A DNA stretch of 64,000 nt from a bacterium. Lineage in GTDB: Bacteria; Bacteroidota; Ignavibacteria; Kapaibacteriales; UBA7675. A program made the position numbers and the translations under genes. The stretch lies in contig JAUIKM010000011.1 in NCBI GenBank assembly GCA_030430495.1, positions 1 to 64,000 on the forward strand. Reading direction: 5' to 3'. Below the pieces are notes generated by a model, which worked only from the letters and a program-made list of their open reading frames with translations, was not told the origin of the DNA and did no database searches. Within the stretch, counting starts at the first letter, position 1. Each line of letters begins with the position of its first letter. Below are positions 1-64,000 of the stretch, piece after piece.

Positions 1-378
1 TGCTCGGTCAATGACAGAAAACACGTTGTAACCGGCGTGACGTCTTACACGGCGTCGCATGAGGATGCACGTCTCTAAAACACCGGTCGGGATAAATTCC
101 TTGCTTTTTAACATACCGGCGGCGGGGTGGTCCCCTGATCTAGCCGGAAGTACGCCCAAAAACGAACCCCTGCCATCACAAAACCCGCAACTCATTTTAT
201 ATCAACCACTTACACGCACACATCACAAGCACGCGCCTCAACTGAACTAACCAACGCCGGACTTTCTCACATTTCACCCACTGTACACTCTGCGCCCACA
301 AGCGGACAATGTTTAACCGTGAACGCAGGGATTTACAGGTTCTGCGTTTTGAGCCGAAGGCCATTGAGCAGTCACCGC
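1..378. other. Gene-free left edge
   Basis: No convincing coding region was found here. The only open frame (about 59-250, plus) has a low-complexity composition without domain features. The stretch reads as intergenic sequence downstream of the minus-strand gene at 379-756. No terminator with a T-tract was recognised. Confidence 0.5.
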
Positions 379-756
379 TTAATCGTGGAATTCACGCCGA
401 CCCTTGTGCGGCAGCAAATGCTCAAAGTCGCTCGCCGCGACCACGCTGATCTTTTTAGACCACAATGTCTCCGTGATCTCCCTGACTATCCCGACAATTT
501 CCTCTTTTGTTTGGCACTCAGGGCCGGGTACAACGTTGATGATGTACTTGAAATAAATGAAATCACGGCGTATCATCTCCGGCGTTGCGTATTTGTGGGC
601 GTCGTTTTCGTCGGAAAAAAGCAACACTGTTGGACTGTCATAGAACTCGATTTGCTCATTTGTTCCGCCCGGGAGATAATGCAGAATCTCGAATATCTCG
701 TGCTCGACCAGGTCAGATTGAACGTAGAGAACACATGAAGTTTCGAGTTTGTTCAT
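379..756 (-). CDS. Hypothetical protein, 125 aa
   Basis: A 125-residue acidic protein that I do not recognise. It has balanced composition with alternating hydrophobic and charged stretches (for example EHEIFEILHYLPGG and IYFKYIINVV), which looks like a folded cytoplasmic domain and not a shadow frame. There is no signal peptide, membrane segment or cysteine cluster. It starts at ATG 756 with a GGTGA-like sequence about 9 bases upstream. It lies downstream of a putative lipoprotein gene on the same strand, separated by about 110 bases. The overlapping plus-strand frames are basic and Cys/Arg-rich and look like shadows. Function is unknown. Confidence 0.55.
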   Translation of the reverse strand: MNKLETSCVLYVQSDLVEHEIFEILHYLPGGTNEQIEFYDSPTVLLFSDENDAHKYATPEMIRRDFIYFKYIINVVPGPECQTKEEIVGIVREITETLWSKKISVVAASDFEHLLPHKGRREFHD

Positions 757-868
757 CCGTAGTTCACCGGCAATGCGGAGTATCCTTTTTTGTCGTCAAG
801 CCAGAGCTGCGGCAGAGTGTCAGTGCAAATTTCACCTCGTTTCAAAACACCGAATCGGCAATTCGCCT

Positions 869-1363
869 CTAGTCCTGTGTTTTATCCCTGCATTTCTCAA
901 ACATCTTAAATCCCGGTCCCATAACTGCAGCACCGGCGGGTTGTTCGCTGCGGCGCACCTCAGCCGGGCCGGATTGTTCAACTTCCACACAGAGGATTCC
1001 TACGTCGCGGAAACTATCCAAATCGGCATCCATCTCTGCTGCCTGTTCAGTACTGAAAAACAGGTGTATGGAAAATTGCCGGTCGTAGTTTACGTATGCG
1101 ATAGCTACCCCGTTCTTCTCCAGATTGTGCTCATCCACCAAAATTGGACCGTCGGCGATTACATCTGGCCCATATCCAATCGAATCCAGCGCTCTAAAAG
1201 CCGCTATTACCGACATCTCAGGCATGCGTTGCAGCAATTCGACAAAGACACTGTCATCAAGACCGAGCAAAGGTTTCTCGACTTGATACCCGTTGTTGGC
1301 TCGTACAAATCCGTCAGATCCAAACAATCCACACGAATGCAGCATGGCCAGACTCAGGATCAT
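869..1363 (-). CDS. Putative small lipoprotein
   Basis: About 164 residues beginning with a hydrophobic stretch that ends in a lipobox-like LHSC|G at residues 8-11, so a lipid-anchored envelope protein is likely. The rest is an acidic soluble domain with no recognised family. The start is uncertain: ATG 1363 gives a very short signal with no positive charge, GTG 1366 and TTG 1372 are in frame just upstream, and a TTG at 1474 would give an unusually long N-region containing the arginines expected before a signal helix. It is on the same strand as the gene at 379-756 and the two may be co-transcribed. Function is unknown. Confidence 0.5.
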   Translation of the reverse strand: MILSLAMLHSCGLFGSDGFVRANNGYQVEKPLLGLDDSVFVELLQRMPEMSVIAAFRALDSIGYGPDVIADGPILVDEHNLEKNGVAIAYVNYDRQFSIHLFFSTEQAAEMDADLDSFRDVGILCVEVEQSGPAEVRRSEQPAGAAVMGPGFKMFEKCRDKTQD

Positions 1364-1564
1364 CACGCTCAAGGCACTTGCACGCCGGGTTATCGGGCCA
1401 ATCCGTGGTGCTTTGTCGAAGGCCGCATTTTCCCTGTCATATAGCCCACCTGGTTTCCTGTGGCGGCAAGACAATAGTACCTTTCACAACGCATGTTTGA
1501 GATTGCTGCGGTTAACGAATGCGGCACACAATACAAGTGCTGAATTCCGGCTCGCCTGCATTCC

Positions 1565-2077
1565 TCACTCCCCGCTCGTAAACTTCCGCACCAACTCCGC
1601 ATGTTGCGGATAGGCGCTCAACAACTGCTCACGCGTTCCAAGCTCAAAGTCTTCGAACTCAAAACCCGGCAGTACCACGCAGCCAACAAGCCCGAAGTCT
1701 CCCAGCCCAACGTCTGTGTCAAGCTCGGCCGCAAACCAGCAACCGGCCGGAATCACAAGCTGGAAATCAGCGCCCGCGCCAAGCTGTTTAACTTCAAGCC
1801 TGCCGTCCGAGTCCAACAGATACAGCCGCACGCCGCGCCCGCCGTGATAGTACCACAGCTCGTCCGACACCAGACGGTGCCAGTGTGAACGCTCACCCTC
1901 TTTTAACAAAAAGTAAATCGACGTTCCCAGACGCCGGCCGCCCCTGTATCCCGCCGGCAGTTCCGATGCCGCAACCTCCACCGGGCTGCGATAGGTCTCG
2001 CGGAACCAGCCGCCCTCGGGATGTTGAATCAGATTCAGCTCTTGTATCAGATCGTCGGCGTTGCGTGTGTTTAACAT
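1565..2077 (-). CDS. Cupin superfamily protein (DUF985 type)
   Basis: A 170-residue single-domain cupin of the DUF985/Cupin_5 type. Visible family features are the N-terminal HPEGGWFRETYRS segment, the GTSIYFLL...SHWHRL core with paired histidines, the DELWYYHGG strand, and the C-terminal GCVVLPGFEFEDFELGTREQL. Full-length members are about 150-170 aa, so this one is complete. The fold suggests a small-molecule or sugar-binding role or an isomerase-like role; the substrate is not known for most members. It begins 39 bases after the ROK kinase gene on the same strand, so it is probably the last gene of that transcript. Confidence 0.85.
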   Translation of the reverse strand: MLNTRNADDLIQELNLIQHPEGGWFRETYRSPVEVAASELPAGYRGGRRLGTSIYFLLKEGERSHWHRLVSDELWYYHGGRGVRLYLLDSDGRLEVKQLGAGADFQLVIPAGCWFAAELDTDVGLGDFGLVGCVVLPGFEFEDFELGTREQLLSAYPQHAELVRKFTSGE

Positions 2078-2116
2078 CAGGATCGATTTCTTGTGTGTTT
2101 GAAGAATACATTCCCC

Positions 2117-3025
2117 TTATCTCCCGGACATGCGCTCAGCAGCGGCCGCCTGCAGAATCTGCGGCATGATGTTCGCCGCGTCGAATCCAAGTGCGAGCGC
2201 GCCCCACAATGCAGCGTCATAGTCCAACCGACTTAAACGCAGCTGCGGGCACGGCACAATGTGCACGTTGCGTTCAAGCTCCGCACGCGCCGCGGAAAGC
2301 AGTAGTTCGCCGCCGCCGACGGCTACACCGCCGCTGATCGCAATTTCGCCCGGAGCCAGCATAACCGCCGCGTTGCGCAGCCCGCGCCCCAGCAATACGC
2401 CGACTTCCATCCACTCGTCCCTGTGTAATTCGGCCGCTTTTTTACCGTAGCGCCGTTCAATCGCCAGACCCGAAATGAGCGCCTCAAGACAGTTCACCGC
2501 ACCGCAGGAACAGACGACTGATTTAACATCCGGGTCCAACTGCACGCTCTGATGTCCAATTTCCGGATGTGCCTCGTCGCAACCGCGATATATCTGGCCG
2601 TCGACCAGAAATCCACCGCCCAGTCCGGTGCTGAGCGTCGCGTACAGCAGTCGGGATATGCCGGCGTCAGCGACGTAATACTCGGCAAACGCGCCGGCAT
2701 CCGCGTCGTTTTCCAGCCGCACCGGACAACCAAACTCCCGCCGCAGCGCCCGGCCGAGTTCCAGTCCGCGCCATTGCGGCAGATGCAACGGGCTGACAGT
2801 CTGTTCGCGCGGATCCAGCGGACCGCCGCAGGAAATCCCGATTGCGTCAATGGTTTCGTCCGCAGCACGGCTCGCCGCGGCGCGAACCATTTCTGTCATC
2901 TGATTCAAAGCGTCGGCCGGGTCCTGCGGCGTGTTGATGCGCGCACGAAACAGGAAAGCCCCCCGCCGGTTGCAGGAGGCTGTCAGAATCTTGCTGCCGC
3001 CAATGTCGATGCCGATTATTGCCAT
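2117..3025 (-). CDS. ROK family sugar kinase (glucokinase-like)
   Basis: A 302-residue ROK (Repressor/ORF/Kinase) protein without a DNA-binding domain, hence a sugar kinase. The N-terminal phosphate-binding loop DIGGSK is at residues 6-11, the catalytic END (LENDADAGAFAE) is near residue 110, and the zinc site CSCGAVNCLE lies near residues 168-178. The GGVAVGG segment near the C-terminus closes the ATP site. The likely reaction is ATP-dependent phosphorylation of glucose or an N-acetylated hexose in the cytoplasm; the sequence does not decide which. Its start lies 13 bases from the stop of the large TPR-transglutaminase gene, so the two are probably co-transcribed. Confidence 0.9.
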   Translation of the reverse strand: MAIIGIDIGGSKILTASCNRRGAFLFRARINTPQDPADALNQMTEMVRAAASRAADETIDAIGISCGGPLDPREQTVSPLHLPQWRGLELGRALRREFGCPVRLENDADAGAFAEYYVADAGISRLLYATLSTGLGGGFLVDGQIYRGCDEAHPEIGHQSVQLDPDVKSVVCSCGAVNCLEALISGLAIERRYGKKAAELHRDEWMEVGVLLGRGLRNAAVMLAPGEIAISGGVAVGGGELLLSAARAELERNVHIVPCPQLRLSRLDYDAALWGALALGFDAANIMPQILQAAAAERMSGR

Positions 3026-3038
3026 TGTTAAACCGCCG

Positions 3039-6000
3039 CTACTGCCGTCGCACGGGATTTTTCTGCAGTAGAATCTGGCGTTGGTCCTCTTTCACCACGG
3101 AGTTGTAAAACTCCTTGAACTGATGGTACTCGGCCGGTGAGACTTCCAGCTTTTTGTTGACCAGACGCCGCGTTCCGCGCAAAACGCCGTTCTCAAAACT
3201 GAAACTCAGCGTGTAATCCGCAACCGGTGAACTTAAACGCACGTCCTCGCCCAGCTCAACCGGCGCATAGCCGTCCGGCAGGTGAATCTCCATCACCTCG
3301 CTGACGGTGTCCGCCCAGGGCCAGTACAGGTAGGTGTACTTGCGTTCGTCGTAGGACAGCGCCTCGTTGGCGCTGAGTTTGCTCGACCAGGGAACGTTGA
3401 GGAATTTGAAGCTGCCGGTTTCAGTCACATAGGACGGCACTTCAAATTCACAGGTATATTCCATTTCCGGTTCGATCTCGTTCAAATCGCCGAGCTCCAG
3501 TTTGTTGAGCGTCACACTCGGAAAACTGGAAGCCAGCATTTCCTTGAATTCGCGCTTGCGGTCCTGCTCGCCCTTGTCGCGGAATGCGTAACGCATGATC
3601 GCGCTGAAGTTGCCCGACTGCGCCGATTTCAGGCTGACGGCAATACTGTTGTCATCGCGCACCTTCATGTTGGTCTTTGTCGTCAGGCTGTTGGGCACAA
3701 AACCTTCATCCGGCATCAGGAACGGTTCTGTTTCTCCCTCGCGGATTAACAAAGAGAAGCCGTCGATGTCGAGTTCAGGTATCGAGCCGAAAGAATAATT
3801 GTTGGCGGTCAGGTCCATGTACATCAGCTCGGCGTCCAGTTCGACGGCCGCGATGCAGTGGTTCCAGGCTATCGAAGGCAGTACCGCCTGATTGCGGCCT
3901 TCATCGCGCGTGTTGATCAGCACGTAGTGCGCGTCCACGTCCAGCTCGTCCAGCATCGAAATCGCCAGGGTCGAGACGTCCTTGCAGTCGCCGATGCCCG
4001 TTTCCAGCACGTCGCGCGCCTTCTGCGGCACGAGGCCGGACTGACGGAACGAGACGGAGCTGTAGCGGATATTTTCCGTGATAAAGTCGTACACCAGCGC
4101 CGCGCGCTCGCGCGCCGTCAGCTCGTCTCTGTTGAGGCCGCGGTCCTGCAGCAGTTGTTTAACCTTCTCGCGCACCTCATAACTTTCGCGCGTTTTGGTC
4201 ATTGCCAGGTCCTGGTACCACTCCACAAAAAAGGCCCAGTCTTCGATGGTCGAAAGGTGCAGTACCTTGCCGACTTCCGTCAGCCCCGGCATGTCGTATT
4301 CGTAGTGCAGGCCGGGTTCGTCGTGCGTGCGCCAGGCGTACAGCACCCCTTCGTCCGTCCTCTTCACCTCGGGTTTGATGTCGCCGTTCTGCACATTGTA
4401 CCTGAATGTCAGATCCTCGGGGACAAGCAAAAAGTAGCGGCTCGACGCCACCGGATAACCGCCATTGAAGTAGTGCGAGTCCCAGAAGTGTCCGGCCAGA
4501 CGACCATATTGAAACGTCTGGACCCGATAGCGAATGTAAACGGTCTCGCCCGGTTCAAGTTGTTTAAACACCACGTAATTGCCGCTGACGTCCGCCACCA
4601 CTTCCGAGCCGTTTAACTTGCGCACAAAGGCCCGCTCGATGTTAATCCGCTCCGTATTGCCGTAGTACGGCACATAGTATTCTTTTACTTCGTCCACGCC
4701 GCTCTGATTAAACACTTTCACCGCAATTTCACCGATGTATTCGGATGCGCCGCGGTCGTACACCACGCGCCGGCGGTCGTCCATCAGGTACATGCCGTTG
4801 TCTTCGGGGAAGTCGGCGGCGTTCGGCGCGGCGGCAATCACACTGTCCAGATCGACCTGATCAAACAGGTCAAAGATGTTGCCTTTGCCCTCCATCTCGC
4901 GAATAGTGTGGCGCAGCGTGTAGTTGCGCGGCGAGAAGTCCAGCGCCTTGTAGAAGTATTCCAGTGCGGTTTTGTCGTTGTTGCGCGCGCGGTGTATTTC
5001 CCCGACGCGCTCCCAGTATGCCGCGCTGTTGGGACACATATCAGTCGCCTGTTTCATGGACGCAAGTGCGTCGTCATAGCGCTCCTGATCGATGTATTCG
5101 CCCGCCATGCGGAAGTGGATGCCCGCCTGCGCCGGATCGGCCTCCAGCAGCGAAAGCGTCAGCTCTTCCCACTTGTCCACCTCGCCTTTGCGCAGGTAGA
5201 GGCCCGCCAGTCGATTCGTAACCGCCAGTGAATAGTGTTCATCCAGGTAGTCCTCGTATAACTCGATTGCCGGATCCACGCCGCCAGATTTTTCGGTCAG
5301 CACGGCGGCCATCGACGTCATCCAGGAGATGTCCTCGGGGAATTTTTCGTAGGCTTCGCGCACCAACTGGCGCGCCTTGTCCGCCTCGCGCTTGCGGACG
5401 TGATAAGTATAGCGGAAGGTGTAGGGCAACTGCGATCCTTCAGGCACGGCCAGTTCAACCTTGTCGATCAGCTCGCGCACTTTGTCGTATTCCTGCTGTT
5501 CGTAGTGGCGCTCTATCTGGTAGACCAGCGAACTCAACAGGTTGGGCGCCTGTTTTTCCAGGCTCTCGACGATGCTCAGCGCGCGGTCGTACTTGCCGTT
5601 TTCCGTGTATGCATTGATCAGCTGCTCCTGAACGTACGTGTTGCGCGGCGCCAGTTCTTCGGCTGCGCGCAGCGCAAGCTCAACTTTTATCTTGCGGTCG
5701 CTGCGGCTGTGAACGCAGGCCAGCAGAAGATGATTTTCGATGTGGTCCGGGTTGGCCGCTATTTTGTCCTCAAAAAACTTCACCGCCGCATCGGCGATTT
5801 CAATCTTGGGCGCGCCCGGTTTGGGCGTGTACGTCTGTTTGTCCGTCGAGACGCGCAGTCCCGGCAGCGGACGCCCTTTCGCGTCGGTAATGCGCAGCAG
5901 AAAATTGGATCGGTCGATCTCGTCGTGCCCCACCTTCACCAGGATGCGGTTCCAGCCTTTCTGCAGTTCCGTGCGCACGATGTAGGTGTCCACATCGTTG

Positions 6001-6824
6001 TTGCGCTCTTCGAATTCCTGCGTCAGCAACTCGTCGTTGAGGAAGAGTTTAAGCGCGCCCGACGTGCCGATGCGCACGTCCGCCGCCTGCTTGCTGTCCG
6101 AATGCACAAAGGTATTGGCGTAGAAAAAGGCATTGTCTTCCGAGAAATAGCGCTGAAAATCAAACCACAGATCGGGCCGCCCGACCGACGGTTTGAACCA
6201 GAACGCCGGCACCGCAAATTTGCCGACATAACGCGCATCCGGATCAAACTCCAGCTCCGGCGCAAAAACCTTGTCAAAACCCGACTGCGATATGTTCTCA
6301 AACGGGCCGATGGTCATCCAGTCGTTGATAACGCCCAGCTTGCCGTACACCTCTTTCGCCTCCTGCAACTTGCCTTCCTGCTCCAGGAAAAAGCCGTAAC
6401 TGCTGGTGGTAATGGCACTTAACAACCCGTTGCTTTGCGGATTCTGTGCGTCCATTTCAGCCAGTCCGGGCAGCAATTGCAGGTGTTCTTCGCTCTCGGC
6501 CAGCATCGCATAGGCCGGAATTCCCCACAGCGCATAGGCGTAGGGCGCGTGTTCCGGCGACTGAAGCAGGAACTGCGAGTACAACTCAAAAGCTTCGTCG
6601 TTTCTGTTTAACTGACTGTACAGAAAAGTCAGGCCGCTGACTGCGCGGGCATCCGCCGGATCCTGTTCCAGCGCGGCTTTGAACTCAGCCTCGGCCTTTG
6701 CAAAATCCAGATCGTCCCAGGCCTGCCAGGCCGAGTTTATTTGTGCGTCCGCCGCATTGAGCGCGGGAACGGACGCCGTCAACATCAGCGCCCCTACCAG
6801 AACTTTATTCAACCATCGCCGCAT
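3039..6824 (-). CDS. Exported TPR / DUF3857 / transglutaminase-like protein
   Basis: A 1261-residue exported protein. I start it at ATG 6824 because a signal peptide (MRRWLNKVLVGALMLTASVP, cleavage near NAADA) follows immediately and GGGAG lies about 11 bases upstream; an in-frame start at 6935 would bury the signal. Residues about 27-110 and 350-660 are TPR units, about 700-880 form a DUF3857 domain, and about 900-1010 a transglutaminase-like core. The cysteine-protease-like triad is visible: Cys in GDCKD (about 945), His in WNHC (about 988) and Asp in MDLT (about 1001). DUF3857-transglutaminase proteins are common in Bacteroidota envelopes, but their substrate is generally unknown. It precedes the ROK kinase and cupin genes on one strand. 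Confidence 0.85.
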   Translation of the reverse strand: MRRWLNKVLVGALMLTASVPALNAADAQINSAWQAWDDLDFAKAEAEFKAALEQDPADARAVSGLTFLYSQLNRNDEAFELYSQFLLQSPEHAPYAYALWGIPAYAMLAESEEHLQLLPGLAEMDAQNPQSNGLLSAITTSSYGFFLEQEGKLQEAKEVYGKLGVINDWMTIGPFENISQSGFDKVFAPELEFDPDARYVGKFAVPAFWFKPSVGRPDLWFDFQRYFSEDNAFFYANTFVHSDSKQAADVRIGTSGALKLFLNDELLTQEFEERNNDVDTYIVRTELQKGWNRILVKVGHDEIDRSNFLLRITDAKGRPLPGLRVSTDKQTYTPKPGAPKIEIADAAVKFFEDKIAANPDHIENHLLLACVHSRSDRKIKVELALRAAEELAPRNTYVQEQLINAYTENGKYDRALSIVESLEKQAPNLLSSLVYQIERHYEQQEYDKVRELIDKVELAVPEGSQLPYTFRYTYHVRKREADKARQLVREAYEKFPEDISWMTSMAAVLTEKSGGVDPAIELYEDYLDEHYSLAVTNRLAGLYLRKGEVDKWEELTLSLLEADPAQAGIHFRMAGEYIDQERYDDALASMKQATDMCPNSAAYWERVGEIHRARNNDKTALEYFYKALDFSPRNYTLRHTIREMEGKGNIFDLFDQVDLDSVIAAAPNAADFPEDNGMYLMDDRRRVVYDRGASEYIGEIAVKVFNQSGVDEVKEYYVPYYGNTERINIERAFVRKLNGSEVVADVSGNYVVFKQLEPGETVYIRYRVQTFQYGRLAGHFWDSHYFNGGYPVASSRYFLLVPEDLTFRYNVQNGDIKPEVKRTDEGVLYAWRTHDEPGLHYEYDMPGLTEVGKVLHLSTIEDWAFFVEWYQDLAMTKTRESYEVREKVKQLLQDRGLNRDELTARERAALVYDFITENIRYSSVSFRQSGLVPQKARDVLETGIGDCKDVSTLAISMLDELDVDAHYVLINTRDEGRNQAVLPSIAWNHCIAAVELDAELMYMDLTANNYSFGSIPELDIDGFSLLIREGETEPFLMPDEGFVPNSLTTKTNMKVRDDNSIAVSLKSAQSGNFSAIMRYAFRDKGEQDRKREFKEMLASSFPSVTLNKLELGDLNEIEPEMEYTCEFEVPSYVTETGSFKFLNVPWSSKLSANEALSYDERKYTYLYWPWADTVSEVMEIHLPDGYAPVELGEDVRLSSPVADYTLSFSFENGVLRGTRRLVNKKLEVSPAEYHQFKEFYNSVVKEDQRQILLQKNPVRRQ

Positions 6825-6912
6825 AAAACACCGTTCTCCCGAAGTTCCGTTGTCTGCGTAAAAACTTTGTACATGTCTGTTGTTCGCCCCCGGAGAAGGG
6901 ACCTGGCCTGAC

Positions 6913-7284
6913 TCAATCCTCTTCTTGTTTGCCACCGAGTTTGCGGCGAAGAGCCGCCTCGTACTGCGGCGTGTGCGTCAGTTTGCCGCCCGTCAGCATT
7001 TCATAACGAATCATCGCTTTGTTTAACCTGTGCTGCAGGTCGCGCCGTTCGTCGTCATCCGTCACGGCCTTCAGCAGGTCGCGCAACTGGAGCGTTTCTG
7101 CGTGGATTTGAGCTTCTTCCGGCAGAACGCCGGAGTTTTTGAGAACGCGCAACGCCGGGCGCATTTCGGGGCTGACGCCGTCGTATTGTGAAAGATCGAG
7201 CGGTTTGCCCTTGAGCGGCAGGTCGTTGAACTCGCCGCGTTCTATTGCTGCGCGGATTTTGGCGTCGGCCAGACTGGCATGCAT
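6913..7284 (-). CDS. DUF1992 domain protein
   Basis: A protein of about 123 aa matching the DUF1992 domain, also found C-terminal to J domains in DnaJC28-like proteins. Diagnostic features are the N-terminal ADAKIRAAIERGEFNDLPLKGKPL and the following helical region with VLKNSGVLPEEAQ. I chose ATG 7284 because a GGAGGA Shine-Dalgarno (7292-7297 on the plus strand) sits 7 bases upstream; a longer frame to 7341 lacks this support. The protein ends with an acidic GGKQEED tail. It lies 88 bases upstream of the TPR-transglutaminase gene on the same strand. Molecular function is unknown. Confidence 0.85.
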   Translation of the reverse strand: MHASLADAKIRAAIERGEFNDLPLKGKPLDLSQYDGVSPEMRPALRVLKNSGVLPEEAQIHAETLQLRDLLKAVTDDDERRDLQHRLNKAMIRYEMLTGGKLTHTPQYEAALRRKLGGKQEED

Positions 7285-7556
7285 GTGATTATCCTCCAAA
7301 ATTACTGAAGGTCGTTCGGCAAGTGCGCCGGACTCTGTCACCGAAGAGCGGACGGACCAGATTCAAAATTGTTGACCAACAGACCGGTCTTTTTTACGCC
7401 CGCCGCTCCCGCCTTCCGCGGCCTCAAATCTGCGGCATTGAGCGCGATGCAACGCTCTACGTTCAAGGTGCTTGGCGGATGCAAGGGATTTCGGTAATTT
7501 TCACGTCGCGCGGTCGGCACGTGCCGCCGAGCTTGTAAACGACACATGGAACTCAC

Positions 7557-7892
7557 ATGAAGTTTTCGCAGCAACGCCTGGATCAGGCTATGATTGTCGG
7601 GCTGTCCGGTCGCATGGACGTCACAAACGCCGCGCAGGCGGAAGTCGAACTGCTCGGCCATGTCGAAGAAGGTAAAAAGCTGATGGTCCTCGACTGCGCC
7701 GAGCTGGATTACATCTCCAGCGCCGGCCTGCGCGTCCTGCTGCTGACGGCCAAAAAGATGCAGGCAAATCGCGGCGAAGTGCGCCTGAGCAGCCTCCAGG
7801 CCCCGATTCGCGAAGTCTTTGATATCGCCGGTTTTTCCCAGGTCTTTGCCATCTATCCCGATACGGACAGCGCGCTGCGGGCCACGGCCTGA
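7557..7892 (+). CDS. Anti-sigma factor antagonist (STAS domain)
   Basis: A 111-residue single STAS domain of the SpoIIAA/RsbV type. The phosphorylatable serine lies in LDYISSAGLRVLL (about residues 50-63), the segment that is phosphorylated by the partner kinase. In known systems the unphosphorylated form binds an RsbW-like kinase/anti-sigma factor and frees a sigma factor or another output protein. The matching kinase gene follows 132 bases downstream on the same strand. No PP2C phosphatase or obvious SigB-like sigma gene is present in the window, so the output is unknown. Confidence 0.9.
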   Translation: MKFSQQRLDQAMIVGLSGRMDVTNAAQAEVELLGHVEEGKKLMVLDCAELDYISSAGLRVLLLTAKKMQANRGEVRLSSLQAPIREVFDIAGFSQVFAIYPDTDSALRATA

Positions 7893-8024
7893 TCGCCTCC
7901 GCATCTCCTCCGCACCTGTTGTGCAGAAATCACCACATCGCGCAACAAACTGTGGAATAATTCCAACATTTTCCGGTATGGCCGGTACTGGGCATGGTCA
8001 ACAGTTTTTGCGATACGAGTGCTG

Positions 8025-8465
8025 ATGAGCAGCGTAGTGACACTTTCCCTCAACAATTCTCTCCAGGAGCTTCCCCGCCTCGGCCAGGCGGTGCGCGATC
8101 TGTGCAAACGCCGCCGGGTCCCGAATGCCATTCTGTACTCCGTCAACCTCGCCGTCGATGAACTCTTCACCAATGTCGTGACGCATGGCTACGAGGACGA
8201 CGAGAGCCACGAGATCAGCATCCGCATCGCCGTGGACGACAGCAGCATCGAAATTGAAATGATCGACGACGGCGTGGCGTTTAACCCCTGGCAGGACGCT
8301 CCCGTGCCGCGACTGGATACGCCGCTGGAAACGCGCGCCATCGGCGGCCTTGGCTTGCACCTGGTCAAATCACTCATGAACTCGCTCGACTACCAGCGCA
8401 GCGACGGCCGCAATTGCATTCGCATGCGCAAGGACTACTCACCCGCCGCCGAGTCCGCCGCCTGA
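8025..8465 (+). CDS. RsbW-like anti-sigma serine kinase (HATPase)
   Basis: A GHKL ATPase of about 146 aa. The N-box is VDELFTNVVTHGY, the G1 box IDDGVAFNPW and the G2 box GGLGLHLVKSLMNSLDY, as in RsbW/SpoIIAB serine kinases. It should phosphorylate the upstream STAS protein and sequester a partner in partner-switching control. ATG 8025 is used; GTG 8019 is in frame two codons earlier. The 3' end overlaps the convergent PrsW-type gene by 31 bases (8435-8465), so the two transcripts run into each other. No separate promoter was identified for this gene. Confidence 0.88.
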   Translation: MSSVVTLSLNNSLQELPRLGQAVRDLCKRRRVPNAILYSVNLAVDELFTNVVTHGYEDDESHEISIRIAVDDSSIEIEMIDDGVAFNPWQDAPVPRLDTPLETRAIGGLGLHLVKSLMNSLDYQRSDGRNCIRMRKDYSPAAESAA

Positions 8466-9478
8466 ACTCCCGTCGTTTTTTCCTTCTGCAATTGGCGCAG
8501 CTGCCACAGCTCTTTCCTGCTCATGCGCAGCACCGGTTGCAGCGCCAGCATGGCCGTTGGTCCAATCTGCGATTCCAGATACGACAACTCTTTGAAACGC
8601 GCGTCCAGCGTCGGGTCCGGCGCGGGCGTAAAACCGGCCTGTTTCATCAACAACAGCCCTTTGACTTTCAGCGCCAATTCCAGGTGCAGGCGCATCAGCC
8701 AGTACATGTCAAACACCACTTCCGAGGGAAAATATATCTTGAGCGACTGGAGGTAGGCCCCGGCCGAGGTCAGTGAGAATTCGCCGCGCGTGATCATCGC
8801 CAGCAGGCGCGCCTCCGAATCGAAGTTGAGCGCCAGCCAGCGCTCCAGACCAGCCTCGCTGCGGCGGTACACGACCATGACGATGGGAGGAAACAACAAC
8901 AGAATCGCCACTGAACTCTGCAAGGGCGAGAGAATAAACTGATTAAACGCTGCGTGGATGAGCAGCGCTCCGACGAGCCCGGGCAAAACAAAAATCAGCC
9001 GGAAACGATCAGCCCGCCGTGTCAGCGCCACCGCCGTCACCGCCACCGCCAGCACGACCCCGCCGTGCATGATCGCCGTGCCAAAACCGCGCACAAGCCA
9101 GACCAGCAGCGACGACTCGGACGGAAAAAGCATCAGGTAGTAGATGTTCTCAACGAAGGCAAAACCGGCCCCCAGTGCAAATCCGGCGATGGCAGCGTCC
9201 ACCATGAATCCAAAGCGACGGCGCGCCAGAAAAAAGACCAGCGGGAGCGATTTGACGAATTCTTCAACGAGGGGTGCGGCGTAGCGTGAGTAGTCGCGCA
9301 ATGTGATGCCCAGCGCGTCCTGCAGCGTGGTGTTCAGAAAGTAACAGCAGATGGCCGTGAGCGCGCCCAGAACCAGGCAGCCCGCAACGAAGCTGATGCG
9401 AAGCAGTTTGTAGGAGTCGAGCCAGTACAGCGCCGCCAGAAACAGCACAACCGGCAGCAGGCTCAGAACGATATGCAT
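8435..9478 (-). CDS. PrsW-type intramembrane metalloprotease
   Basis: A polytopic membrane protein of 347 aa carrying the PrsW glutamate/histidine motifs. EEFVK is near residue 69 (the EExxK motif), FAFVENIYY near 105-113 (FxxxEN), and a histidine in MHGG near residue 136. PrsW enzymes cleave anti-sigma factors within or near the membrane; Bacillus PrsW is the site-1 protease for RsiW. Start ATG 9478 puts the first membrane helix (IVLSLLPVVLFLAALYWL) at the N-terminus; a longer frame to 9550 adds a Gln/Asn/Arg-rich leader without support. It follows the anti-sigma factor and ECF sigma genes on the same strand, which suggests that the anti-sigma factor is the substrate. Confidence 0.85.
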   Translation of the reverse strand: MHIVLSLLPVVLFLAALYWLDSYKLLRISFVAGCLVLGALTAICCYFLNTTLQDALGITLRDYSRYAAPLVEEFVKSLPLVFFLARRRFGFMVDAAIAGFALGAGFAFVENIYYLMLFPSESSLLVWLVRGFGTAIMHGGVVLAVAVTAVALTRRADRFRLIFVLPGLVGALLIHAAFNQFILSPLQSSVAILLLFPPIVMVVYRRSEAGLERWLALNFDSEARLLAMITRGEFSLTSAGAYLQSLKIYFPSEVVFDMYWLMRLHLELALKVKGLLLMKQAGFTPAPDPTLDARFKELSYLESQIGPTAMLALQPVLRMSRKELWQLRQLQKEKTTGVQAADSAAGE

Positions 9479-9581
9479 GCGGTGGGCCCCATTCTGGTTG
9501 GAATGATTGCAGGTTTCGCGGACGGCTCGCGCCGTCGACCGCTGCAACAATGTACCGCCGAAACAGAGCGCCGCGCTCGCC

Positions 9582-10316
9582 TCAGTGGTCGCTGAGCCTC
9601 AGGTCGATGGACCGTCCGTCCACCGTACCGCGAATCTGAAAACTGGCGATGTCTTCAGAATGCTGTTTGAACTTCAATATCTGCTTTTTACCCTGCTCCA
9701 GGCGCAGAGCCAGCTTGCCCGCGTCCGCGCCGGGCAACGCCTTGACGTCGTCGCGCGGTTCAACGATATTTTTGTCGTAGGCCAGCTGAATTTGTCCCGA
9801 ATCGGCATCGAGCAGTTCCAGCTCAAGAACCAGCACGTCGCCGCCCTGAAGCAGTTTGCAGGAAATCAGGTTCTCGATCGCGCCGGCGTTGACCGTTTCC
9901 AGCCGCTCGATCATCGTTCCCGGCATGCTATCGGTGTCCGAGGGCGTACCGCCGGGTTTGAGCAGAAAAACGACCAGCACCACCGCGGCCGCGCCGACCA
10001 GGGCGGGGCGCCAGGGCGCACTGAAAAAGGACTTCAGCAGGCGCGACAAGCCGTTTTCCGCCGCGGCGTTTTTTACCGGGTTGCGGCGCTGAACCACGTC
10101 GCCCGGCAGCTTGCGCATAACGGATTTGTGGAAGTCCGCGGGCGGCTCCAGATCTTCAAACGCGCCGAGGCGTTTGTTCATGGCCTGTAATTCGCCGTGC
10201 AGTTTGCGCGCTTCCGGGTTGCGCCGCAGTTCTTCCCGCAGCGTACGCGTCTCGGCTTCATCGAGCATGCCGTCGATGTCGCGGTTAATCAGATCGAGTA
10301 ACAGTTCTTCATTCAT
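9582..10316 (-). CDS. Membrane anti-sigma factor
   Basis: A 244-residue protein with an acidic helical N-terminal domain (about 1-80), one transmembrane helix at about 105-122 (PALVGAAAVVLVVFLL) and an exported C-terminal domain of about 120 residues. Start ATG 10316 overlaps the ECF sigma gene by 8 bases, the standard arrangement for a cognate anti-sigma factor. It lacks the HxxxCxxC zinc motif of many anti-sigma factors, so the sigma-binding domain belongs to a non-zinc class. A PrsW-type protease is encoded next, consistent with release of the sigma factor by regulated proteolysis (inference). Confidence 0.75.
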   Translation of the reverse strand: MNEELLLDLINRDIDGMLDEAETRTLREELRRNPEARKLHGELQAMNKRLGAFEDLEPPADFHKSVMRKLPGDVVQRRNPVKNAAAENGLSRLLKSFFSAPWRPALVGAAAVVLVVFLLKPGGTPSDTDSMPGTMIERLETVNAGAIENLISCKLLQGGDVLVLELELLDADSGQIQLAYDKNIVEPRDDVKALPGADAGKLALRLEQGKKQILKFKQHSEDIASFQIRGTVDGRSIDLRLSDH

Positions 10317-10857
10317 GGTCGACGATCCCGTGTTCGATGAGGATATCCTTCAGAAGTCGTCGTGCCGTGAACAAACGCGATTTAACGGTTTTTTCCGGAA
10401 TGAGTAGTACTTCGGCCATCTCTTTGTAGGATAGTTCACGAAAATGACGAAGCACGATCACGGTGCGGTAGTCCGGCGGCAGGTCCTGCAGGGCAGTCTG
10501 TATCTGCTCGTTGCGCTCCCCGATCTCGGTCAGTTGTTCCGGTCCGCGCGCATTCGACACCATCCGTTCGTCCAGCTCATCTTCCGGTTTGCGTTTGTTG
10601 ACGAAGTTGAGCGCCTCGTTGACTGCAATCCGGTAGATCCACGAAAAGAACTTGTACTGTTCGTTGAACGTGTCCAGCTTTTCGTAGGCTTTGACAAATG
10701 CGGACTGTGCCACGTCGCTGGCATCTTCATAATCGCGAACAATGCGATATGCGACGTTAAACACTGCGCGTTGATGCTGCTTCACCAGGCCGGCGAAGGC
10801 ATTGGCGTCCCCATTGAGGCATCGCCGCACCAGCACCAGATCATCGTGCTGCTCCAT
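10309..10857 (-). CDS. ECF (RpoE-like) RNA polymerase sigma factor
   Basis: A 182-residue ECF sigma factor. Region 2 spans about residues 20-90, with DYEDASDVAQSAFVKAYEKL and FFSWIYRIAVNEALNFVNKRK. Region 4 spans about 120-175, with LQDLPPDYRTVIVLRHFRELSYKEMAEVL and a helix-turn-helix at PEKTVKSRLFTARRLLK. It heads an operon with the anti-sigma factor (8-base overlap) and probably the PrsW-type protease. No strong Shine-Dalgarno precedes ATG 10857. Upstream, 10893-10909 holds a small inverted repeat (TGTCA, 7 bases, TGACA) that might be a control site. Confidence 0.93.
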   Translation of the reverse strand: MEQHDDLVLVRRCLNGDANAFAGLVKQHQRAVFNVAYRIVRDYEDASDVAQSAFVKAYEKLDTFNEQYKFFSWIYRIAVNEALNFVNKRKPEDELDERMVSNARGPEQLTEIGERNEQIQTALQDLPPDYRTVIVLRHFRELSYKEMAEVLLIPEKTVKSRLFTARRLLKDILIEHGIVDHE

Positions 10858-11015
10858 AGTACATATCGATCTGTAAAACGTTGGTCTGAAACTGTCAAAT
10901 TTTCTGACACATCTTCATTTGCCTCGCAATGACTCCGGAACGGCCCCGAAACAGCCCTTAAACGGCCCCGGAAAGCCGCTTTTGTTCGTCCGCCGCGCCG
11001 CCGTTGCACGGCTTT
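10858..11015 (-). promoter_or_regulatory. ECF operon upstream region with inverted repeat
   Basis: A 158-base gap between pgeF and the ECF sigma gene. It contains the dyad TGTCA-AATTTTC-TGACA at 10893-10909, about 36 bases upstream of the sigma start, in an otherwise GC-rich gap. The position suits an operator or part of an autoregulated promoter. No ECF consensus is recognisable to me, so this is tentative. Confidence 0.25.
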
Positions 11016-11777
11016 TCAGGCGCGTCGCAAGATTACAGCCATGGCACGTCCGGCCTGTTTTCCATCGCGGCGGTGCGAGTGATAACGCCGGTCGCCGATT
11101 GTACAGGCGGTCGACATTTCAATGTGCGCGGCGGTCAGGCCGCTTTCAATCAACTGCTGCACGATGCGCGCGCGAATGTCCAGGAACAGGCGGCCCCGCT
11201 CGTCCCTCCGCATCGTCCCGGCCGGAAACTGCCGCGCGACTTCCGGCCCGACTTCGTAGTTGTCCACCGAAGCGCAGGCCGAGACGTAAGCAAGCATATT
11301 AGCCGGTTCACAGCCGAAAGCGGAGTTCATCAGCGAGACCCCGCGCAGTGCAATTCCGTCGCGCGTACCGCGCCAGCCGGAATGTAAACCGCCAATGACG
11401 TTTTGCACCGGATCGCAGAGCAGGATCGCGGCACAGTCGGCAATATTGACCGCCAGAGCCACGCCGGCTTCGGAGCAGATCAAACCGTCGGAATCGCGCG
11501 GTGCGGCGCCCGGCCCCACAATCTGCACCTCGTCGCCGTGCACCTGATTCTGGCGGACATAGGCTTCCGGTGCAAAACCAAGTTGTGCGGCCAGCGCGGC
11601 GCGATGCCGTTCACCGATTCCCTCCGGCAGGCCTTCCCGCGTGCTCGCCTGGAAACCATGGGGCGCGTCAAACTGCAGGTTGGCGCGCGTCACTGCGGCG
11701 ACGATGTCGTCCGGAAAAATCTGCGGACGGTCCAGTTCGAGTTGTCCGTCCGTCCGCCCTTCAGCCGCGGCGTTCAT
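11016..11777 (-). CDS. pgeF: PgeF/YfiH family (laccase-domain) protein
   Basis: A 253-residue member of the YfiH/PgeF family, described as a peptidoglycan-editing factor and as purine nucleoside phosphorylase/adenosine deaminase (LACC1-like). The metal-site residues are visible: His in RQNQVHGDEV, Cys in NIADCAAILL and His in GGLHSGWRGT. The C-terminal CTIGDRRYHSHRRDG motif is also typical. Its start overlaps the stop of the exported protein gene at 11774 by four bases, so the two genes are translationally coupled. Confidence 0.9.
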   Translation of the reverse strand: MNAAAEGRTDGQLELDRPQIFPDDIVAAVTRANLQFDAPHGFQASTREGLPEGIGERHRAALAAQLGFAPEAYVRQNQVHGDEVQIVGPGAAPRDSDGLICSEAGVALAVNIADCAAILLCDPVQNVIGGLHSGWRGTRDGIALRGVSLMNSAFGCEPANMLAYVSACASVDNYEVGPEVARQFPAGTMRRDERGRLFLDIRARIVQQLIESGLTAAHIEMSTACTIGDRRYHSHRRDGKQAGRAMAVILRRA

Positions 11778-12469
11778 TGCCCGTCCGCCTGTTCAAATTG
11801 TTCGTGCCGATTGATGTAGTCGTAGAGCCGTGCATATCGTTTGTAGCTCTGCGCCACGCTTCCCTCCAGCAGGAAGTGCTGCGAGAGCGAGGTAAACAGC
11901 CACCGCGCGCTGCGCACGTCGGCAATAGCGCCGAGAAAGATCTCGCGCAGGTCATTGGCGTCGCCCGGAAAATTGCTGTGCCGGCCCTCGCGTATCTCGC
12001 CCGCCACCAGGCGGCAGGATTCGAGCAGGCGCGTCAGTCGCTCACCGGCAAAGCGCGGCGGTTCATAGACGTAGACGCTGTCAAAGGTGTAACCCGCACC
12101 CTGTGCGTCCAGATTGAATTGTTTGAGTGCAATGAAGCTGCGCACGCCGTTTGTATCCAGTTCAAAAATAAGGCCGCGCGTCAGCGTCAGTCCGCTGCCG
12201 CGCTCCTCCACCTGGTAAGGCGTCACATCGTCCAGTTCGTTGGACCACAGCAGGCTGTCGCCGCGACAATCGCGGATCGACGTCATAACAAGCGGCGGCG
12301 GTGAGACCTCGGGAGCAATCGCCTTGTCTTCCCAACCGCAAAACAGGAGGTGCGCGCCTTCGGGCGATGTTACCTCAACCGCGCGATCGGTTTCGCGGCA
12401 ATGGCAGTTCGCTGCCGACGCCTGGCCGGCGCCGACGCTTAACAACAGCAGACAACAGACGAAAATCAT
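11774..12469 (-). CDS. Exported protein of unknown function
   Basis: A 231-residue protein with a clear signal peptide (hydrophobic CCLLLLSVGAG followed by ASA|AN near residue 20). Two early cysteines (NCHCRE) and further cysteines at FCGW, DCRG and SCRLV suggest a disulfide-stabilised periplasmic protein. No family is recognised. It sits in a two-gene unit with pgeF (ATGA overlap). On the minus strand, TACTTTTG at 12544-12537 matches a Bacteroidota -7 element, but no TTTG was seen at the expected -33 spacing. Confidence 0.7.
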   Translation of the reverse strand: MIFVCCLLLLSVGAGQASAANCHCRETDRAVEVTSPEGAHLLFCGWEDKAIAPEVSPPPLVMTSIRDCRGDSLLWSNELDDVTPYQVEERGSGLTLTRGLIFELDTNGVRSFIALKQFNLDAQGAGYTFDSVYVYEPPRFAGERLTRLLESCRLVAGEIREGRHSNFPGDANDLREIFLGAIADVRSARWLFTSLSQHFLLEGSVAQSYKRYARLYDYINRHEQFEQADGQ

Positions 12470-12771
12470 TGCAGACGCTCATTTGTGAAGCGGAACGTTA
12501 CACGGCGCGCACTGTCCCGCAGGGAAGGTCGAAGCGCAAAAGTACAAATAATGCAACTAATGCCGCGATTTTCACCCGCCGACAAAGCGGAGGACAAGCT
12601 GTAACGGACGCCCGTTTCGGCGGTTTCCCACCGTCGTGGTGCGCACGTCCGTTCCGGGCAGAGAATTTTGACCTGCTGAAGCACGGCATTTCTCGTATAT
12701 TGCCCCTTTTGACTTGTGCCCCGAAGTCGATTACACATTCAAAAAGCAGACCAGCAAGGAAACGCAAAACC
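12470..12771. other. Divergent intergenic region
   Basis: A 302-base region between the divergent starts at 12469 (minus) and 12772 (plus). It should hold the promoters of both genes. TACTTTTG reads on the minus strand at 12544-12537, and a TATATTG reads plus at 12696-12702; neither has a well-placed -33 TTTG. No hairpin or riboswitch was recognised. Confidence 0.4.
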
Positions 12772-14760
12772 ATGCGTCAAACCGCTTTCGATTTCCGTTC
12801 CGACCGGAAAATCTCCGCATCTGTTCAATTCGCATTTCACATTTTGGCTCTGGCACTGATGCTCCTGCCTTTGTTCGGCAGCGAGCTTTCAGCGCAGGGA
12901 CCGTTCTCCGAAGAACGCTACGCCATACATCTGCGCGGCGGCCTGGTTTCGACGACTTACGACGCTTCGTTCCGTCAGATTGAAGGATCGGTGGATTGCG
13001 GACTGTTTGAGGAAGGCGACGGCGCCGGTCCGGGCCTTTCTCTGGGCCTGGAAATTCCGGTGGCGGATCGGCTTCACCTTGGTTTTGTGTTGGGCTACCG
13101 CGATCGCGGCGGCATCCTGAGCGCCGGCGATATACTGCCGGTGCGCGACACGACGACCGGCGCAATTGTGAACGTGCCGACAACACATGAAATCGAAGCG
13201 ACGCTCAGTTACCTGGAACTGCAACCGGAGCTGCGCTATACCGTGCTGGACAATTTACTTGGCGGGCCGCTGCGAGTCCTGGCCGCACCGCGTTTTGTCA
13301 TTCCTTTTTCGAGCAGTTTTGAGCAGCGCGAGGTAATCGACGACCCGGCGCTGGCCAACTTCCGCAACGAAAACGGGCTTGAAGCTTCGCGTATCGTCGC
13401 CAACGACGAAATCAACACAGTCAATGGTTTTGGCCTGGGCTTTAGCTTCGGCCTCGAAAATATGATCGGCCTGAGCAAGAATCTGCATTTCACGCAGCAA
13501 TTCGCCTATGACATGAACCTGGGCGACGTGACGAGCGACGCCGACTGGAGCATCTCGGGATTCCGCGTTGAAGCCGGCCTTCGTTTTGCCATCGGCATGC
13601 CCGAACCCGAACCGGAGCCCATTCCCGAGCCCGAACCCGAACCGGAGCCCATTCCCGAACCCGAGCCCGCCCCGGTTCCCGTCGCCAGCCTGGAAATCAG
13701 CAAAATCGATGCCGTTCGTGAAGTCGGTAATGAGTTGCTGGCCCTGGCGCAGGTGTCCGTGGTCAACGCGGTGTTTTTCCCGCAGAACAGCAGCACAATT
13801 CCCTCGCGATATTCGACCAGCGAGGACAACGAGCCGGTCTTTGACCACGTCAGCAAATACAAACTGCTGCTGCCGGACGTGGCGCGCATGCTCAGGGAGA
13901 ATCCCGCAGCCGGTGTGACGCTGCGTGGCAGCAGCTCGGACGACGACGAAAACAATCCGACCGAACTGGCGCGCGCGCGCGCCGAGGCCGTGCGCCAGGC
14001 GCTGATACAACTGGGCGTCGACGCCGGTTCGATCCGCGTCGTCGACGGCGCTTCCCCGCTGCCGGCTCAGCCGTCCAACCAGGACTTCCCGGAAGGTCGT
14101 GAGGAAAACCGCCGCGTGGATATAACTCTCCGCAACGTGCCGCAGCAGACCTACGTCAACCGCACCAATTTCTCGCGTCTGAAAGGTGAAGTCACGGCCA
14201 AAGCGACGATGCAGAACTTCTCGTCGGATCACCGCCTCCTGATTACGAGCAACCTCGATCCGACGGCACGTGCAATGGCCGGGTCCGGCGATATCAAGAT
14301 TCCCTTTTCCGAGCGCATTACTGGTAAAAACGAGTTTGAAGTCAGTCTCCAGGGCATGAGCCCGGTGCTGCCGAACAACCTGTCGGCCGCGCGTACGATC
14401 GATGTCAATTCGGTGCGCACGGAAGAAGTCGAGTTGAGCCTGGAGGACTTCCAGCCGCTCCTGCGCTTCCCCTACAACAGCAGCGTGCTCGGCGATGAAA
14501 ACGAAGCGCTCTTGCGCCAGATGGTGCGCGCGCTGCCCGCCGGCCGCAAACTGATTGTTTACGGCAGCGCCGACCGCCTGGGCAGCGCCGAGCGCAACCG
14601 CGAACTGGCGACTGAGCGCGCGCAGGCCGTCGAACAATTCCTGACGTCGATCGCGGGGTCCGACTACACAATCGAGACGCGCAACTCGGAGCCAATCTTC
14701 CCGCTGAACACGCCGGAGGGTCGATTCCTGAATCGGTCGATTCGGATTGAAGTGAAGTGA
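12772..14760 (+). CDS. OmpA family outer-membrane protein, double OmpA-like
   Basis: A 662-residue outer-membrane protein. ATG 12772 starts a signal peptide (hydrophobic HILALALMLLPLFG, cleavage near LSA|QG); the open frame upstream to 12301 is unsupported. Residues about 45-270 look like an outer-membrane beta-barrel (RYAIHLRGGLV..., FRVEAGLRFAIGM). A Pro-Glu repeat linker (PEPEPEPIPEPEPEP) spans about 275-303. Two OmpA-like regions follow: about 335-470, with VFFPQNSSTIP and GREENRRVDITLR, and about 563-662, with LRFPYNSSVLGDENEALL and GRFLNRSIRIEVK. It may tether the outer membrane to peptidoglycan. It is followed by a strong intrinsic terminator. Confidence 0.85.
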   Translation: MRQTAFDFRSDRKISASVQFAFHILALALMLLPLFGSELSAQGPFSEERYAIHLRGGLVSTTYDASFRQIEGSVDCGLFEEGDGAGPGLSLGLEIPVADRLHLGFVLGYRDRGGILSAGDILPVRDTTTGAIVNVPTTHEIEATLSYLELQPELRYTVLDNLLGGPLRVLAAPRFVIPFSSSFEQREVIDDPALANFRNENGLEASRIVANDEINTVNGFGLGFSFGLENMIGLSKNLHFTQQFAYDMNLGDVTSDADWSISGFRVEAGLRFAIGMPEPEPEPIPEPEPEPEPIPEPEPAPVPVASLEISKIDAVREVGNELLALAQVSVVNAVFFPQNSSTIPSRYSTSEDNEPVFDHVSKYKLLLPDVARMLRENPAAGVTLRGSSSDDDENNPTELARARAEAVRQALIQLGVDAGSIRVVDGASPLPAQPSNQDFPEGREENRRVDITLRNVPQQTYVNRTNFSRLKGEVTAKATMQNFSSDHRLLITSNLDPTARAMAGSGDIKIPFSERITGKNEFEVSLQGMSPVLPNNLSAARTIDVNSVRTEEVELSLEDFQPLLRFPYNSSVLGDENEALLRQMVRALPAGRKLIVYGSADRLGSAERNRELATERAQAVEQFLTSIAGSDYTIETRNSEPIFPLNTPEGRFLNRSIRIEVK

Positions 14761-14793
14761 TGCAGGTCTGTCCGACTACGTAGAACTACGTTT

Positions 14794-14846
14794 GAGCTGT
14801 GAGGTACTTAGGGCTCACAGCTCAAAAACTTACCGTGCCAAAAATC
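14794..14846. repeat. Dispersed palindromic repeat, core plus right half
   Basis: The core is GAGCTGTGAG-10 bases-CTCACAGCTC (14794-14823), a perfect 10-bp stem. It continues into CAAAAACTTACCGTGCCAAAAATCAG, which aligns with the right arm of the full palindrome at 63147-63217, with the same 14-base spacing between GCTC and CGTGCC. The left arm is absent. It lies downstream of the OmpA gene. Confidence 0.65.
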
Positions 14847-14922
14847 AGCGATTTTAAAATTTCGTGTTAACCGGGCGGTAATTCAATCCAAGCGGTCAAA
14901 ATTTCGCGATGTGCAAAACAAA

Positions 14923-14960
14923 AGAGCTGTGAGATTCGCTTCTCACAGCTCTCTTTTTTT
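14923..14960 (+). terminator. Intrinsic terminator (bidirectional) ompA/obg
   Basis: A perfect 12-bp stem AGAGCTGTGAGA / TCTCACAGCTCT with a 6-base loop, followed by a run of T. It terminates the plus-strand OmpA gene, and its mirror has A-rich flanks that could also serve the convergent obg gene, whose stop codon lies at 14959-14961. The stem shares the GAGCTGTGAG sequence of the dispersed palindrome family. Confidence 0.85.
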
Positions 14961-16059
14961 ATTCTTCCTCCGACGCCGCGCCTTCAGCGTCGCCATCTTC
15001 GTACTCAGGCGGAATGTAATCCACCACATCGTCCTGCTCCTCTTCCGCCGGACTTTCCTCCGCCCGCAGCGACTCGATGATGTCCCACATGCGCCACTTC
15101 AGTTTTTCCAGACCGGACTGTGTCACGGAAGAAATCGTCAGAATCTGCGATCGGTCGACCGTGTCCGGCGCCGTGTCTATGGCGTGTTGAATAAACTCGG
15201 GTGGAATGGCGTCGATCTTGCTTAAACAAATGATCTGCGGTTTGTGCACAAGCTGGGGTGAAAAATTGCGCAGCTCGTCAATCAAAGTGTTGTACTGGTC
15301 CCAGGGCTCGCGCTCGGATTCCAGGTCGAGCAGGAAAACCAGCAGTCGGTTGCGCTCCACGTGACGCAGAAACTGGTGTCCCAGGCCCTTGCCGCGGTGC
15401 GCGCCCTCGATCAGACCGGGAATGTCCGCCAGGGCAAAGTTCTTCTCCATGTCCAGCCGCACCATACCGATGTTCGGCACCAGCGTCGTAAACGGGTAGT
15501 CGGCAATCTTCGGTTTGGCGGCGGAAATCGTCGAGATAAGCGTCGACTTGCCCGCATTCGGAAATCCCACCAGCCCCGCGTCGGCTATCAGTTTAAGTTC
15601 CAGCGTCAGCGGCAGTTCCTGCCAGTTGCGGCCTTCCTCCGCAGTGCGCGGCGATTGATTCGTCGGGCTCTTGAACGCCGCATTGCCGCGTCCGCCCCAG
15701 CCGCCGCGCGCCACGACCTCGCGCTGCCCGGCCTGGGTTAAATCGGCGACAACCTCTCCGGTTTCCTCGTTCTTGATCAGCGTGCCCAGCGGAACTTTGA
15801 TGACGATGTTCTTGCCGCCGCGGCCGGTTTTATTGCTCTTGCCGCCCGCCTGGCCGTTCTCGGCGCGGTAGTGACGGTTGTAGCGGAAATCGAGCAGCGT
15901 CGTCAGGTGCGGATTGGCCATGAATATTACATCGCCGCCTTTGCCGCCGTCGCCGCCGTCGGGACCGCCCTTGGGCACAAACTTTTCGCGGCGGAACGAG
16001 ACGGCGCCATTGCCGCCTTTGCCGCTGCGCACTTCGATGGAAACAATATCAACAAACAC
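14959..16059 (-). CDS. obg: GTPase Obg/CgtA
   Basis: A 366-residue Obg GTPase involved in 50S ribosome maturation. The N-terminal Gly-rich Obg fold occupies about residues 1-158, with GGPDGGDGGKGGDV. The G domain has the P-loop GFPNAGKSTL, the switch DIPGLIEGA and SKID for guanine. The C-terminal tail is acidic (EEEQDDV...EGAASEEE). Translation starts at GTG 16059, giving MFVDIVSIEV as expected for the family, with GGAG about 9 bases upstream overlapping the stop of the preceding gene. The gene is tightly coupled (5-base gap) to the large acidic-repeat protein upstream. Confidence 0.95.
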   Translation of the reverse strand: MFVDIVSIEVRSGKGGNGAVSFRREKFVPKGGPDGGDGGKGGDVIFMANPHLTTLLDFRYNRHYRAENGQAGGKSNKTGRGGKNIVIKVPLGTLIKNEETGEVVADLTQAGQREVVARGGWGGRGNAAFKSPTNQSPRTAEEGRNWQELPLTLELKLIADAGLVGFPNAGKSTLISTISAAKPKIADYPFTTLVPNIGMVRLDMEKNFALADIPGLIEGAHRGKGLGHQFLRHVERNRLLVFLLDLESEREPWDQYNTLIDELRNFSPQLVHKPQIICLSKIDAIPPEFIQHAIDTAPDTVDRSQILTISSVTQSGLEKLKWRMWDIIESLRAEESPAEEEQDDVVDYIPPEYEDGDAEGAASEEE

Positions 16060-16064
16060 AGTAC

Positions 16065-18935
16065 TTACTCCGCCGCAAATCGATTGATTACCACTTCGCG
16101 GAACGCCGCCGCCGCCGGCGACATCGGATTGACGTCCTGTTCCGCAAGAATCAGGTCAACACGATTAAGGGCCGCTTTCCAGTGTTTTTCGCCCGCCAAC
16201 GTCGCCAGAGCCTGATCCAACGCATCTTCGCTCCCGCCGAACACTTTGCGAATAATTTTTGTGCGCAGACTGCCGTCAATCGCAAACTCAATTGTGGTCT
16301 GTTCGGAGGCCGCTACGTTTTCAGTCGCACTTTCAGCGTCTTCCACCGCGCTCTCTCCAATGCGATCCGCGGCAATTTCCTCGGCAGCTTCAGGTGCAAT
16401 TCCGGGCTGCTCCACCTGGGTGTCAATTTCAACCGGGTCGATTTCGGCGTCCAGGGTTTCTCCGTCGGTCTCCCCCTCAATCGCTGCCGGTGTCGCGGCT
16501 TCCGTCGCAGTCGTGGGCGCTTCGATTGTTTCCGGCTCGACGTCCGCGTTCAAGTCCGAATCGACGGCCGCGTTTAAATCCGAATCGACGGCCGTGTTTA
16601 AATCCGAATCGACGGCCGTGTTTAAGTCCGGCTCTACGTCCGCGTTTAAGTCCGAATCGACGGCCGTGTTTAAATCCGAATCGACGGCCGTGTTTAAGTC
16701 CGTTCCTGTTTCCGACTCTTCCGCGTGCTCCGGAATAAAATCGACACTTGTCGATGCATACCGTTCCTGTTCCTGAGACGCTCCCGGCCGGGATTGCGCC
16801 TGACCCCGATCCTCGTCGCCGGGCTCTGCAGAACCGACTGTTTCATTGTGCGGTTCATTGACCTGCGGCGGACTCTCCGGCTCGGGTGATTCTGTCTCGG
16901 TGCTTAACAAAATTGGCTTTGCAGAAAAAGTATCGCCGGGGTCGCTGTCCTGAAACGAGTGCTGGTAGTTCTCGCGTGCACCAGGCTGCCAACCGATGTT
17001 CTGTTTAACATGCACTTCGGCGTTAAAATCAATGATTTCGCGGTCATCGCTGTAAAGCGGCTGCAAACTCGCGCGGTTTTCCCGATCGTCCGACCCGCTG
17101 TAGACCGGCTCGGTTGAATCCGGTTCCGGCTTGTTTAAGTGTTCTTCCGTTTCAACGTCGCCATCTTCCGACGGCTCCTCTTCCATGACATTTTTGTTAA
17201 TCTCCGAGTCGGAAGTCTCAGAGTCATCGGTCGTCGAGTATTCTTCGTCGCCGAGCCACACGTCGTCGGTCTGTACGTCCACAGCCGCGTCTTCATCCGC
17301 GGTATCCACAGCTTCATTTTCAGACGCCGACGTCGCTTCGTCCGTCACGGATTCAGGATTCTGCGTGGTCTCCGGCTGTTCCTCTGTCGCAGTTTCGAGC
17401 GAGGTGTGCAAATCCTCAAGTGTCGTGCTCACCCGCCGCGGCGCATCAAAAGCCGGATCGTGCAGCGGAAAGTCCTCGTCGTTCTGTTGCGCTGCAAGCG
17501 GCGCTGAATCCGCGGGATCGGAATCGCTGTCAGTGTTTAAGTTAAACTCAGCATCGTCCGCCTGTTTAAGCTCGTTTTCTGCGTCATCGTAAGCGCCGTA
17601 TTCAGCTTGATCCGCGGACTCCTGATTAATACTCTCTTCGGTATTTTTAGGTGTATCCACTTGCCTGTCAAAACCGGCATCCGCGTCCGCCTGCAGCACC
17701 GCCGCGGCTTCTTCCGGCGAAACCTCGACGACGGGCGTCAGATCCTCTTGCGCGTCCGCCTCGTTTTCACCTTGCGGCGTCGCGGTCTGGTCCGGACTCG
17801 TTTCGGTCTCGTTCCGGGGCGAAACCAATTCAATTTTATAGATGGCGCTCTGCTTCGCTTCCGGATCTGCTTCGGACGCCCGCTCGTCCCCCGGCGCCGC
17901 GTGCCCGTCCGGCGTCGTATCGGATTCCGCCGCGGCCGAGGTTTCCCGCAGCGCGTCGCTCCGCTTCCCTTCATCGCCCGTAAAAGAGGCGCTGATGACG
18001 TATTTGTCGATGTCGTCATCGTCGACCGCAATTTCGTCCACTGTGGCGGCGTGCCCGGAAAAATCACCAGTCCCAAGCGCCGACTCCACGTCAAAGCTGC
18101 GGCTAAGATCGGTCTCGCCGCCGGGCCGTTCGAGCTCGGGATCTTCTTCCATTTCGTGCAGGACGTCTTCAATCACTCGCAGGAAGTCAGCCTTGCGGAT
18201 ATGCCCGAGATGTTCGGTGCGAATGCGCTTTTCCAGCTCCTGGGAGATGCGGAAAACACCCTTGTCGTCCAGAAACACAATCAGTGCCGGCGTTGGAATG
18301 CCCTTGTCGACCGTGTCCTCATCGACTTCCGCAAAAAATTCAAAGATGGGGTCGAGCAGGTCGGCGAATTCCGTGGTGGAATAATCGAGAATTTCGTCGT
18401 TGTCGATTGTCTCAAGCGCGCGCTCAAATTCCACAACCGAAAGCAGGTCGGAACCGACCTTGTCGGCGCTGCGCGCCTCGGCCCACTGCCTGAATCCCTC
18501 AATCAGATATGAATAGGCGTTGAAGTAGTTGAGGCGCAGCAGAACTTCGTGCAGCGGTTTGGTGGGCTCGCCGCGGAAAACAAACCATTTGAGTGTGGTG
18601 CGCGGCCGCAGCAGGTAGTTGATGCGCGTTTTTACCGCCAGGTCGAGAATGCTCTTGAGGTCGTGCGCGTCAAAACGCGCCTCGCGCCGGCTGAGCTCGT
18701 CCATGGCGTCAAAGAGCTCGCTGAAATCGGGATTCTCGTAGTTGAAACGCGGGTTGGCCAGGTGCAGCATGCGCCGTTCGAGCAGCCACCACTCCACTTC
18801 GGCCGTAAAAAAACCGGCGTAGAACGGATGCACGTTTTCGTCGGCGCACAGGTCCCGCAAATACTCGTACTGGCGACCGGTATGGACGTGTTCCAGAAGC
18901 TCTGTTTTGGCGGCCTTGATCTGATTTTCGAACAT
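16065..18935 (-). CDS. Large acidic repeat protein upstream of obg
   Basis: A 956-residue protein of no recognised family. Residues about 1-270 form a conserved-looking helical domain (EHVHTGRQYEYLRDLC..., WWLLERRMLHLANPRF). About 280-880 is highly acidic, Ser/Thr/Glu-rich and probably disordered. At about 745-801 it contains 8-residue repeats of the SDLNTAVD / SDLNADVE type, encoded by 24-bp repeats. The last about 75 residues form a second folded segment (SLRTKIIRKVFGGSEDALDQALATL). There is no signal peptide. It is directly upstream of obg with a 5-base gap, so a role near ribosome assembly or an unrelated scaffold role are both possible. Confidence 0.75.
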   Translation of the reverse strand: MFENQIKAAKTELLEHVHTGRQYEYLRDLCADENVHPFYAGFFTAEVEWWLLERRMLHLANPRFNYENPDFSELFDAMDELSRREARFDAHDLKSILDLAVKTRINYLLRPRTTLKWFVFRGEPTKPLHEVLLRLNYFNAYSYLIEGFRQWAEARSADKVGSDLLSVVEFERALETIDNDEILDYSTTEFADLLDPIFEFFAEVDEDTVDKGIPTPALIVFLDDKGVFRISQELEKRIRTEHLGHIRKADFLRVIEDVLHEMEEDPELERPGGETDLSRSFDVESALGTGDFSGHAATVDEIAVDDDDIDKYVISASFTGDEGKRSDALRETSAAAESDTTPDGHAAPGDERASEADPEAKQSAIYKIELVSPRNETETSPDQTATPQGENEADAQEDLTPVVEVSPEEAAAVLQADADAGFDRQVDTPKNTEESINQESADQAEYGAYDDAENELKQADDAEFNLNTDSDSDPADSAPLAAQQNDEDFPLHDPAFDAPRRVSTTLEDLHTSLETATEEQPETTQNPESVTDEATSASENEAVDTADEDAAVDVQTDDVWLGDEEYSTTDDSETSDSEINKNVMEEEPSEDGDVETEEHLNKPEPDSTEPVYSGSDDRENRASLQPLYSDDREIIDFNAEVHVKQNIGWQPGARENYQHSFQDSDPGDTFSAKPILLSTETESPEPESPPQVNEPHNETVGSAEPGDEDRGQAQSRPGASQEQERYASTSVDFIPEHAEESETGTDLNTAVDSDLNTAVDSDLNADVEPDLNTAVDSDLNTAVDSDLNAAVDSDLNADVEPETIEAPTTATEAATPAAIEGETDGETLDAEIDPVEIDTQVEQPGIAPEAAEEIAADRIGESAVEDAESATENVAASEQTTIEFAIDGSLRTKIIRKVFGGSEDALDQALATLAGEKHWKAALNRVDLILAEQDVNPMSPAAAAFREVVINRFAAE
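16529..16701 (-). repeat. Tandem 24-bp coding repeats
   Basis: About seven tandem 24-bp units inside the large acidic protein gene, each coding for eight residues of the type SDLNTAVD. Units differ at a few bases, for example GTTTAAATCC versus GTTTAAGTCC and GGCCGTG versus GTCCGCG. Such arrays commonly vary in copy number by slippage. Confidence 0.85.
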
Positions 18936-19040
18936 ACGAACCGGATGTGTCGTGAGGCATGCGACTGAAAAAACGGAGTTCCTGCAGGGCCTGAAGATAG
19001 CAATTTTTTGCGAGGCGATCGATTCCGCCCGATCCGAGAA

Positions 19041-20414
19041 TCAGGCTTTTCCCCCGCCGAAAAGTTCGGTCAGCGCCATGACGACGCGATCGATACCGCG
19101 GACCTGAATTCCCTCCGGCGCCTGCAGTCGTTTGGCGCCGCTGCGCGGCACAACGGCCTGCGAAAAGCCCAGCTTGGCGGCTTCGCGGATGCGCGTTTCC
19201 AGATGCGTCACCGTCCGCACCTCGCCCGTCAGTCCCAGCTCGCCCACCAACACGCTGCCGGCGCGCAGCGGCACATCGCGGTAGGACGAGACGATCGCCG
19301 CGGCAATTCCGAGGTCGACGGCCGGATCGTCCAGACGCAGGCCGCCGGCCACATTCACAAAAACGTCGCGTTCGGCCAGGTTGAGGCCCATGCGCTTTTC
19401 CAGCACCGCCAGGATCATTTGCAGGCGCTTGGCGTCGTAGCCCGTCGTGCCGCGCTGCGGAGTACCGTAGCCGCTGCGCGCCACCAGCGCCTGCACCTCG
19501 ATCAGCAGCGGGCGCGCGCCCTCCATGGCCGCCACAACGGCCGTTCCCGACTCCGGTTCGTCGCGGTCGCCCAGAAAAAGCAGCGAGGGATTTTTCACTT
19601 CGGTCATGCCGTCGGACGACATTTCAAACACGCCGATCTCATTGGTGGAGCCGAAGCGGTTTTTGGCGGCGCGCACGATGCGGTGTGCGTACACCTGTTC
19701 GCCTTCAAACTGCAGCACCGTGTCGACCATGTGTTCCAGCACTTTCGGGCCGGCGATCATGCCGTCCTTGGTCACATGCCCGACGAGAAAAATGCTGATG
19801 CCGCGATCCTTGGCTGCACGCATAAGCAGCGCCGCACACTCGCGCACCTGGGCTACGCTGCCCGGCGCCGAGTCCAGATCGTCGCGGTACATCGTCTGTA
19901 TCGAGTCGATAACGAGGACGCCGGCGCCGGTCTGGTCGGCGGCGTCGAGAATCTGCTCGACGTTTGTCGCCGCCAGCAGCTTGAGGTCCAGCGGCGGTTT
20001 GGGCAGCCGCGCGGCGCGGTGCCGGATCTGCACCAGCGATTCTTCACCGCTGACGTAGAGCGCATCCTGCAGGCGGGCGCACATTTGCAGCATCAAGGTC
20101 GATTTGCCGATACCCGGATCGCCGCCGATGAGCACCAGCGAGCCCGGCACGATGCCGCCGCCGAGTACGCGGTCCAGCTCGCCGATTCCCGTCTTGCGGC
20201 GGTCTGCGTCCGTCCACTCCACGTCGCCCAGGCGCACGACTTCGGGTTTGCCGCCGGAGGGCAGTGTCGCCCGACGTTTTTCCTTGCTGTCGAGGCCGCG
20301 CATCTCCACGAGGGTATTCCACGCGCCGCAGGCCGAGCACTGCCCGGCCCAGCGCGGGCTGCTCGCGCCGCAGGAATTGCAGACATAGACTGAGCGTTTT
20401 TTGTTCGCCGCCAT
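19041..20414 (-). CDS. radA: DNA repair protein RadA
   Basis: A 457-residue RadA/Sms recombination protein. An N-terminal zinc finger (CNSCGASSPRWAGQCSAC) leads into a RecA-like ATPase with Walker A GGDPGIGKST and the RadA-specific KNRFG motif, then a Lon-protease-like C-terminal domain. RadA is a DnaB-like helicase that promotes branch migration of recombination intermediates. Start ATG 20414 gives the canonical short leader before the zinc finger. The stop lies about 105 bases from the start of the large acidic protein gene on the same strand. Confidence 0.96.
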   Translation of the reverse strand: MAANKKRSVYVCNSCGASSPRWAGQCSACGAWNTLVEMRGLDSKEKRRATLPSGGKPEVVRLGDVEWTDADRRKTGIGELDRVLGGGIVPGSLVLIGGDPGIGKSTLMLQMCARLQDALYVSGEESLVQIRHRAARLPKPPLDLKLLAATNVEQILDAADQTGAGVLVIDSIQTMYRDDLDSAPGSVAQVRECAALLMRAAKDRGISIFLVGHVTKDGMIAGPKVLEHMVDTVLQFEGEQVYAHRIVRAAKNRFGSTNEIGVFEMSSDGMTEVKNPSLLFLGDRDEPESGTAVVAAMEGARPLLIEVQALVARSGYGTPQRGTTGYDAKRLQMILAVLEKRMGLNLAERDVFVNVAGGLRLDDPAVDLGIAAAIVSSYRDVPLRAGSVLVGELGLTGEVRTVTHLETRIREAAKLGFSQAVVPRSGAKRLQAPEGIQVRGIDRVVMALTELFGGGKA

Positions 20415-20580
20415 CGTTCTTCCCGGTTTGTTCTGCTGTGTTTGCCGCCGTCCGTAGCAACGGAGAAGTCGTCCGCCCGCCGCTTATCCGCGATTGCACG
20501 GAATTTGCGTATTTTAGCGGCCTCGGACCAGTGCTTCGCGGCCGCCCGGCCGCGCAAAAACGTAGGATGACGGAACGGAT

Positions 20581-21066
20581 ATGCAGGTGGTAAATTACGA
20601 AGAGCTCGTCAAAGAATGTCGCGGTCTGCTCACGGGCGAACGCGATATGTTGGTCAATGCAGCCAATTTTGCCGCTTTTGTCTACCAGAATCTACCCGCA
20701 ATCAACTGGGCCGGATTTTATCTGCGCGACGGCGTGGAGCTGGCGCTCGGTCCGTTCCAGGGCAAACCCGCCTGCACGCGTATCGAAAGCGGCAAAGGCG
20801 TCTGCGGCACGGCCTACGCGCAGGCGCAATCGATTGTGGTGGCCGACGTGCACAGCTTTGAAGGGCACATAGCTTGTGACCCCGCGTCGCGGTCCGAGGT
20901 CGTCGTGCCCCTGCGCAACGGCGATCAGGTCTACGGCGTTTTTGACGTCGACTCTCCGCTGCCGGCGCGTTTTTCCGAGGCCGACCGCGCCGGATTGGAG
21001 AAATTGGTCGCCGTATTTGAATCATCCACGCAGTTCAGGTCTCTCTTCAGTCGAGACACTGTTTGA
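20581..21066 (+). CDS. Free methionine-(R)-sulfoxide reductase (GAF)
   Basis: A 161-residue GAF-domain enzyme of the fRMsr/YebR family, which reduces free methionine-R-sulfoxide in the cytoplasm. The three family cysteines are visible in PACTRIESG, GVCGTAYAQ and HIACDPASR. The FYLRDGVELALGPFQG strand also matches the family, and the length is complete. A weak ACGGA sequence precedes ATG 20581. The T9SS cargo gene starts 25 bases after its stop. Confidence 0.92.
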   Translation: MQVVNYEELVKECRGLLTGERDMLVNAANFAAFVYQNLPAINWAGFYLRDGVELALGPFQGKPACTRIESGKGVCGTAYAQAQSIVVADVHSFEGHIACDPASRSEVVVPLRNGDQVYGVFDVDSPLPARFSEADRAGLEKLVAVFESSTQFRSLFSRDTV

Positions 21067-21091
21067 TTCAACAACCAGTCAAGGTATCAAG

Positions 21092-22030
21092 ATGAAACGA
21101 TTTCTACTGATAGCTGCCATTTGCTGTTTTACTCTGGCCGCGCCGTACGCGCAGGCTCAGCTGTTTACGCCTTTCAAGGCGCGCGGCCCGATTGCTCAGG
21201 TCATGGAACGCGCGGGCCAGTCGATGAGCTCGCCGCAGCTTATTGCCGTGGCGACGGCCGACTTCTCGTTTGACGCCGGCGGCATTCCCGTCAGCTCCGA
21301 GTTTGATTTTGAATCCGGCACGGCCGTCGGCTGGATGTACGTGATCCAGGAAGAAAACAACACCGATTTCCGCATTCAACTGCTGGCCGCAAAACTGGCC
21401 ATCGGCGGTGTGTGGCAGATCATCGACGCGGCGGACGTCGACGCCGGCATTCCCGACGACTTCTTTGATCACGTCATGGCCCCGATGACGCCCGACTGGA
21501 TCGACAGCGACGTTCTGGCGGCCAACCTGCGCGCGCACATGGACGTGCAGCAATTCATCTCCGCCCATCCCGGCCTCAAACCGACGGTGCTCGGCTGCTG
21601 GTCGGAACCCGAGCGTTTTGACCTGACCATCTGGACCTCGTACATCGGCGAGTTTACCGGCAGCTTCGAAATTCCCGAAGACCAACCAGGCCTCGTCTGC
21701 GAAACCTCGGCCGTCAACGGCGAAACAAGCTGCCAGGAAATCAGCGTGCCGACCGACGTCAACGACGAAATCGACGACGCGGTTGTTCAAATCGGACCAA
21801 ACCCCGCCCGGGACTTTGTTACTGTGTACATCGCTCCCTCCATCTCAACCAAAGCCGAGCGCGTCAACATCATGGACATCAATGGTCGCAGCGTGGCGAC
21901 AACCGGATTGCGTGGCGCACAGGCCTACATCCCGATGCAACTGGCCAACCTGGCGTCCGGCGCTTATACCGTGCAAATCCTGGACGGCGAGGGCCGCGTG
22001 CTGGCGCACTCAATGATGCTGCGCCGCTGA
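21092..22030 (+). CDS. Secreted protein with T9SS sorting domain
   Basis: A 312-residue secreted protein. Start ATG 21092 begins a signal peptide (MKRFLLIAAICCFTLAAPYAQA|QL). The last about 80 residues form a Por-secretion-type C-terminal domain: IGPNPARDFVTVYI, VNIMDINGRSV and LASGAYTVQILDGEGRVLAHSMMLRR. This domain targets proteins through the type IX secretion system to the cell surface. The central region has no recognised catalytic domain. It is the strongest single indicator in the window that the organism belongs to the Bacteroidota/FCB group. The gene follows fRMsr after 25 bases, with weak coupling signals. Confidence 0.82.
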   Translation: MKRFLLIAAICCFTLAAPYAQAQLFTPFKARGPIAQVMERAGQSMSSPQLIAVATADFSFDAGGIPVSSEFDFESGTAVGWMYVIQEENNTDFRIQLLAAKLAIGGVWQIIDAADVDAGIPDDFFDHVMAPMTPDWIDSDVLAANLRAHMDVQQFISAHPGLKPTVLGCWSEPERFDLTIWTSYIGEFTGSFEIPEDQPGLVCETSAVNGETSCQEISVPTDVNDEIDDAVVQIGPNPARDFVTVYIAPSISTKAERVNIMDINGRSVATTGLRGAQAYIPMQLANLASGAYTVQILDGEGRVLAHSMMLRR

Positions 22031-22440
22031 TTTTCTGTTTGGAAATTGCACGCCGGAACGCAAACTCCGACTGCTTTTTCAAGCATGATTTTTTTGTTAG
22101 TCTCCGCGGGAGAAACTGAAGGCAAACGTTCCGGAAGTTTTTTTGTCGACAGCCGGAAGTCTCTGATTTCGGCGTCTGATCGCTTTCCGGCAAGGCGCTT
22201 GAAACCGACAGGTTTTAAGAACGCCGGAGGGCATTGACTGCGATTTCGCAGCAAAGAAGCACTTTGAAGGACAGTTCTCCGTTGTGGCATTCGCACCGGA
22301 CGTCCGGAGCTCTCAAACGCTCGCAGACCGCGTGTCGATTTGGTCGCCAAAGTCGGCCCGTTTGATAATGTTGCGTCGCTGACGAGCACAGCGTGCAAGG
22401 TAAACACGTTTTGTTCATTTTAGGTGGATTGATCAGGCCA
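22031..22440. other. Intergenic region upstream of glyA
   Basis: 410 bases between the T9SS cargo stop and the chosen glyA start. No open frame with coding character was seen. No riboswitch, strong hairpin or well-spaced -33/-7 promoter was recognised, although the glyA promoter must lie here or upstream. Confidence 0.5.
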
Positions 22441-23769
22441 ATGTATCCAACCGTTCAACAACAGGATCCGGAGCTCTATGCAGCGCTGGAAAACGAAGGA
22501 ATGCGCCAGCGCAACAAGCTGGAATTGATCGCCAGTGAAAACTATGTTTCGCGGGCCGTCCTTGAAGCTCAGGGTTCGCTCCTGACCAATAAGTACGCCG
22601 AGGGCTACCCCGGCAAGCGCTATTACGGCGGTTGTGAATACGTGGACGTTGCCGAAGAACTCGCACGCGATCGAATCAAACAACTGTTCGGCGCCGAGTA
22701 CGCCAACGTGCAGCCGCACAGCGGCTCCGGCGCCAACATGGCGGTCTACTACACCTACCTGAAAAACGGCGCGACCGTCCTTGGCATGGACCTTTCGCAG
22801 GGCGGCCACCTCACGCATGGCTCGCCGGTGAACTTCTCCGGCAAGCAGTACAACTTCATTCCCTACGGCATCGACCCCGCCACCGGTCTGATCGACTACA
22901 ACAAGGTTGAAGAACTGGCGATGCAGCATCGCCCGGCCATGATAACCGTGGGAGCCTCGGCATATTCGCGCAATATCGACTACGCCGCCTTCCGCGTGAT
23001 TGCGGACAAATGCGGCGCATTCCTGTTCGCGGACATCGCCCACCCGGCCGGCCTGATAGCCAGGGGACTGCTCAACTCGCCCATCCAGCACTGCGACGTT
23101 GTGGCTTCAACCACGCACAAAACGCTGCGCGGCCCGCGCGGCGGCATCATTCTGCTGGGCAAAGACGTTGAGAATCCCTTCGGTGCCGTTGCGCCCAAAT
23201 CGGGACGCACCAAAATGATGAGCGAGCTGATCGACTCCATGGTGATGCCGGGTATCCAGGGCGGCCCCCTGATGCACGTCATCGCCGCCAAAGCCGCCGC
23301 TTTCCGCGAGGCGCTCAGCGAAGAGTTCGGCGTATATGCCCGCAAAGTCATTGAAAACGCCGCAGCCCTGGCGCAGGAACTGATGAACCGCGACTACAAC
23401 ATCATCAGCGGCGGAACCGACAACCACCTGATGCTGATCGACCTGCGCAACAAAGCTTTGAGCGGTAAAAAAGCCGAAGCCGCGCTCGATGCGGCCGGCA
23501 TTACGGTTAACAAAAACTCCGTGCCTTTTGACGACAAATCCCCGTTGGTGACCTCCGGCATTCGCATCGGCGCCGCCGCCGTGACCACGCGCGGTATGCA
23601 GTCCAGCCACATGAAACAGATTGCCGCCTTCATCGACCGCGTTCTGAGCGCGCCGGATGATGAGAGCGTGCTCGCAGGCGTCAAGTCGGAAGTAGCCGAA
23701 CTCTGTAGCCCGCTTCCAATCCATGCAGAAATCAGTCACTCGGCTGTTTCGGCGGCATCTGCCGACTAA
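22441..23769 (+). CDS. glyA: Serine hydroxymethyltransferase
   Basis: A 442-residue PLP enzyme interconverting serine and glycine with tetrahydrofolate, the main source of one-carbon units. Visible landmarks are LIASENYVS near the N-terminus, GCEYVD and [15 protein letters not shown], and the PLP lysine in [14 protein letters not shown] chose ATG 22441 ([13 protein letters not shown]) since homologues begin close to this point; a 16-residue longer frame from GTG 22393 is unlikely. It ends in a strong terminator at 23791-23830, so it is probably monocistronic. Confidence 0.96.
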
Positions 23770-23790
23770 ACCGGTCGACCCCGACAACAA

Positions 23791-23830
23791 AACAGCAGCC
23801 TTCATTTGAAGAAAATGAGGGCTGTTTTTG
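23791..23830 (+). terminator. glyA intrinsic terminator
   Basis: The hairpin AGCC-TTCATTT ... AAATGA-GGGCT is followed by GTTTTTG. It begins about 22 bases after the glyA stop and ends in a T-run. Confidence 0.75.
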
Positions 23831-24394
23831 CTCTGTGGGAGTCATTTGGCGGCTTTTGTTTCGAATTCGCTACGTTTTCGTAACAATTGCCTCTACAAAT
23901 GTGGCGATTGGCGAATATTGTTTTTTCACTTGCATGCATTTGCGCATTTTTGTGAAATGCGTAAAGTTCGTGTACGCATGTTGTTCTTCGATAGTGTCTC
24001 CGAATCCGGCGCATTGAACAGCGGAATGTCGAGGCAGCAGATAATGTTTGGGAGCCGAGCGAAGTAAACGTCATTATCGCGTAAACTTTCGTTCGGAATT
24101 GTCTGTCTGATAACACTCAACAAGACCCGGAATCAATCGCCAAATCTGAGAATGCGGTATTGAACTGCCATTCAAACCCAAAACATTAAATGTTTGTGAA
24201 CCGCATCGATTGCAGATGCTCAGCAGCATCCGTGTTCGCTGCGGTTGTAAATTCTGCCAATCTTAAACGCTTACTGAGCTAGGGTATACCGCAGCAACTG
24301 CATCTACTGCTTTTTTTTGCTAATCGTAAACCTTGGATCGAAGAACTTGTATATCCACTATCAATTCTAATTTTTTTTTCTGGAGGACTCCCCC
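23831..24394. other. AT-richer intergenic region
   Basis: About 560 bases that are visibly more AT-rich than the surroundings, with T-runs near 24310 and 24370. No supported gene was found. It separates glyA from a small membrane-anchored protein gene and probably includes that gene's promoter. Confidence 0.5.
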
Positions 24395-24736
24395 ATGACA
24401 TCATTTCGCAAAGCTGGCCGATTTGCCGCCGCAATGTTCCTGATCTTCGCCACGGCCGCAGTGGTTGTTCTTGCTTCCGTGTACGAACTGAAGATCAAAA
24501 ACCGCAGTTCTGAAACGGTTCCCGTCACGCTTCACTGTGAATGTGGATTCCACACGGACATACTCTCTGAACCCTGGACTGTCAACAAGACAGAAGTTCC
24601 CTCCCAGGTTCGCTCGATGGTTATCAACAACGTTGAAGTCTTTGCCGGCGAGTCCAAAATCATCCGATTGGAAACAGGCGCTCTAATCAAAGTTGATTGG
24701 GTCGGCCTTGATGATGCTGAAATCTACGATCAATAG
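24395..24736 (+). CDS. Small membrane-anchored protein, unknown
   Basis: A 113-residue protein with a hydrophobic segment at about residues 11-28 (AAAMFLIFATAAVVVLAS) acting as a signal or anchor, followed by a small mostly beta domain with a CECGFHTD motif. Start ATG 24395 has a strong GGAGG 8 bases upstream. No family is recognised. It lies in an AT-rich stretch between terminators at 23830 and 24905, so it is probably its own transcription unit. It could be an accessory or recently acquired gene. Confidence 0.65.
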   Translation: MTSFRKAGRFAAAMFLIFATAAVVVLASVYELKIKNRSSETVPVTLHCECGFHTDILSEPWTVNKTEVPSQVRSMVINNVEVFAGESKIIRLETGALIKVDWVGLDDAEIYDQ

Positions 24737-25219
24737 TGATAGTGTATGCAAGTGTTTTGCTTTCGACGAAAGTAACACGCCCATGTTTCTTAGCATTCCG
24801 GAAGTGTATTTGATGGATGATATCCTGAAGCTATGATTCATTATTACGTCCTGCAAAATTCGAGCGGTGAGAGATGCAATTTTTCTCACCGCTCTTTCTT
24901 TTTGTCTTTATAGCTGGAGATTGTATTTTCCGGGCACATTCGAGTTGGTAAACCACAGAAATGTAGCCCGAGTCCGTACAAGTGTGTTTCAAGTAATTGC
25001 TTTGCGGGGCAAATGCGTTTCCTGAGCACCATCCGATCGAATCATCGATTTTCCGCCGCACACTGAATCCGATCGGCAGAAAGTAGCCGTGAAAATTGTC
25101 CAGGATGAGTTGTTGTGATTGTATCCATTCTTCACAAATCTTCCGGCAATACTGGTGGAAACGACAATTCAGGCAGGAGTAATGATGCGAGCAGGATCTC
25201 CGGTTGTAACATACAGAAC
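24737..25219. other. Intergenic region with terminator
   Basis: 483 bases between the small membrane protein and the TPR histidine kinase. It contains the terminator at 24862-24905. The remainder is AT-richer and has no supported gene. A GGAGT at 25177-25181 precedes ATGATG at 25182-25187, but that frame does not continue as a gene. Confidence 0.45.
24862..24905 (+). terminator. Intrinsic terminator
   Basis: A perfect 11-bp stem GAGCGGTGAGA / TCTCACCGCTC with an 11-base loop, followed by a TTTCTTTTTG tract. It lies 125 bases after the small membrane protein stop. Confidence 0.85.
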
Positions 25220-27223
25220 ATGAAAAGCAGGACATCCAAAATCGAAGACAAGTCCATTCGAATCACGGAATTGTTCGACATTTCCCGTCGTCTTTCCCGC
25301 AGTGACACCACACAGGCGCTGACCGCCGCCTCCGACGCTCTTGCGCTCGCGCAGGAACTTGCTCGCGACGACCTGACTGCCGAGGCCCACGCCCTGCTTG
25401 GATTCTGCTATCGTGAACTTTCCAATTTTCCCGCCGCACGCAAACACTACCTGCAGTCAATCGAACTCTACCGCGGCCTCAAAGCCGAAGCCGAAATTGG
25501 GCGTTGCCTCTACGGACTCGGTACCGTTTACAGGCAAATGCGCGAGGTTGAGTTGGCCATTGAATCATTTAGTACCAGTCTGAATATACACTACACTCAC
25601 GGCGACCGCATCGGTGAAAGCAGAACGCTCAACTCCCTCGGGCTCGTCTATATTGAGCTTGGCGACTACCTCAAAGCCATCGACTATCTGCACAAAAGTC
25701 TTAACCTGCGTAAATCATTCGGCAGCAGCGACCTTGACCCCGGTACAACACTCAACAATCTCGGTCTGGTATATGCCGAGCTAAACGATTTCCGCGAAGC
25801 GCTCAAGTATTTTGAAGGCAGCCTGGCACAATATGTTCAGCGGGACAACACACGCGCATATGCCGTTTGTCTTGGCAATATCGGTGAAGTTCACCTGGCA
25901 AAAGGCGACGATGAAGAGGCCAAACGATATCTGGAAGATTCGTTGCACGCTCGGCGCAAACTGGACGATCTGACCGGTCAGGCCGAAATGTTAATATCAA
26001 TCGGCAAACTGCGCAGAAGACACGGCGAATACAACGCCGCTCGCGACAACTTCGTTGAAGCACACGAAATTTCCACCAAAGTCGGCGACCGTCTGAGGTC
26101 CGGACTGTCGAGGTTTCAACTCGGGGCGCTATGCGCCGTCGAGCAAAAGTTTGACCGCGCACTCGAGCACCTGCTGCCGGCGCTCGAAACGGCAAAAGAC
26201 ATAAACGACAAGAACCTCGTTTATCAGGTGCACGAGGCCCTGTCTTCCGTCTACGAATCGCTCGGCAATTTGCCGGAAGCACTTAAACATTCACGCGCCT
26301 ACGCCGAATCCCGCAAGGATGTGCTGGCCGATGTGAACGAACGCACGGTCGCCGCCATGCAGGCCCGCTTCAATGTGGAGCAGACGGAAAAACAGAAAGA
26401 AATTATCAGACTGCGCAACGTCGAGTTAACCAATGCGATCCACAAAGTCGAGTCGCTCAACAAACATCTCGTGGAGTTGAACGACGAAAAAGATATGCTG
26501 CTCAGCATTCTTTCCCACGATCTGCGCAACTCACTGCAAGTTGTCGACTCTTCCGTCACCGTGCTGCAGCGCTACGGCGACCGCCTGGAAGACGAAGAAA
26601 AAGAACACAACTACAAGTCTATCCTCGGCGCGGTTAAACGCATCGATACCATTATCGGCAATCTGCTGAAGTTAAATCGCATCGAGAGCGGCCACTGGGA
26701 AATGCAGCCGCAGCCGCTGGATCTCTTCCAAATCACTTCGCGTGCGGTGCATGACCACGTGGAAATGGCGCACAGAAAAATGATCACGATCGAGTTGCAG
26801 TCGCACGAATCGATCGGTTATGTGCGTGCCGACAACACGGCCATGCGCAGCATCCTCGACAACCTGATTTCAAATGCCATCAAATTCTCGCCAAAGGATT
26901 CCACCATTACGGTCAACGTGTATCGCCGCAATGCTTTCGTGGGATTCAGCATCAGCGATCAGGGACAAGGCTTTTCCACGAGTGACAAAGAAAAGTTGTT
27001 TACCAAGTTTGCGCGCCTGAGTTCGCGCCCCACGGCAGGTGAAATCACAACCGGTCTTGGATTGTCCATTGTCAAGAAATTGGTCGACCTGCACCGCGGT
27101 ACGATCAGACTTAACAGCAGCAAAGGGCACGGCGCCACGTTCTACGTTGAATTCCCCGTCCTGGCGTCGCCTGACCTGACATCGAGCAATGACGAGGACG
27201 GCGGAACGACGGACAACCAATAG
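25220..27223 (+). CDS. TPR-containing sensor histidine kinase
   Basis: A 667-residue soluble histidine kinase. Residues about 40-370 hold TPR units of the Rap/PlcR-like type (ALLGFCYRELSNFPAARKHY, SLGLVYIELGDYLKAIDYL). A coiled coil at about 375-430 leads into the HisKA domain with phospho-acceptor His in SHDLRNSLQVV (about 433). The HATPase follows: N-box NLISNAIKFS (about 548), G1 DQGQGF (about 579), G2 GLGLSIVKKL (about 612). There is no transmembrane segment and no receiver domain, so the sensory input is probably a protein or peptide bound by the TPRs. No response regulator gene is adjacent. The start could lie earlier in the frame (25115), but ATG 25220 gives a plausible leader. Confidence 0.85.
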   Translation: MKSRTSKIEDKSIRITELFDISRRLSRSDTTQALTAASDALALAQELARDDLTAEAHALLGFCYRELSNFPAARKHYLQSIELYRGLKAEAEIGRCLYGLGTVYRQMREVELAIESFSTSLNIHYTHGDRIGESRTLNSLGLVYIELGDYLKAIDYLHKSLNLRKSFGSSDLDPGTTLNNLGLVYAELNDFREALKYFEGSLAQYVQRDNTRAYAVCLGNIGEVHLAKGDDEEAKRYLEDSLHARRKLDDLTGQAEMLISIGKLRRRHGEYNAARDNFVEAHEISTKVGDRLRSGLSRFQLGALCAVEQKFDRALEHLLPALETAKDINDKNLVYQVHEALSSVYESLGNLPEALKHSRAYAESRKDVLADVNERTVAAMQARFNVEQTEKQKEIIRLRNVELTNAIHKVESLNKHLVELNDEKDMLLSILSHDLRNSLQVVDSSVTVLQRYGDRLEDEEKEHNYKSILGAVKRIDTIIGNLLKLNRIESGHWEMQPQPLDLFQITSRAVHDHVEMAHRKMITIELQSHESIGYVRADNTAMRSILDNLISNAIKFSPKDSTITVNVYRRNAFVGFSISDQGQGFSTSDKEKLFTKFARLSSRPTAGEITTGLGLSIVKKLVDLHRGTIRLNSSKGHGATFYVEFPVLASPDLTSSNDEDGGTTDNQ

Positions 27224-27250
27224 CCGCCTGGACTCAGGCTTGTTGTTTTG

Positions 27251-27928
27251 TTAAATATCAAAGCGGCACATTGCCAGCAGCTCACTCAGAATCATAGCCG
27301 TGGCGCCCCACAGCGGCACTTCGTGGTGAACATCCCAGTACGGAAATCTAATCTCATTGCCTTTGATTGTGCGCGTCTGCCAACGCACGGAAGCATCGTC
27401 CTGCAGCGTCCGCAGCGGAATACTGAACGCCTCCTCAACTTCGGAAGCCTGCAGACGCAGCCCGGCGTCGCCGCGGTGCACAGCGAGAATCGGATGAACG
27501 ATGTTGCGCGAAACCGGAATGTAGAGCGGCGTCAAGTCTCCCAGACAGTCGATCCGGCTGCGATCGATCCCGACTTCCTCACAGGCTTCGCGCATCGCCG
27601 CCTGGCGCGCATCTTCACCCGGATCAATACCGCCGCCCGGCAGGCTGATTTGCCCGCCGTGGTGATTCAGTCGGCGGCTGCGCACCGTAAGCAGCACGTG
27701 AACGTCCGACCGCGCTTCAGCGGACTTTGACGCTTCTTTGTCTATCGCCAGCGCGCCCGCTTCGTGCAGCAGCAAGAGGACCGCGCTGCGCCTGACGCGA
27801 TCGTTGGCTCCCGGCAGCAATTGACGGCCGCGGCCGCCGTCAGGCGCCATGCGCACCTGTGCTTCCCAGCCCGGCAGCGGCGCTTGCATGCGCGCGCGCA
27901 GACAGTCCAATACCGCCGAATCGTTCAT
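27251..27928 (-). CDS. Nudix hydrolase, CoA pyrophosphatase-like
   Basis: A 225-residue Nudix hydrolase. The Nudix box GGGIDPGEDARQAAMREACEEVGI is complete (GX5EX7REUXEEXGU), and the flanking QISLPGG and the C-terminal VHHEVPLWGATAMI resemble NudL-type CoA pyrophosphatases. Start ATG 27928 follows AGG about 8 bases upstream; a 47-residue extension to 28069 lacks coding character. It lies downstream of rpsA on the same strand, beyond a terminator, and a CGCTGACAAACAA repeat site sits upstream. Confidence 0.85.
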   Translation of the reverse strand: MNDSAVLDCLRARMQAPLPGWEAQVRMAPDGGRGRQLLPGANDRVRRSAVLLLLHEAGALAIDKEASKSAEARSDVHVLLTVRSRRLNHHGGQISLPGGGIDPGEDARQAAMREACEEVGIDRSRIDCLGDLTPLYIPVSRNIVHPILAVHRGDAGLRLQASEVEEAFSIPLRTLQDDASVRWQTRTIKGNEIRFPYWDVHHEVPLWGATAMILSELLAMCRFDI

Positions 27929-27993
27929 TTGTTTACCTGCTCCCGGCGACCGCGCCGCGGCGACCGCCTGTACATTTCCCCGCGCTTCTACCG

Positions 27994-28006
27994 CGCTGAC
28001 AAACAA
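27994..28006 (+). repeat. 13-bp intergenic motif copy
   Basis: CGCTGACAAACAA, identical to copies at 34077-34089 and 60923-60935 and to the complement at 30936-30948 and 62983-62995. It sits between the Nudix start and the rpsA terminator. Confidence 0.6.
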
Positions 28007-28027
28007 AAAAATCTGGCTCAGAAAGTA

Positions 28028-28055
28028 AAAAGGCGAGCCCTGAGGCCCGCCTTTT
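28028..28055 (-). terminator. rpsA terminator
   Basis: AAAAGGCG and CGCCTTTT pair around a GC-rich inner stem (AGCCCTGAGGCC). Read on the minus strand it ends in TTTT and lies about 50 bases after the rpsA stop. It may act in both directions. Confidence 0.7.
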
Positions 28056-28107
28056 ATTCTGATGTACACTCCACGGCTGTGGAGTTTATCCGACTGGAAT
28101 CACAAGA

Positions 28108-30144
28108 TCAGGATTCCGTTTTTTCTTCGTCGCCGGCATCCGCGGAAGCGTCATCCTGTGCCGGAGCGTCATCCTGTGCGGGTGCTTCATCAGCCGGAGC
28201 CTCATCAGCCGGAGCCTCTGCTGCGGGAGTTTCATCCGCGGCGGGAGCGGCCTCGGCGGCGGGAGCCTCTTCGGCTGCCGGTGCTTCCTCGGCTACCGGA
28301 GCTTCTTCGGCTGCCGGAGCTTCGGCTTCAACGCTGGGAGCGATCGTGGCTACAAAGTCGGAAGCGCCCGGAACCGGGTGATTCGCATTGTATGTATCGA
28401 TCGTGTCCTGATCATTGCCCTTCAGGTATTCCACCGGCGAAAGAACGATCTTCTTCGAATCCTTGTCGAATTCAATCACTTTCGCGGGAATCATTTCATC
28501 CACGCGGAAGAAATCGCCGATGTTTTTGATCGGGGCGAAAGACAGCTGCGAAGTCGGCACAAATCCATCGACGCCGTCCGGCAGTTCGACGATCACGCCT
28601 TTTTCGATGATGCGCACAATGCGGCCTTCCGTGTCGATGCCGACGCCGTAGCGATCGGCAAAGGTGTCCCAGGGATTGTCGCGGATCTGCTTGTGTCCAA
28701 GTGAGATGCGACGCTGGTCCAGGTCGATCGAAAGGATGATGACCTCGATTTCCTGTCCCTTTTTGACGACTTCGCCCGGGTGGCGGATCTTCTTCGTCCA
28801 GGACAGGTCGCTGATGTGCACCAGGCCGTCGATGCCGGGCTCGAGTTCAACAAAGACGCCGAAGTTGGCGATGTTGCGCACGATACCGGTGTGACGCGTA
28901 CCCACGGGGTATTTTTCGAGCAGTTCCTGCCAGGGATCCGGCTCGAGCTGCTTCATACCAAGCGAGAGTTTTTTGTCGACTTTGTCGATGTTCAGGACAA
29001 CGGCGTCGACCATCTGGCCCATCGAAACGAATTGGGACGGATGTTTGATGTGCTCGGTCCAGGACATTTCACTGATGTGAATAAGACCTTCGATGCCTTT
29101 TTCGATTTCGATGAAGGCGCCGTAGTCCGTCAGGCTGACAACTTTACCGGTAACCTGCGTTTCCGGATCGTATTTGTCGCCGATCGTATCCCAGGGATGC
29201 GGCGTGAGTTGTTTCATGCCGAGCGAGATGCGTTTCTTGTCTTCGTCGAAGTCCAGTACAACAACTTTGATTTTGTCGTTGCGCTTGACGAATTCGGACG
29301 GGTGCGAAACGCGGCCCCAGGAGATGTCCGTAATGTGAACCAGACCGTCCACTCCGCCGAGGTCGACGAAGATACCGAAGTCGGCGATCGCTTTGACGTG
29401 CCCTTCGAGGACGAGACCTTTTTCGAGTTTGCCGAGAATCTCCGCGCGTTGCTCCGCCAGTTTTTCTTCCAGCAGCGCTTTGTGGCTGACCACCACATTT
29501 TCGTTCGGATGATTGATCTTGACCACGCGCACATCAAGCGTGCGGCCGATCCACGCGTCGAAGTCGTCAATGGGACGAACGTCGATCTGCGAGCCGGGCA
29601 AAAACGCATCGATGCCGAGCAGGTCGACAACCATACCGCCTTTGATGCGGCGCAGGATTTTGGCCTGCAGAATTTCCTGATTTTCGTATGCCGAATTGAT
29701 TCGCGCCCAGATGCGCATGAAATCGGCGCGGCGGCGCGAGAGGACCAGCTTGCCTTCGCTGTCTTCCAGTCGCTCCAGAAATACTTCTACTTCATCCCCA
29801 ACCTTGAGGTCATCAGCTGTCGAAAATTCAGCCAGAGGCACAATGCCTTCCGACTTGAACCCGATGTCAATCGATACTTCGTTTTCCTGAATGCCGACAA
29901 TGCGGCCAATGATGACTTCATTTTCGTTGATCTGCGTCAACGTGTCTTCGAACATCGTTTCGAAGTCCGCTTCACCGCCGCTGTCATAGACAAAGTCGTC
30001 GTCCATGATGTTGGCAACGGAATAACGCTTGTGAGCCGGCTTGCTTGCGGCAACCTTTTCCTGCTGCGATTCTTCCTGAGCGGCCGTTTCCGTCACGGTC
30101 CCGTTTTCACTCTCAGTCAAGACACTCGAATCTTGATCGGGCAT
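28108..30144 (-). CDS. rpsA: 30S ribosomal protein S1
   Basis: A 678-residue S1 protein with six S1 repeats between about residues 70 and 590 (recurring cores such as GLVHITDISWGRVSHPSEFVK and FVELEPGIDGLVHISDLSW). S1 binds mRNA on the 30S subunit and helps unfold leaders, which matters in organisms with weak Shine-Dalgarno sites. The N-terminal about 60 residues are acidic and probably disordered. The C-terminal about 85 residues are an Ala/Glu/Pro low-complexity tail (APAAEEAPVAEEAP...), which is longer than usual. It has its own promoter and leader hairpin upstream. Confidence 0.97.
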   Translation of the reverse strand: MPDQDSSVLTESENGTVTETAAQEESQQEKVAASKPAHKRYSVANIMDDDFVYDSGGEADFETMFEDTLTQINENEVIIGRIVGIQENEVSIDIGFKSEGIVPLAEFSTADDLKVGDEVEVFLERLEDSEGKLVLSRRRADFMRIWARINSAYENQEILQAKILRRIKGGMVVDLLGIDAFLPGSQIDVRPIDDFDAWIGRTLDVRVVKINHPNENVVVSHKALLEEKLAEQRAEILGKLEKGLVLEGHVKAIADFGIFVDLGGVDGLVHITDISWGRVSHPSEFVKRNDKIKVVVLDFDEDKKRISLGMKQLTPHPWDTIGDKYDPETQVTGKVVSLTDYGAFIEIEKGIEGLIHISEMSWTEHIKHPSQFVSMGQMVDAVVLNIDKVDKKLSLGMKQLEPDPWQELLEKYPVGTRHTGIVRNIANFGVFVELEPGIDGLVHISDLSWTKKIRHPGEVVKKGQEIEVIILSIDLDQRRISLGHKQIRDNPWDTFADRYGVGIDTEGRIVRIIEKGVIVELPDGVDGFVPTSQLSFAPIKNIGDFFRVDEMIPAKVIEFDKDSKKIVLSPVEYLKGNDQDTIDTYNANHPVPGASDFVATIAPSVEAEAPAAEEAPVAEEAPAAEEAPAAEAAPAADETPAAEAPADEAPADEAPAQDDAPAQDDASADAGDEEKTES

Positions 30145-30216
30145 GTAGTATTACTCCAATGCACATCGCAAAATGTGCCTGCCTGACGCTCGCCGATCCA
30201 ACGCCCTGCGGGTTTA

Positions 30217-30261
30217 GTGAAACTTCAATGTCATTTCGCCTACGGCATAGCAAAGTTTCAC
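30217..30261 (-). promoter_or_regulatory. rpsA: rpsA leader hairpin
   Basis: A perfect 9-bp inverted repeat, GTGAAACTT (30217-30225) and AAGTTTCAC (30253-30261), separated by 27 bases. On the minus strand it falls immediately downstream of the predicted promoter, so it would form the 5' end of the rpsA leader about 70 nt before the start codon. S1 is autoregulated through its leader in E. coli; a similar role here is an inference. Confidence 0.4.
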
Positions 30262-30290
30262 AAAATACGGCAAAAACCAGTCTCGACAAA
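30261..30290 (-). promoter_or_regulatory. rpsA: Predicted rpsA promoter (Bacteroidota type)
   Basis: On the minus strand, TTTG (30290-30287) is followed after 19 bases by TATTTTG (30267-30261). This matches the -33 TTTG and -7 TAnnTTTG arrangement of Bacteroidota vegetative promoters except for one missing base in the -7 element. It lies about 117 bases upstream of the rpsA ATG. Confidence 0.45.
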
Positions 30291-30477
30291 CTTTTTTTAC
30301 TTGTCCGCAACAAATATGACGATACAGGTCTCGTCTGGTAAGCGGGACGTAATACCGCCTGAGCGGGCGGATATAGCAAGGCAACGGGAAGTGTCTTGGC
30401 TGCGTTCCCCTTCGTTCGTACATTTCGGGCGCACGTGCATTCCGGCCGTGCGCATTGTATAAAGCAGGATACGGAAC
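30291..30477. other. Divergent gap upstream of rpsA
   Basis: The remainder of the rpsA/30478 divergent gap, without any supported gene. The promoter of the 83-aa gene should be here but no convincing -33/-7 pair was identified. Confidence 0.4.
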
Positions 30478-30729
30478 ATGGATTTTTTTGACGCCGCCGA
30501 GGAAATGCACGCGGCAATTGAGGGTTTTATCAGTGAAAATGGATCGCCGCCCGTTCGGGTCAACGTCTCGCCTTTTCTGTACCAGTGGCTGGCGCGCATT
30601 CAGGCTGAGGAAAACTTCCTTCAGAGTCGCGAGGCATCCGATGATCCGGGACTCATCAAAACCGAATTCGGCGAGATCCGCCTGGTGATCGACGAGGCGC
30701 TGGACGACCACGAAATCATCCCTGAATAG
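30478..30729 (+). CDS. Hypothetical acidic protein, 83 aa
   Basis: An 83-residue acidic protein (MDFFDAAEEMHAAIEGFIS..., ending DEALDDHEIIPE) that I do not recognise. Composition and helical N-terminus look like a real small cytoplasmic protein, with GCAGGA about 9 bases before ATG 30478. It stands alone between the rpsA leader and a 1.3-kb gene-free stretch. Overlapping minus-strand frames look like shadows. Confidence 0.55.
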   Translation: MDFFDAAEEMHAAIEGFISENGSPPVRVNVSPFLYQWLARIQAEENFLQSREASDDPGLIKTEFGEIRLVIDEALDDHEIIPE

Positions 30730-30887
30730 ACGCCGAACCCGCCTTTACTCCTCGGTCGACTGCCGGCATTTCGATGCTCTCTCCTGCTCTCAGCTACGGG
30801 CGCACTCACAAAGCGCTCGGTGGCGCCGACTCTCTCACTTCCAACCGCACTTTCAACTTGTTGACTCTCAACTGAACGAATTCTCAA

Positions 30888-30948
30888 GAGCGCTTCGCCC
30901 CTCTCGCTTGCAGCTCGGTGGCTTGCTTTTTCTTTTTGTTTGTCAGCG
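30888..30948 (+). repeat. 61-bp dispersed repeat block, copy A
   Basis: It begins GAGCGCTTCGCCCCTC and contains GGCTTGCTTTTT, ending TTGTTTGTCAGCG. Aligned without gaps to 62935-62995 it is identical at about 53 of 61 positions (hand count). Confidence 0.75.
30936..30948 (-). repeat. 13-bp intergenic motif copy
   Basis: TTGTTTGTCAGCG on the plus strand, the complement of CGCTGACAAACAA. It forms the right end of the 61-bp block. Confidence 0.6.
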
Positions 30949-31079
30949 AACCAGAAGTTCAGAATACATGCCTGCGCGTCAGGCCACGGCCAGGCAAACA
31001 GCGATTGAGCTTTGACAACCGGCCAAAGACAGCATGCCGGTCGCGCGAACCGTTTGCAAAGCGTCTGCAAAACACAACT

Positions 31080-31333
31080 GAGTCGTCCAGCTACGGGCCG
31101 AACAGCTCAAGGCAGCCGGACTTCAGCGCCATTTTCGATGCCTTAATCGTTCGCGCGGCGGCCGCACTACCACAAGTGAGTCGTCCAGCTACGGGCCGAA
31201 CAGCTCAAGGCAGCCGGACTTCAGCGCCATTTTCGATGCCTTAATCGTACGCGCGGCGGCCGCACTACAACATGTGAGTCGTCCAGCTACGGGCCGAACA
31301 GCTCAGTGCAGCCGGACTTAAGCGCCATCTTCA
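31080..31333 (+). repeat. 98-bp tandem repeat array
   Basis: Copies begin with GAGTCGTCCAGCTACGGGCC at 31080, 31178 and 31276, an exact 98-base spacing. The first two copies are nearly identical over the full unit; the third diverges after about 55 bases. There are no unique spacers between units, so this is a satellite-like array. Confidence 0.9.
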
Positions 31334-31476
31334 CCAAAGGTGATCCGTTGTGTGCACCGGCATTTGAGCATTCAGCTACTCGCCCTTGTGAAATCCCGTT
31401 GTGACGAGACCGCAGTAGCAATTCCGGCAAGGATCCTGGTTGGGGTGATTCGGATGCAATTGCGGTCTGAGCCGGC

Positions 31477-31524
31477 GAGCTTAAAGCGTTTGATTTCAAA
31501 GAGCTTAAAGCGTTTGGTTTCAAC
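31477..31524 (+). repeat. 24-bp tandem duplication
   Basis: Two adjacent 24-bp units, GAGCTTAAAGCGTTTG followed by ATTTCAAA or GTTTCAAC, differing at two positions. Confidence 0.85.
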
Positions 31525-32012
31525 GGTTTTCGGGCCCCAATATTGGCGCAACCCACCCCTCCACCACCTGTCCAAATTTTTCCGGATTTCACACCCCAGG
31601 GCACGAACGTACGGCCCCAAAACTTCGCGGTTCGATTCAGATCAGGCTGCGCCCTCCTGCGGGCACTTCCTGGCATGGCGCGGCCGACCTTCCGGTTGAT
31701 CGACACAGGCAACATGCCACAGACGCAACTCCGATTCAAGCGGAAAAACGTCAACGGGTCGGTTTCCCCGACAAGCGGTCAGATATTCGTGAAAAACGCG
31801 CAAAATTGATTTGCGCCGATTCGCGTTGGCAGACATATTTCACACGCCTGCCGCCTTGATCCGGACCAAATCCCCCCAACTGCCAGCCTGCCGCATTGAG
31901 CCGCGTCCTTCGTCCGCGAGCCAATACAAATCGATAACTATTCGTAAATTGCGGGTTCTTTCCGGCCGCGCCGCGGCAATATTCCTCTGCGAATCCTCGA
32001 AAGGTCTACCGC

Positions 32013-32699
32013 ATGGCGGAGCGCACTACTGCCCGAATTCTGGCTCTCGAAAGTTCCGGTAACGCCTGCGCCGCCGCGCTGGCAGTGGGCGAAGAACTCA
32101 TCGCGGAAACTCTCTACCGCGCCTCGCACGTACACGACCGCCTGCTGGCAACCAGCGTGCAGCGATTGCTGCAGGACATCGGATGGGAAGCCGCTGAGGT
32201 CGACTGCGTCGCAGTATCCGGCGGACCGGGTTCATTTACCGGCCTGCGCATCGGCGCAGCCCTGGCCAAATCCCTGTGTTTTGACGGCAAGCCGGCGCTG
32301 ACCGCCGTGCCGACATCTGAGGCGCTGGCACTACGTGCAGCCGCAACGGCACAATCACTCGGCAAGGAGCAGATTCACGTTCTGATAGACTCGCATGGCG
32401 AACTGCTCTACCGCCAAATCTTCAAAGCCGATGCACAGCCACTGGGCGAGGTTGAATTGCTGGCGCGCGCCGATGTCGCGGCAACACACAACTCGTCGGC
32501 TCTGTACTGCGGTCCCGCGCTGCCCGCCGCGGACCTGGCCGCCATCCCTTCGTTTGAAGAACTCAACTTTTTGTCCGCCGCGGCGGTGGCGCGCCTGGGA
32601 GCGCAACTGTACGCCGCCGGTAGGACCGTTGATCCACAAACTTTTGTGCCGCTGTACGCACAGGAGTTTGTGCCCAAACTCAGCAAAAAATCGATGTGA
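32013..32699 (+). CDS. tsaB: tRNA threonylcarbamoyladenosine protein TsaB
   Basis: A 228-residue TsaB of the ASKHA fold, a partner of TsaD and TsaE in making t6A37 on ANN-decoding tRNAs. The N-terminal ILALESSGNACAAALAV and the VSGGPGSFTGLRIGAALAKSL motif are diagnostic. Start ATG 32013 follows AAAGG. The next gene, purB, starts 55 bases after its stop. TsaD and TsaE are not in the window. Confidence 0.93.
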   Translation: MAERTTARILALESSGNACAAALAVGEELIAETLYRASHVHDRLLATSVQRLLQDIGWEAAEVDCVAVSGGPGSFTGLRIGAALAKSLCFDGKPALTAVPTSEALALRAAATAQSLGKEQIHVLIDSHGELLYRQIFKADAQPLGEVELLARADVAATHNSSALYCGPALPAADLAAIPSFEELNFLSAAAVARLGAQLYAAGRTVDPQTFVPLYAQEFVPKLSKKSM

Positions 32700-32754
32700 T
32701 TCTGTCTGTTAACATTCAACAATCGGCGCATGTGATGCGCGGAGAATTCCCGTC

Positions 32755-34056
32755 ATGATCGAACGTTATACCCGGCCCGAAATGGGCGACATCTGGACCG
32801 ACCGGAACCGCTTTGCCATCTGGCTGGAAATCGAAATCCTGGCATGTGAAGCGCGCGCCGAACTCGGCCATATCCCGCATGAAGACGTTAAACACATCCG
32901 TGAAAAAGCGGCGTTCGACGTGGATCGGGTCCTTGAAATTGAAAAGGAAACACACCACGACGTCATCGCCTTCCTGACCAACGTGGCGGAGTACGTCGGT
33001 GAGCCCTCGCGCCACATCCACTACGGCATGACCAGCAGTGATGTGCTCGACACCTGTCTGGCCGTGCAACTGCGCCAGGCAGGCCTGCTGCTTCTGGGGC
33101 AACTGAAAGAACTGGAACTCGTGCTGGCCAAACGCGCGCGCGAGTTCAAACACACGCTCTGCATCGGCCGCTCGCACGGCATTCACGCGGAGCCGGTCAC
33201 CTTTGGACTGAAGCTGGCCCTGTGGCGCGAAGAGTGTAAGCGCAACATCGAGCGCCTGATGCACGCGATCGATCGCATTTCCTACGGACAGATCAGCGGC
33301 GCCGTCGGCACCTTTCAACACCTGCCGACCTTTGTCGAAAAATTTGTGTGCGAACGCCTGGACCTTAAACCCGCGCCGATTTCGACGCAGGTAATTCAAC
33401 GCGACCGCCACGCCGAGTTCATCAGCACGCTGGCGATCGTCGGTACGATGCTGGAACGCATCGCCACGGAGATACGCCATCTGCAGCGCACCGAAGTGCT
33501 GGAAGCCGAAGAATTTTTTGCCAAAGGCCAGAAAGGCAGCTCGGCGATGCCGCACAAACGCAATCCGATCATCTCAGAACGGCTCTGCGGCATGGCGCGC
33601 CTGCTGCGCGGCAACACCCAGGCCGCACTCGAAAACGTCGCACTCTGGCACGAACGCGACATCTCCCACAGCTCGGTGGAACGCGTCATCTGCCCCGACT
33701 CGACCATTACTCTGCACTACATGCTGCACAAAACGATTCCGATGATTGAACAACTGCTGGTGTATCCGGAGGCGATGCAGAAAAACATGGACGTCACCAG
33801 CGGTTTGTTCTGGTCCCAGACGGTGCTGCTGGAACTGGCCAAACGCGGCGTATCGCGCGAGGATGCCTACACAATGGTGCAGCGCAATGCCATGAAAACC
33901 TGGGAAGATCGACAGCCTTTTGTGGAGAGACTTAAGACGGATGAAGAGTTGACGGCGATTTTACCTGCCGAAGATATCGACCGCATCGTTGCGCCCGAAG
34001 CACTGCTCACCCGCGTCGATGAGATATTTGAGCGCTGCGGCCTCGGCGACAACTGA
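32755..34056 (+). CDS. purB: Adenylosuccinate lyase
   Basis: A 433-residue fumarase/aspartase-superfamily enzyme that acts twice in purine synthesis, on SAICAR and on adenylosuccinate. Visible are HYGMTSSDVLDTCL, the GRSHGIHAEPVTFG region and the signature GSSAMPHKRNPI with the catalytic serine loop. Length is typical of bacterial PurB. GGAG lies about 10 bases before ATG 32755. A 13-bp dispersed motif lies 21 bases after the stop, and no clear T-tract terminator was seen there. Confidence 0.97.
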   Translation: MIERYTRPEMGDIWTDRNRFAIWLEIEILACEARAELGHIPHEDVKHIREKAAFDVDRVLEIEKETHHDVIAFLTNVAEYVGEPSRHIHYGMTSSDVLDTCLAVQLRQAGLLLLGQLKELELVLAKRAREFKHTLCIGRSHGIHAEPVTFGLKLALWREECKRNIERLMHAIDRISYGQISGAVGTFQHLPTFVEKFVCERLDLKPAPISTQVIQRDRHAEFISTLAIVGTMLERIATEIRHLQRTEVLEAEEFFAKGQKGSSAMPHKRNPIISERLCGMARLLRGNTQAALENVALWHERDISHSSVERVICPDSTITLHYMLHKTIPMIEQLLVYPEAMQKNMDVTSGLFWSQTVLLELAKRGVSREDAYTMVQRNAMKTWEDRQPFVERLKTDEELTAILPAEDIDRIVAPEALLTRVDEIFERCGLGDN

Positions 34057-34076
34057 ACGACGCGACGCTTCTCTCA

Positions 34077-34089
34077 CGCTGACAAACAA
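34077..34089 (+). repeat. 13-bp intergenic motif copy
   Basis: CGCTGACAAACAA located between the convergent purB and gpsA genes. The match to the 60923 copy extends to AAGAnGGAT beyond the core. Confidence 0.6.
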
Positions 34090-34152
34090 GATGGATTTGC
34101 TGGGGCGGATTGAAGAAAGAGCGAGTACAAAGACCAGTAAAACAGGCCGGGG

Positions 34153-35148
34153 TCAATGCCAGATCTCGGCCTTGCTTTCGCGCAGCATCAACTCCTGGAT
34201 GGCCGTGAGCGGCGCAACGCGATCAAACAAAATGCGATAAACCTGCTCGACGATGGGCAGCTCGACATTGTGGCGACGCCCCAGATCGCGAATGGATTCC
34301 GTACTGGCGACGCCTTCCGCCACCATGCGCATTGAATTCTGAATATCCATCAATGTTTGCCCCTGACCGATCAATTCGCCGACGTGGCGATTGCGGCTGA
34401 ATTTGCTGGTACAGGTAACGATGAGATCGCCCAGCCCGGAGAGGCCCGAAAAAGTCATGGCGTCCGCGCCGAGCACCTCGCCCAGACGAACCAACTCCGC
34501 CAGACCGCGCGTCATCAAAGCCGCTTTTGTATTGTCGCCGAATCCAATGCCCTCAACGATGCCGGCGGATATTGCGATGACGTTCTTGAAAGCGCCGCCG
34601 AGTTCCGCGCCGACGACGTCGCGGCTGTGATACACGCGGAAATAGGGCGTCAGAAACAGATCCTGTACGAGCCTACCGATTGTGTCATTGCTCGAAACGG
34701 CGACAACAGTCGTGGGTGTTTCGCGCGCTACTTCCTCGGCGTGGCTGGGGCCGGTAAGCACGGCAAAATTGTGTTCCGGGACGCCGGCTTCCTCGTGCAG
34801 GAGTTCGGAGATGCGGCGCAATGTTCCGCGTTCGATACCTTTGGAAACGCTGACGACTGGTTTGTCGCTCAGGTTCAGATTGTGTTCGCGAATGACGCCG
34901 GCGATGTACTGAGTGGGCGTGGAAATGACGATGATGTCGGCATCGTCAATTGCCCTGATATCCGTTGTGGCCTGGATATTGGCCGGCAATTCAAACGCGG
35001 GCAGGTAGACGGAATTGACGCGTTTTGTGTGAATTTCTTCAACGACTTCGCGATCACGGCTCCACAGGATGATAGACGCTACCGAGGGAGCGAGAACGCG
35101 CGCAAGGGACGTTCCCCAACTCCCCGCGCCGACAAAAGCTACCTTCAT
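34153..35148 (-). CDS. gpsA: Glycerol-3-phosphate dehydrogenase [NAD(P)+]
   Basis: A 331-residue GpsA that reduces dihydroxyacetone phosphate to sn-glycerol-3-phosphate for phospholipid synthesis. The Rossmann motif VAFVGAGSWGTSLA is at the N-terminus; AFKNVIAISAGIVEGIGFGDNTKAAL carries the catalytic lysine and substrate residues. I start at ATG 35148 so that the Rossmann strand begins the protein; an upstream extension to 35187 overlaps plsY. It lies 7 bases after the plsY stop on the same strand, which forms a lipid-synthesis pair. Confidence 0.96.
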   Translation of the reverse strand: MKVAFVGAGSWGTSLARVLAPSVASIILWSRDREVVEEIHTKRVNSVYLPAFELPANIQATTDIRAIDDADIIVISTPTQYIAGVIREHNLNLSDKPVVSVSKGIERGTLRRISELLHEEAGVPEHNFAVLTGPSHAEEVARETPTTVVAVSSNDTIGRLVQDLFLTPYFRVYHSRDVVGAELGGAFKNVIAISAGIVEGIGFGDNTKAALMTRGLAELVRLGEVLGADAMTFSGLSGLGDLIVTCTSKFSRNRHVGELIGQGQTLMDIQNSMRMVAEGVASTESIRDLGRRHNVELPIVEQVYRILFDRVAPLTAIQELMLRESKAEIWH

Positions 35149-35155
35149 GCTCTGC

Positions 35156-35866
35156 TTAAGATGTTGGTTTGGAATCCGACGATTCACCGCAAATGCGAAT
35201 CAGCCACAATTTCTGAAAACGGTTTTCATTCCCGGCCAGCAGTCGTTTGATGTTGCTGCGGTGGGTGTACAACACCATGATCGCCAGAGCTATGCAGAAA
35301 AATATCAGCGTGTGATAGCCCTGAATCTCGACGTGAAACAAATTGTGCCGGATAGCCATCGAGGTAGGCAGCGCCACCGCGGCGGACATCGACGCCAGCG
35401 AGATATAGCCGCTGAACATGACGACCAGCATGAAAATACCGAGTATGATCAGCACTTCCACCGGCGCCACCCCTACGAGAACGCCCAGACCGGTATTAAT
35501 TCCCTTGCCGCCGCGAAACCCGACAAAGACCGAGAAAATGTGGCCCAGAACGGCGCTTGAACCGGCGATAATGCGCAGAACCGTCACATCCTCAAAAGGC
35601 GTGCGGTTGATAAATGCCATCTGGCCGTCAAAGAGCGCCGTGACGAGGAGGACCGCCGCCACGCCTTTAAGGATGTCAACGACCTGGACGGTGATGCCCC
35701 ACTTCGTTCCGAGGAGTCGGAACGCGTTGGTGCTGCCCATGTTGCCGCTGCCCTTCTGGCGGATATCAAAACCGAAAAATCGTTTGCTGATAATATATGC
35801 AGTTGGTATTGAGCCGATCAGGTAACTGAGACCTGCAATGGCTACCAAACTGAGAACGGGATCCAT
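35156..35866 (-). CDS. plsY: Glycerol-3-phosphate acyltransferase PlsY
   Basis: A polytopic membrane acyltransferase of 236 aa that transfers acyl from acyl-phosphate to glycerol-3-phosphate. The three PlsY motifs are visible: GSIPTAY near the N-terminus, GSGNMGSTNAFR and GFRGGKGINTGLG. Start ATG 35866 gives MDPVLSLVAIAGLSYLIGS as in the family; the longer frame to 36370 runs into antisense sequence of the clpB-like gene. It is immediately upstream of gpsA, whose product supplies its acceptor. Confidence 0.95.
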   Translation of the reverse strand: MDPVLSLVAIAGLSYLIGSIPTAYIISKRFFGFDIRQKGSGNMGSTNAFRLLGTKWGITVQVVDILKGVAAVLLVTALFDGQMAFINRTPFEDVTVLRIIAGSSAVLGHIFSVFVGFRGGKGINTGLGVLVGVAPVEVLIILGIFMLVVMFSGYISLASMSAAVALPTSMAIRHNLFHVEIQGYHTLIFFCIALAIMVLYTHRSNIKRLLAGNENRFQKLWLIRICGESSDSKPTS

Positions 35867-36248
35867 ATTGCAACGTTGGTTGGAAATGCGTAAAACCGGC
35901 CGCCACACCGTGTGAGTTGTCGCACGTACGGCTGCGGGCGTCAGGTGCGACCTTGAGGGATCCGTGCAATCTGCTGCGCTTCTCCCTTCCTCTTTGATTG
36001 TCGTCACAGAAGCAAAAAAGACAAGACGTGACGAAATGGTCACAAGTGCATCACCGCTGCCGGACAAAATTAGTGTTTTCAGTCTGAATATGCAATGTGG
36101 AGCTGTTGCGACTGCAACACACGAGACGAGCGCTTGCGGCGTCATAATCTGGCGGGAGCGTTTCACGTCACGTTCAGGTCTCCCGCATTCGGCGCAGACA
36201 ATGCGCCCGACACCATTGCATTGTTCAACTATGTGATTTCCGGGAATT
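35867..36248. other. Divergent gap before half-clpB
   Basis: 382 bases between plsY and the clpB-like gene, without a supported gene. I looked for the missing ClpB N-terminal half and did not find it in any frame here. An in-frame TGA at 36234-36236 lies 13 bases before ATG 36249, closing the frame. Confidence 0.6.
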
Positions 36249-37604
36249 ATGGAAGACAAGATGATGGAAATTTCGACGCGCAAACGCATCGAGGACATCG
36301 ACCGCGAGCTGAGCGAACTGCGCGAACGCCACTCCGCCCTGAAGGCGCACTGGCAGATTGAAAAAGACACGATTCAGGAAATACGCGGCATCAAGGCCGA
36401 GATTGAACGCGCCAGGGTCGAGGCGGCCAATGCGGAACGCGCGGGCGATCTGGCGCGCGTGGCGGAAATCCGCTACGGGCAGATCGGCGAGCTGGAGCGC
36501 AAACTGGAAGCCGCCAACGACAAATTGCGCGACATCCAGTCCAGCGGCACGATGCTCAAAGAGGAAGTGACCTCGGAAGACATCGCCGAAATTGTGGCGC
36601 GATGGACGGGCATTCCCGTGCAGCGCATGCTGGAGTCCGAGCGCACCAAGCTGCTGCACATGGAAGATCGCCTGCGCGAACGCGTGGTTGGTCAGGACGA
36701 AGCTCTGGCGGCCGTCAGCAATGCGATCCGTCGCTCGCGCGCCGGCCTGCAGGACACCAATCGCCCCATCGGCAGTTTTATCTTCCTGGGCACCACCGGC
36801 GTCGGCAAAACAGAGCTGGCGCGTTCCCTGGCGCACTTCCTCTTCGATGACGAGTCGGCCATGGTGCGCATCGACATGAGCGAGTACATGGAAAAATTCG
36901 CAGTGTCGCGACTGATCGGCGCGCCTCCGGGCTACGTCGGCTACGAAGAAGGCGGCCAGCTGACGGAGGCCGTGCGCACGCGCCCTTACTCCGTCATCCT
37001 GCTGGACGAAATTGAAAAAGCGCATCCGGACGTGTTCAACGTACTGTTGCAGGTGCTGGACGACGGCCGCCTGACGGACAGCCAGGGACGCACGGTCAAC
37101 TTCACCAACTCGATTATCATCATGACCTCCAACCTCGGCACGGAGCTGATCCGCGAAAAACTGACGGATCTGGAGAACGCCGAGGAAAGCCGGCGGCGGT
37201 CGATGTTGATGGATCTCCAGGACCGCATGCTCAAAGTGCTGCAGGGCACCTTCCGCCCCGAATTCCTCAACCGCGTGGATGAGATCATCCTCTTTAACCC
37301 CTTGACGCGCAAGGAAGTACGGTCGATCGTGGAAGTGCAGCTGAACACGCTTAAGCAGCGCTTGCAGGAAAATGGTCTTGCGCTCGACATCAGCACTGCC
37401 GCGCTCGACTGGCTGGCAGACAAAGGCTACGACATCGACTTCGGCGCGCGACCGCTCAAACGAGTCATTCAGCGCAATCTGGCCGACCCGCTGGCGGTCA
37501 AACTGCTCTCGGGTGAAATCTCCGCCGGCACGACGATCAACGTCGGCCGCGGCGCGGACGACAAGCTGGAATTCAGCTTCAGCGCCGCGGCCACGGAAGA
37601 GTAA
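36249..37604 (+). CDS. Stand-alone ClpB C-terminal half
   Basis: A 451-residue protein corresponding to the last half of ClpB. Residues 1-105 are the distal part of the middle-domain coiled coil (STRKRIEDIDRELSELRERH). AAA module 2 follows with Walker A GTTGVGKTEL (about 180), Walker B VILLDEIEKAHPD (about 248), an arginine finger region near FRPEFLNRVDE (about 334) and sensor 2 FGARPLKR (about 397). The N-domain and AAA module 1 are absent; normal ClpB is about 850-870 aa. Upstream sequence is closed by an in-frame TGA. The reading frame is intact and well conserved, so it may be translated, or it may be a truncated remnant or a mis-assembly. Confidence 0.85.
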   Translation: MEDKMMEISTRKRIEDIDRELSELRERHSALKAHWQIEKDTIQEIRGIKAEIERARVEAANAERAGDLARVAEIRYGQIGELERKLEAANDKLRDIQSSGTMLKEEVTSEDIAEIVARWTGIPVQRMLESERTKLLHMEDRLRERVVGQDEALAAVSNAIRRSRAGLQDTNRPIGSFIFLGTTGVGKTELARSLAHFLFDDESAMVRIDMSEYMEKFAVSRLIGAPPGYVGYEEGGQLTEAVRTRPYSVILLDEIEKAHPDVFNVLLQVLDDGRLTDSQGRTVNFTNSIIIMTSNLGTELIREKLTDLENAEESRRRSMLMDLQDRMLKVLQGTFRPEFLNRVDEIILFNPLTRKEVRSIVEVQLNTLKQRLQENGLALDISTAALDWLADKGYDIDFGARPLKRVIQRNLADPLAVKLLSGEISAGTTINVGRGADDKLEFSFSAAATEE

Positions 37605-37754
37605 TATGCTGCCCCGGACCAGAGTTGAAAGTGAAGTGAACTTGCTTTTCTCGTTGCAGGGCTTCATTTTGCCGGATTACCGTCACTGACGGGCCGGAGC
37701 GCCGCGGCGTTTCCGGGACGTCCTTTGCAACCGTTTTTGAGATTCTGGAGAGCG

Positions 37755-39725
37755 ATGCGCATCCCAGCCCGACTCATGCAGCCCGCGCGCAGCGACCGCC
37801 GCTGTTCAGCACGTTCCGCTCGAACATCTTCGCTCCGCGCGGCCTTGCTCCCGGCCGTACTACTCATGTCTCTGACCTGGTCCTGTGCCGCCGTCCAGCC
37901 GCAACTGCAAAACATCGACGGCCCCTACGTCGTGCAGGAAGGCGATCAGGCCCAGATTCGCTGGCGCTTCAGCGATGCCGACAGCGTGCGCTTTGAAAAC
38001 GACCGGCGCAGCTACGCGCCATCCGACAGCGTGCTGTTTTTCCCCACCGAAACGCGCGAATACAAAGTCGTGGCGTACCGTGGCGGCTACGAAGTCCCCG
38101 CATACTGGCCGATTACGGTCGCGCGGGCCCCGCAGCCCGAAATCGTCTACGTCGACCGCGAAGTACCGCGCGTGCAAAATCTCCCGCCCTGTACGCACTT
38201 TCACGAATCCGTCCTGCAGTCGAATTACCTGACCGGATACGCCGAAGCGGCCGCCGGTGTGCCCGAGCTGCAGATGAAAGTCATGCGCATTCACTGCGAC
38301 CCCGACGGCGCGCCGCACGCGTTCGACGCCATTCTGATGGATGAGTTCGGAAACTATCTGCCTTCGCTCGGCGCCGACGACTACGACTGGCGCATCGGCT
38401 TTGATTGTTTTGCCTCCGACGTCGCCTACGAAGTCACGCCGGAAGTGCGTGAATACATTGCGCCGGACGATGGTCTCGGTGTGGCCGTCGTCGTGGATCA
38501 GGCGGCGTACATGCGCCCCTACGTGCCCACGCTGGACGTTGCGACGCAGGACATGCTCTGCTCGCTCAGACCGAATGACCTCTTCAGTCTGGTGCGTTTT
38601 GATCACCGTGTTGAAACGCTTATCACAGCCGAACCGCCGGTTGTGGCCCGCGCCGAGTACCACGCAGTGGACTTTGAACTCTTCGGCGGACTGACAGCGC
38701 TCTACCGCGCCGCGATGGAGGGAATTTTTGCGCTCGAAAATACGCCTACGGCCGAAAAATGTCTTGTCCTTGTGGTCGGCGGCAGTGAAGACGCCTCGCT
38801 GATCTACACGATCAACGACGTGGCCGAGCGCGCGCGCCGCAGCGGAATTGTCGTGTATTCCGTCGCCCTGGGCGACAATGTGGACTCCTACGCCCTGCGC
38901 TATCTTTCGGCCTACACCGGCGGACGTTACTACGGCATTCCAACCGAAGACTACGGCCAGCTGCGGGCCGCTCTCAACGAGGTCGTCAATTCCTACCGCA
39001 CCTTTTATCGGCTCACGCCGCGCGACGGCGAAGTGCCGCTCGGCTCACTGGATGTATGCCGCGACGGCGTGCAGGCCGACGTCCAGTTTATCCACGCCAA
39101 TATTGCGCCGCGCAACGAACAGCGCCGCACGAATATCCCGATGAAAAACTACGATCCGCAGCACCAGATCCTGTCCGTCTTCGGCCATGCCGCGACCGCT
39201 CCCGACGAGCACTACGGCAGTCAGCTGGACCTGCTGGCACAGACGCTGCGCGACAATCCCGGCAAAAACATCGAACTGATCGGTCACGCCAGTCTCTCCG
39301 GTTCCGACTACCGCAACACGCTGCTGGCCAAAGAACGGGCGCGACGCGTACGCCAGGCATTGCAGGAGCGCGGCGTTCAGCCGGAGCGAATCCGACTGCG
39401 CGGCGAAGGCGCACATACGCCGGTCTACTATCTGGAGAGCGAGCAATGGCAGGCGGCCAACAACCGACGCGTCGAGATTCGCTGGCTGGATCCGGCCCTG
39501 GCGCCCTATGAAATCGCGGCTCAAATTGTCGACACCGAAGAAGAGGCAATCGACGCAGCCGAGGAATGGCAGCGGCGCGGCGTCAACGCCTACTACGAAA
39601 TGCGCATGGAACGCGGCGTTCCCCGTTTTCAGGTGCATCTGTGGGGTTATTCCAGCGAGGCCGAGGCGCGGGCGGCCAAAAGCGAGCTGCAATCCAAATT
39701 CGGCGTGCGGCTCAGCGTACTCTGA
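37755..39725 (+). CDS. OmpA-like lipoprotein with vWA-like and SPOR-like regions
   Basis: A 656-residue envelope protein. I start at ATG 37755, which has GGAG close upstream. A long positively charged N-region precedes a hydrophobic helix ending in a lipobox LTWSC (about residue 44). Residues about 235-430 resemble a von Willebrand A-type domain (VAVVVDQAAYMRPYVPT, FGGLTALYRAAMEGIF). About 460-590 is OmpA-like (IELIGHASLSGSDYRNTLLAKERARRVRQAL ... NNRRVEIRWL). The last about 70 residues resemble a SPOR domain (FQVHLWGYSSEAEARAAKSELQSKFG). Both OmpA and SPOR domains bind peptidoglycan. A terminator follows at 39758-39792. Confidence 0.78.
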   Translation: MRIPARLMQPARSDRRCSARSARTSSLRAALLPAVLLMSLTWSCAAVQPQLQNIDGPYVVQEGDQAQIRWRFSDADSVRFENDRRSYAPSDSVLFFPTETREYKVVAYRGGYEVPAYWPITVARAPQPEIVYVDREVPRVQNLPPCTHFHESVLQSNYLTGYAEAAAGVPELQMKVMRIHCDPDGAPHAFDAILMDEFGNYLPSLGADDYDWRIGFDCFASDVAYEVTPEVREYIAPDDGLGVAVVVDQAAYMRPYVPTLDVATQDMLCSLRPNDLFSLVRFDHRVETLITAEPPVVARAEYHAVDFELFGGLTALYRAAMEGIFALENTPTAEKCLVLVVGGSEDASLIYTINDVAERARRSGIVVYSVALGDNVDSYALRYLSAYTGGRYYGIPTEDYGQLRAALNEVVNSYRTFYRLTPRDGEVPLGSLDVCRDGVQADVQFIHANIAPRNEQRRTNIPMKNYDPQHQILSVFGHAATAPDEHYGSQLDLLAQTLRDNPGKNIELIGHASLSGSDYRNTLLAKERARRVRQALQERGVQPERIRLRGEGAHTPVYYLESEQWQAANNRRVEIRWLDPALAPYEIAAQIVDTEEEAIDAAEEWQRRGVNAYYEMRMERGVPRFQVHLWGYSSEAEARAAKSELQSKFGVRLSVL

Positions 39726-39757
39726 TCCCGCATCGACGCAAGCTCTCAAAAACAGCA

Positions 39758-39792
39758 AAGGCGGCCCCGAATGGGTACCGCCTTATTTTTTA
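39758..39792 (+). terminator. Intrinsic terminator
   Basis: AAGGCGG and CCGCCTT pair around an inner CC/GG step, followed by a TATTTTTT tract. It lies 33 bases after the stop of the OmpA-like lipoprotein. Confidence 0.8.
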
Positions 39793-39815
39793 ATGTCCGT
39801 TTTGGCCTGATTCTC

Positions 39816-39828
39816 TTGTTTGTCACGC
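39816..39828 (-). repeat. 13-bp intergenic motif, variant
   Basis: TTGTTTGTCACGC, a near match to TTGTTTGTCAGCG with changes at the last bases. It lies between the terminator and the trxB stop. Confidence 0.4.
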
Positions 39829-39859
39829 AGAGAGCAGCGACAAACCCGCCCGAAGGCGA

Positions 39860-40804
39860 TCAGCCCTCCTGCGCTTCCAGCCAGCGCTCGGCGTCGATCG
39901 CCGCCATACAGCCGCTCCCGGCCGCCGTCACCGCCTGGCGATACACCGAATCCTGCACGTCGCCGCAGGCGAACATGCCCGGAACATTCGTGTAAGTCGT
40001 GCCGGGTTTGGTCAGAATGTAGCCGGTGTCGTCCGTATCGATCACACCCCTGAACAGATCGGAATTCGGACGGTGACCGATGCCGATGAACACGCCGCCG
40101 ATTTCCTGCTCGCGCGTTTCATTGGTGTTGACGTCGCGCAGCACCACCGTTTCCAACTTTTTCAGACCGTTGGTTTCCGAGCCTTTAAACTCGTCTATCA
40201 CCGTGTCCAGCATGAAGTCGATCTTGGGATTTTTGCGGGCGCGCTCCAGCATGATGTTCGACGCGCGGAATTCCTGACGCCGGTGCACAATCGTCACTTT
40301 TGAGGCGAACTTCGTCAGAAAAGTCGCTTCTTCCATCGCCGTATCGCCGCCGCCGACCACGTAGAGTTCCTCATTCTTGAAGAAAAAACCGTCGCAGGTG
40401 GCGCAGGCAGACACGCCGTGGGCCATGTAGGTATCTTCGCCTTTCACGCCCAGCAGTTTGGCGCTTGCGCCGGTTGCTATAATCACGGCGTCGGCCGTGT
40501 ACTCATTGCCTTGCTCAGTCTCGAGTTTGAATGGGCGCTCAAAGCTGACTTTGTTGACGTGTTCGTATTTGCTTTTGGCCCCGAAGCGATGCGCCTGTTT
40601 GCGGAAAATTTCCATCATTTCCGGCCCCATGATGCCGTCGGCGTAACCGGGATAATTCTCGACGTCGGTCGTGATCGTCAACTGACCGCCGGGTTTTTCG
40701 CCTTCGAGGATCGTGACGTCAAAGCCTGCGCGTGAGGCGTAGATAGCGGCCGTAAAGCCGGCCGGCCCGGAGCCGATAATTGCAACTTTGTGTGTAGAAG
40801 ACAT
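39860..40804 (-). CDS. trxB: Thioredoxin reductase
   Basis: A 314-residue flavoprotein that reduces thioredoxin with NADPH. FAD site IIGSGPAGFTAAIYA, redox-active CATCDG, NADPH site VVGGGDTAMEEA and C-terminal FACGDVQD are all present. Length and start (ATG 40804) fit the family. It lies alone on the minus strand, convergent with the OmpA-like lipoprotein gene; the next gene upstream is queG. Confidence 0.97.
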   Translation of the reverse strand: MSSTHKVAIIGSGPAGFTAAIYASRAGFDVTILEGEKPGGQLTITTDVENYPGYADGIMGPEMMEIFRKQAHRFGAKSKYEHVNKVSFERPFKLETEQGNEYTADAVIIATGASAKLLGVKGEDTYMAHGVSACATCDGFFFKNEELYVVGGGDTAMEEATFLTKFASKVTIVHRRQEFRASNIMLERARKNPKIDFMLDTVIDEFKGSETNGLKKLETVVLRDVNTNETREQEIGGVFIGIGHRPNSDLFRGVIDTDDTGYILTKPGTTYTNVPGMFACGDVQDSVYRQAVTAAGSGCMAAIDAERWLEAQEG

Positions 40805-40927
40805 GTCGTATTTCCGTCGTTTTCCGCTGGGGAGTTACACAAAAGACCTGCGGGCGGTCGAGCGCCAATTCATTCGGCGTAGACCTGTCAGAGGGCGAAT
40901 TATTGTAGCTGCGGCGCGCGCGGCGCA

Positions 40928-41911
40928 TCAGTCCTTTTTCCCGCCTTCATCGCGCGTTTGAGGCGCGTAGTCGCGCAATTCCCGCCATTCATTCAGAGCG
41001 GCGGCGTTGCGCTGCAGACCGGCCAGTTTGGCGCGTTTGAGCGGGCTGCCGCGGAAACGCTGAGAGAAGCGCGACTGTTCCATCGCCGCAACTTCTTCCA
41101 GAGGCAGCGAACTCGCGCCGCCGCGCGGCTGAAAACGCGTCTCGTCGCTCGGAGACTCGAAGCGGTTCCAGGGGCACACGTCCTGGCACACGTCGCACCC
41201 AAACAGCCAGCCGTCCAGCTGCGCGGCGATGTCCTCTGGAATCTCCCTGTCGGCTTTTGTCTCTATGGTCCAGTATGAGATGCAACGGCGAGCATCAACG
41301 TTGTAAGCCGGTTCGATTGCACCGGTTGGACATGCTTCAACACAGGCGCTGCAAGTGCCGCAGTAGTCGGCAATTGGGCGGTCCGCGCTGAAGTGCTCCG
41401 TGCTGAGCAACAGCCCAAGAAAAAACCAGGATCCGATCTCGCGGTTGATAATATTGCTGTGTTTGCCCTGCCATCCGATTCCCGCGCGGCGCGCCCATTG
41501 TTTCTCCAGCAGCGGCCCTGTGTCGGTGTACGCGCGGTAGCTGCTTCCCGGTCGGTTGGCACTGATCAACTCCCCCAGTGCGTTCAGCCTGGGCGGAATA
41601 ATGTCGTGGTAGTCGTCGCCCCAGGCATAGCGTGAAATTTTGCCCGCATCCTCGTTTGGTGCATGCCGATGCGGTGTGAAGTAATTGCAGCCGACGACAA
41701 TGACCGAGGCCGTTCCGGGAAGGATCGTTTCCACATCGCGGCGTTTCTCCGCGTTGCGACGCATGTATTCGAGGTCGGCGTGGTGACCGCGTTCGATCCA
41801 GCGTCGGTAGTGTTCGCTCTCCGCGTCGAGCGGCACGGCATCGGCGATGCCGACCAGATCAAAACCGATGGCCCTGGCGGCGCGTTTGATCGCCTGTGTG
41901 CGCGTTGACAC
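40928..41911 (-). CDS. queG: Epoxyqueuosine reductase
   Basis: QueG catalyses the last step of queuosine synthesis, reduction of epoxyqueuosine in tRNA, using cobalamin and two [4Fe-4S] clusters. The cluster motifs CGTCSACVEACPTGAI and CDVCQDVCPWN are visible, and GSWFFLGLLLST is typical. The start is uncertain. GTG 41911 places 14 residues before the conserved IGFDLVGIAD, as in homologues; an upstream TTG at 42013 gives a 34-residue longer leader rich in Arg and Pro. It is 30-130 bases from the Rieske gene on the same strand. Confidence 0.9.
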   Translation of the reverse strand: MSTRTQAIKRAARAIGFDLVGIADAVPLDAESEHYRRWIERGHHADLEYMRRNAEKRRDVETILPGTASVIVVGCNYFTPHRHAPNEDAGKISRYAWGDDYHDIIPPRLNALGELISANRPGSSYRAYTDTGPLLEKQWARRAGIGWQGKHSNIINREIGSWFFLGLLLSTEHFSADRPIADYCGTCSACVEACPTGAIEPAYNVDARRCISYWTIETKADREIPEDIAAQLDGWLFGCDVCQDVCPWNRFESPSDETRFQPRGGASSLPLEEVAAMEQSRFSQRFRGSPLKRAKLAGLQRNAAALNEWRELRDYAPQTRDEGGKKD

Positions 41912-42043
41912 CTCGTCGGATGCCAGCGCGCGATGCAGATCGGCTTTGAACTCAAAGGGAAAAACCCGGCGTCTACCGGAAGAATCTGGTCTGGCGGGCA
42001 CGGGAGGCCTCAAAAGTGAAATTCGCGCGGCGGACGCGGATCG

Positions 42044-42451
42044 TCAAAAATCCATGATCCAGTCCGGCTCGATGCGCTTGGGTTGTTCGAGCCAGACGCG
42101 CCCGCTTTCCTCAAAAACTTTGTAGGTCTTCAGTTTGGCGCCGCCGCCCAGCGCCTTGCCGTTTTCCAGCGAGTACATCCAGCCGTGCAGCGGACAGGTC
42201 ACAGTCAGGTCGTCCAACAGGCCGTCGGCCAGAATCGGCACGTGCTGGTGCGGACAGATATGCGAGACGGCGTACAGCTCTTCGGCTATCCTGAAGATCG
42301 CAACCTGGGTCTCGTCGTCAAAAAAGATGGCTTTGCCGGATTTGCGGGGCAGTTCGTCCAGCGCACACACGTCCAGAAAAATCTTGCCATCGCGCTCGCA
42401 CTGCGGAAAATTGGCCCCGTCAAACGCGTCGGCGGATCCTGCACCTGTCAT
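42044..42451 (-). CDS. Rieske [2Fe-2S] protein, NirD type
   Basis: A 135-residue Rieske protein resembling small ferredoxin-type nitrite reductase subunits or dioxygenase ferredoxins. The cluster motif is CPHQHV and CPLHGWMYSLENGKA, the canonical C-x-H ... C-x-x-H spacing. There is no signal peptide or membrane anchor, so it is soluble and cytoplasmic. Its start overlaps the MBL-fold hydrolase stop by four bases (translational coupling), which suggests they work together, but no partner oxygenase is seen. Confidence 0.88.
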   Translation of the reverse strand: MTGAGSADAFDGANFPQCERDGKIFLDVCALDELPRKSGKAIFFDDETQVAIFRIAEELYAVSHICPHQHVPILADGLLDDLTVTCPLHGWMYSLENGKALGGGAKLKTYKVFEESGRVWLEQPKRIEPDWIMDF

Positions 42452-43329
42452 GTGGATTCCTTTCCAAACCCATTTTGCTCGTTGACGGGCAGGAAGTCGC
42501 CCAGCTCAAATCCCCGTTTGCCGCTCCGGATGCGCGCCGCTTCGTGAAAGGCGTCGTGCTGGAAAATCACGGCCCACTGCTCCTCGTAAACCTGCGGCCA
42601 GTGTTCCTCCTTGGCGGCAATGCTTTTCAGCGGCTCGTTGTCGTAGCCCATGACAAAGGGAATGCGGATGTGTCCGTGCGTGGGACAGAGATCGGAACAG
42701 AACAGCGCGCAATTGGAACCCGACCCGATCTTGATCATCTGGAGCGACGGCGTGTGGCCTTCCACCGGCAGCAATTCGATTCCCGGCAGGAACTCGTGAC
42801 GTCCATCAATGAGGTCCAGCAGGCCGTCGGCCGCCAGCGGTTCGTAGTTTTCGGGTAAGTATGACGCGCGGTCTTTGAGGCTGGGATTGCGCGCCCATTC
42901 CAGTTGAGCGCGCTGGACGTGATAACGCGCGTTTGGAAAACGAGGCACGAGTTCCCCATTTTCCGCGCGACGCGTCAATCCGCCGGCGTGGTCAAAATGC
43001 AGATGGGTAATGAGCACGTCGTCGATGTCCGCCGGTGCAAGTCCATGCGCCGCCAGCGAACGTTCGAGCGTGTCGACCGAGTTGTCAACTTTGTAGATCG
43101 TGGCAAATTTTTCGTCGAATTTGTCGCCGTTTCCACTGTCGACCAGGATTGTGCGGTCGGGCGTACGCAATAAAAGTGCGCGGGCGCTCATGGGAATGCG
43201 GTTGCGTTCGTCGGCCTCCGAATAGGCTTTTGTCCAGAGCGTTTTCGGGACAACACCGAACATGGCGCCGCCATCCAGGCCAAAACTGCCGGTTTCCAGT
43301 AGGTCGATTCTGATGGAGTCAATCTGCAT
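42448..43329 (-). CDS. MBL-fold metallohydrolase
   Basis: A 293-residue metallo-beta-lactamase-fold hydrolase with the THLHFDHAGG zinc motif and further histidines in VEGHTPSLQM and FQHDAFHEA. Start ATG 43329 gives MQIDSIRIDLLETGSF. An antisense open frame continues upstream to 45708, but that part is a shadow of the ppiD-like gene. The substrate is unknown; lactonase or glyoxalase-like activity would be plausible. It is coupled to the Rieske gene by an ATGA overlap. Confidence 0.88.
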   Translation of the reverse strand: MQIDSIRIDLLETGSFGLDGGAMFGVVPKTLWTKAYSEADERNRIPMSARALLLRTPDRTILVDSGNGDKFDEKFATIYKVDNSVDTLERSLAAHGLAPADIDDVLITHLHFDHAGGLTRRAENGELVPRFPNARYHVQRAQLEWARNPSLKDRASYLPENYEPLAADGLLDLIDGRHEFLPGIELLPVEGHTPSLQMIKIGSGSNCALFCSDLCPTHGHIRIPFVMGYDNEPLKSIAAKEEHWPQVYEEQWAVIFQHDAFHEAARIRSGKRGFELGDFLPVNEQNGFGKEST

Positions 43330-43554
43330 TAAGCGCCTTCCAGCCTGCTGTTTGTCGTGCCGTTGAACGTGTGAATCCGCTGCCTTCGTGAAACAGGAAT
43401 TGTAAAATAGCGTCCACGGTCGTAATTTTGAAACTTGTCTTTTTGCGACTTTTGCGCACATGGGCATAGGCCGTGGATGCAAGCCTCCACGACCTTTCCA
43501 GTGTAATATTTGATCCGAACATAGTTTACTGCTTGACAGAAGGAGCGCCCACCA

Positions 43555-45723
43555 ATGGCGACAATGGCAAAAATCCGTGAAATGTCCCCCTGGGCTTTGG
43601 GAGGAATCGCGGTTCTCTTTATCGGCTTTATGGTTATGTCGGACGCCAATCCGAGTAGCTGGCAGGGCAGCCAGGACCCACGAACGATGGAAGTCGGCTC
43701 GGTCAATGGCGAGTCGATCTACCTTTACGAGTTTAATCTGATGGTTGAAAATGCTGCAAGCAACATGCAGCAACAGGCAATACAGCAGGGACGCGAACCC
43801 AACGTGGAGTACCCGCGCCTGCGCCAGCAAATCTGGGACCAGCTCGTTCGCAGCAAACTGCTCAAGCAGACGGCCGAAGAACTGGGCGTCTCGGTGACGG
43901 ACAAAGAAGTCGCCGACCTCCTCTTCTACCAGCCGCCGCAGGTATTGCGCCAGATGTTCAGCGACACCAACGGCGTGTTCGACCAGAACATGTACCAGAC
44001 GGTGATGCGCAATCCGCGTTCCCTGATGACCGGCGAACGCAATATGCCCGCCGCGCAATACGAACAACTCGAGAACTTCCTGCTGCAGGTCGAGGACCAA
44101 TACCGCGAGCAACTGCTCGAGGACAAGGTCCGCACCGCCGTCGGCGCTATGAACACCGGCGCGCCCGACAGCTACCTGCAGTACCAGTACGCCGCAAATC
44201 AGGGCAACGCCGAGGTCGAATACCTCGTCCTGCGCGCCGCTTCCATTCCCGATTCCGAAGTGGAAGTGACCGATGACGAAATCAAGGCGTACATCGACGC
44301 CCATGCCGGGCAGTTCCAGCAGAAGGCGTCGCGCAAGCTCAAATACGTCGCCCTGCCCGACACGCCGTCGGAATCCGACAGTGCGGCGGCCAAAAAGAAA
44401 GAAAAACGCCTGCAGGAAGCGATCGCCAATGCAGTGACGATGAACGACAAAGCTGCCGCATTTGACCGCTACCTGCGCGAATACTACGGCAGCAACTCCG
44501 AGTACACCAACGTCGAAAACGTCGACGCGCAGCGCAAACCCTACCTGATGTCGCTGCAGGTCAACGAAGTCATCGGCCCGGTATTCCTGCCGGACGGCTC
44601 GTACTTCTTCAAACTGTCCGACCGTCGCGAAGCGGAAAAGCCGATGGCCAGCGCGTCGCACATCCTTCTGAAGTTCACGGAAGACAACAAGGACAGCGTC
44701 CGCAAGAACGCCGAATCGCTGATGGATCGCATCCGCAATGGCGAAGACTTCGCGGCTCTGGCCACAGAGTATTCGGAAGATCCTTCCGTCAAAACCAACC
44801 GCGGCGATATGGGCTACTTTGAGCGCGAGCGCATGGTGCCCGAATTCTCCGACGCCGTCTTCGGCGCCGAAACCGGCGACCTGGTTGGCCCGGTTGAGTC
44901 GCAATTCGGTTTCCACATCATCAAAGTGCAGGGATTTGCGAAAGAGGAACTCCGCTGGAGCGAGATCCAGATCAAACCGCTGGTCTCCCGCCGCACTCTG
45001 ACGAACACAAACCGCCGCGCTCGCCTCTTCCGCGAGCGCATCGTTAAAGAAGGTCTGACGTTCGACAGCGTCGCTTCGCAAATGGGACTCTCCCCGCGCG
45101 AAACCGGCCTGATCTTCCCGAACCAACCGGCGCTCGGCTCGCACGCTCTGGCTTCCTTTGCACAAAATGGAGAACTGGGCGACGTGTGCGAACCGATCGA
45201 AGTCGACGGCTACGGTCGAATTGTGGCCGAAATCGTTGAGATTCGCAAGGAGGGCGTCAAACCGTTCGAAGAAGCCAAACAGACGGCGCAGGCGCGCGTG
45301 ATGATCAACAAAAAACTCGACATCGCCATGCAACGCCTCGAAAGCATTGCGTCGGCCGTCCAGGCCGCTCCGTCGCTGACGGAGTACGTCGTGACGGACT
45401 CGCTGATCCAGACGGGCGCTCTGACAGTCAAGAACAACGGCTCGGTTCCGGGCCTCGGACAGGACTTCATGTTCACGGCTGTGGCATTTGACGCCGAACT
45501 GAATCAACTCGTCGGTCCGCGGCGCGGTGAGCGCATGGCTTTCTTCCTGCGCGTCCGCAGCCGCAATGTTCCGGGACCGGATCAGTTCGCGGCCAAACGC
45601 GACAGCCTGAATAAGGCATTCAGCGAGACGCAGGCGCGCCAGGCCTACTTCGCGTGGTTCACCCACGTACGCGACAACGCCGACATCGTAGACAACCGCG
45701 CGCAGCACTTCCCCAACGAGTGA
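43555..45723 (+). CDS. PpiD-like peptidyl-prolyl isomerase
   Basis: A 722-residue SurA/PpiD-type protein. One N-terminal transmembrane anchor (about residues 13-29, ALGGIAVLFIGFMVM) places the rest in the periplasm. A SurA_N-like helical region (about 45-260) precedes a parvulin rotamase domain (about 365-455, ASASHILLKF ... RGDMGYFERERMVPEF). The C-terminal about 200 residues form a second helical domain. It should help outer-membrane proteins fold. Strong GAAGGAG precedes ATG 43555. A terminator at 45753 follows. Confidence 0.88.
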   Translation: MATMAKIREMSPWALGGIAVLFIGFMVMSDANPSSWQGSQDPRTMEVGSVNGESIYLYEFNLMVENAASNMQQQAIQQGREPNVEYPRLRQQIWDQLVRSKLLKQTAEELGVSVTDKEVADLLFYQPPQVLRQMFSDTNGVFDQNMYQTVMRNPRSLMTGERNMPAAQYEQLENFLLQVEDQYREQLLEDKVRTAVGAMNTGAPDSYLQYQYAANQGNAEVEYLVLRAASIPDSEVEVTDDEIKAYIDAHAGQFQQKASRKLKYVALPDTPSESDSAAAKKKEKRLQEAIANAVTMNDKAAAFDRYLREYYGSNSEYTNVENVDAQRKPYLMSLQVNEVIGPVFLPDGSYFFKLSDRREAEKPMASASHILLKFTEDNKDSVRKNAESLMDRIRNGEDFAALATEYSEDPSVKTNRGDMGYFERERMVPEFSDAVFGAETGDLVGPVESQFGFHIIKVQGFAKEELRWSEIQIKPLVSRRTLTNTNRRARLFRERIVKEGLTFDSVASQMGLSPRETGLIFPNQPALGSHALASFAQNGELGDVCEPIEVDGYGRIVAEIVEIRKEGVKPFEEAKQTAQARVMINKKLDIAMQRLESIASAVQAAPSLTEYVVTDSLIQTGALTVKNNGSVPGLGQDFMFTAVAFDAELNQLVGPRRGERMAFFLRVRSRNVPGPDQFAAKRDSLNKAFSETQARQAYFAWFTHVRDNADIVDNRAQHFPNE

Positions 45724-45752
45724 TCCGCCGCATCTGTCGTTGACGTCTTACG

Positions 45753-45786
45753 CCCCTGCTGTCGCCTTGACCGCAGGGGTTTTTTT
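45753..45786 (+). terminator. ppiD intrinsic terminator
   Basis: The stem CCCCTGC / GCAGGGG with a 13-base loop is followed by TTTTTTT. It begins about 29 bases after the stop of the ppiD-like gene. Confidence 0.85.
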
Positions 45787-45826
45787 ATGTTTGGCACACA
45801 GCCGGACGTTTGAAACAACATCAGTT

Positions 45827-45855
45827 GAGCTGCGAACCCGGAGGGCTTGCAGCTC
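45827..45855. repeat. Palindromic repeat core, degenerate copy
   Basis: GAGCTGCGA-CCCGGAGGGC-AGCTC resembles the core of the dispersed palindrome (GAGCTG..., CCC-AGGG centre). It lies just upstream of hpnC. The arms are shorter than in the other copies. Confidence 0.45.
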
Positions 45856-45870
45856 ATTTCCAGACTGCCA

Positions 45871-46812
45871 ATGAAATTCACAGCTGCGGAACTTGAAGAG
45901 CTGGCCGATCGCTCCGGCGGTACATTTGCCGTTAACGGCGTACAAGCGGCGGAGGGTTTTACGCGCCGGTTGGCGCTCGGGCACTACGAGAATTTTCCCG
46001 TGGCCTCATTCCTGCTGCCTGCGGCGCAGCGTCGCCACGTGTTTAACATCTACGCCTTTGCGCGCATCGCCGACGACATCGCCGACGAGCCGAATGGCCT
46101 GGCCAGTGAGCGGCGCCTGTTCATGCTGGACAATTTCCGTCGCCTGCTGCACGAAGAAGAGCCCGGTGCAAACCCGGTGTTTACGGCACTGCGGCGCACG
46201 CGCGACGAACTGGACATTCCGACCACTCCTTTCGACCGTCTGCTCGACGCATTCCGAAGCGATGTGCGTTTCCGCACGCCGGCGAACATGAAGGAGTTGC
46301 TGGCTTACTGCCACAATTCCGCCGATCCGATTGGCGAATTGCTGCTGCGCGTCTTTGGGCTGTGGCATCCCGTGCGAGCGGAGTATTCGGACATGATTTG
46401 CAGCGCCCTGCAGCTGGCGAACTTCTGGCAGGATTTTTCGCGCGATCTGCCGCGTGGACGTTGCTATGTTCCGGCCGATATTCTGAAACAATTCAACCTG
46501 GTGCCGGAGCAACTGCGCCGGGCGCGGCGCAGGCGCGATCTGCCGGACGCATTCGGCGACTGTGTTGCGCATCTGATTGAGGATACGCGCGTGCGGCTGG
46601 AGCGCGGCGCTTCGTTGCTGGACATGACGCCGCACATGCGGCTGCGGATGGAACTGGCGGCCATTGTCAACGGCGGCCGCGCAATTCTGAACAAGGCTGA
46701 AAGACTGGGGGCGGACATCATCGAATTTCGCCCAAACTTGCGTACATTTGATCTTGGAATTATACTGTTGAAAACCCTGCTGCGCATACGCCCCGCCGGA
46801 ATACGTCTGTAG
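45871..46812 (+). CDS. hpnC: Squalene synthase-like HpnC
   Basis: A 313-residue trans-isoprenyl diphosphate synthase of the squalene/phytoene synthase family. The two Asp-rich sites are YAFARIADDIADE and NFWQDFSRDLPRG. In the three-gene bacterial squalene pathway HpnC converts presqualene diphosphate to hydroxysqualene. Start ATG 45871 matches the family length. It is followed 47 bases later by hpnD. Neither hpnE nor a squalene-hopene cyclase is present in the window. Confidence 0.85.
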   Translation: MKFTAAELEELADRSGGTFAVNGVQAAEGFTRRLALGHYENFPVASFLLPAAQRRHVFNIYAFARIADDIADEPNGLASERRLFMLDNFRRLLHEEEPGANPVFTALRRTRDELDIPTTPFDRLLDAFRSDVRFRTPANMKELLAYCHNSADPIGELLLRVFGLWHPVRAEYSDMICSALQLANFWQDFSRDLPRGRCYVPADILKQFNLVPEQLRRARRRRDLPDAFGDCVAHLIEDTRVRLERGASLLDMTPHMRLRMELAAIVNGGRAILNKAERLGADIIEFRPNLRTFDLGIILLKTLLRIRPAGIRL

Positions 46813-46859
46813 TCGGTACTAAACGGGCTGCAATTCAACACAGCAGGCGCCTACGATCA

Positions 46860-47807
46860 ATGCATGACAAATTGAAAAATTCCGGCCGTCACACGCCGGA
46901 TACCGCGCCGGACCAGGACCGAGAGCAATCCATGATGCCCGAAGCCGAGCAATATCTGCCGCAGCAGCAGTCCACCAATTTTTTCTACTCGTTCTCTTTC
47001 CTGCCAAGGGCCGAACGGGAAGCAATGCACACCGTGTATGCATTCTGCCGTTACACCGACGACATCGTCGATGCGGAACCGGCCGACTACGAACCGATCA
47101 ACGTTCAGAAAAAACGCGAGAACCTGGCCTGGTGGCGCAAGGAAGTGGATCGCTGCTACGATGGTCAGTCGCAACACCCGATTCTGCGGCCGCTCTCTTC
47201 GGTTGTGCGCCGCTTTGCCATCCCGCGGCAGTATCTGCACATCCTGATCGACGGCTGTGAACGCGACCTTGTTCAGGCGCGCTACGACACGTTCAACGAT
47301 CTGAAAGACTACTGCTACGGCGTGGCCAGCATCGTCGGCTTGATGTGCATTGAAATTTTCGGCTACAAATACGACGAAACCAAAGAATACGCCGTCAACC
47401 TGGGCTACGCTCTGCAGTTGACGAACATCCTGCGCGACATCCGGCAGGACGCCGAACGCGGCCGTATCTATATTCCGCGCGAAGACATGGCGCGCTTCGG
47501 CTACAGCGAACAGGAATTGCTGGACCGCGTCTACGACGAGCGCTTCGTAGAACTCATGCGCTTTGAAACGCGCCGCGCACGCGAGTTCTACCACCGGGCG
47601 CGGGCGGCGCTGCGACCCGACGAGAAGAAAACCATGTTCGCCGCCGAGATCATGGACGCGATTTACTATCGTCTACTGGAAAAAATCGAGATGCGCAACT
47701 TCGATGTATTCTCCAAGCGCATCAGCGTTTCGACGCCGCACAAAGTCCTGATAGCTGCGCGGCTGTGGCTGAAAATGCGGGTTCTGTTTAGAGAAAAATC
47801 TCGATGA
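46860..47807 (+). CDS. hpnD: Presqualene diphosphate synthase HpnD
   Basis: A 315-residue partner of HpnC that condenses two farnesyl diphosphates to presqualene diphosphate. Asp-rich motifs are YAFCRYTDDIVD and TNILRDIRQDAERGRIYIP. It has an extra polar N-terminal leader of about 25 residues before MMPEAEQY, and the start could be at an internal Met. It is 47 bases after hpnC and 75 bases before nuoE. Confidence 0.87.
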   Translation: MHDKLKNSGRHTPDTAPDQDREQSMMPEAEQYLPQQQSTNFFYSFSFLPRAEREAMHTVYAFCRYTDDIVDAEPADYEPINVQKKRENLAWWRKEVDRCYDGQSQHPILRPLSSVVRRFAIPRQYLHILIDGCERDLVQARYDTFNDLKDYCYGVASIVGLMCIEIFGYKYDETKEYAVNLGYALQLTNILRDIRQDAERGRIYIPREDMARFGYSEQELLDRVYDERFVELMRFETRRAREFYHRARAALRPDEKKTMFAAEIMDAIYYRLLEKIEMRNFDVFSKRISVSTPHKVLIAARLWLKMRVLFREKSR

Positions 47808-47882
47808 ACTGCGCTGTTTCGGGCCTTTTTGATAAATTTGCACTTTGCTCGTTCAATTTGTTCTACCGACAGGTCTCTCCAG

Positions 47883-48359
47883 ATGGAAATCCAGTTCACG
47901 CCGGAAGAAATTGCCAAGATCAATGAGCTGAAAGCTTTGTACCCACAGTCGCAATCGGCCATTATGCCGGTGCTGTGGATGGCCCAAAAGAAATTCGGCT
48001 GGCTGTCGGAGGACGTCATGCGTCTGGTGGCTGACGTCATGGACCTGACCTATGCCCACGTAATGGGTGTGGCCTCGTTCTACACGATGTACTTCAAAAA
48101 GCCGATGGGCAAATTTCATGTGCAGGTCTGCACCAACGTCTCCTGCAAGCTGCGCGGCGCCGACGAAATCTACGACTTCGTCAAAGAGAAATACAGCATC
48201 GGTCACAACGAGACCACGCCGGACGGACGCATTTCGTTGGAAGAAGTGGAATGCATGGGCGCATGCGGCGGCGCGCCGATGATCGCGGTGAACGAAGATT
48301 ATCACGAGAACCTCAACCTCGACAAGGTTAAGGCAATTCTGCAGGATCTGCCCCAGTAA
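47883..48359 (+). CDS. nuoE: NADH-quinone oxidoreductase subunit E
   Basis: A 158-residue NuoE, a thioredoxin-fold subunit of respiratory complex I that carries the [2Fe-2S] cluster N1a. Cysteines are in VCTNVSCKLRG and ECMGACGGAP. Start ATG 47883 gives MEIQFTPEE; the longer frame to 47829 is unsupported. It follows hpnD and is separated from nuoD (51803-53092, opposite strand) by about 3.4 kb. A terminator follows at 48402-48437. Confidence 0.95.
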   Translation: MEIQFTPEEIAKINELKALYPQSQSAIMPVLWMAQKKFGWLSEDVMRLVADVMDLTYAHVMGVASFYTMYFKKPMGKFHVQVCTNVSCKLRGADEIYDFVKEKYSIGHNETTPDGRISLEEVECMGACGGAPMIAVNEDYHENLNLDKVKAILQDLPQ

Positions 48360-48401
48360 AACACGAGCATTGCAAGGCGATGTCATCCGATCAGAAAAAA
48401 C

Positions 48402-48437
48402 ACCGGACCCGCTCTCTGCGCGTCCGGTATTTTTTTG
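48402..48437 (+). terminator. nuoE intrinsic terminator
   Basis: The stem ACCGGAC / GTCCGGT with a 13-base loop is followed by ATTTTTTTG. It lies 43 bases after the nuoE stop. Confidence 0.85.
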
Positions 48438-48619
48438 ACAAAATTTGCGGAAGGCGCACTTCCAGATGGCTTAAACCTGTGGTGCGTCGAGAAACTTTTT
48501 GCACGGCGAGGTGTATTTTCCTGCAAACGCGGCACAGCAGCCGCGCCTTCACACTTTCAGATTGAATCGGCATTCCGCTTGCGGCTGAGTGAATGCCCGG
48601 AGTCACACAGGCTACCTAC

Positions 48620-50104
48620 ATGCAAACCCGACAACAAACAAAAAAATCATGTCAGGAAAAGCGCCCCAAGTTGCGCATCCTGACGTCCTCCCTGCTGCTT
48701 GCCGCAATTCTGGTGGTGTCGTCCTGCGACGATGTCGACTCGCCCGTCGGCGGCAGCGATCTGCTGGTATCGCCGTCCAACCTCGACTTTGGTCCGGTGA
48801 AAATTGCGGAGAGCCGCACCCTGACGGTCCGCGTCAGCAACAACGGCGGTGAAAATATCACGATTGCGGCGCAATTGCGCGGAACGGATGCGCAGTCTTT
48901 CGGCATCGTTTCACAACCGAGCGGCGTGCTTGCGCCGGGCAATTCGGCCGACGTTCAAATCAAGTTCAGCCCGACCAGTGAGCGCGCCTATTCGGCTTCG
49001 CTGCGCGTGGGAATCGAAAGCACGGTAGATATCGGCCTGAGCGGCAGCGGCGTCACAACGGAGACGCCGGACGGCACGACGCTGGCCTCGGCGCGCGTCG
49101 CCAAGGGACCGACAATCGACGGAAGCGGCGGCGATGCTGTCTGGCAGTCGGCCGAAGCACTGACATTAACACTGCGCCAGGTGGAGTCCAGCCGGCCGAG
49201 CGGATCACATTCGATGACGCTCAAATCGGTTAACGACGGGCAGAATGTTTACTTCCTGGTGGAAGTCTCCGATCCGCAGAGCGACCTGCTGCCGGCAAGC
49301 TGGGCCTTGAACGGCAACGACGCCTCACAGGAATCGAACTGGGCGCGGCGTACGACCTTCGGTCAGGACGGCTTCAGTTTTATGTTCCCCGTCAGCGGCA
49401 ACGTGCGCGGCGACGCAGCATCCGAGACATTCGAAACGGTCGGCTGCAATGCGGCCTGCCACACGACGGAAGCGCTGGAAAACTACGAAGGCGGCATGTA
49501 TCCGACGCAGGGCACGGTCGACATCTGGTATTGGAAAGCGGCCACGACCAATCCGCAGGGTTTTGCCGATGACTACGTAGCCGCGGGCAGCGACGGCGGA
49601 GCGATGCGCAATGAGCGCCGCGCGGACGACGGACGCAGTTTTGCCCAGGAGAATTTCAGCTCGGCCGGTCTGGGATTTCCTGTACGCCTTGCAGGCGGTG
49701 GCAACGGTGGTTTAAACACGAGCAACTTTATCTGGAACGACAGCAGCGTGCCGTTTAACTTCAACAGTAATCCTGCCACCGGCGCGGCATGGAAGAGCGG
49801 CGATATTGTGCCCGGCTGGCTGCTGCGTACGGATGCTTCGTCAAGCGTCAGCCGCATGGACGTGCACGCCAAAGGCGTGTATAGCGCGGGCCAAAACCGC
49901 TGGGTGATCGAATTCAGCCGAAAATTGAACACCGGGCATTCGGACGACGTCAACCTCGGCGGTGCGGCTTCAGTGCCTTTCAGCGTAGCATATTTCAATA
50001 ATAGCCCGAAGTACGCTAACTTTGAATACAGCAACCTGGGAGCGGCCCCTCGGCCGTCGCACTTTGGAACGGACGAACGCACTCTGTGGTTAACGCTCGA
50101 ATAA
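48620..50104 (+). CDS. Mono-haem lipoprotein, ethylbenzene-dehydrogenase-like
   Basis: A 494-residue exported lipoprotein. A signal helix (LRILTSSLLLAAILVVSSC) ends in a lipobox VSSC near residue 35. Residues about 45-140 form an ASPM/SPD-2/Hydin-like beta domain with VRVSNNGGENITIAAQL. The following region (about 150-494) resembles the EB_dh haem-binding fold (EVSDPQSDLLPASW, WVIEFSRKLNTG...). One c-type haem motif, CNAACH, is at about 275-280. ATG 48620 is used; ATG 48593 lies nine codons earlier in frame. The role is presumably electron transfer or haem sensing at the envelope. Confidence 0.72.
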   Translation: MQTRQQTKKSCQEKRPKLRILTSSLLLAAILVVSSCDDVDSPVGGSDLLVSPSNLDFGPVKIAESRTLTVRVSNNGGENITIAAQLRGTDAQSFGIVSQPSGVLAPGNSADVQIKFSPTSERAYSASLRVGIESTVDIGLSGSGVTTETPDGTTLASARVAKGPTIDGSGGDAVWQSAEALTLTLRQVESSRPSGSHSMTLKSVNDGQNVYFLVEVSDPQSDLLPASWALNGNDASQESNWARRTTFGQDGFSFMFPVSGNVRGDAASETFETVGCNAACHTTEALENYEGGMYPTQGTVDIWYWKAATTNPQGFADDYVAAGSDGGAMRNERRADDGRSFAQENFSSAGLGFPVRLAGGGNGGLNTSNFIWNDSSVPFNFNSNPATGAAWKSGDIVPGWLLRTDASSSVSRMDVHAKGVYSAGQNRWVIEFSRKLNTGHSDDVNLGGAASVPFSVAYFNNSPKYANFEYSNLGAAPRPSHFGTDERTLWLTLE

Positions 50105-50114
50105 AACGCAAACT

Positions 50115-50993
50115 ATGACAGACCGCCTTCAGACACCGATCGCTCACAAGCTCCTGCTGATTCTCGGCGGCTTTTTTATCGTGGACAGCCTGAGCGCCAA
50201 TCAGTTGCGGATCGCATTGGGGCACAATCCCGAGGCGGTGCTCAACGGCGAGTTCTGGCGTCTGTTCACCTTCCCGTTCATCAGCGACAACCTGCATCAT
50301 CTGATCCTGACAGCTTTCAGTCTCTACGCCGTGTTTCCCGTGCTGGAACGCATGCTTGGCGCGCGGAGGCTGTACACCTACGGTGCGCTGATGCTGCTGG
50401 TGGTTGGTCTGCTGTACACGGCGATGGGTCAGTATCCCGGTGCTGCGATGCAACCGGGCGTGTTTCCCTTTGTGTTGGCTGCGTTGGTGGTGTTTATCTA
50501 CCTGTTTCCAACGTCCGAGATGTCGTTCTTCGGCATCGTCTCCCTGCCCGGCTGGCTGGCGATTTCCCTCCTGGGCGGCTCGGCCGTACTGGTGGATCTG
50601 ATTGAAATGTTTATTGATCCGGGTCTTTTCGGCGGTTTCCTGGCGATCGATCTGTTTGGCGGCGGCGCGGGCATCGCATTTGCCGTTTCGGCTTTTAACA
50701 CCTCGATGCCGACGCGATCAACGCGGCACGAGCGCCAGGAAACCAGACAACGGGCCGCCCGCGAATACGAACAGACGGAAGAAGAAGAAGCCGAAGAGGA
50801 CTACTCCTTTGCACTTCGATCGCTGCGCCGCCACGAACGCCGCGGAGAGAACCTCACTCCGGGTCTCGAAGAAGAAGAGACGTTCAGCGAGGAGCGTCTG
50901 AATGAGATACTGGACAAGATATCATCGCGCGGGGAGTCGTCACTTAGCCCCGCCGAGCGTCGTTTCCTGCGCGACTACGCCGAACGTTTGTGA
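50115..50993 (+). CDS. Rhomboid-like protein, likely inactive
   Basis: A 292-residue membrane protein with a rhomboid core (about 1-200): GEFWRLFTFPFISDNLHHLILTAF and LERMLGARRLYTYGALMLL are recognisable. The catalytic GxSG serine motif is not seen: the corresponding segment reads MQPGVFPFVL. The TM6 catalytic histidine is not seen either, where FGGGAGIAFA occurs. The C-terminus (about 260-292, RLNEILDKISSRGESSLSPAERRFLRDYAERL) resembles the C-terminal extension of Bacteroidota rhomboids. A pseudo-protease function such as membrane-protein binding is likely. Confidence 0.75.
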   Translation: MTDRLQTPIAHKLLLILGGFFIVDSLSANQLRIALGHNPEAVLNGEFWRLFTFPFISDNLHHLILTAFSLYAVFPVLERMLGARRLYTYGALMLLVVGLLYTAMGQYPGAAMQPGVFPFVLAALVVFIYLFPTSEMSFFGIVSLPGWLAISLLGGSAVLVDLIEMFIDPGLFGGFLAIDLFGGGAGIAFAVSAFNTSMPTRSTRHERQETRQRAAREYEQTEEEEAEEDYSFALRSLRRHERRGENLTPGLEEEETFSEERLNEILDKISSRGESSLSPAERRFLRDYAERL

Positions 50994-51032
50994 GGGTATT
51001 TGGGGCGTTGAGGCGGGATTTCAGAACAGAAG

Positions 51033-51083
51033 TTTTTTGGCACAATACTATTTTGAGCTGTGAGCCCCAAGGGCACACTGCAC
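51033..51083. repeat. Dispersed palindromic repeat, left half and core
   Basis: TTTTTTGGCAC, a 17-base offset to GAGCTGTGAGCCCCAAGGGCACACTGC. It aligns base for base with 63146-63196. The right arm is absent or replaced by an unrelated small dyad, TGACGAA-TT-TTCGTCA (51084-51099). Confidence 0.7.
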
Positions 51084-51107
51084 TGACGAATTTTCGTCAC
51101 GCAGGGT

Positions 51108-51716
51108 TCACTTCTTATACCACTGCGCCCTCAATTCCTCCATCCGCGCCGGACTCAAGCGCGACTCCTCGTACATGCCCGCCGCTTCGCGCTGACGGAA
51201 CGCTTCAAAAACGCTCACGGCGCAGGCCACTGAGATGTTTAAACTCTCGATCATGCCCGACTGTGGAATAAGTACATTGCCGTCCGCCTGCGCCGCCGCT
51301 TCCGCCGATACGCCGCTGTGTTCATTGCCGAACACAAGCGCAACGGGTTTGGTCAGGTCGAGTTCAAAGATTGAAACGGCGTCTTCCTGCAAATGCGTGG
51401 TGTAGATTCTCATGTTGCGACGACGCAGCGCGCCGAAACACTCGTCGACGGAAGTGTGTGTGTGCACTTCCAGCCATTTGTGCGCGCCGGCCGAACTGGA
51501 GCGTTTAAGTTCGGGCATCGCCTGCCCGCCGTGGTACAGCAAATGCACGTGCAGAATGCCGACGGCGTCGGCCGAGCGCATGACCGCGGAGAGGTTGTGC
51601 GGATCGTGGATATTCTCCAGCACCAGCGTCAGGTCGGGCTGACGCGCCTGCAGGACGTTTTCAATCCTTTTCTTGCGCCGTTCCGTTATTCCATGCCTGC
51701 CGTGACGTTGCGCCAT
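51108..51716 (-). CDS. SpoU (TrmH) family RNA 2'-O-methyltransferase
   Basis: A 202-residue SPOUT enzyme. Motif 1 DPHNLSAVMRSADAVG, motif 2 VALVFGNEHSGVS and motif 3 IPQSGMIESLNISVACAVSVFEAFRQR are complete. It resembles TrmH, which methylates G18 of tRNA, but other SpoU enzymes act on rRNA. I chose ATG 51716, preceded by AGGGAGG at a 4-base spacing; a longer frame to 51758 lacks this. It is downstream of nuoD on the same strand. Confidence 0.9.
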   Translation of the reverse strand: MAQRHGRHGITERRKKRIENVLQARQPDLTLVLENIHDPHNLSAVMRSADAVGILHVHLLYHGGQAMPELKRSSSAGAHKWLEVHTHTSVDECFGALRRRNMRIYTTHLQEDAVSIFELDLTKPVALVFGNEHSGVSAEAAAQADGNVLIPQSGMIESLNISVACAVSVFEAFRQREAAGMYEESRLSPARMEELRAQWYKK

Positions 51717-51802
51717 GCCGCCTCCCTTAAACAGCAACGCCGGGCGTGGAAGGTACACGCCCGGCGCGAAAATTAAACACAGAAGTTAAACGCGTGCCGG
51801 AC

Positions 51803-53092
51803 TTATTTATCCGCCTCGCCCATCACGGGGTCGACCGAGCCGATAATCGCCACCACGTCGGCAATCATCGAGCCTTCCACCATGTATTGCAGCGCCTGCA
51901 GGTTGCTGGATGACGGCGAGCGGATTTTCATTTTCCAGGGATAACCCGTGCCGTCGGACACGACAAAAAAGCCGAGTTCGCCTTTGGGCGATTCGAGCGC
52001 AAAATAACTTTCGCCCGCTTCCGGCATCGTGCCGAAGTTAACAAGCATAAAGTCGTTAATGAGCTCTTCCATCTTTGTGTAAATCTCTGCTTTGCGCGGC
52101 AACACGTGATTCGGGTCGTTGGCCATCACCGGGCCCGGTTTCATCTTGTCCAGCACTTGATGACAGATTTTAACCGATTCGCGCATCTCCTGCACGCGCA
52201 CCTGATACCGGCCCCAACAGTCGCAGTCGTTGTTCGTAATCACGTCGAAATCAACCTGATCGTAGAACAGATAGGGTTCGTCGCGGCGAATGTCGTGCGC
52301 AATGCCCGATCCGCGCAGCGCCGGGCCGGAAAGTCCAAGCTGAATCGCCTTCTCCGGCGGACAGTAGCCGATGCCGGCCATGCGGTCCACAAAGATGCGG
52401 TTGCGGTTGAGCAGCTTTTCACACTGTGAAAGCGCGTCGGGGAATTGACGCAGGTAGGCGCGGATTTGATCCAGAACATCGTCGTCGATGTCGTTGGCCA
52501 CACCGCCGACGCGCGTATAACTCGTCGTAAATCGCGCGCCGCAAATTTGTTCAAACAGGTCGTAGAGAAATTCGCGTTGACGGAAGGTCCACAGGAAGAC
52601 CGTTAACGCGCCGACGTCCATACAGGTGGCGCCCATGGCCAGCAGGTGCGAGGAAATACGCGCCATCTCACACACGAGCATGCGGATCCACTGTGCGCGC
52701 TCCGGCACCTGCACATTGGCGGCCTTCTCTATGGCCATCGCAATGGCGACGTTGTTACTCATCGGGGCCAGATAATCCAGGCGGTCCGTGTGCGGAATAA
52801 ATTCGTGGTAGGTCATGTTCTCGGCCAGCTTTTCAAAGCCGCGGTGCAGGTAGCCGAGTTCCGGCACACACTTAACAACCGTCTCGCCTTCCATACGGAT
52901 CAGCACGCGCAGCACGCCGTGGGTGGCCGGGTGCTGGGGGCCCATGTTAAGGACCATGTCGTTCTCGAGCGGATCGTCGACCATAACGGTCGTATCCTTG
53001 TCGAGCACGCGCTGCAGGATCTTGCGCTGACGCGTGTCGTAGACGCGTTCCAGAGTTGCCGTGTTTGAAACCGGGATTTGATCCGAACTCAT
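51803..53092 (-). CDS. nuoD: NADH-quinone oxidoreductase subunit D
   Basis: A 429-residue NuoD (49-kDa) subunit at the quinone site of complex I. The N-terminal NMGPQHPATHGVLR and the segments VPELGYLHRGFEKLAENMTYHEFIPHTDRLDYLAP and GDCDCWGRYQVRV-like (NDCDCWGRYQVRV) are diagnostic. Start ATG 53092 has GAGGGG about 12 bases upstream. No other nuo gene is adjacent, unlike typical operons; the SpoU methyltransferase gene follows 86 bases after its stop. Confidence 0.97.
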   Translation of the reverse strand: MSSDQIPVSNTATLERVYDTRQRKILQRVLDKDTTVMVDDPLENDMVLNMGPQHPATHGVLRVLIRMEGETVVKCVPELGYLHRGFEKLAENMTYHEFIPHTDRLDYLAPMSNNVAIAMAIEKAANVQVPERAQWIRMLVCEMARISSHLLAMGATCMDVGALTVFLWTFRQREFLYDLFEQICGARFTTSYTRVGGVANDIDDDVLDQIRAYLRQFPDALSQCEKLLNRNRIFVDRMAGIGYCPPEKAIQLGLSGPALRGSGIAHDIRRDEPYLFYDQVDFDVITNNDCDCWGRYQVRVQEMRESVKICHQVLDKMKPGPVMANDPNHVLPRKAEIYTKMEELINDFMLVNFGTMPEAGESYFALESPKGELGFFVVSDGTGYPWKMKIRSPSSSNLQALQYMVEGSMIADVVAIIGSVDPVMGEADK

Positions 53093-53311
53093 AAGCGCCG
53101 TCCCCTCGTGCTTTGCGGTTAAATAACCGACCGGAGCGCGCTGTTGCAGTCGCGGGTTGCGCCTGTGCGCCGCCCCTGCCGCTCCGATTCAATTGACCAT
53201 GCTGACGCTAAATTACAAAATACATTGGGTTTGCACACGCAAAAACACATGTGGCGGCGGTCGGGCTTGCCGACTTAAACAAAACCTGAAGCAATCCAAA
53301 AACGCAGAAAT

Positions 53312-53346
53312 AAAAAAAGCGACCCGATAATCGAGTCGCTTTTTTT
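53312..53346 (-). terminator. tRNA terminator
   Basis: GCGACCCGAT and a mirrored ATCGAGTCGC form a stem flanked by A-runs and T-runs, so it could act on either strand. On the minus strand it lies directly after tRNA-Leu and ends in T-rich sequence. Confidence 0.75.
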
Positions 53347-53349
53347 GGG

Positions 53350-53433
53350 TGCCCGGGAAAGGATTCGAACCTTCACGCCCGTAAGGACACTGCACCCTGA
53401 ATACAGCGCGTCTGCCAGTTCCGCCACCCGGGC
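53350..53433 (-). tRNA. tRNA-Leu(CAG)
   Basis: An 84-nt class II tRNA with acceptor GCCCGGG/CCCGGGC, long variable arm and anticodon loop TTCAGGG, giving anticodon CAG for CUG codons. The T-arm is GGTTCGAATCC-like. The 3' CCA is not encoded; the bases after the discriminator A are CCC. Confidence 0.93.
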
Positions 53434-53447
53434 TTGTCAAATTTCTG

Positions 53448-53534
53448 CGGAGAGAGAGGGATTCGAACCCTCGGTAGGCTTGCACCTACAACGGTTTTCG
53501 AGACCGCCCCGTTCAACCACTCCGGCACCTCTCC
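53448..53534 (-). tRNA. tRNA-Ser(CGA)
   Basis: An 87-nt class II tRNA with acceptor GGAGAGG / TCTCTCC (one G-U pair), long variable arm, anticodon stem GCGGT/ACCGT and loop CTCGAAA, giving anticodon CGA for UCG codons. The discriminator is G. CCA is not encoded. It precedes tRNA-Leu by 14 bases, so both are probably one transcript. Confidence 0.93.
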
Positions 53535-53551
53535 TTTGCGAAAGAGAATTG

Positions 53552-53583
53552 CGAATATATGGAGCGTTCCACAAACTACCAAA
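53552..53583 (-). promoter_or_regulatory. Predicted tRNA promoter
   Basis: On the minus strand, TTTG (53583-53580) is followed after 20 bases by TATATTCG (53559-53552), close to the Bacteroidota -33/-7 arrangement. It lies about 18 bases upstream of tRNA-Ser. Confidence 0.35.
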
Positions 53584-53696
53584 CACTTTTACAAAATCTT
53601 TTCCACTTTTATTTAAGCTGCTGCTGTTAAATGACTTAACGCCGCGTTTTCATTTGCGTCTGACCGAAAAAACCGTCCCAGGCCATTTCTTGTTAA

Positions 53697-54818
53697 TCAC
53701 TCGGGGAGGCTCTCAAAGATTTGCAGATAACTGACGTATCGCTCGGGGTCCAGCTCTTCAGCCTCGACGGCCGCCTTCACCGCGCAGTCCGGCTCATGTG
53801 TATGTGAACAGGAGTTAAACCGGCAGCCTTCGGCCACTTCGCTCAGATCCGGAAAGCAGAGCGGCAACTCGGCGCGCGTCACGTCCCATACGCCGAACTC
53901 GCGGATGCCGGGAGTGTCCACGACAAATCCCCCGTCCGGCAGGCGGAACATGCGCGAAAAGGTCGTCGTGTGCATGCCCTTGTTTGTGCGTTGGTTGATG
54001 AAACGCGTTTCCTGAATATCGCGTCCCAGCAGCTTGTTAATCAACGAGGACTTGCCGACGCCCGACGGACCGGAAAACACGGAGGTGTGTCCCGCCAGCG
54101 CCTCGCGCAGCTCTTCAAGTCCGATACCTTCCAACTGGGAGACAAACAAAAGGGGCAGGCCAAGCGAGTCTTCGTAGCCGATGAGGTCTTCCACGATCAG
54201 CTCCAGGTCCTCCTCCGCCACCAGGTCGACTTTGTTCACCACCAGGATCGGGTCCAGTTCGCCGCGGTGTGCGGCCACGAGGTATCGGTCGATGAGGCGT
54301 TTGTTGTACCAGGGGCTGCCGACCGATGCGAGCACGACGAGCTGGTCGACGTTGGAAGCGATCACGTGCTCCTCGTCGTAGCGGCCGGCGGTTTTGCGTG
54401 AGAGCCGCGAAATACGTGGATGTACTTTAGCGATAATTGCCGTCGGAAGTCGGTCGGATTCAACCGGGTCGTCGTCGGGACGGATGCTGACCTTGTCCCC
54501 CACGGCCACGAGCGTCGCGCCCTCTTCGGCGGTCACAATCGTGCGTGAGGGCGTGCATTCGTAGTACGTCGCCGTACCGTCATCCGCGGCCAGCTCAACA
54601 ATCCAGGCGCGGCCGGAAGAATCGACCACTCGTCCTTCCGGTGCGTCGAGCGCATCATCGCGATCAGGCTGGCGCAGATCCTTTGATCGCGGTTTGATCG
54701 GTACTGCGCGTGCGGGAACAAATTCATCATCGACGTCGCGGTACGCGCCGCCTTTACTCCAGCTTTTGGCAGCGCGGCGAGCGCTCCCCTGCTTCATTTT
54801 GTAGTTGCGTTTGGCCAT
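53697..54818 (-). CDS. rsgA: Ribosome small-subunit GTPase RsgA
   Basis: A 373-residue circularly permuted GTPase that checks 30S maturation. An N-terminal OB-like domain (about 60-130) is followed by the permuted motifs NKVD, GPSGVGKSSL and DTPGI, and a C-terminal zinc site with CRFNSCSHTHEPDC. ATG 54818 follows CGGAGG four bases upstream and begins MAKRNYKMKQGS; a longer frame to 54962 is unlikely. The N-terminal about 50 residues are basic and may contact rRNA. Confidence 0.95.
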   Translation of the reverse strand: MAKRNYKMKQGSARRAAKSWSKGGAYRDVDDEFVPARAVPIKPRSKDLRQPDRDDALDAPEGRVVDSSGRAWIVELAADDGTATYYECTPSRTIVTAEEGATLVAVGDKVSIRPDDDPVESDRLPTAIIAKVHPRISRLSRKTAGRYDEEHVIASNVDQLVVLASVGSPWYNKRLIDRYLVAAHRGELDPILVVNKVDLVAEEDLELIVEDLIGYEDSLGLPLLFVSQLEGIGLEELREALAGHTSVFSGPSGVGKSSLINKLLGRDIQETRFINQRTNKGMHTTTFSRMFRLPDGGFVVDTPGIREFGVWDVTRAELPLCFPDLSEVAEGCRFNSCSHTHEPDCAVKAAVEAEELDPERYVSYLQIFESLPE

Positions 54819-55027
54819 GAACCTCCGTTGCTGAGCCTTGGAACCCGGGCCGGCGCAGCCCTGAAAAACAGCTCCTGCGAATAAAAGTGCGCCTTTGATT
54901 TCGGTCCGCTCTGAATCATGCTTTTCGTCCCAAAAACACGCTTTGGGGGCCACATTTTTCACGCTTGGATTACGAATCGCTTTTGTGTAAATTTAAGGCA
55001 ATTAGAAACAAACCGAGAGTATTTTCT

Positions 55028-56770
55028 TTGCAATATCGTTGGATTGTCAACAAGGAAAATGATGATCATACCGTCAAACAGATAGCCGAAGCCGAAAACA
55101 TCCCAGACAGCATTGCCAGAATCCTCGTGTCGAGAGGCACGTTGACAACTGAAACTGCGCATAGCTTCTTTTACCCTTCCATGGAGGATCTGCACGATCC
55201 CTTTCTTATGGATGGAGTCCGCGAAGCGGTTGAGCGCATCGAACGCGCTCAGGAAAGTGGCGAACTGATCTGGATTTACGGGGACTATGATGTTGACGGT
55301 ACGACCAGCACAGCACTGCTGCTGCACTACCTTCGTGAATTCGGATGTAATGTCGACTACTTCATTACCGACCGGTTCAGTGAAGGTTATGGTTTAACAC
55401 GCAGCGGACTGCTCGAAGCGGCTGACGCCGGTGCGGGCCTGATCATCAGCGTCGACATGGGAACAACCTCCGTCGACGCCACCCGCTACGCCGGGGAAAT
55501 CGGACTGGACGTTATAATTTGCGACCACCACGAACCTTCGGATGAACTACCTGATGTATACGCCCTGCTGAACCCAATCAAACCAGGGTGCTCTTATCCT
55601 TTCAAAAGTCTCTGCGCTGGCGGCGTCACCTTTAAACTGGTGCAAGCCATGTGCGCATCACGCGGCGTGCCTGAAAAGGCGCTCGACTACCTGGACTTCG
55701 TCGCGGTGGCCTCGGCGTCGGACATGGTCCCGCTCGTCGGTGAAAACCGCACCATGGTGTACTTCGGGCTGCAACGCCTGAACGAAACGCCGCGGCCGGG
55801 CTTCAAGGGCATGTTCGAGTGCTCGAATATCGAAGTAGGGACCATTTGTTCTTCCACCATCGTGTATAACCTCGCTCCGCGCCTGAATGCCGCCGGCCGC
55901 CTGGGCGACGCGCGCAAGGCCGTTGAACTCCTGCTCGCCGAAAACGACATTCAGGCCTTTCGTCTGGCGCAGGAGTTGGAGAGTAAAAACCACCAGCGCC
56001 GCGTTATTGACGAGAAGATTTTCCACGAAGCCTCGGCTATGGCCGACGATCTGATCAACAAACAGAATTATCGGTCGCTGGTGCTGCACGATCCCAACTG
56101 GCACGTGGGCGTCATCAACATCGTCGCTTCGCGCCTGGTGGAAAAATTCCACAAACCGACGATCATGTTGACCACGGTGGACAATGTGACCAAGGGTTCG
56201 GCGCGCAGCATCAAGAACTTCGACATTCACCAGGCGCTGCATCGTTGCAGCCATTTGTTGAAACAATTCGGCGGTCACAAGTACGCCGCCGGCCTCTCGC
56301 TGGACGCGTCGAATGTCGATGAGCTGCGCGACCTGTTTGACGAAGTCGCACGCACGGCGATCACCGACGACATGTTGATTCCGGAGCAGCAGATCGACAC
56401 GGAACTCAACCTGAACGAACTCTCCCCCGCCTTTGTCGAACTGCTGCAGCGCTTCTCTCCCTTCGGCTATCAGAACTTTAAACCGACCTTTGTCTCGCAC
56501 AACGTACACATGGTACGGCGCGCAAAAATCGTCGGAAAAAACCACGTGAAGTTTCGCGTGCGTCAAGGCAACTTTCTGATCGATGCAATTGGATTCAACC
56601 TGGGCGACCGACTGTCCATGCTGAATTCCGGCAAACCGATCTCGATCATTTACACAATCGAAGAATCGATGCATCGCAATTCAAAACATTTACAGTTATA
56701 CGTCAAGGACCTGCGCCCGACGGATTTGATCGACATCCCGGTACAATCCAACGGCCGCAAGTCGGCTTAA
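55028..56770 (+). CDS. recJ: Single-stranded DNA exonuclease RecJ
   Basis: A 580-residue RecJ, a 5'-3' exonuclease of the DHH family used in recombination and mismatch repair. Motifs are YGDYDVDGTTS (about 84-94), SVDMGTT and the DHH motif CDHHEP (about 168), plus the DHHA1 segment near QFGGHKYAAGLSL. The likely start is TTG 55028, because homologues begin close to the conserved YRWIV; another TTG at 54965 gives a 21-residue longer protein. It is divergent from rsgA. Confidence 0.93.
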   Translation: MQYRWIVNKENDDHTVKQIAEAENIPDSIARILVSRGTLTTETAHSFFYPSMEDLHDPFLMDGVREAVERIERAQESGELIWIYGDYDVDGTTSTALLLHYLREFGCNVDYFITDRFSEGYGLTRSGLLEAADAGAGLIISVDMGTTSVDATRYAGEIGLDVIICDHHEPSDELPDVYALLNPIKPGCSYPFKSLCAGGVTFKLVQAMCASRGVPEKALDYLDFVAVASASDMVPLVGENRTMVYFGLQRLNETPRPGFKGMFECSNIEVGTICSSTIVYNLAPRLNAAGRLGDARKAVELLLAENDIQAFRLAQELESKNHQRRVIDEKIFHEASAMADDLINKQNYRSLVLHDPNWHVGVINIVASRLVEKFHKPTIMLTTVDNVTKGSARSIKNFDIHQALHRCSHLLKQFGGHKYAAGLSLDASNVDELRDLFDEVARTAITDDMLIPEQQIDTELNLNELSPAFVELLQRFSPFGYQNFKPTFVSHNVHMVRRAKIVGKNHVKFRVRQGNFLIDAIGFNLGDRLSMLNSGKPISIIYTIEESMHRNSKHLQLYVKDLRPTDLIDIPVQSNGRKSA

Positions 56771-56805
56771 TTCAGCTAACGACTTATCATTCGTGGAATC
56801 GAGAG

Positions 56806-57564
56806 ATGGCAGGACATAGTAAGTGGGCCAACATTAAACACCGCAAGGCGGCGGCAGACGCCAAAAAAGGCAAGGTCTTTACGCGCGTCAGCAAGGAGTT
56901 GACAATCGCCGCGCGCCAGGGCGGCGGCGATCCGGCGGCCAACCCGCGCCTGCGCCTTGCAATGCAAAGCGCCCGCGCAGCCAACATGGCCAACGATAAA
57001 ATCCAGAAGGCGATCCAGAAAGGCACCGGCGAAATCGACGGCGTCAACTACGAAGAATATACCTATGAAGGTTACGCTCCCTGCGGCGTGGCCATAATCG
57101 TGGAAACCGTAACCGACAACAAAAACCGGACGGTAGCCGATGTGCGCCATTTGTTTAACAAATACGGCGGCAGCATGGGCGAGACAAATTCGGTGGCCTG
57201 GAATTTTGAACGCAAAGGCGTTATCACTATTTCCGCTGCGAGTTTCAGCGAGGACGACATGCTGGAACACGTGCTGGAGTCCGGTGCGGAAGATATGTCG
57301 CCGACGGACGACGGCTACGTCGTCTACACGCCGCTGGAAAACTTCGGCCAGGCGCAGGACTATTTTGAAAAACTTGACGGCGCGGAAATCGGTGAGGCCA
57401 AAACCGAGTTTGTGGCCAATACAATGGCCAACATCGACAGCGCTTCCGACGCCCGACGCGTCATGAAGTTCCTGGAAGCCTTTGAAGACTGCGACGACGT
57501 TCAAAACATCTATTCCAATTTTGAGGTTTCCGACGACGTGGCGGCCGAACTGGAAAACGATTAA
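56806..57564 (+). CDS. YebC/PmpR family regulator
   Basis: A 252-residue YebC-family protein. The start MAGHSKWANIKHRKAAADAKKG is diagnostic, with the R-rich segment up to NPRLRLAMQSARAANM. Members act as DNA-binding regulators and, in some bacteria, in relieving ribosome stalling at proline stretches. It is 35 bases after recJ and 72 bases before ruvC, a classic yebC-ruvC arrangement. Confidence 0.96.
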   Translation: MAGHSKWANIKHRKAAADAKKGKVFTRVSKELTIAARQGGGDPAANPRLRLAMQSARAANMANDKIQKAIQKGTGEIDGVNYEEYTYEGYAPCGVAIIVETVTDNKNRTVADVRHLFNKYGGSMGETNSVAWNFERKGVITISAASFSEDDMLEHVLESGAEDMSPTDDGYVVYTPLENFGQAQDYFEKLDGAEIGEAKTEFVANTMANIDSASDARRVMKFLEAFEDCDDVQNIYSNFEVSDDVAAELEND

Positions 57565-57636
57565 CAGGCGCGGCCGGCGACGCATCTGCATCAAACGAAA
57601 TGCGCCTGCCGGCTGGAGCAAAAAGGCGGTTAAACT

Positions 57637-58197
57637 ATGCGCGTCATTGGTGTGGACCCCGGCAGCGTCATCTGCGGATACGGGGTTGTCGAGCGCACAG
57701 GTAAACGCTATCAGTTGATTGAATACGGCGTGATTAAAGCCAAGGCGGCCGGCGAGGCCCTTCCCCTTCGCTGCCGCATGATCTACACTCGTCTGCAGCA
57801 GGTCATTGAACGCTCTTTGCCCGATGAGATGGCGCTCGAAAGTCTGTTCTACGCCAAGAACGTCGCGTCGGTGATTAAACTTTCGCACGCCCGCGGCGCG
57901 GCCATGCTGAGCGGCGCCATGCGCGAAATCCCGGTGATTGAATACTCGCCCAAAGAAGTCAAACGCGCCGTTACGGGGCGTGGCGGCGCGGACAAAAAGC
58001 AGGTCCAGTTTATGGTGCGCGACATGCTGGGCATCGAAGAAACACACGAGTTTTACGATGCGACCGACGCACTGGCCGTGGCGATCTGCCACTTAAACAA
58101 AGTTCATTCCCCGCTTGGACGACCGCGATCATGGAAACAGTTTATCGAAGAACACCCCGACCGGATTGTCGGATCCAAACCGCGCAAAAACAGTTAA
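57637..58197 (+). CDS. ruvC: Crossover junction endonuclease RuvC
   Basis: A 186-residue Holliday-junction resolvase with the RNase H-like catalytic Asp in GVDPGSVICGYGVV, Glu in MALESLFYAKN and the C-terminal ATDALAVAICH. Length is typical. The 3' end overlaps the next gene's N-terminal codons (58131-58197), which is unusual for ruvC. Confidence 0.96.
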   Translation: MRVIGVDPGSVICGYGVVERTGKRYQLIEYGVIKAKAAGEALPLRCRMIYTRLQQVIERSLPDEMALESLFYAKNVASVIKLSHARGAAMLSGAMREIPVIEYSPKEVKRAVTGRGGADKKQVQFMVRDMLGIEETHEFYDATDALAVAICHLNKVHSPLGRPRSWKQFIEEHPDRIVGSKPRKNS

Positions 58198-59153
58198 GTC
58201 AGTCCTGTCCGTCAACAAGCCGTCTTCCCGCACTTCTGCTCGTCGCGCTTTTCGCCTTCGTAACCTGTTTTGCAGCGGCGCTGCGTGCCGACGAACCCGC
58301 GTCGCCGGGACCGCAACTCTTCAACCTGAAAAATACCTCGCGGGATGCGGGCCTGGTGCTGACTTACCGCGTCACTGGAGAAACGCTGACCGACCGTCAG
58401 GGCGAACTCGATTTTGAGTATATCAGCTACGATATTGACCTGCACTTTATCTCCGGCGACTCGTTTGGCGACATGTACGACTTCAGGCTGTACAACTGGA
58501 AACAAACGGCGCCGGCGGATGCGAATCTCGTTAACTCGGTCGGAGTGGTTGAAATACTGGGAGAACGCTGCACGCTGCTTGAATCTTATCCGCAGGCTGA
58601 AGGACTGGAGGGATTTGCGGTTGGCGACAGCACTGAACACCCGCACCCTTTTCTGCTGGACAACGCCGTCTCACTGTTTCACTTTGTATCTTTTGGCGAC
58701 AGCAGCATGACCGACGGCTCCACAACAATTTCCCACTACAACGACAGCAGCTTCGATGATCAACACGAGGATGACGACGAAGTGGAAATCGTCACGGGAA
58801 AGAATGCTATCGTCAGCTTCATAACCGATAAAGCGGTGGAGGTTGATTGGATTAACAACACGAGATTTCTGCTGCCGGCCAAAGTCATTTCGCGCCACAG
58901 CGCCAGAACCAGCGCGCACGACAATGATCTGGACTATTTTGTTTCCAGATCGATAGACAATGAGTTGATTGACGAAAAACTCACCTGGAGTTTTCGTGCC
59001 GATCTGATGTTGGCATACGAACTGGAGCGGCGCAGCGACAAAACATTCACCCTGGAGGGACAATTGACGCGCCTGCGCGGCACGGAGGAACAGCAGAAAC
59101 TACAGATAGAATTTGTGCGGGCGCGCCGTTTTGTTAACAACGATGATGATTAA
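58131..59153 (+). CDS. Exported protein of unknown function
   Basis: A 340-residue exported protein. A long N-region precedes a hydrophobic segment (LPALLLVALFAFVTCFAAAL) with probable cleavage near LRA|DEP. The mature part is acidic and beta-rich with a His/Asp-rich loop (YNDSSFDDQHEDDDEVE). No family is recognised. Start ATG 58131 overlaps ruvC by 67 bases; no better in-frame start was seen further downstream before the signal. The 3' end overlaps ispH tail to tail by four bases. Confidence 0.65.
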   Translation: METVYRRTPRPDCRIQTAQKQLSQSCPSTSRLPALLLVALFAFVTCFAAALRADEPASPGPQLFNLKNTSRDAGLVLTYRVTGETLTDRQGELDFEYISYDIDLHFISGDSFGDMYDFRLYNWKQTAPADANLVNSVGVVEILGERCTLLESYPQAEGLEGFAVGDSTEHPHPFLLDNAVSLFHFVSFGDSSMTDGSTTISHYNDSSFDDQHEDDDEVEIVTGKNAIVSFITDKAVEVDWINNTRFLLPAKVISRHSARTSAHDNDLDYFVSRSIDNELIDEKLTWSFRADLMLAYELERRSDKTFTLEGQLTRLRGTEEQQKLQIEFVRARRFVNNDDD

Positions 59154-60055
59154 ACAACCTGTAGGTTAAAACGCGCTTCTATGGCGTCGCGCACATCCTG
59201 CATCAGCCAGTGCGGCGTGCTGGTCGCTCCGGAAATCCCCACTTTTGTTGCACCGTCAAACCACTGGTCCTGCATCTCCCCGATTTCTTCGATGAAGTGC
59301 GTGCGCGGATTGGCGTCTTTTGCTACGTTAAACAAAACTTTGCCGTTGGAAGATTCGCGTCCGGCCACGAAAATGATTACGTCGTTGTCGGCGGCGTAGG
59401 CCGCCAGTTTATCTTCCCGGCCCGAAACTTGTCCGCAAATCGTGTCCTTGGCGTGAAATTCCAACGCAATATTTTCGTGTGAGTCGACCACCAGCTCGCT
59501 GATGCGCTGTTTAAGTGCGTCGCGCACGGCCAGAAATGTCGGACGGTCCATCGTTGTCTGCGAAAAGAGTACGGTCGGACGGTCCAGATCCACCTGCGTC
59601 ATGGCATCCTCGACGGTTTTTACCACGATGCATTCGTCATTGCAGACGCCGCGCACGCCTTTCACCTCGGCGTGATCGCGTTTTCCGAAAACCACCACCT
59701 GAAAGTCGTCATTGTAAAATTTGCGCACGCGCTCCTGTAGTTTGGTGACCACCGGACAGGTCGCGTCGATGAGTTCCACACCGGCTTTAAACGCCTGGCG
59801 ATACGTTGCGGGAGGTTCGCCGTGCGCGCGAATCAGAACGCGGCCATTGCTGCCGGCCAGCCCTTCAATGTCGTCGTGAGTAATCGTCTTCAGACCTTTG
59901 TTGCGCAGGCGCTCAATTTCGCGCGGATTGTGGATGATATTGCCGAGCACGTAGAGCGGACGGCCGCTGCCGTCGGCGAGATATTGTTCAGCTATCTGCA
60001 CGGTGCGCACGACGCCCCAGCAGAAACCGGAGCTGGGATCAATAGAGACTTGCAT
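59150..60055 (-). CDS. ispH: 4-hydroxy-3-methylbut-2-enyl diphosphate reductase
   Basis: A 301-residue IspH (LytB), the last enzyme of the MEP isoprenoid pathway, with a [4Fe-4S] cluster. The cysteines are in GFCWGV, IDATCPVV and DTICGQVSGRE, the last of which matches the Bacteroidota-type variant. ATG 60055 starts just before the first cysteine motif; in-frame ATGs at 60070 and 60091 are less likely. The product feeds HpnD at 46860 through farnesyl diphosphate. Confidence 0.93.
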   Translation of the reverse strand: MQVSIDPSSGFCWGVVRTVQIAEQYLADGSGRPLYVLGNIIHNPREIERLRNKGLKTITHDDIEGLAGSNGRVLIRAHGEPPATYRQAFKAGVELIDATCPVVTKLQERVRKFYNDDFQVVVFGKRDHAEVKGVRGVCNDECIVVKTVEDAMTQVDLDRPTVLFSQTTMDRPTFLAVRDALKQRISELVVDSHENIALEFHAKDTICGQVSGREDKLAAYAADNDVIIFVAGRESSNGKVLFNVAKDANPRTHFIEEIGEMQDQWFDGATKVGISGATSTPHWLMQDVRDAIEARFNLQVV

Positions 60056-60234
60056 ATTGGCCCTTTGCATTACTGGACGTTTCCCCGCCATCGACGCCGG
60101 CTGAACAGCAATATTTTTGGCTGGTTTGATTGACGAGCGGGGGTATGGTCACATCGGCGACTGAGCGGGCGGTTGTGGGTGATGAGCGGCGTTTGCGGCT
60201 GAAAATTGCGTAAAACTACGCAGTGCGTCTGATT

Positions 60235-60915
60235 TCAGTCCTTTTTTCCCACCATTTTGCGCCGTACAATCTCCAGCACCCGACTGTTCTGCTCGGCAAT
60301 GCCCATCCCTGAAGTGTCAAGATCGACTGCGTCGTCTGCGCGTTTGAGCGGAGCGATCTCGCGGCCGGCGTCGCGGCCGTCGCGTTCGCGGATCTGCGCC
60401 AGAACGACGTCAAAATCGGCGGCCTGGCCGCGGCCATGCAGCTCGGCAACACGGCGGCGGGCGCGTTCGGCGGCATCGGCGGTCATGAAGATTTTCACAT
60501 CGGCGTCGGGAAACACGTTGCTGCCGATGTCGCGGCCGTCCATCACCACCGCACCGGCCTGGCCTATTTCGCGCTGGCGTTTGGTCAGCGCGGCGCGCAC
60601 GCTGGGCAGCGCCGCCACGGCCGAAGCCATTTCCGCTACTTCCTGCGTTCTGATGGCGCCCGAAACATCTTCGCCGTTGAGCATCGTGCGCTGGTCATCG
60701 CCATTGCGCTCCAGGTCGATTGACATGTCGCTCAGGAGTCCGGCGACGTGTGCATCATCTACTTCACAGGCGGCGCGCAGGACGGCCAGCCCGACGGCGC
60801 GATACATTGCGCCGGTGTCGATGTACAGATAGTTCAGCTCGCGCGCCACCGCGCGCGCCGTTGTACTTTTGCCCGACCCCGCCGGCCCATCGATTGCGAT
60901 AATTAACTTTTGCAT
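60235..60915 (-). CDS. cmk: Cytidylate kinase
   Basis: A 226-residue CMP/dCMP kinase. The P-loop IDGPAGSGKSTTAR, the DTGAMYRAVGL segment and the DGRDIGSNVFPDADVKIFMT core are diagnostic. ATG 60915 is the natural start. A 13-bp dispersed motif lies just upstream at 60923-60935. Confidence 0.96.
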   Translation of the reverse strand: MQKLIIAIDGPAGSGKSTTARAVARELNYLYIDTGAMYRAVGLAVLRAACEVDDAHVAGLLSDMSIDLERNGDDQRTMLNGEDVSGAIRTQEVAEMASAVAALPSVRAALTKRQREIGQAGAVVMDGRDIGSNVFPDADVKIFMTADAAERARRRVAELHGRGQAADFDVVLAQIRERDGRDAGREIAPLKRADDAVDLDTSGMGIAEQNSRVLEIVRRKMVGKKD

Positions 60916-60922
60916 GACAACC

Positions 60923-60935
60923 CGCTGACAAACAA
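60923..60935 (+). repeat. 13-bp intergenic motif copy
   Basis: CGCTGACAAACAA between cmk and the HAD phosphatase stop. Identity with the 34077 copy extends to AAGAnTGGAT-like sequence. Confidence 0.6.
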
Positions 60936-60969
60936 GAATGGATTTTTTCAGGGTAGTTCAGAAAATTTG

Positions 60970-61668
60970 TTAAAGCAGGCGCAACAACAGTTCGGCTGTA
61001 TCGGCTGCGCTCAGGTCCTTAAACAAAGCGTCGGGAGCGTGTCGTCCGAGTTCCTCGGCATTGAAGCGTCCTGTGGCCACGGCAGCCGCTTTCATACCGC
61101 CGGCCCGCGCACATTCGATGTCGCGGTGTGTGTCCCCGATAATTAACGAACGCTCCGGGCTAAAGTCGATACCCGGATGTAAGTCGCGCGCGCGTTTAAG
61201 TGCAATAGGCGGCAACTCGTTGCGCAAGTGATGATCCGAGCCGAATGCGCCGAAGCGGAAAAACACGTCGAGCGCGTGCGGCCGCAGCTTCGCAATACCC
61301 GCGCCCTCCATATTACCGGTTAACAGGCCGAGCGAAACATCGCGCTCACCGTTGAGAGTGTTTAACAATTCATGCACGCCGGGTAAAGTCCGGACGGTGT
61401 CGGGACGACATTCGGCCGCCTGTACCGCCTCCACCCGCTCGCGAATTTCAACAGCGCGGGCAAAGACTTCATCGCGCGCGACGCCGAAACGTGCGGCAAT
61501 TTCCAGGAAAATCCACAGGTCGGTTTTTCCGCTGCAATCGTGCGCAAAATCGGTCGGAATCTCAACGCCGAACATATCCGCAAAAACGCCGAAGACCGCC
61601 GGAGCGCCCAAGCCGCGCCGCATGCGAATCAATGTGCCGTCGATATCAAACAGGAGTAATCGCTGCAT
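60970..61668 (-). CDS. HAD-family phosphatase (Gph-like)
   Basis: A 232-residue HAD hydrolase of the phosphoglycolate phosphatase type. The nucleophile motif is LLLFDIDGTLIRMRRG, motif II GLLTGN, and motif IV SLIIGDTHRDIECARAGG. A helical cap domain lies between residues about 15 and 90. The substrate is unknown; phosphoglycolate or another sugar phosphate is likely. It lies between ychF and cmk on the same strand. Confidence 0.85.
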   Translation of the reverse strand: MQRLLLFDIDGTLIRMRRGLGAPAVFGVFADMFGVEIPTDFAHDCSGKTDLWIFLEIAARFGVARDEVFARAVEIRERVEAVQAAECRPDTVRTLPGVHELLNTLNGERDVSLGLLTGNMEGAGIAKLRPHALDVFFRFGAFGSDHHLRNELPPIALKRARDLHPGIDFSPERSLIIGDTHRDIECARAGGMKAAAVATGRFNAEELGRHAPDALFKDLSAADTAELLLRLL

Positions 61669-61704
61669 GGCGTTTCAGTTGTTTAACAAGGCGTCAGGCC
61701 GCGC

Positions 61705-62799
61705 TTAAACATTAAAACGGAAGAAGATAATATCGCCGTCCTGAACGACGTATTCCTTGCCTTCCACTTTGTACAGCCCGGCTTCTTTTACAGCGCTCTC
61801 GGAACCGAGACGGATCAGGTCGTCGAACTTCATCACTTCCGCGCGAATAAAACCGCGTTCAAAATCCGTGTGAATGATTCCGGCGGCCTGCGGCGCTTTG
61901 GCGCCCGATCGATAGGTCCACGCGCGCGACTCCTTCGGGCCGGATGTGAAGTAGGTTTGCAGTCCCAGCAGCTCGTATCCCTGCTGAATCATGCGGTTAA
62001 GTCCCGGCTCGGTCATGCCCATTTCACTCAGAAACATCTCGCGGTCTTCATCGCCCAGTTCTATCAACTGCGACTCAATATCGGCGCAGATAGGCACAAA
62101 AGCCGCGCCCTGACTTTCGGCGTGTTGTTTAACTTTTTCAAGCATGGCGTTGCCGTCGCGCACACCGGCTTCGTCGGTGTTGGCAACGTACATGACCGGC
62201 TTGGCGGTTAACAAATGATATTCGCTCATAAAAGCTTTTTCTTTGTCGTCGGCTTCGAAGTTTTTGGCGAGTTTGCCGTCGGCCAGAAACGCACTTAAAC
62301 GGTCGAGCAACGCAATTTCTTCTTTGGCGGCTTTTTCGTTGGCTTTCAGGCGTTTGGAAACGGTTTCCCTGCGTTTTTCAACCGTATCGAGGTCGCGCAA
62401 AATCAACTCGGTTTCAATCACTTCTATGTCGCGCAGCGGGTCGACGTCGCCGTGCACGTGGATGACGTTGTCGTTTTGAAAACAGCGCACCACGTGGGCA
62501 ATGGCCTGCACGTTGCGGATATTCGCCAGAAACTGGTTGCCGAGCCCTTCGCCCTGCGCCGCACCTTTAACAAGACCGGCGATATCGACGAATTCCATGG
62601 TCGTGGGGACCACTTTAACGGACTGCGTAATCTTAGAAATTCTATCCAGGCGCGGATCCGGCACATTGACGATGCCGACATTGGGATCGATGGTGCAAAA
62701 TGGATAATTGGACGCTTCGACGCCGCTTTCGGTCAGCGCATTAAAAAGGGTGCTTTTCCCCACGTTCGGCAGCCCGACGATACCACACGAAAAACCCAT
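61705..62799 (-). CDS. ychF: Ribosome-binding ATPase YchF
   Basis: A 364-residue YchF/OLA1 protein, an Obg-superfamily member that prefers ATP. It starts at MGFSCGIVGLPNVGKSTLFNAL, with DIAGLVKGAAQGEGLGNQFL and the C-terminal TGS domain ending VQDGDIIFFRFNV. Start ATG 62799 is canonical. It stands downstream of a gene-free, repeat-containing stretch. Confidence 0.96.
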   Translation of the reverse strand: MGFSCGIVGLPNVGKSTLFNALTESGVEASNYPFCTIDPNVGIVNVPDPRLDRISKITQSVKVVPTTMEFVDIAGLVKGAAQGEGLGNQFLANIRNVQAIAHVVRCFQNDNVIHVHGDVDPLRDIEVIETELILRDLDTVEKRRETVSKRLKANEKAAKEEIALLDRLSAFLADGKLAKNFEADDKEKAFMSEYHLLTAKPVMYVANTDEAGVRDGNAMLEKVKQHAESQGAAFVPICADIESQLIELGDEDREMFLSEMGMTEPGLNRMIQQGYELLGLQTYFTSGPKESRAWTYRSGAKAPQAAGIIHTDFERGFIRAEVMKFDDLIRLGSESAVKEAGLYKVEGKEYVVQDGDIIFFRFNV

Positions 62800-62934
62800 G
62801 ATTCAACCCGTACCAGAAATATTTTCGGAGAAAATGTTCGAATTGACGCCGGCGGCAGCTGCTGACGGCTGATATGACAAACTTTCAAATTACGATTATT
62901 CGGCGGGGTGCGCAAAGGGAACTCTGCCGGGCCT

Positions 62935-62995
62935 GAGCGCTTCGCCCCTCCCGCCTCCGGCTTGGCGGCTTGCTTTTTGCTTTTGTTTGTCAGCG
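62935..62995 (+). repeat. 61-bp dispersed repeat block, copy B
   Basis: It aligns without gaps to 30888-30948 (about 53 of 61 identical, hand count) and ends in TTGTTTGTCAGCG. Confidence 0.75.
62983..62995 (-). repeat. 13-bp intergenic motif copy
   Basis: TTGTTTGTCAGCG on the plus strand, the complement of CGCTGACAAACAA, at the right end of the 61-bp block. Confidence 0.6.
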
Positions 62996-63146
62996 GGGTT
63001 GAAGTTGTGAGCCGGAAATGCATCGCGGCAAACAATCCGGCTGCGAACGATTGCCGCTTACAGTAAGTTCATGGCCTTTCGGCTTGAGATTGGGGACGTT
63101 TGTCAGGATTTCAATTTTGAGGCAGGAGTTTGTTGCCAATCCGGAG

Positions 63147-63217
63147 TTTCTGGCACGCAAGATTTTTGAGCTGTGGGCCCTAAGGGCACACTGCTCCAAA
63201 ACTCATCGTGCCAAAAA
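63147..63217. repeat. Full dispersed palindromic repeat
   Basis: A 71-bp imperfect palindrome centred at 63182. Outer arms TTT.TGGCACG (63147-63157) and CGTGCCA.AAA (63207-63217) pair, as do the inner arms TTTTGAGC.GTG and CAC.GCTC.AAAA around a GCCCTAAGGGC centre. Mismatches cluster in an internal loop at 63158-63162 / 63202-63206. Partial copies occur at 14794-14846 and 51033-51083. Confidence 0.8.
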
Positions 63218-63287
63218 CCAGAAAAATGACGACCAGGCCAAAAAATACGCAAAACTACCTGGTAGCTGTGCGCCCCCCCCCCGGGAC

Positions 63288-64000
63288 TCACAATTCGTGT
63301 GCCACAGGCAAGCCCTCCTGCCGCATGATTTCCAGCGCATTGGTCGTCGGGCAGGGCCCCGGACGCAGTGTGTAGTCAAAGTGCATGCGGCCGTCCGCGA
63401 TGTGCTCCCTGAAGTGAAAGTTGTGAATCTTCGAACTCAAAGTCTCAAGCGAGGTCAGCTCCAGGTCGTGCGTGGTGACGAGGCCCAGACCGGGTTTGTC
63501 AATCAGCGCGGCGATGGTCGACTTGCTGCCGATCAGCCGCTCGCGGTTGTTCGTGCCGCGGAAAATCTCGTCGATAAAGTACAACAGCGGATGCGCGTGC
63601 TCCGCATCCAGTGCGGTCAGCAGCGCGCGCAGACGCCGCACCTCCGCATAAAAACTCGAGATGCCGTCGAGCACCGAATCGCCCACGCGGATGCAGGTGA
63701 ACATGCGCAGCGGCGTGCAGCGCATCGAACGCGCCAGAACCGGCGCGCCGGCATAGGCAAGCGCCAGGTTGATGCCGATTGTACGCAGGAAAGTGCTCTT
63801 GCCCGACATATTCGAACCGGTCAGCACTATGATCGTGCCCGTCCCACTGATGTCGACGTCGTTGGCGACGCGCTGCTCGCGTTTGATCAGAACGTGCCCG
63901 AGGGCTTCGGCCTGAATGACAGGTTCGCCGGAAGCGTCGAGCAGGTCCGGGAAATGCGCCGCCGGATGCAGCCAGGCGAAGTTGGCCAGAGAAATGAGCG
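63288..64000 (-). CDS. MutS-family ATPase, partial (5' end cut)
   Basis: The C-terminal part of a MutS-family ATPase running off the right edge; its frame stays open through to 64000. Visible are VLIKREQRVAND, Walker A LTGSNMSGKSTFLRTIG, the Walker B region LYFIDEIFRGTNNRERLIGS and the THDLELT motif. The pattern matches the stand-alone MutS-like proteins of Bacteroidota (about 600 aa) rather than canonical MutS, although the truncated N-terminus prevents a firm choice. Stop TGA is at 63288-63290. The upstream frame has no unique start inside the window. Confidence 0.88.
   Translation of the reverse strand, partial: LISLANFAWLHPAAHFPDLLDASGEPVIQAEALGHVLIKREQRVANDVDISGTGTIIVLTGSNMSGKSTFLRTIGINLALAYAGAPVLARSMRCTPLRMFTCIRVGDSVLDGISSFYAEVRRLRALLTALDAEHAHPLLYFIDEIFRGTNNRERLIGSKSTIAALIDKPGLGLVTTHDLELTSLETLSSKIHNFHFREHIADGRMHFDYTLRPGPCPTTNALEIMRQEGLPVAHEL

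Follow-up and report, generated by a model that had tools for sequence, protein, structure and literature searches.

A conserved unit of sigma factor, anti-sigma factor and long PrsW-family protease genes, probably an autoregulated switch of the SigW/RsiW/PrsW kind

Most of what is known about the SigW/RsiW/PrsW route comes from Bacillus, and to our knowledge the signal that starts PrsW there is not settled. The locus described here raises the question of whether a Gram-negative bacterium carries a switch of this kind with its components encoded side by side. It lies in a stretch of 64,000 nucleotides (contig JAUIKM010000011.1, order Kapaibacteriales), hereafter the window. A sequence-only reading had proposed that an ECF sigma factor, a membrane anti-sigma factor and a PrsW-type protease form one operon and a self-contained switch in a Bacteroidota-like genome, a placement that agrees with the lineage. 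The relevant features are as follows.

7557-7892, plus strand: STAS (anti-anti-sigma type) gene (PF01740, 2.7e-19)
7963-7987, plus strand: second exact match to the promoter motif, in the STAS/RsbW interval ahead of RsbW
8019-8465, plus strand: RsbW-type kinase gene (PF13581, 8.7e-28; ATG also at 8025)
9478-8435, minus strand: long PrsW-family protease gene, 347 aa (PF13367, 1.7e-22)
9479-9581, minus strand: anti-sigma/protease intergenic gap, in which no promoter-like or terminator-like site was found
10316-9582, minus strand: single-pass class I anti-sigma gene, 244 aa, without zinc motif
10857-10309, minus strand: ECF sigma factor gene, 182 aa (Pfam Sigma70_r2 and r4_2)
10860-10884, minus strand: predicted sigma promoter of the own operon, CCAAC-N-TTT-N13-GTA, an exact match two bases before the sigma ATG

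The three genes are consecutive on the minus strand, and the overlap of 8 bases between the sigma and anti-sigma genes (10309-10316) is as the earlier reading had it; the gap before the protease gene is also present, but measures 103 bases and not 104. Translation of prsW is assigned to the ATG at 9478, the open frame having an alternative TTG start at 9550. The claim of a single operon agrees with a sequence scan, which detected neither promoter nor terminator in the gap; nor was a promoter seen there on the minus strand from which prsW could be transcribed independently, the outcome that had been named as contrary to the proposal. Across 7300-11100, sigma-70 type promoters and terminators were no more numerous than in shuffles. 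Another genus of this family has the three genes in identical order, at 58, 35 and 55 % identity. In the family's one related genome synteny covers the entire block, either side included; of the family's three genomes one (G001) is without PrsW.

The product of the sigma gene contains sigma-70 regions 2 and 4 (Pfam, 8.8e-18 and 6e-17) and, being short and scoring 120.6 bits against the sigma70-ECF superfamily (cut-off 42.9), belongs with the ECF factors. Its best NCBIfam equivalog is SigW, at scores below the cut-offs (141.1 vs 209 and 126.4 vs 243.1 bits). The anti-sigma factor gave no Pfam family above cut-off and matched NCBIfam anti-sigma families only below cut-off (7.2e-8); by eye it has one hydrophobic stretch, at about residues 101-119, and the alignment places a juxtamembrane GT at residues 133-134. 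A profile of its family (A5, 24 sequences: the window with 23 loci, none of them fused or truncated) finds RsiW (5wuq, 2.9e-8) and RskA (5e-4). RsiW is the best solved match of this family profile, the window sequence alone yielding weak NCBIfam matches only; by profile comparison the domain is RsiW-like and of class I (ASDI). The earlier remark that the zinc motif is missing holds: there is no cysteine in the first 90 residues, and Hx3Cx2C, the signature of the ZAS subgroup, occurs in 0 of 24 family members. Its absence is ordinary: none of the 24 has it, and a passage of PMC7406223 puts the share of class I anti-sigma domains without one at about 44 %.

The protease is the sole PF13367 match in the assembly (80.4 bits, curated cut-off 23.5). 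All three motifs read from the sequence are present: EExxK (E72, E73, K76), FxxxEN (F106, E110, N111) and MHGG (137-140). In an alignment of 64 sequences (the window and 63 of the 80 loci) E72, E73, H138, H175 and N179 are invariant or listed as invariant; we take the Glu-Glu pair and His to be active-site residues. Since the score against the equivalog for PrsW proper (NF033739) is 36.7 bits and does not reach the cut-off of 225, the protein is PrsW-family and not PrsW itself. Its membrane core is followed by a helical C-terminal domain (about 219-346) that is conserved. Foldseek with the structure model (pLDDT 88.6) returned no match at E 0.001; further structure comparison aligned 183 residues with APH-1B (Z 15.6, rmsd 3.4), the C-terminal domain being barely covered. 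The long PrsW is distinct from ordinary PrsWs in the same order. The proposed phylogeny, built from 23 long and 10 of the 18 short sequences, joins the two across very long branches. A search of viral contigs gave 31 pattern matches, none of them a relative of the protease.

A further question concerns the neighbourhoods of long PrsW genes elsewhere. Among 80 related loci, drawn from many diderm phyla, PrsW is usually last in a cluster, the full order of which is RsbW - STAS - sigma - anti-sigma - X - Y - PrsW. Linkage was counted in those 40 of the 80 fetched loci that have at least 6.5 kb upstream of a long PrsW. The neighbourhood survey suggested by the earlier reading showed co-conservation, with sigma and anti-sigma genes alongside in 35 of the 40; RsbW and STAS were found in 34, Y in 36, and RsbW, STAS, sigma, anti-sigma and Y all in order before PrsW in 30. 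Exceptions are one locus without any partner nearby (L045), two with only Y (L048, L094), one without sigma or anti-sigma (L061) and one with both on the opposite strand (L075). Eight ordinary PrsW loci from the same taxonomic order (L022-L029) gave no sigma, anti-sigma or Y match. With the anti-sigma as an independent bait, 12 of 395 genomes of the phylum matched besides the own genome, and in 10 of these a family-like sigma (at least 196 bits) lay beside it; in a phylum sample, 4 of 20 long-PrsW genomes had no partner within 1.5 kb. The window sigma scores 252 bits with an HMM of the cluster sigmas from which the window and L043 were left out, the next of the genome's 30 sigma loci scoring 128. 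Judged from sequence and gene neighbourhood, the three genes form a conserved unit. The larger cluster is common to many Gram-negative bacteria and we found no description of it in the literature, the ECF re-classification of 2021 aside, in which the sigma factor may already carry a group number.

X is a membrane-anchored repeat protein and Y a predicted secreted metalloprotease with a propeller and an outer-membrane barrel; neither has a family of its own in Pfam or NCBIfam, and the window's assembly contains neither. The Y alignment comprises 48 of 60 near-full-length sequences. In the model of Y, the propeller is similar to TolB and further propellers; the comparison barely covered the metalloprotease and the barrel. 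At several loci the anti-sigma and X are fused into one protein.

The STAS and RsbW genes are neighbours on the plus strand and in this compact variant converge on prsW. With HMMs of the cluster proteins the window STAS scores 74.1 bits (next found, 55.2) and the window RsbW 92.6 bits (next of 24 HATPase_c_2 loci, 60.3); the two are likely to be orthologues of the cluster's pair. The phosphorylated Ser of the STAS protein presumably lies in YISSAGL.

The promoter motif precedes 31 of the 39 sigma genes examined, 8 upstream regions being without a site. The dyad CAAC-N16-TGTA occurs in 22 of 36 sigma-upstream regions, whereas in one shuffle no dyad reached more than 3, and exact matches to the motif averaged 0.01 over 300 shuffles of the window, none of which contained two. 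Because the matrix was trained on the 31 sigma sites, its hits at sigma genes are circular; 23 further sites, before X or fused anti-X genes, are outside the training set. The 80 loci gave 67 matrix hits, 13 of them away from labelled genes (one shuffled set: 3). No copy of the motif was found before RsbW in the related genome, where the best candidate has 3 mismatches, and the top dyads upstream of rsbW in relatives are nothing like the sigma promoter. A strict-pattern search gave 7 matches in the own genome (1 in the reversed control), 3 in G002 (3) and 14 in 12 other genomes (5), of which 11 fall in the cluster and 3 elsewhere when placed by hand from the contig ranges of the loci; given these controls, no wider regulon is claimed. 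Outside the locus, own-genome matches lie about 165 bases before an Omp85-family gene on contig 6 and 38 bases before a lipoprotein-like ORF; others are inside an ORF, near no clear gene and beside a masked stretch.

Together these data make it probable that the locus encodes an autoregulated regulated-intramembrane-proteolysis switch of the SigW/RsiW/PrsW kind in compact form. The anti-sigma factor would hold the sigma factor at the inner membrane until an envelope signal allows a first cut by the co-encoded long PrsW beside the membrane segment, perhaps close to the conserved GT; release of the sigma factor would then fall to a site-2 protease (M50 family matches are present elsewhere in the assembly) and cytoplasmic proteases. 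The freed factor would transcribe its own operon, and probably also rsbW, from CCAAC-N-TTT-N13-GTA promoters, with the STAS-RsbW pair as a second, cytoplasmic input. The switch proposed earlier is well supported by the linkage of sigma, anti-sigma and PrsW, with the anti-sigma as predicted substrate; 'self-contained' is too narrow because the convergent STAS-RsbW pair belongs to the conserved cluster and X and Y occur in most relatives.

Several observations weigh against this reading: the exceptional loci, the motif not found before RsbW in the related genome, the low score against PrsW proper and the family genome without PrsW. In most relatives, moreover, it is Y, not the anti-sigma gene, that directly precedes PrsW, so X could be another substrate. 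X (or, in genomes that have lost it, some other envelope protein) might even be the main one, the anti-sigma being released otherwise and PrsW being a product of the sigma factor and not its activator. A juxtamembrane motif similar to that of the anti-sigma (GT[IV] then [KR]YR..Q) is found in 38 of 52 X candidates, the 14 misses being contig-cut, variant or not X, and a sigma-type promoter precedes X in 15 of 26 anti-X gaps, which makes X-Y-PrsW look like an output operon. We nevertheless consider this unlikely: in the window, in other compact forms with adjacent sigma, anti-sigma and PrsW genes (L116, L220, L222, L232) and probably in L101, the anti-sigma gene lies directly before PrsW with neither X nor Y between, so that the surviving link is the anti-sigma; the anti-sigma-X fusions also count against it.

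Less probable still is that partner switching is the main control, with RsbW, freed or bound by STAS, setting the sigma/anti-sigma state in the cytoplasm and PrsW only tuning it. The pair's frequency in the clusters, its standing as the closest found in this genome to the cluster's and the motif before RsbW fit such a role, but the sigma factor has its own membrane-bound RsiW-type anti-sigma, and RsbW and STAS form a separate, convergent unit here whose motif was not found in the related genome. That the protease is an unrelated neighbour kept by general synteny, as the two-sided synteny in the family's one related genome might suggest, is scarcely credible given linkage across many phyla in otherwise different surroundings, recovered with two independent baits, and its absence from the ordinary PrsWs of the order. 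A bolder extension of the proteolytic switch is possible, if doubtful: the window might be a stripped copy of an undescribed trans-envelope pathway, present in many diderm phyla, in which the outer-membrane protein Y signals via a membrane-anchored X rod to the RsiW-type anti-sigma, PrsW cuts X and anti-sigma at their shared GT, X acts as rival substrate and feedback brake, the partner switch is a cytoplasmic check and the sigma factor serves almost only its own cluster.

The locus resembles the SigW/RsiW/PrsW system (with RasP) of Bacillus subtilis in its RsiW-type anti-sigma domain, its PrsW-family protease and a sigma factor whose best equivalog match, below cut-off, is SigW. It differs in being Gram-negative, in having the protease gene in the operon (prsW is not known to be linked to sigW-rsiW in B. 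subtilis), in a PrsW longer by the C-terminal domain, in the lack of the zinc motif, in the adjoining RsbW and STAS genes and in the X and Y of most relatives. Its -35 element, AAC-N-TTT, is as in the SigW consensus TGAAACXTTT quoted in a portion of PMC6713349. Sigma factor, anti-sigma and protease are genetically linked in Gram-negative bacteria from many phyla. Together with the predicted promoter, this linkage makes substrate, signal and regulon directly testable, and the larger cluster suggests, for a switch of this type, a partner in the outer membrane.

RsbW/RsbV (STAS) modules likewise encode a HATPase_c_2 kinase and a STAS protein together; their usual targets are factors of the sigma B or F type, whereas the window pair is linked to an ECF factor that has a membrane anti-sigma of its own. 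In switches of the RseA/RseP/sigma E type the anti-sigma is controlled by regulated intramembrane proteolysis and the first protease is a DegS-type serine protease, whereas the first protease proposed here is PrsW-type; the anti-sigma family profile matches RsiW and RskA, RseA being absent from the match list. Those Gram-negative switches also have a membrane anti-sigma without the zinc motif, according to a section of PMC5358783. A PrsW-family membrane peptidase also features in PrsW-dependent polymorphic toxin export, where, in the part of PMC3482391 that treats it, PrsW is fused to toxin domains; here it carries a helical domain and has regulators as neighbours.

The sigma, anti-sigma and protease genes lie consecutively on the minus strand, and a gene pair for a STAS protein and an RsbW-type kinase, on the plus strand, converges on prsW tail to tail.

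10857-10309, minus: ECF sigma gene (Pfam: sigma regions 2 and 4)
10316-9582, minus: anti-sigma gene (no Pfam family above cut-off)
9478-8435, minus: PrsW-family protease gene (Pfam PrsW-protease)
7557-7892, plus: STAS protein gene (Pfam), paired with the kinase gene
8019-8465, plus: RsbW-type kinase gene (Pfam), 3' of the STAS gene

The 8-base overlap of the sigma and anti-sigma genes reported by the sequence-only reading was recovered (10309-10316 is common to both); the protease follows on the same strand, as that reading also held, with 103 rather than 104 bases between the anti-sigma gene and the protease ATG. The protease is the single PF13367 match in the 5.6-Mb assembly. Its coding end shares 31 bases (8435-8465) with that of the kinase gene; in G002, a genome of the same family and another genus, the two are 17 bases apart.

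Relatives of the protease were sought by scanning species genomes with the window and G002 proteins: 80 of 201 matches were kept, nearly all from metagenome assemblies. These match over nearly full length (41-54% identity) and come from Kapaibacterium, Ignavibacteriales, Balneolales, KSB1, Gemmatimonadota, gamma- and betaproteobacteria, Krumholzibacteria, Eisenbacteria, Zixibacteriota, Latescibacterota, Acidobacteriota and Armatimonadota, among others. Of 395 genomes sampled evenly across the own phylum, 20 carry this long PrsW (at least 301.9 bits) and 39 a clearly different match alone (at most 86.9 bits). The phylogeny within PrsW that had been proposed as a check, built from 23 long and 10 short proteases, separates the two with full support, but across long branches.

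Co-occurrence of neighboring genes, another check proposed, was assessed with HMMs of the partners built from the first loci and searched against all reading frames of the 80 loci; counts of partners and order are restricted to the 40 loci with at least 6.5 kb upstream of prsW. Sigma and anti-sigma occur together at 35 of these 40, RsbW and STAS at 34, and a large predicted outer-membrane-type protein, Y, at 36; at 30 the full set of five lies ahead of PrsW, arranged as RsbW, STAS, sigma, anti-sigma and Y (the exceptions are L043, L045, L048, L061, L068, L075, L094, L097, L104 and L116). At the remaining 40 loci, with shorter upstream sequence, Y precedes prsW in 38. No sigma, anti-sigma or Y match was obtained at eight loci with an ordinary PrsW from the same taxonomic order. 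The window anti-sigma, a bait independent of the protease, agrees with this: it matched 12 other genomes among the 395, with a family-like sigma (at least 196 bits) beside it in 10; the sigma scores of the remaining two are 111 and 130 bits.

Among the 20 long-PrsW genomes of the phylum sample, Y lies within 1.5 kb of prsW in 12, sigma and anti-sigma directly precede prsW in four (the window included), and four have no partner within 1.5 kb. Outside the window the anti-sigma gene adjoins prsW at L220, L222, L232 and L116, and probably L101, where the contig starts within the anti-sigma gene. The compact layout is thus not unique to the window.

The G002 block has the window's order: TPR-transglutaminase, DNAJC28-like, STAS, RsbW, PrsW, anti-sigma, sigma and PgeF, with an OmpA-like gene further on. 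The PrsW proteins are 54-55% identical, the sigmas 58% and the anti-sigmas 29% (BLAST) or 35% (MAFFT); PrsW is missing from the third genome of the family. Because gene order is conserved on both flanks, the window and G002 alone leave a functional tie unproven. The flanks include a PgeF-type gene (multicopper polyphenol oxidase family; 11016-11777, minus) that directly precedes sigma in the same orientation, likewise in G002, and genes for a short DNAJC28-domain protein (6913-7281) and a large TPR protein (3039-6935), both minus and syntenic in G002.

G002 carries one additional membrane protein (232 aa) between PrsW and anti-sigma. By eye it looks like a remnant of X, the membrane-anchored repeat protein of the relatives: a membrane segment and a GGT stretch are kept and the YR..Q motif is missing. 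X consists, in this order, of one membrane segment, GT[IV], [KR]YR..Q and repeats, mostly of nine residues; the motif is present in 38 of 52 candidates, and unfused copies with it span 321-1135 aa. The repeats are nearly perfect 9-residue units of strongly variable number (L084 3468-4895, L059 3440-4828, L112 3584-4891). At several loci anti-sigma domain and X form a single protein, and the anti-sigmas carry an X-like juxtamembrane GT, the G being found in 24 of 24 and the T in at least 90%.

Y, an unnamed, predicted secreted and widely conserved protein, adjoins the long PrsW at most loci (for example L084 4958-7915, L046 5004-7961, L073 4879-7959); identity to the L046 copy is 40-58%, except L081 (87%). 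The model (pLDDT 90.2) has an N-terminal helix, a helical part, a TolB-like beta-propeller and a C-terminal barrel. Pfam matches are weak (Omp85_2 in 28 and PD40 in 25 of 48 members), and HExxH (H122, E123, H126) and E176 of the helical part are invariant in 48 sequences; we infer an outer-membrane metalloprotease. Y is missing from the assemblies of the own genome (95.6% complete) and G002 (91%), both control genomes being matched.

Using cluster HMMs built without both family members (the window and L043), the window sigma scored 252 bits (runner-up of 30 own-genome sigma loci, 128), RsbW 92.6 (runner-up among 24 HATPase_c_2 loci, 60.3) and STAS, searched within those 24 loci, 74.1 (next, 55.2). 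Since RsbW and STAS score top, the convergent pair is most likely part of the system. Another STAS and RsbW-type pair of this genome (L124 1000-1890, contig 73) is less similar to the cluster's pair. The anti-sigma profile matched the solved structures of RsiW (2.9e-8) and RskA (5e-4), and the lack of the usual zinc motif, seen earlier in the window protein, is a trait common to the family.

A switch of sigma, anti-sigma and PrsW is already known. Here the co-encoded PrsW would most likely make the first cut in the anti-sigma factor, and the second would fall to a site-2 protease from the M50 group, which has five matches in the assembly; sigma, once freed, would drive its own operon. The modeled membrane core of PrsW is APH-1B-like, in agreement with the relation given in PMC3482391. 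The helical C-terminal domain, conserved among relatives and presumably cytoplasmic, might receive a cytoplasmic signal. The literature searched, outside which lay the main ECF classification, yielded no description of a Gram-negative cluster in which such a switch is combined with a partner switch, a protein of outer-membrane type and a repeat protein.

Of 36 sigma upstream regions, 22 contain the dyad CAAC-N16-TGTA (in a single shuffled set no dyad exceeded three), and the promoter consensus ACCAACTTTT...TGTA is present in 31 of 39, the window's among them. The -35 part of this predicted promoter is reminiscent of the SigW consensus TGAAACXTTT, as given in PMC6713349. At 16 or more of the 31 sites three bases separate GTA from the start codon, so the messenger may begin with that codon or right beside it. 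A matrix from the sigma sites found 17 further sites before X and six upstream of anti-X fusion genes; of the 26 anti-X gaps, 15 hold a site. In the window CCAAC-N-TTT-N13-GTA occurs exactly twice, before sigma and between STAS and RsbW (mean of 0.01 exact matches in 300 window shuffles), and allowing one mismatch added no site there. The RsbW-upstream site was not found in G002 and no matrix match was assigned to rsbW across the 80 loci; the predicted RsbW promoter is therefore supported by the own genome only. A weaker copy (17.5 bits; 48489-48515, plus) is located some 80 bases upstream of a lipoprotein-like gene (48593-50104) with an ethylbenzene-dehydrogenase type domain. On contig 6 of the same genome (L205 2468-3824) an exact match is found some 165 bases upstream of an Omp85-family gene (5.8e-19), a possible target at the outer membrane in a genome without Y.
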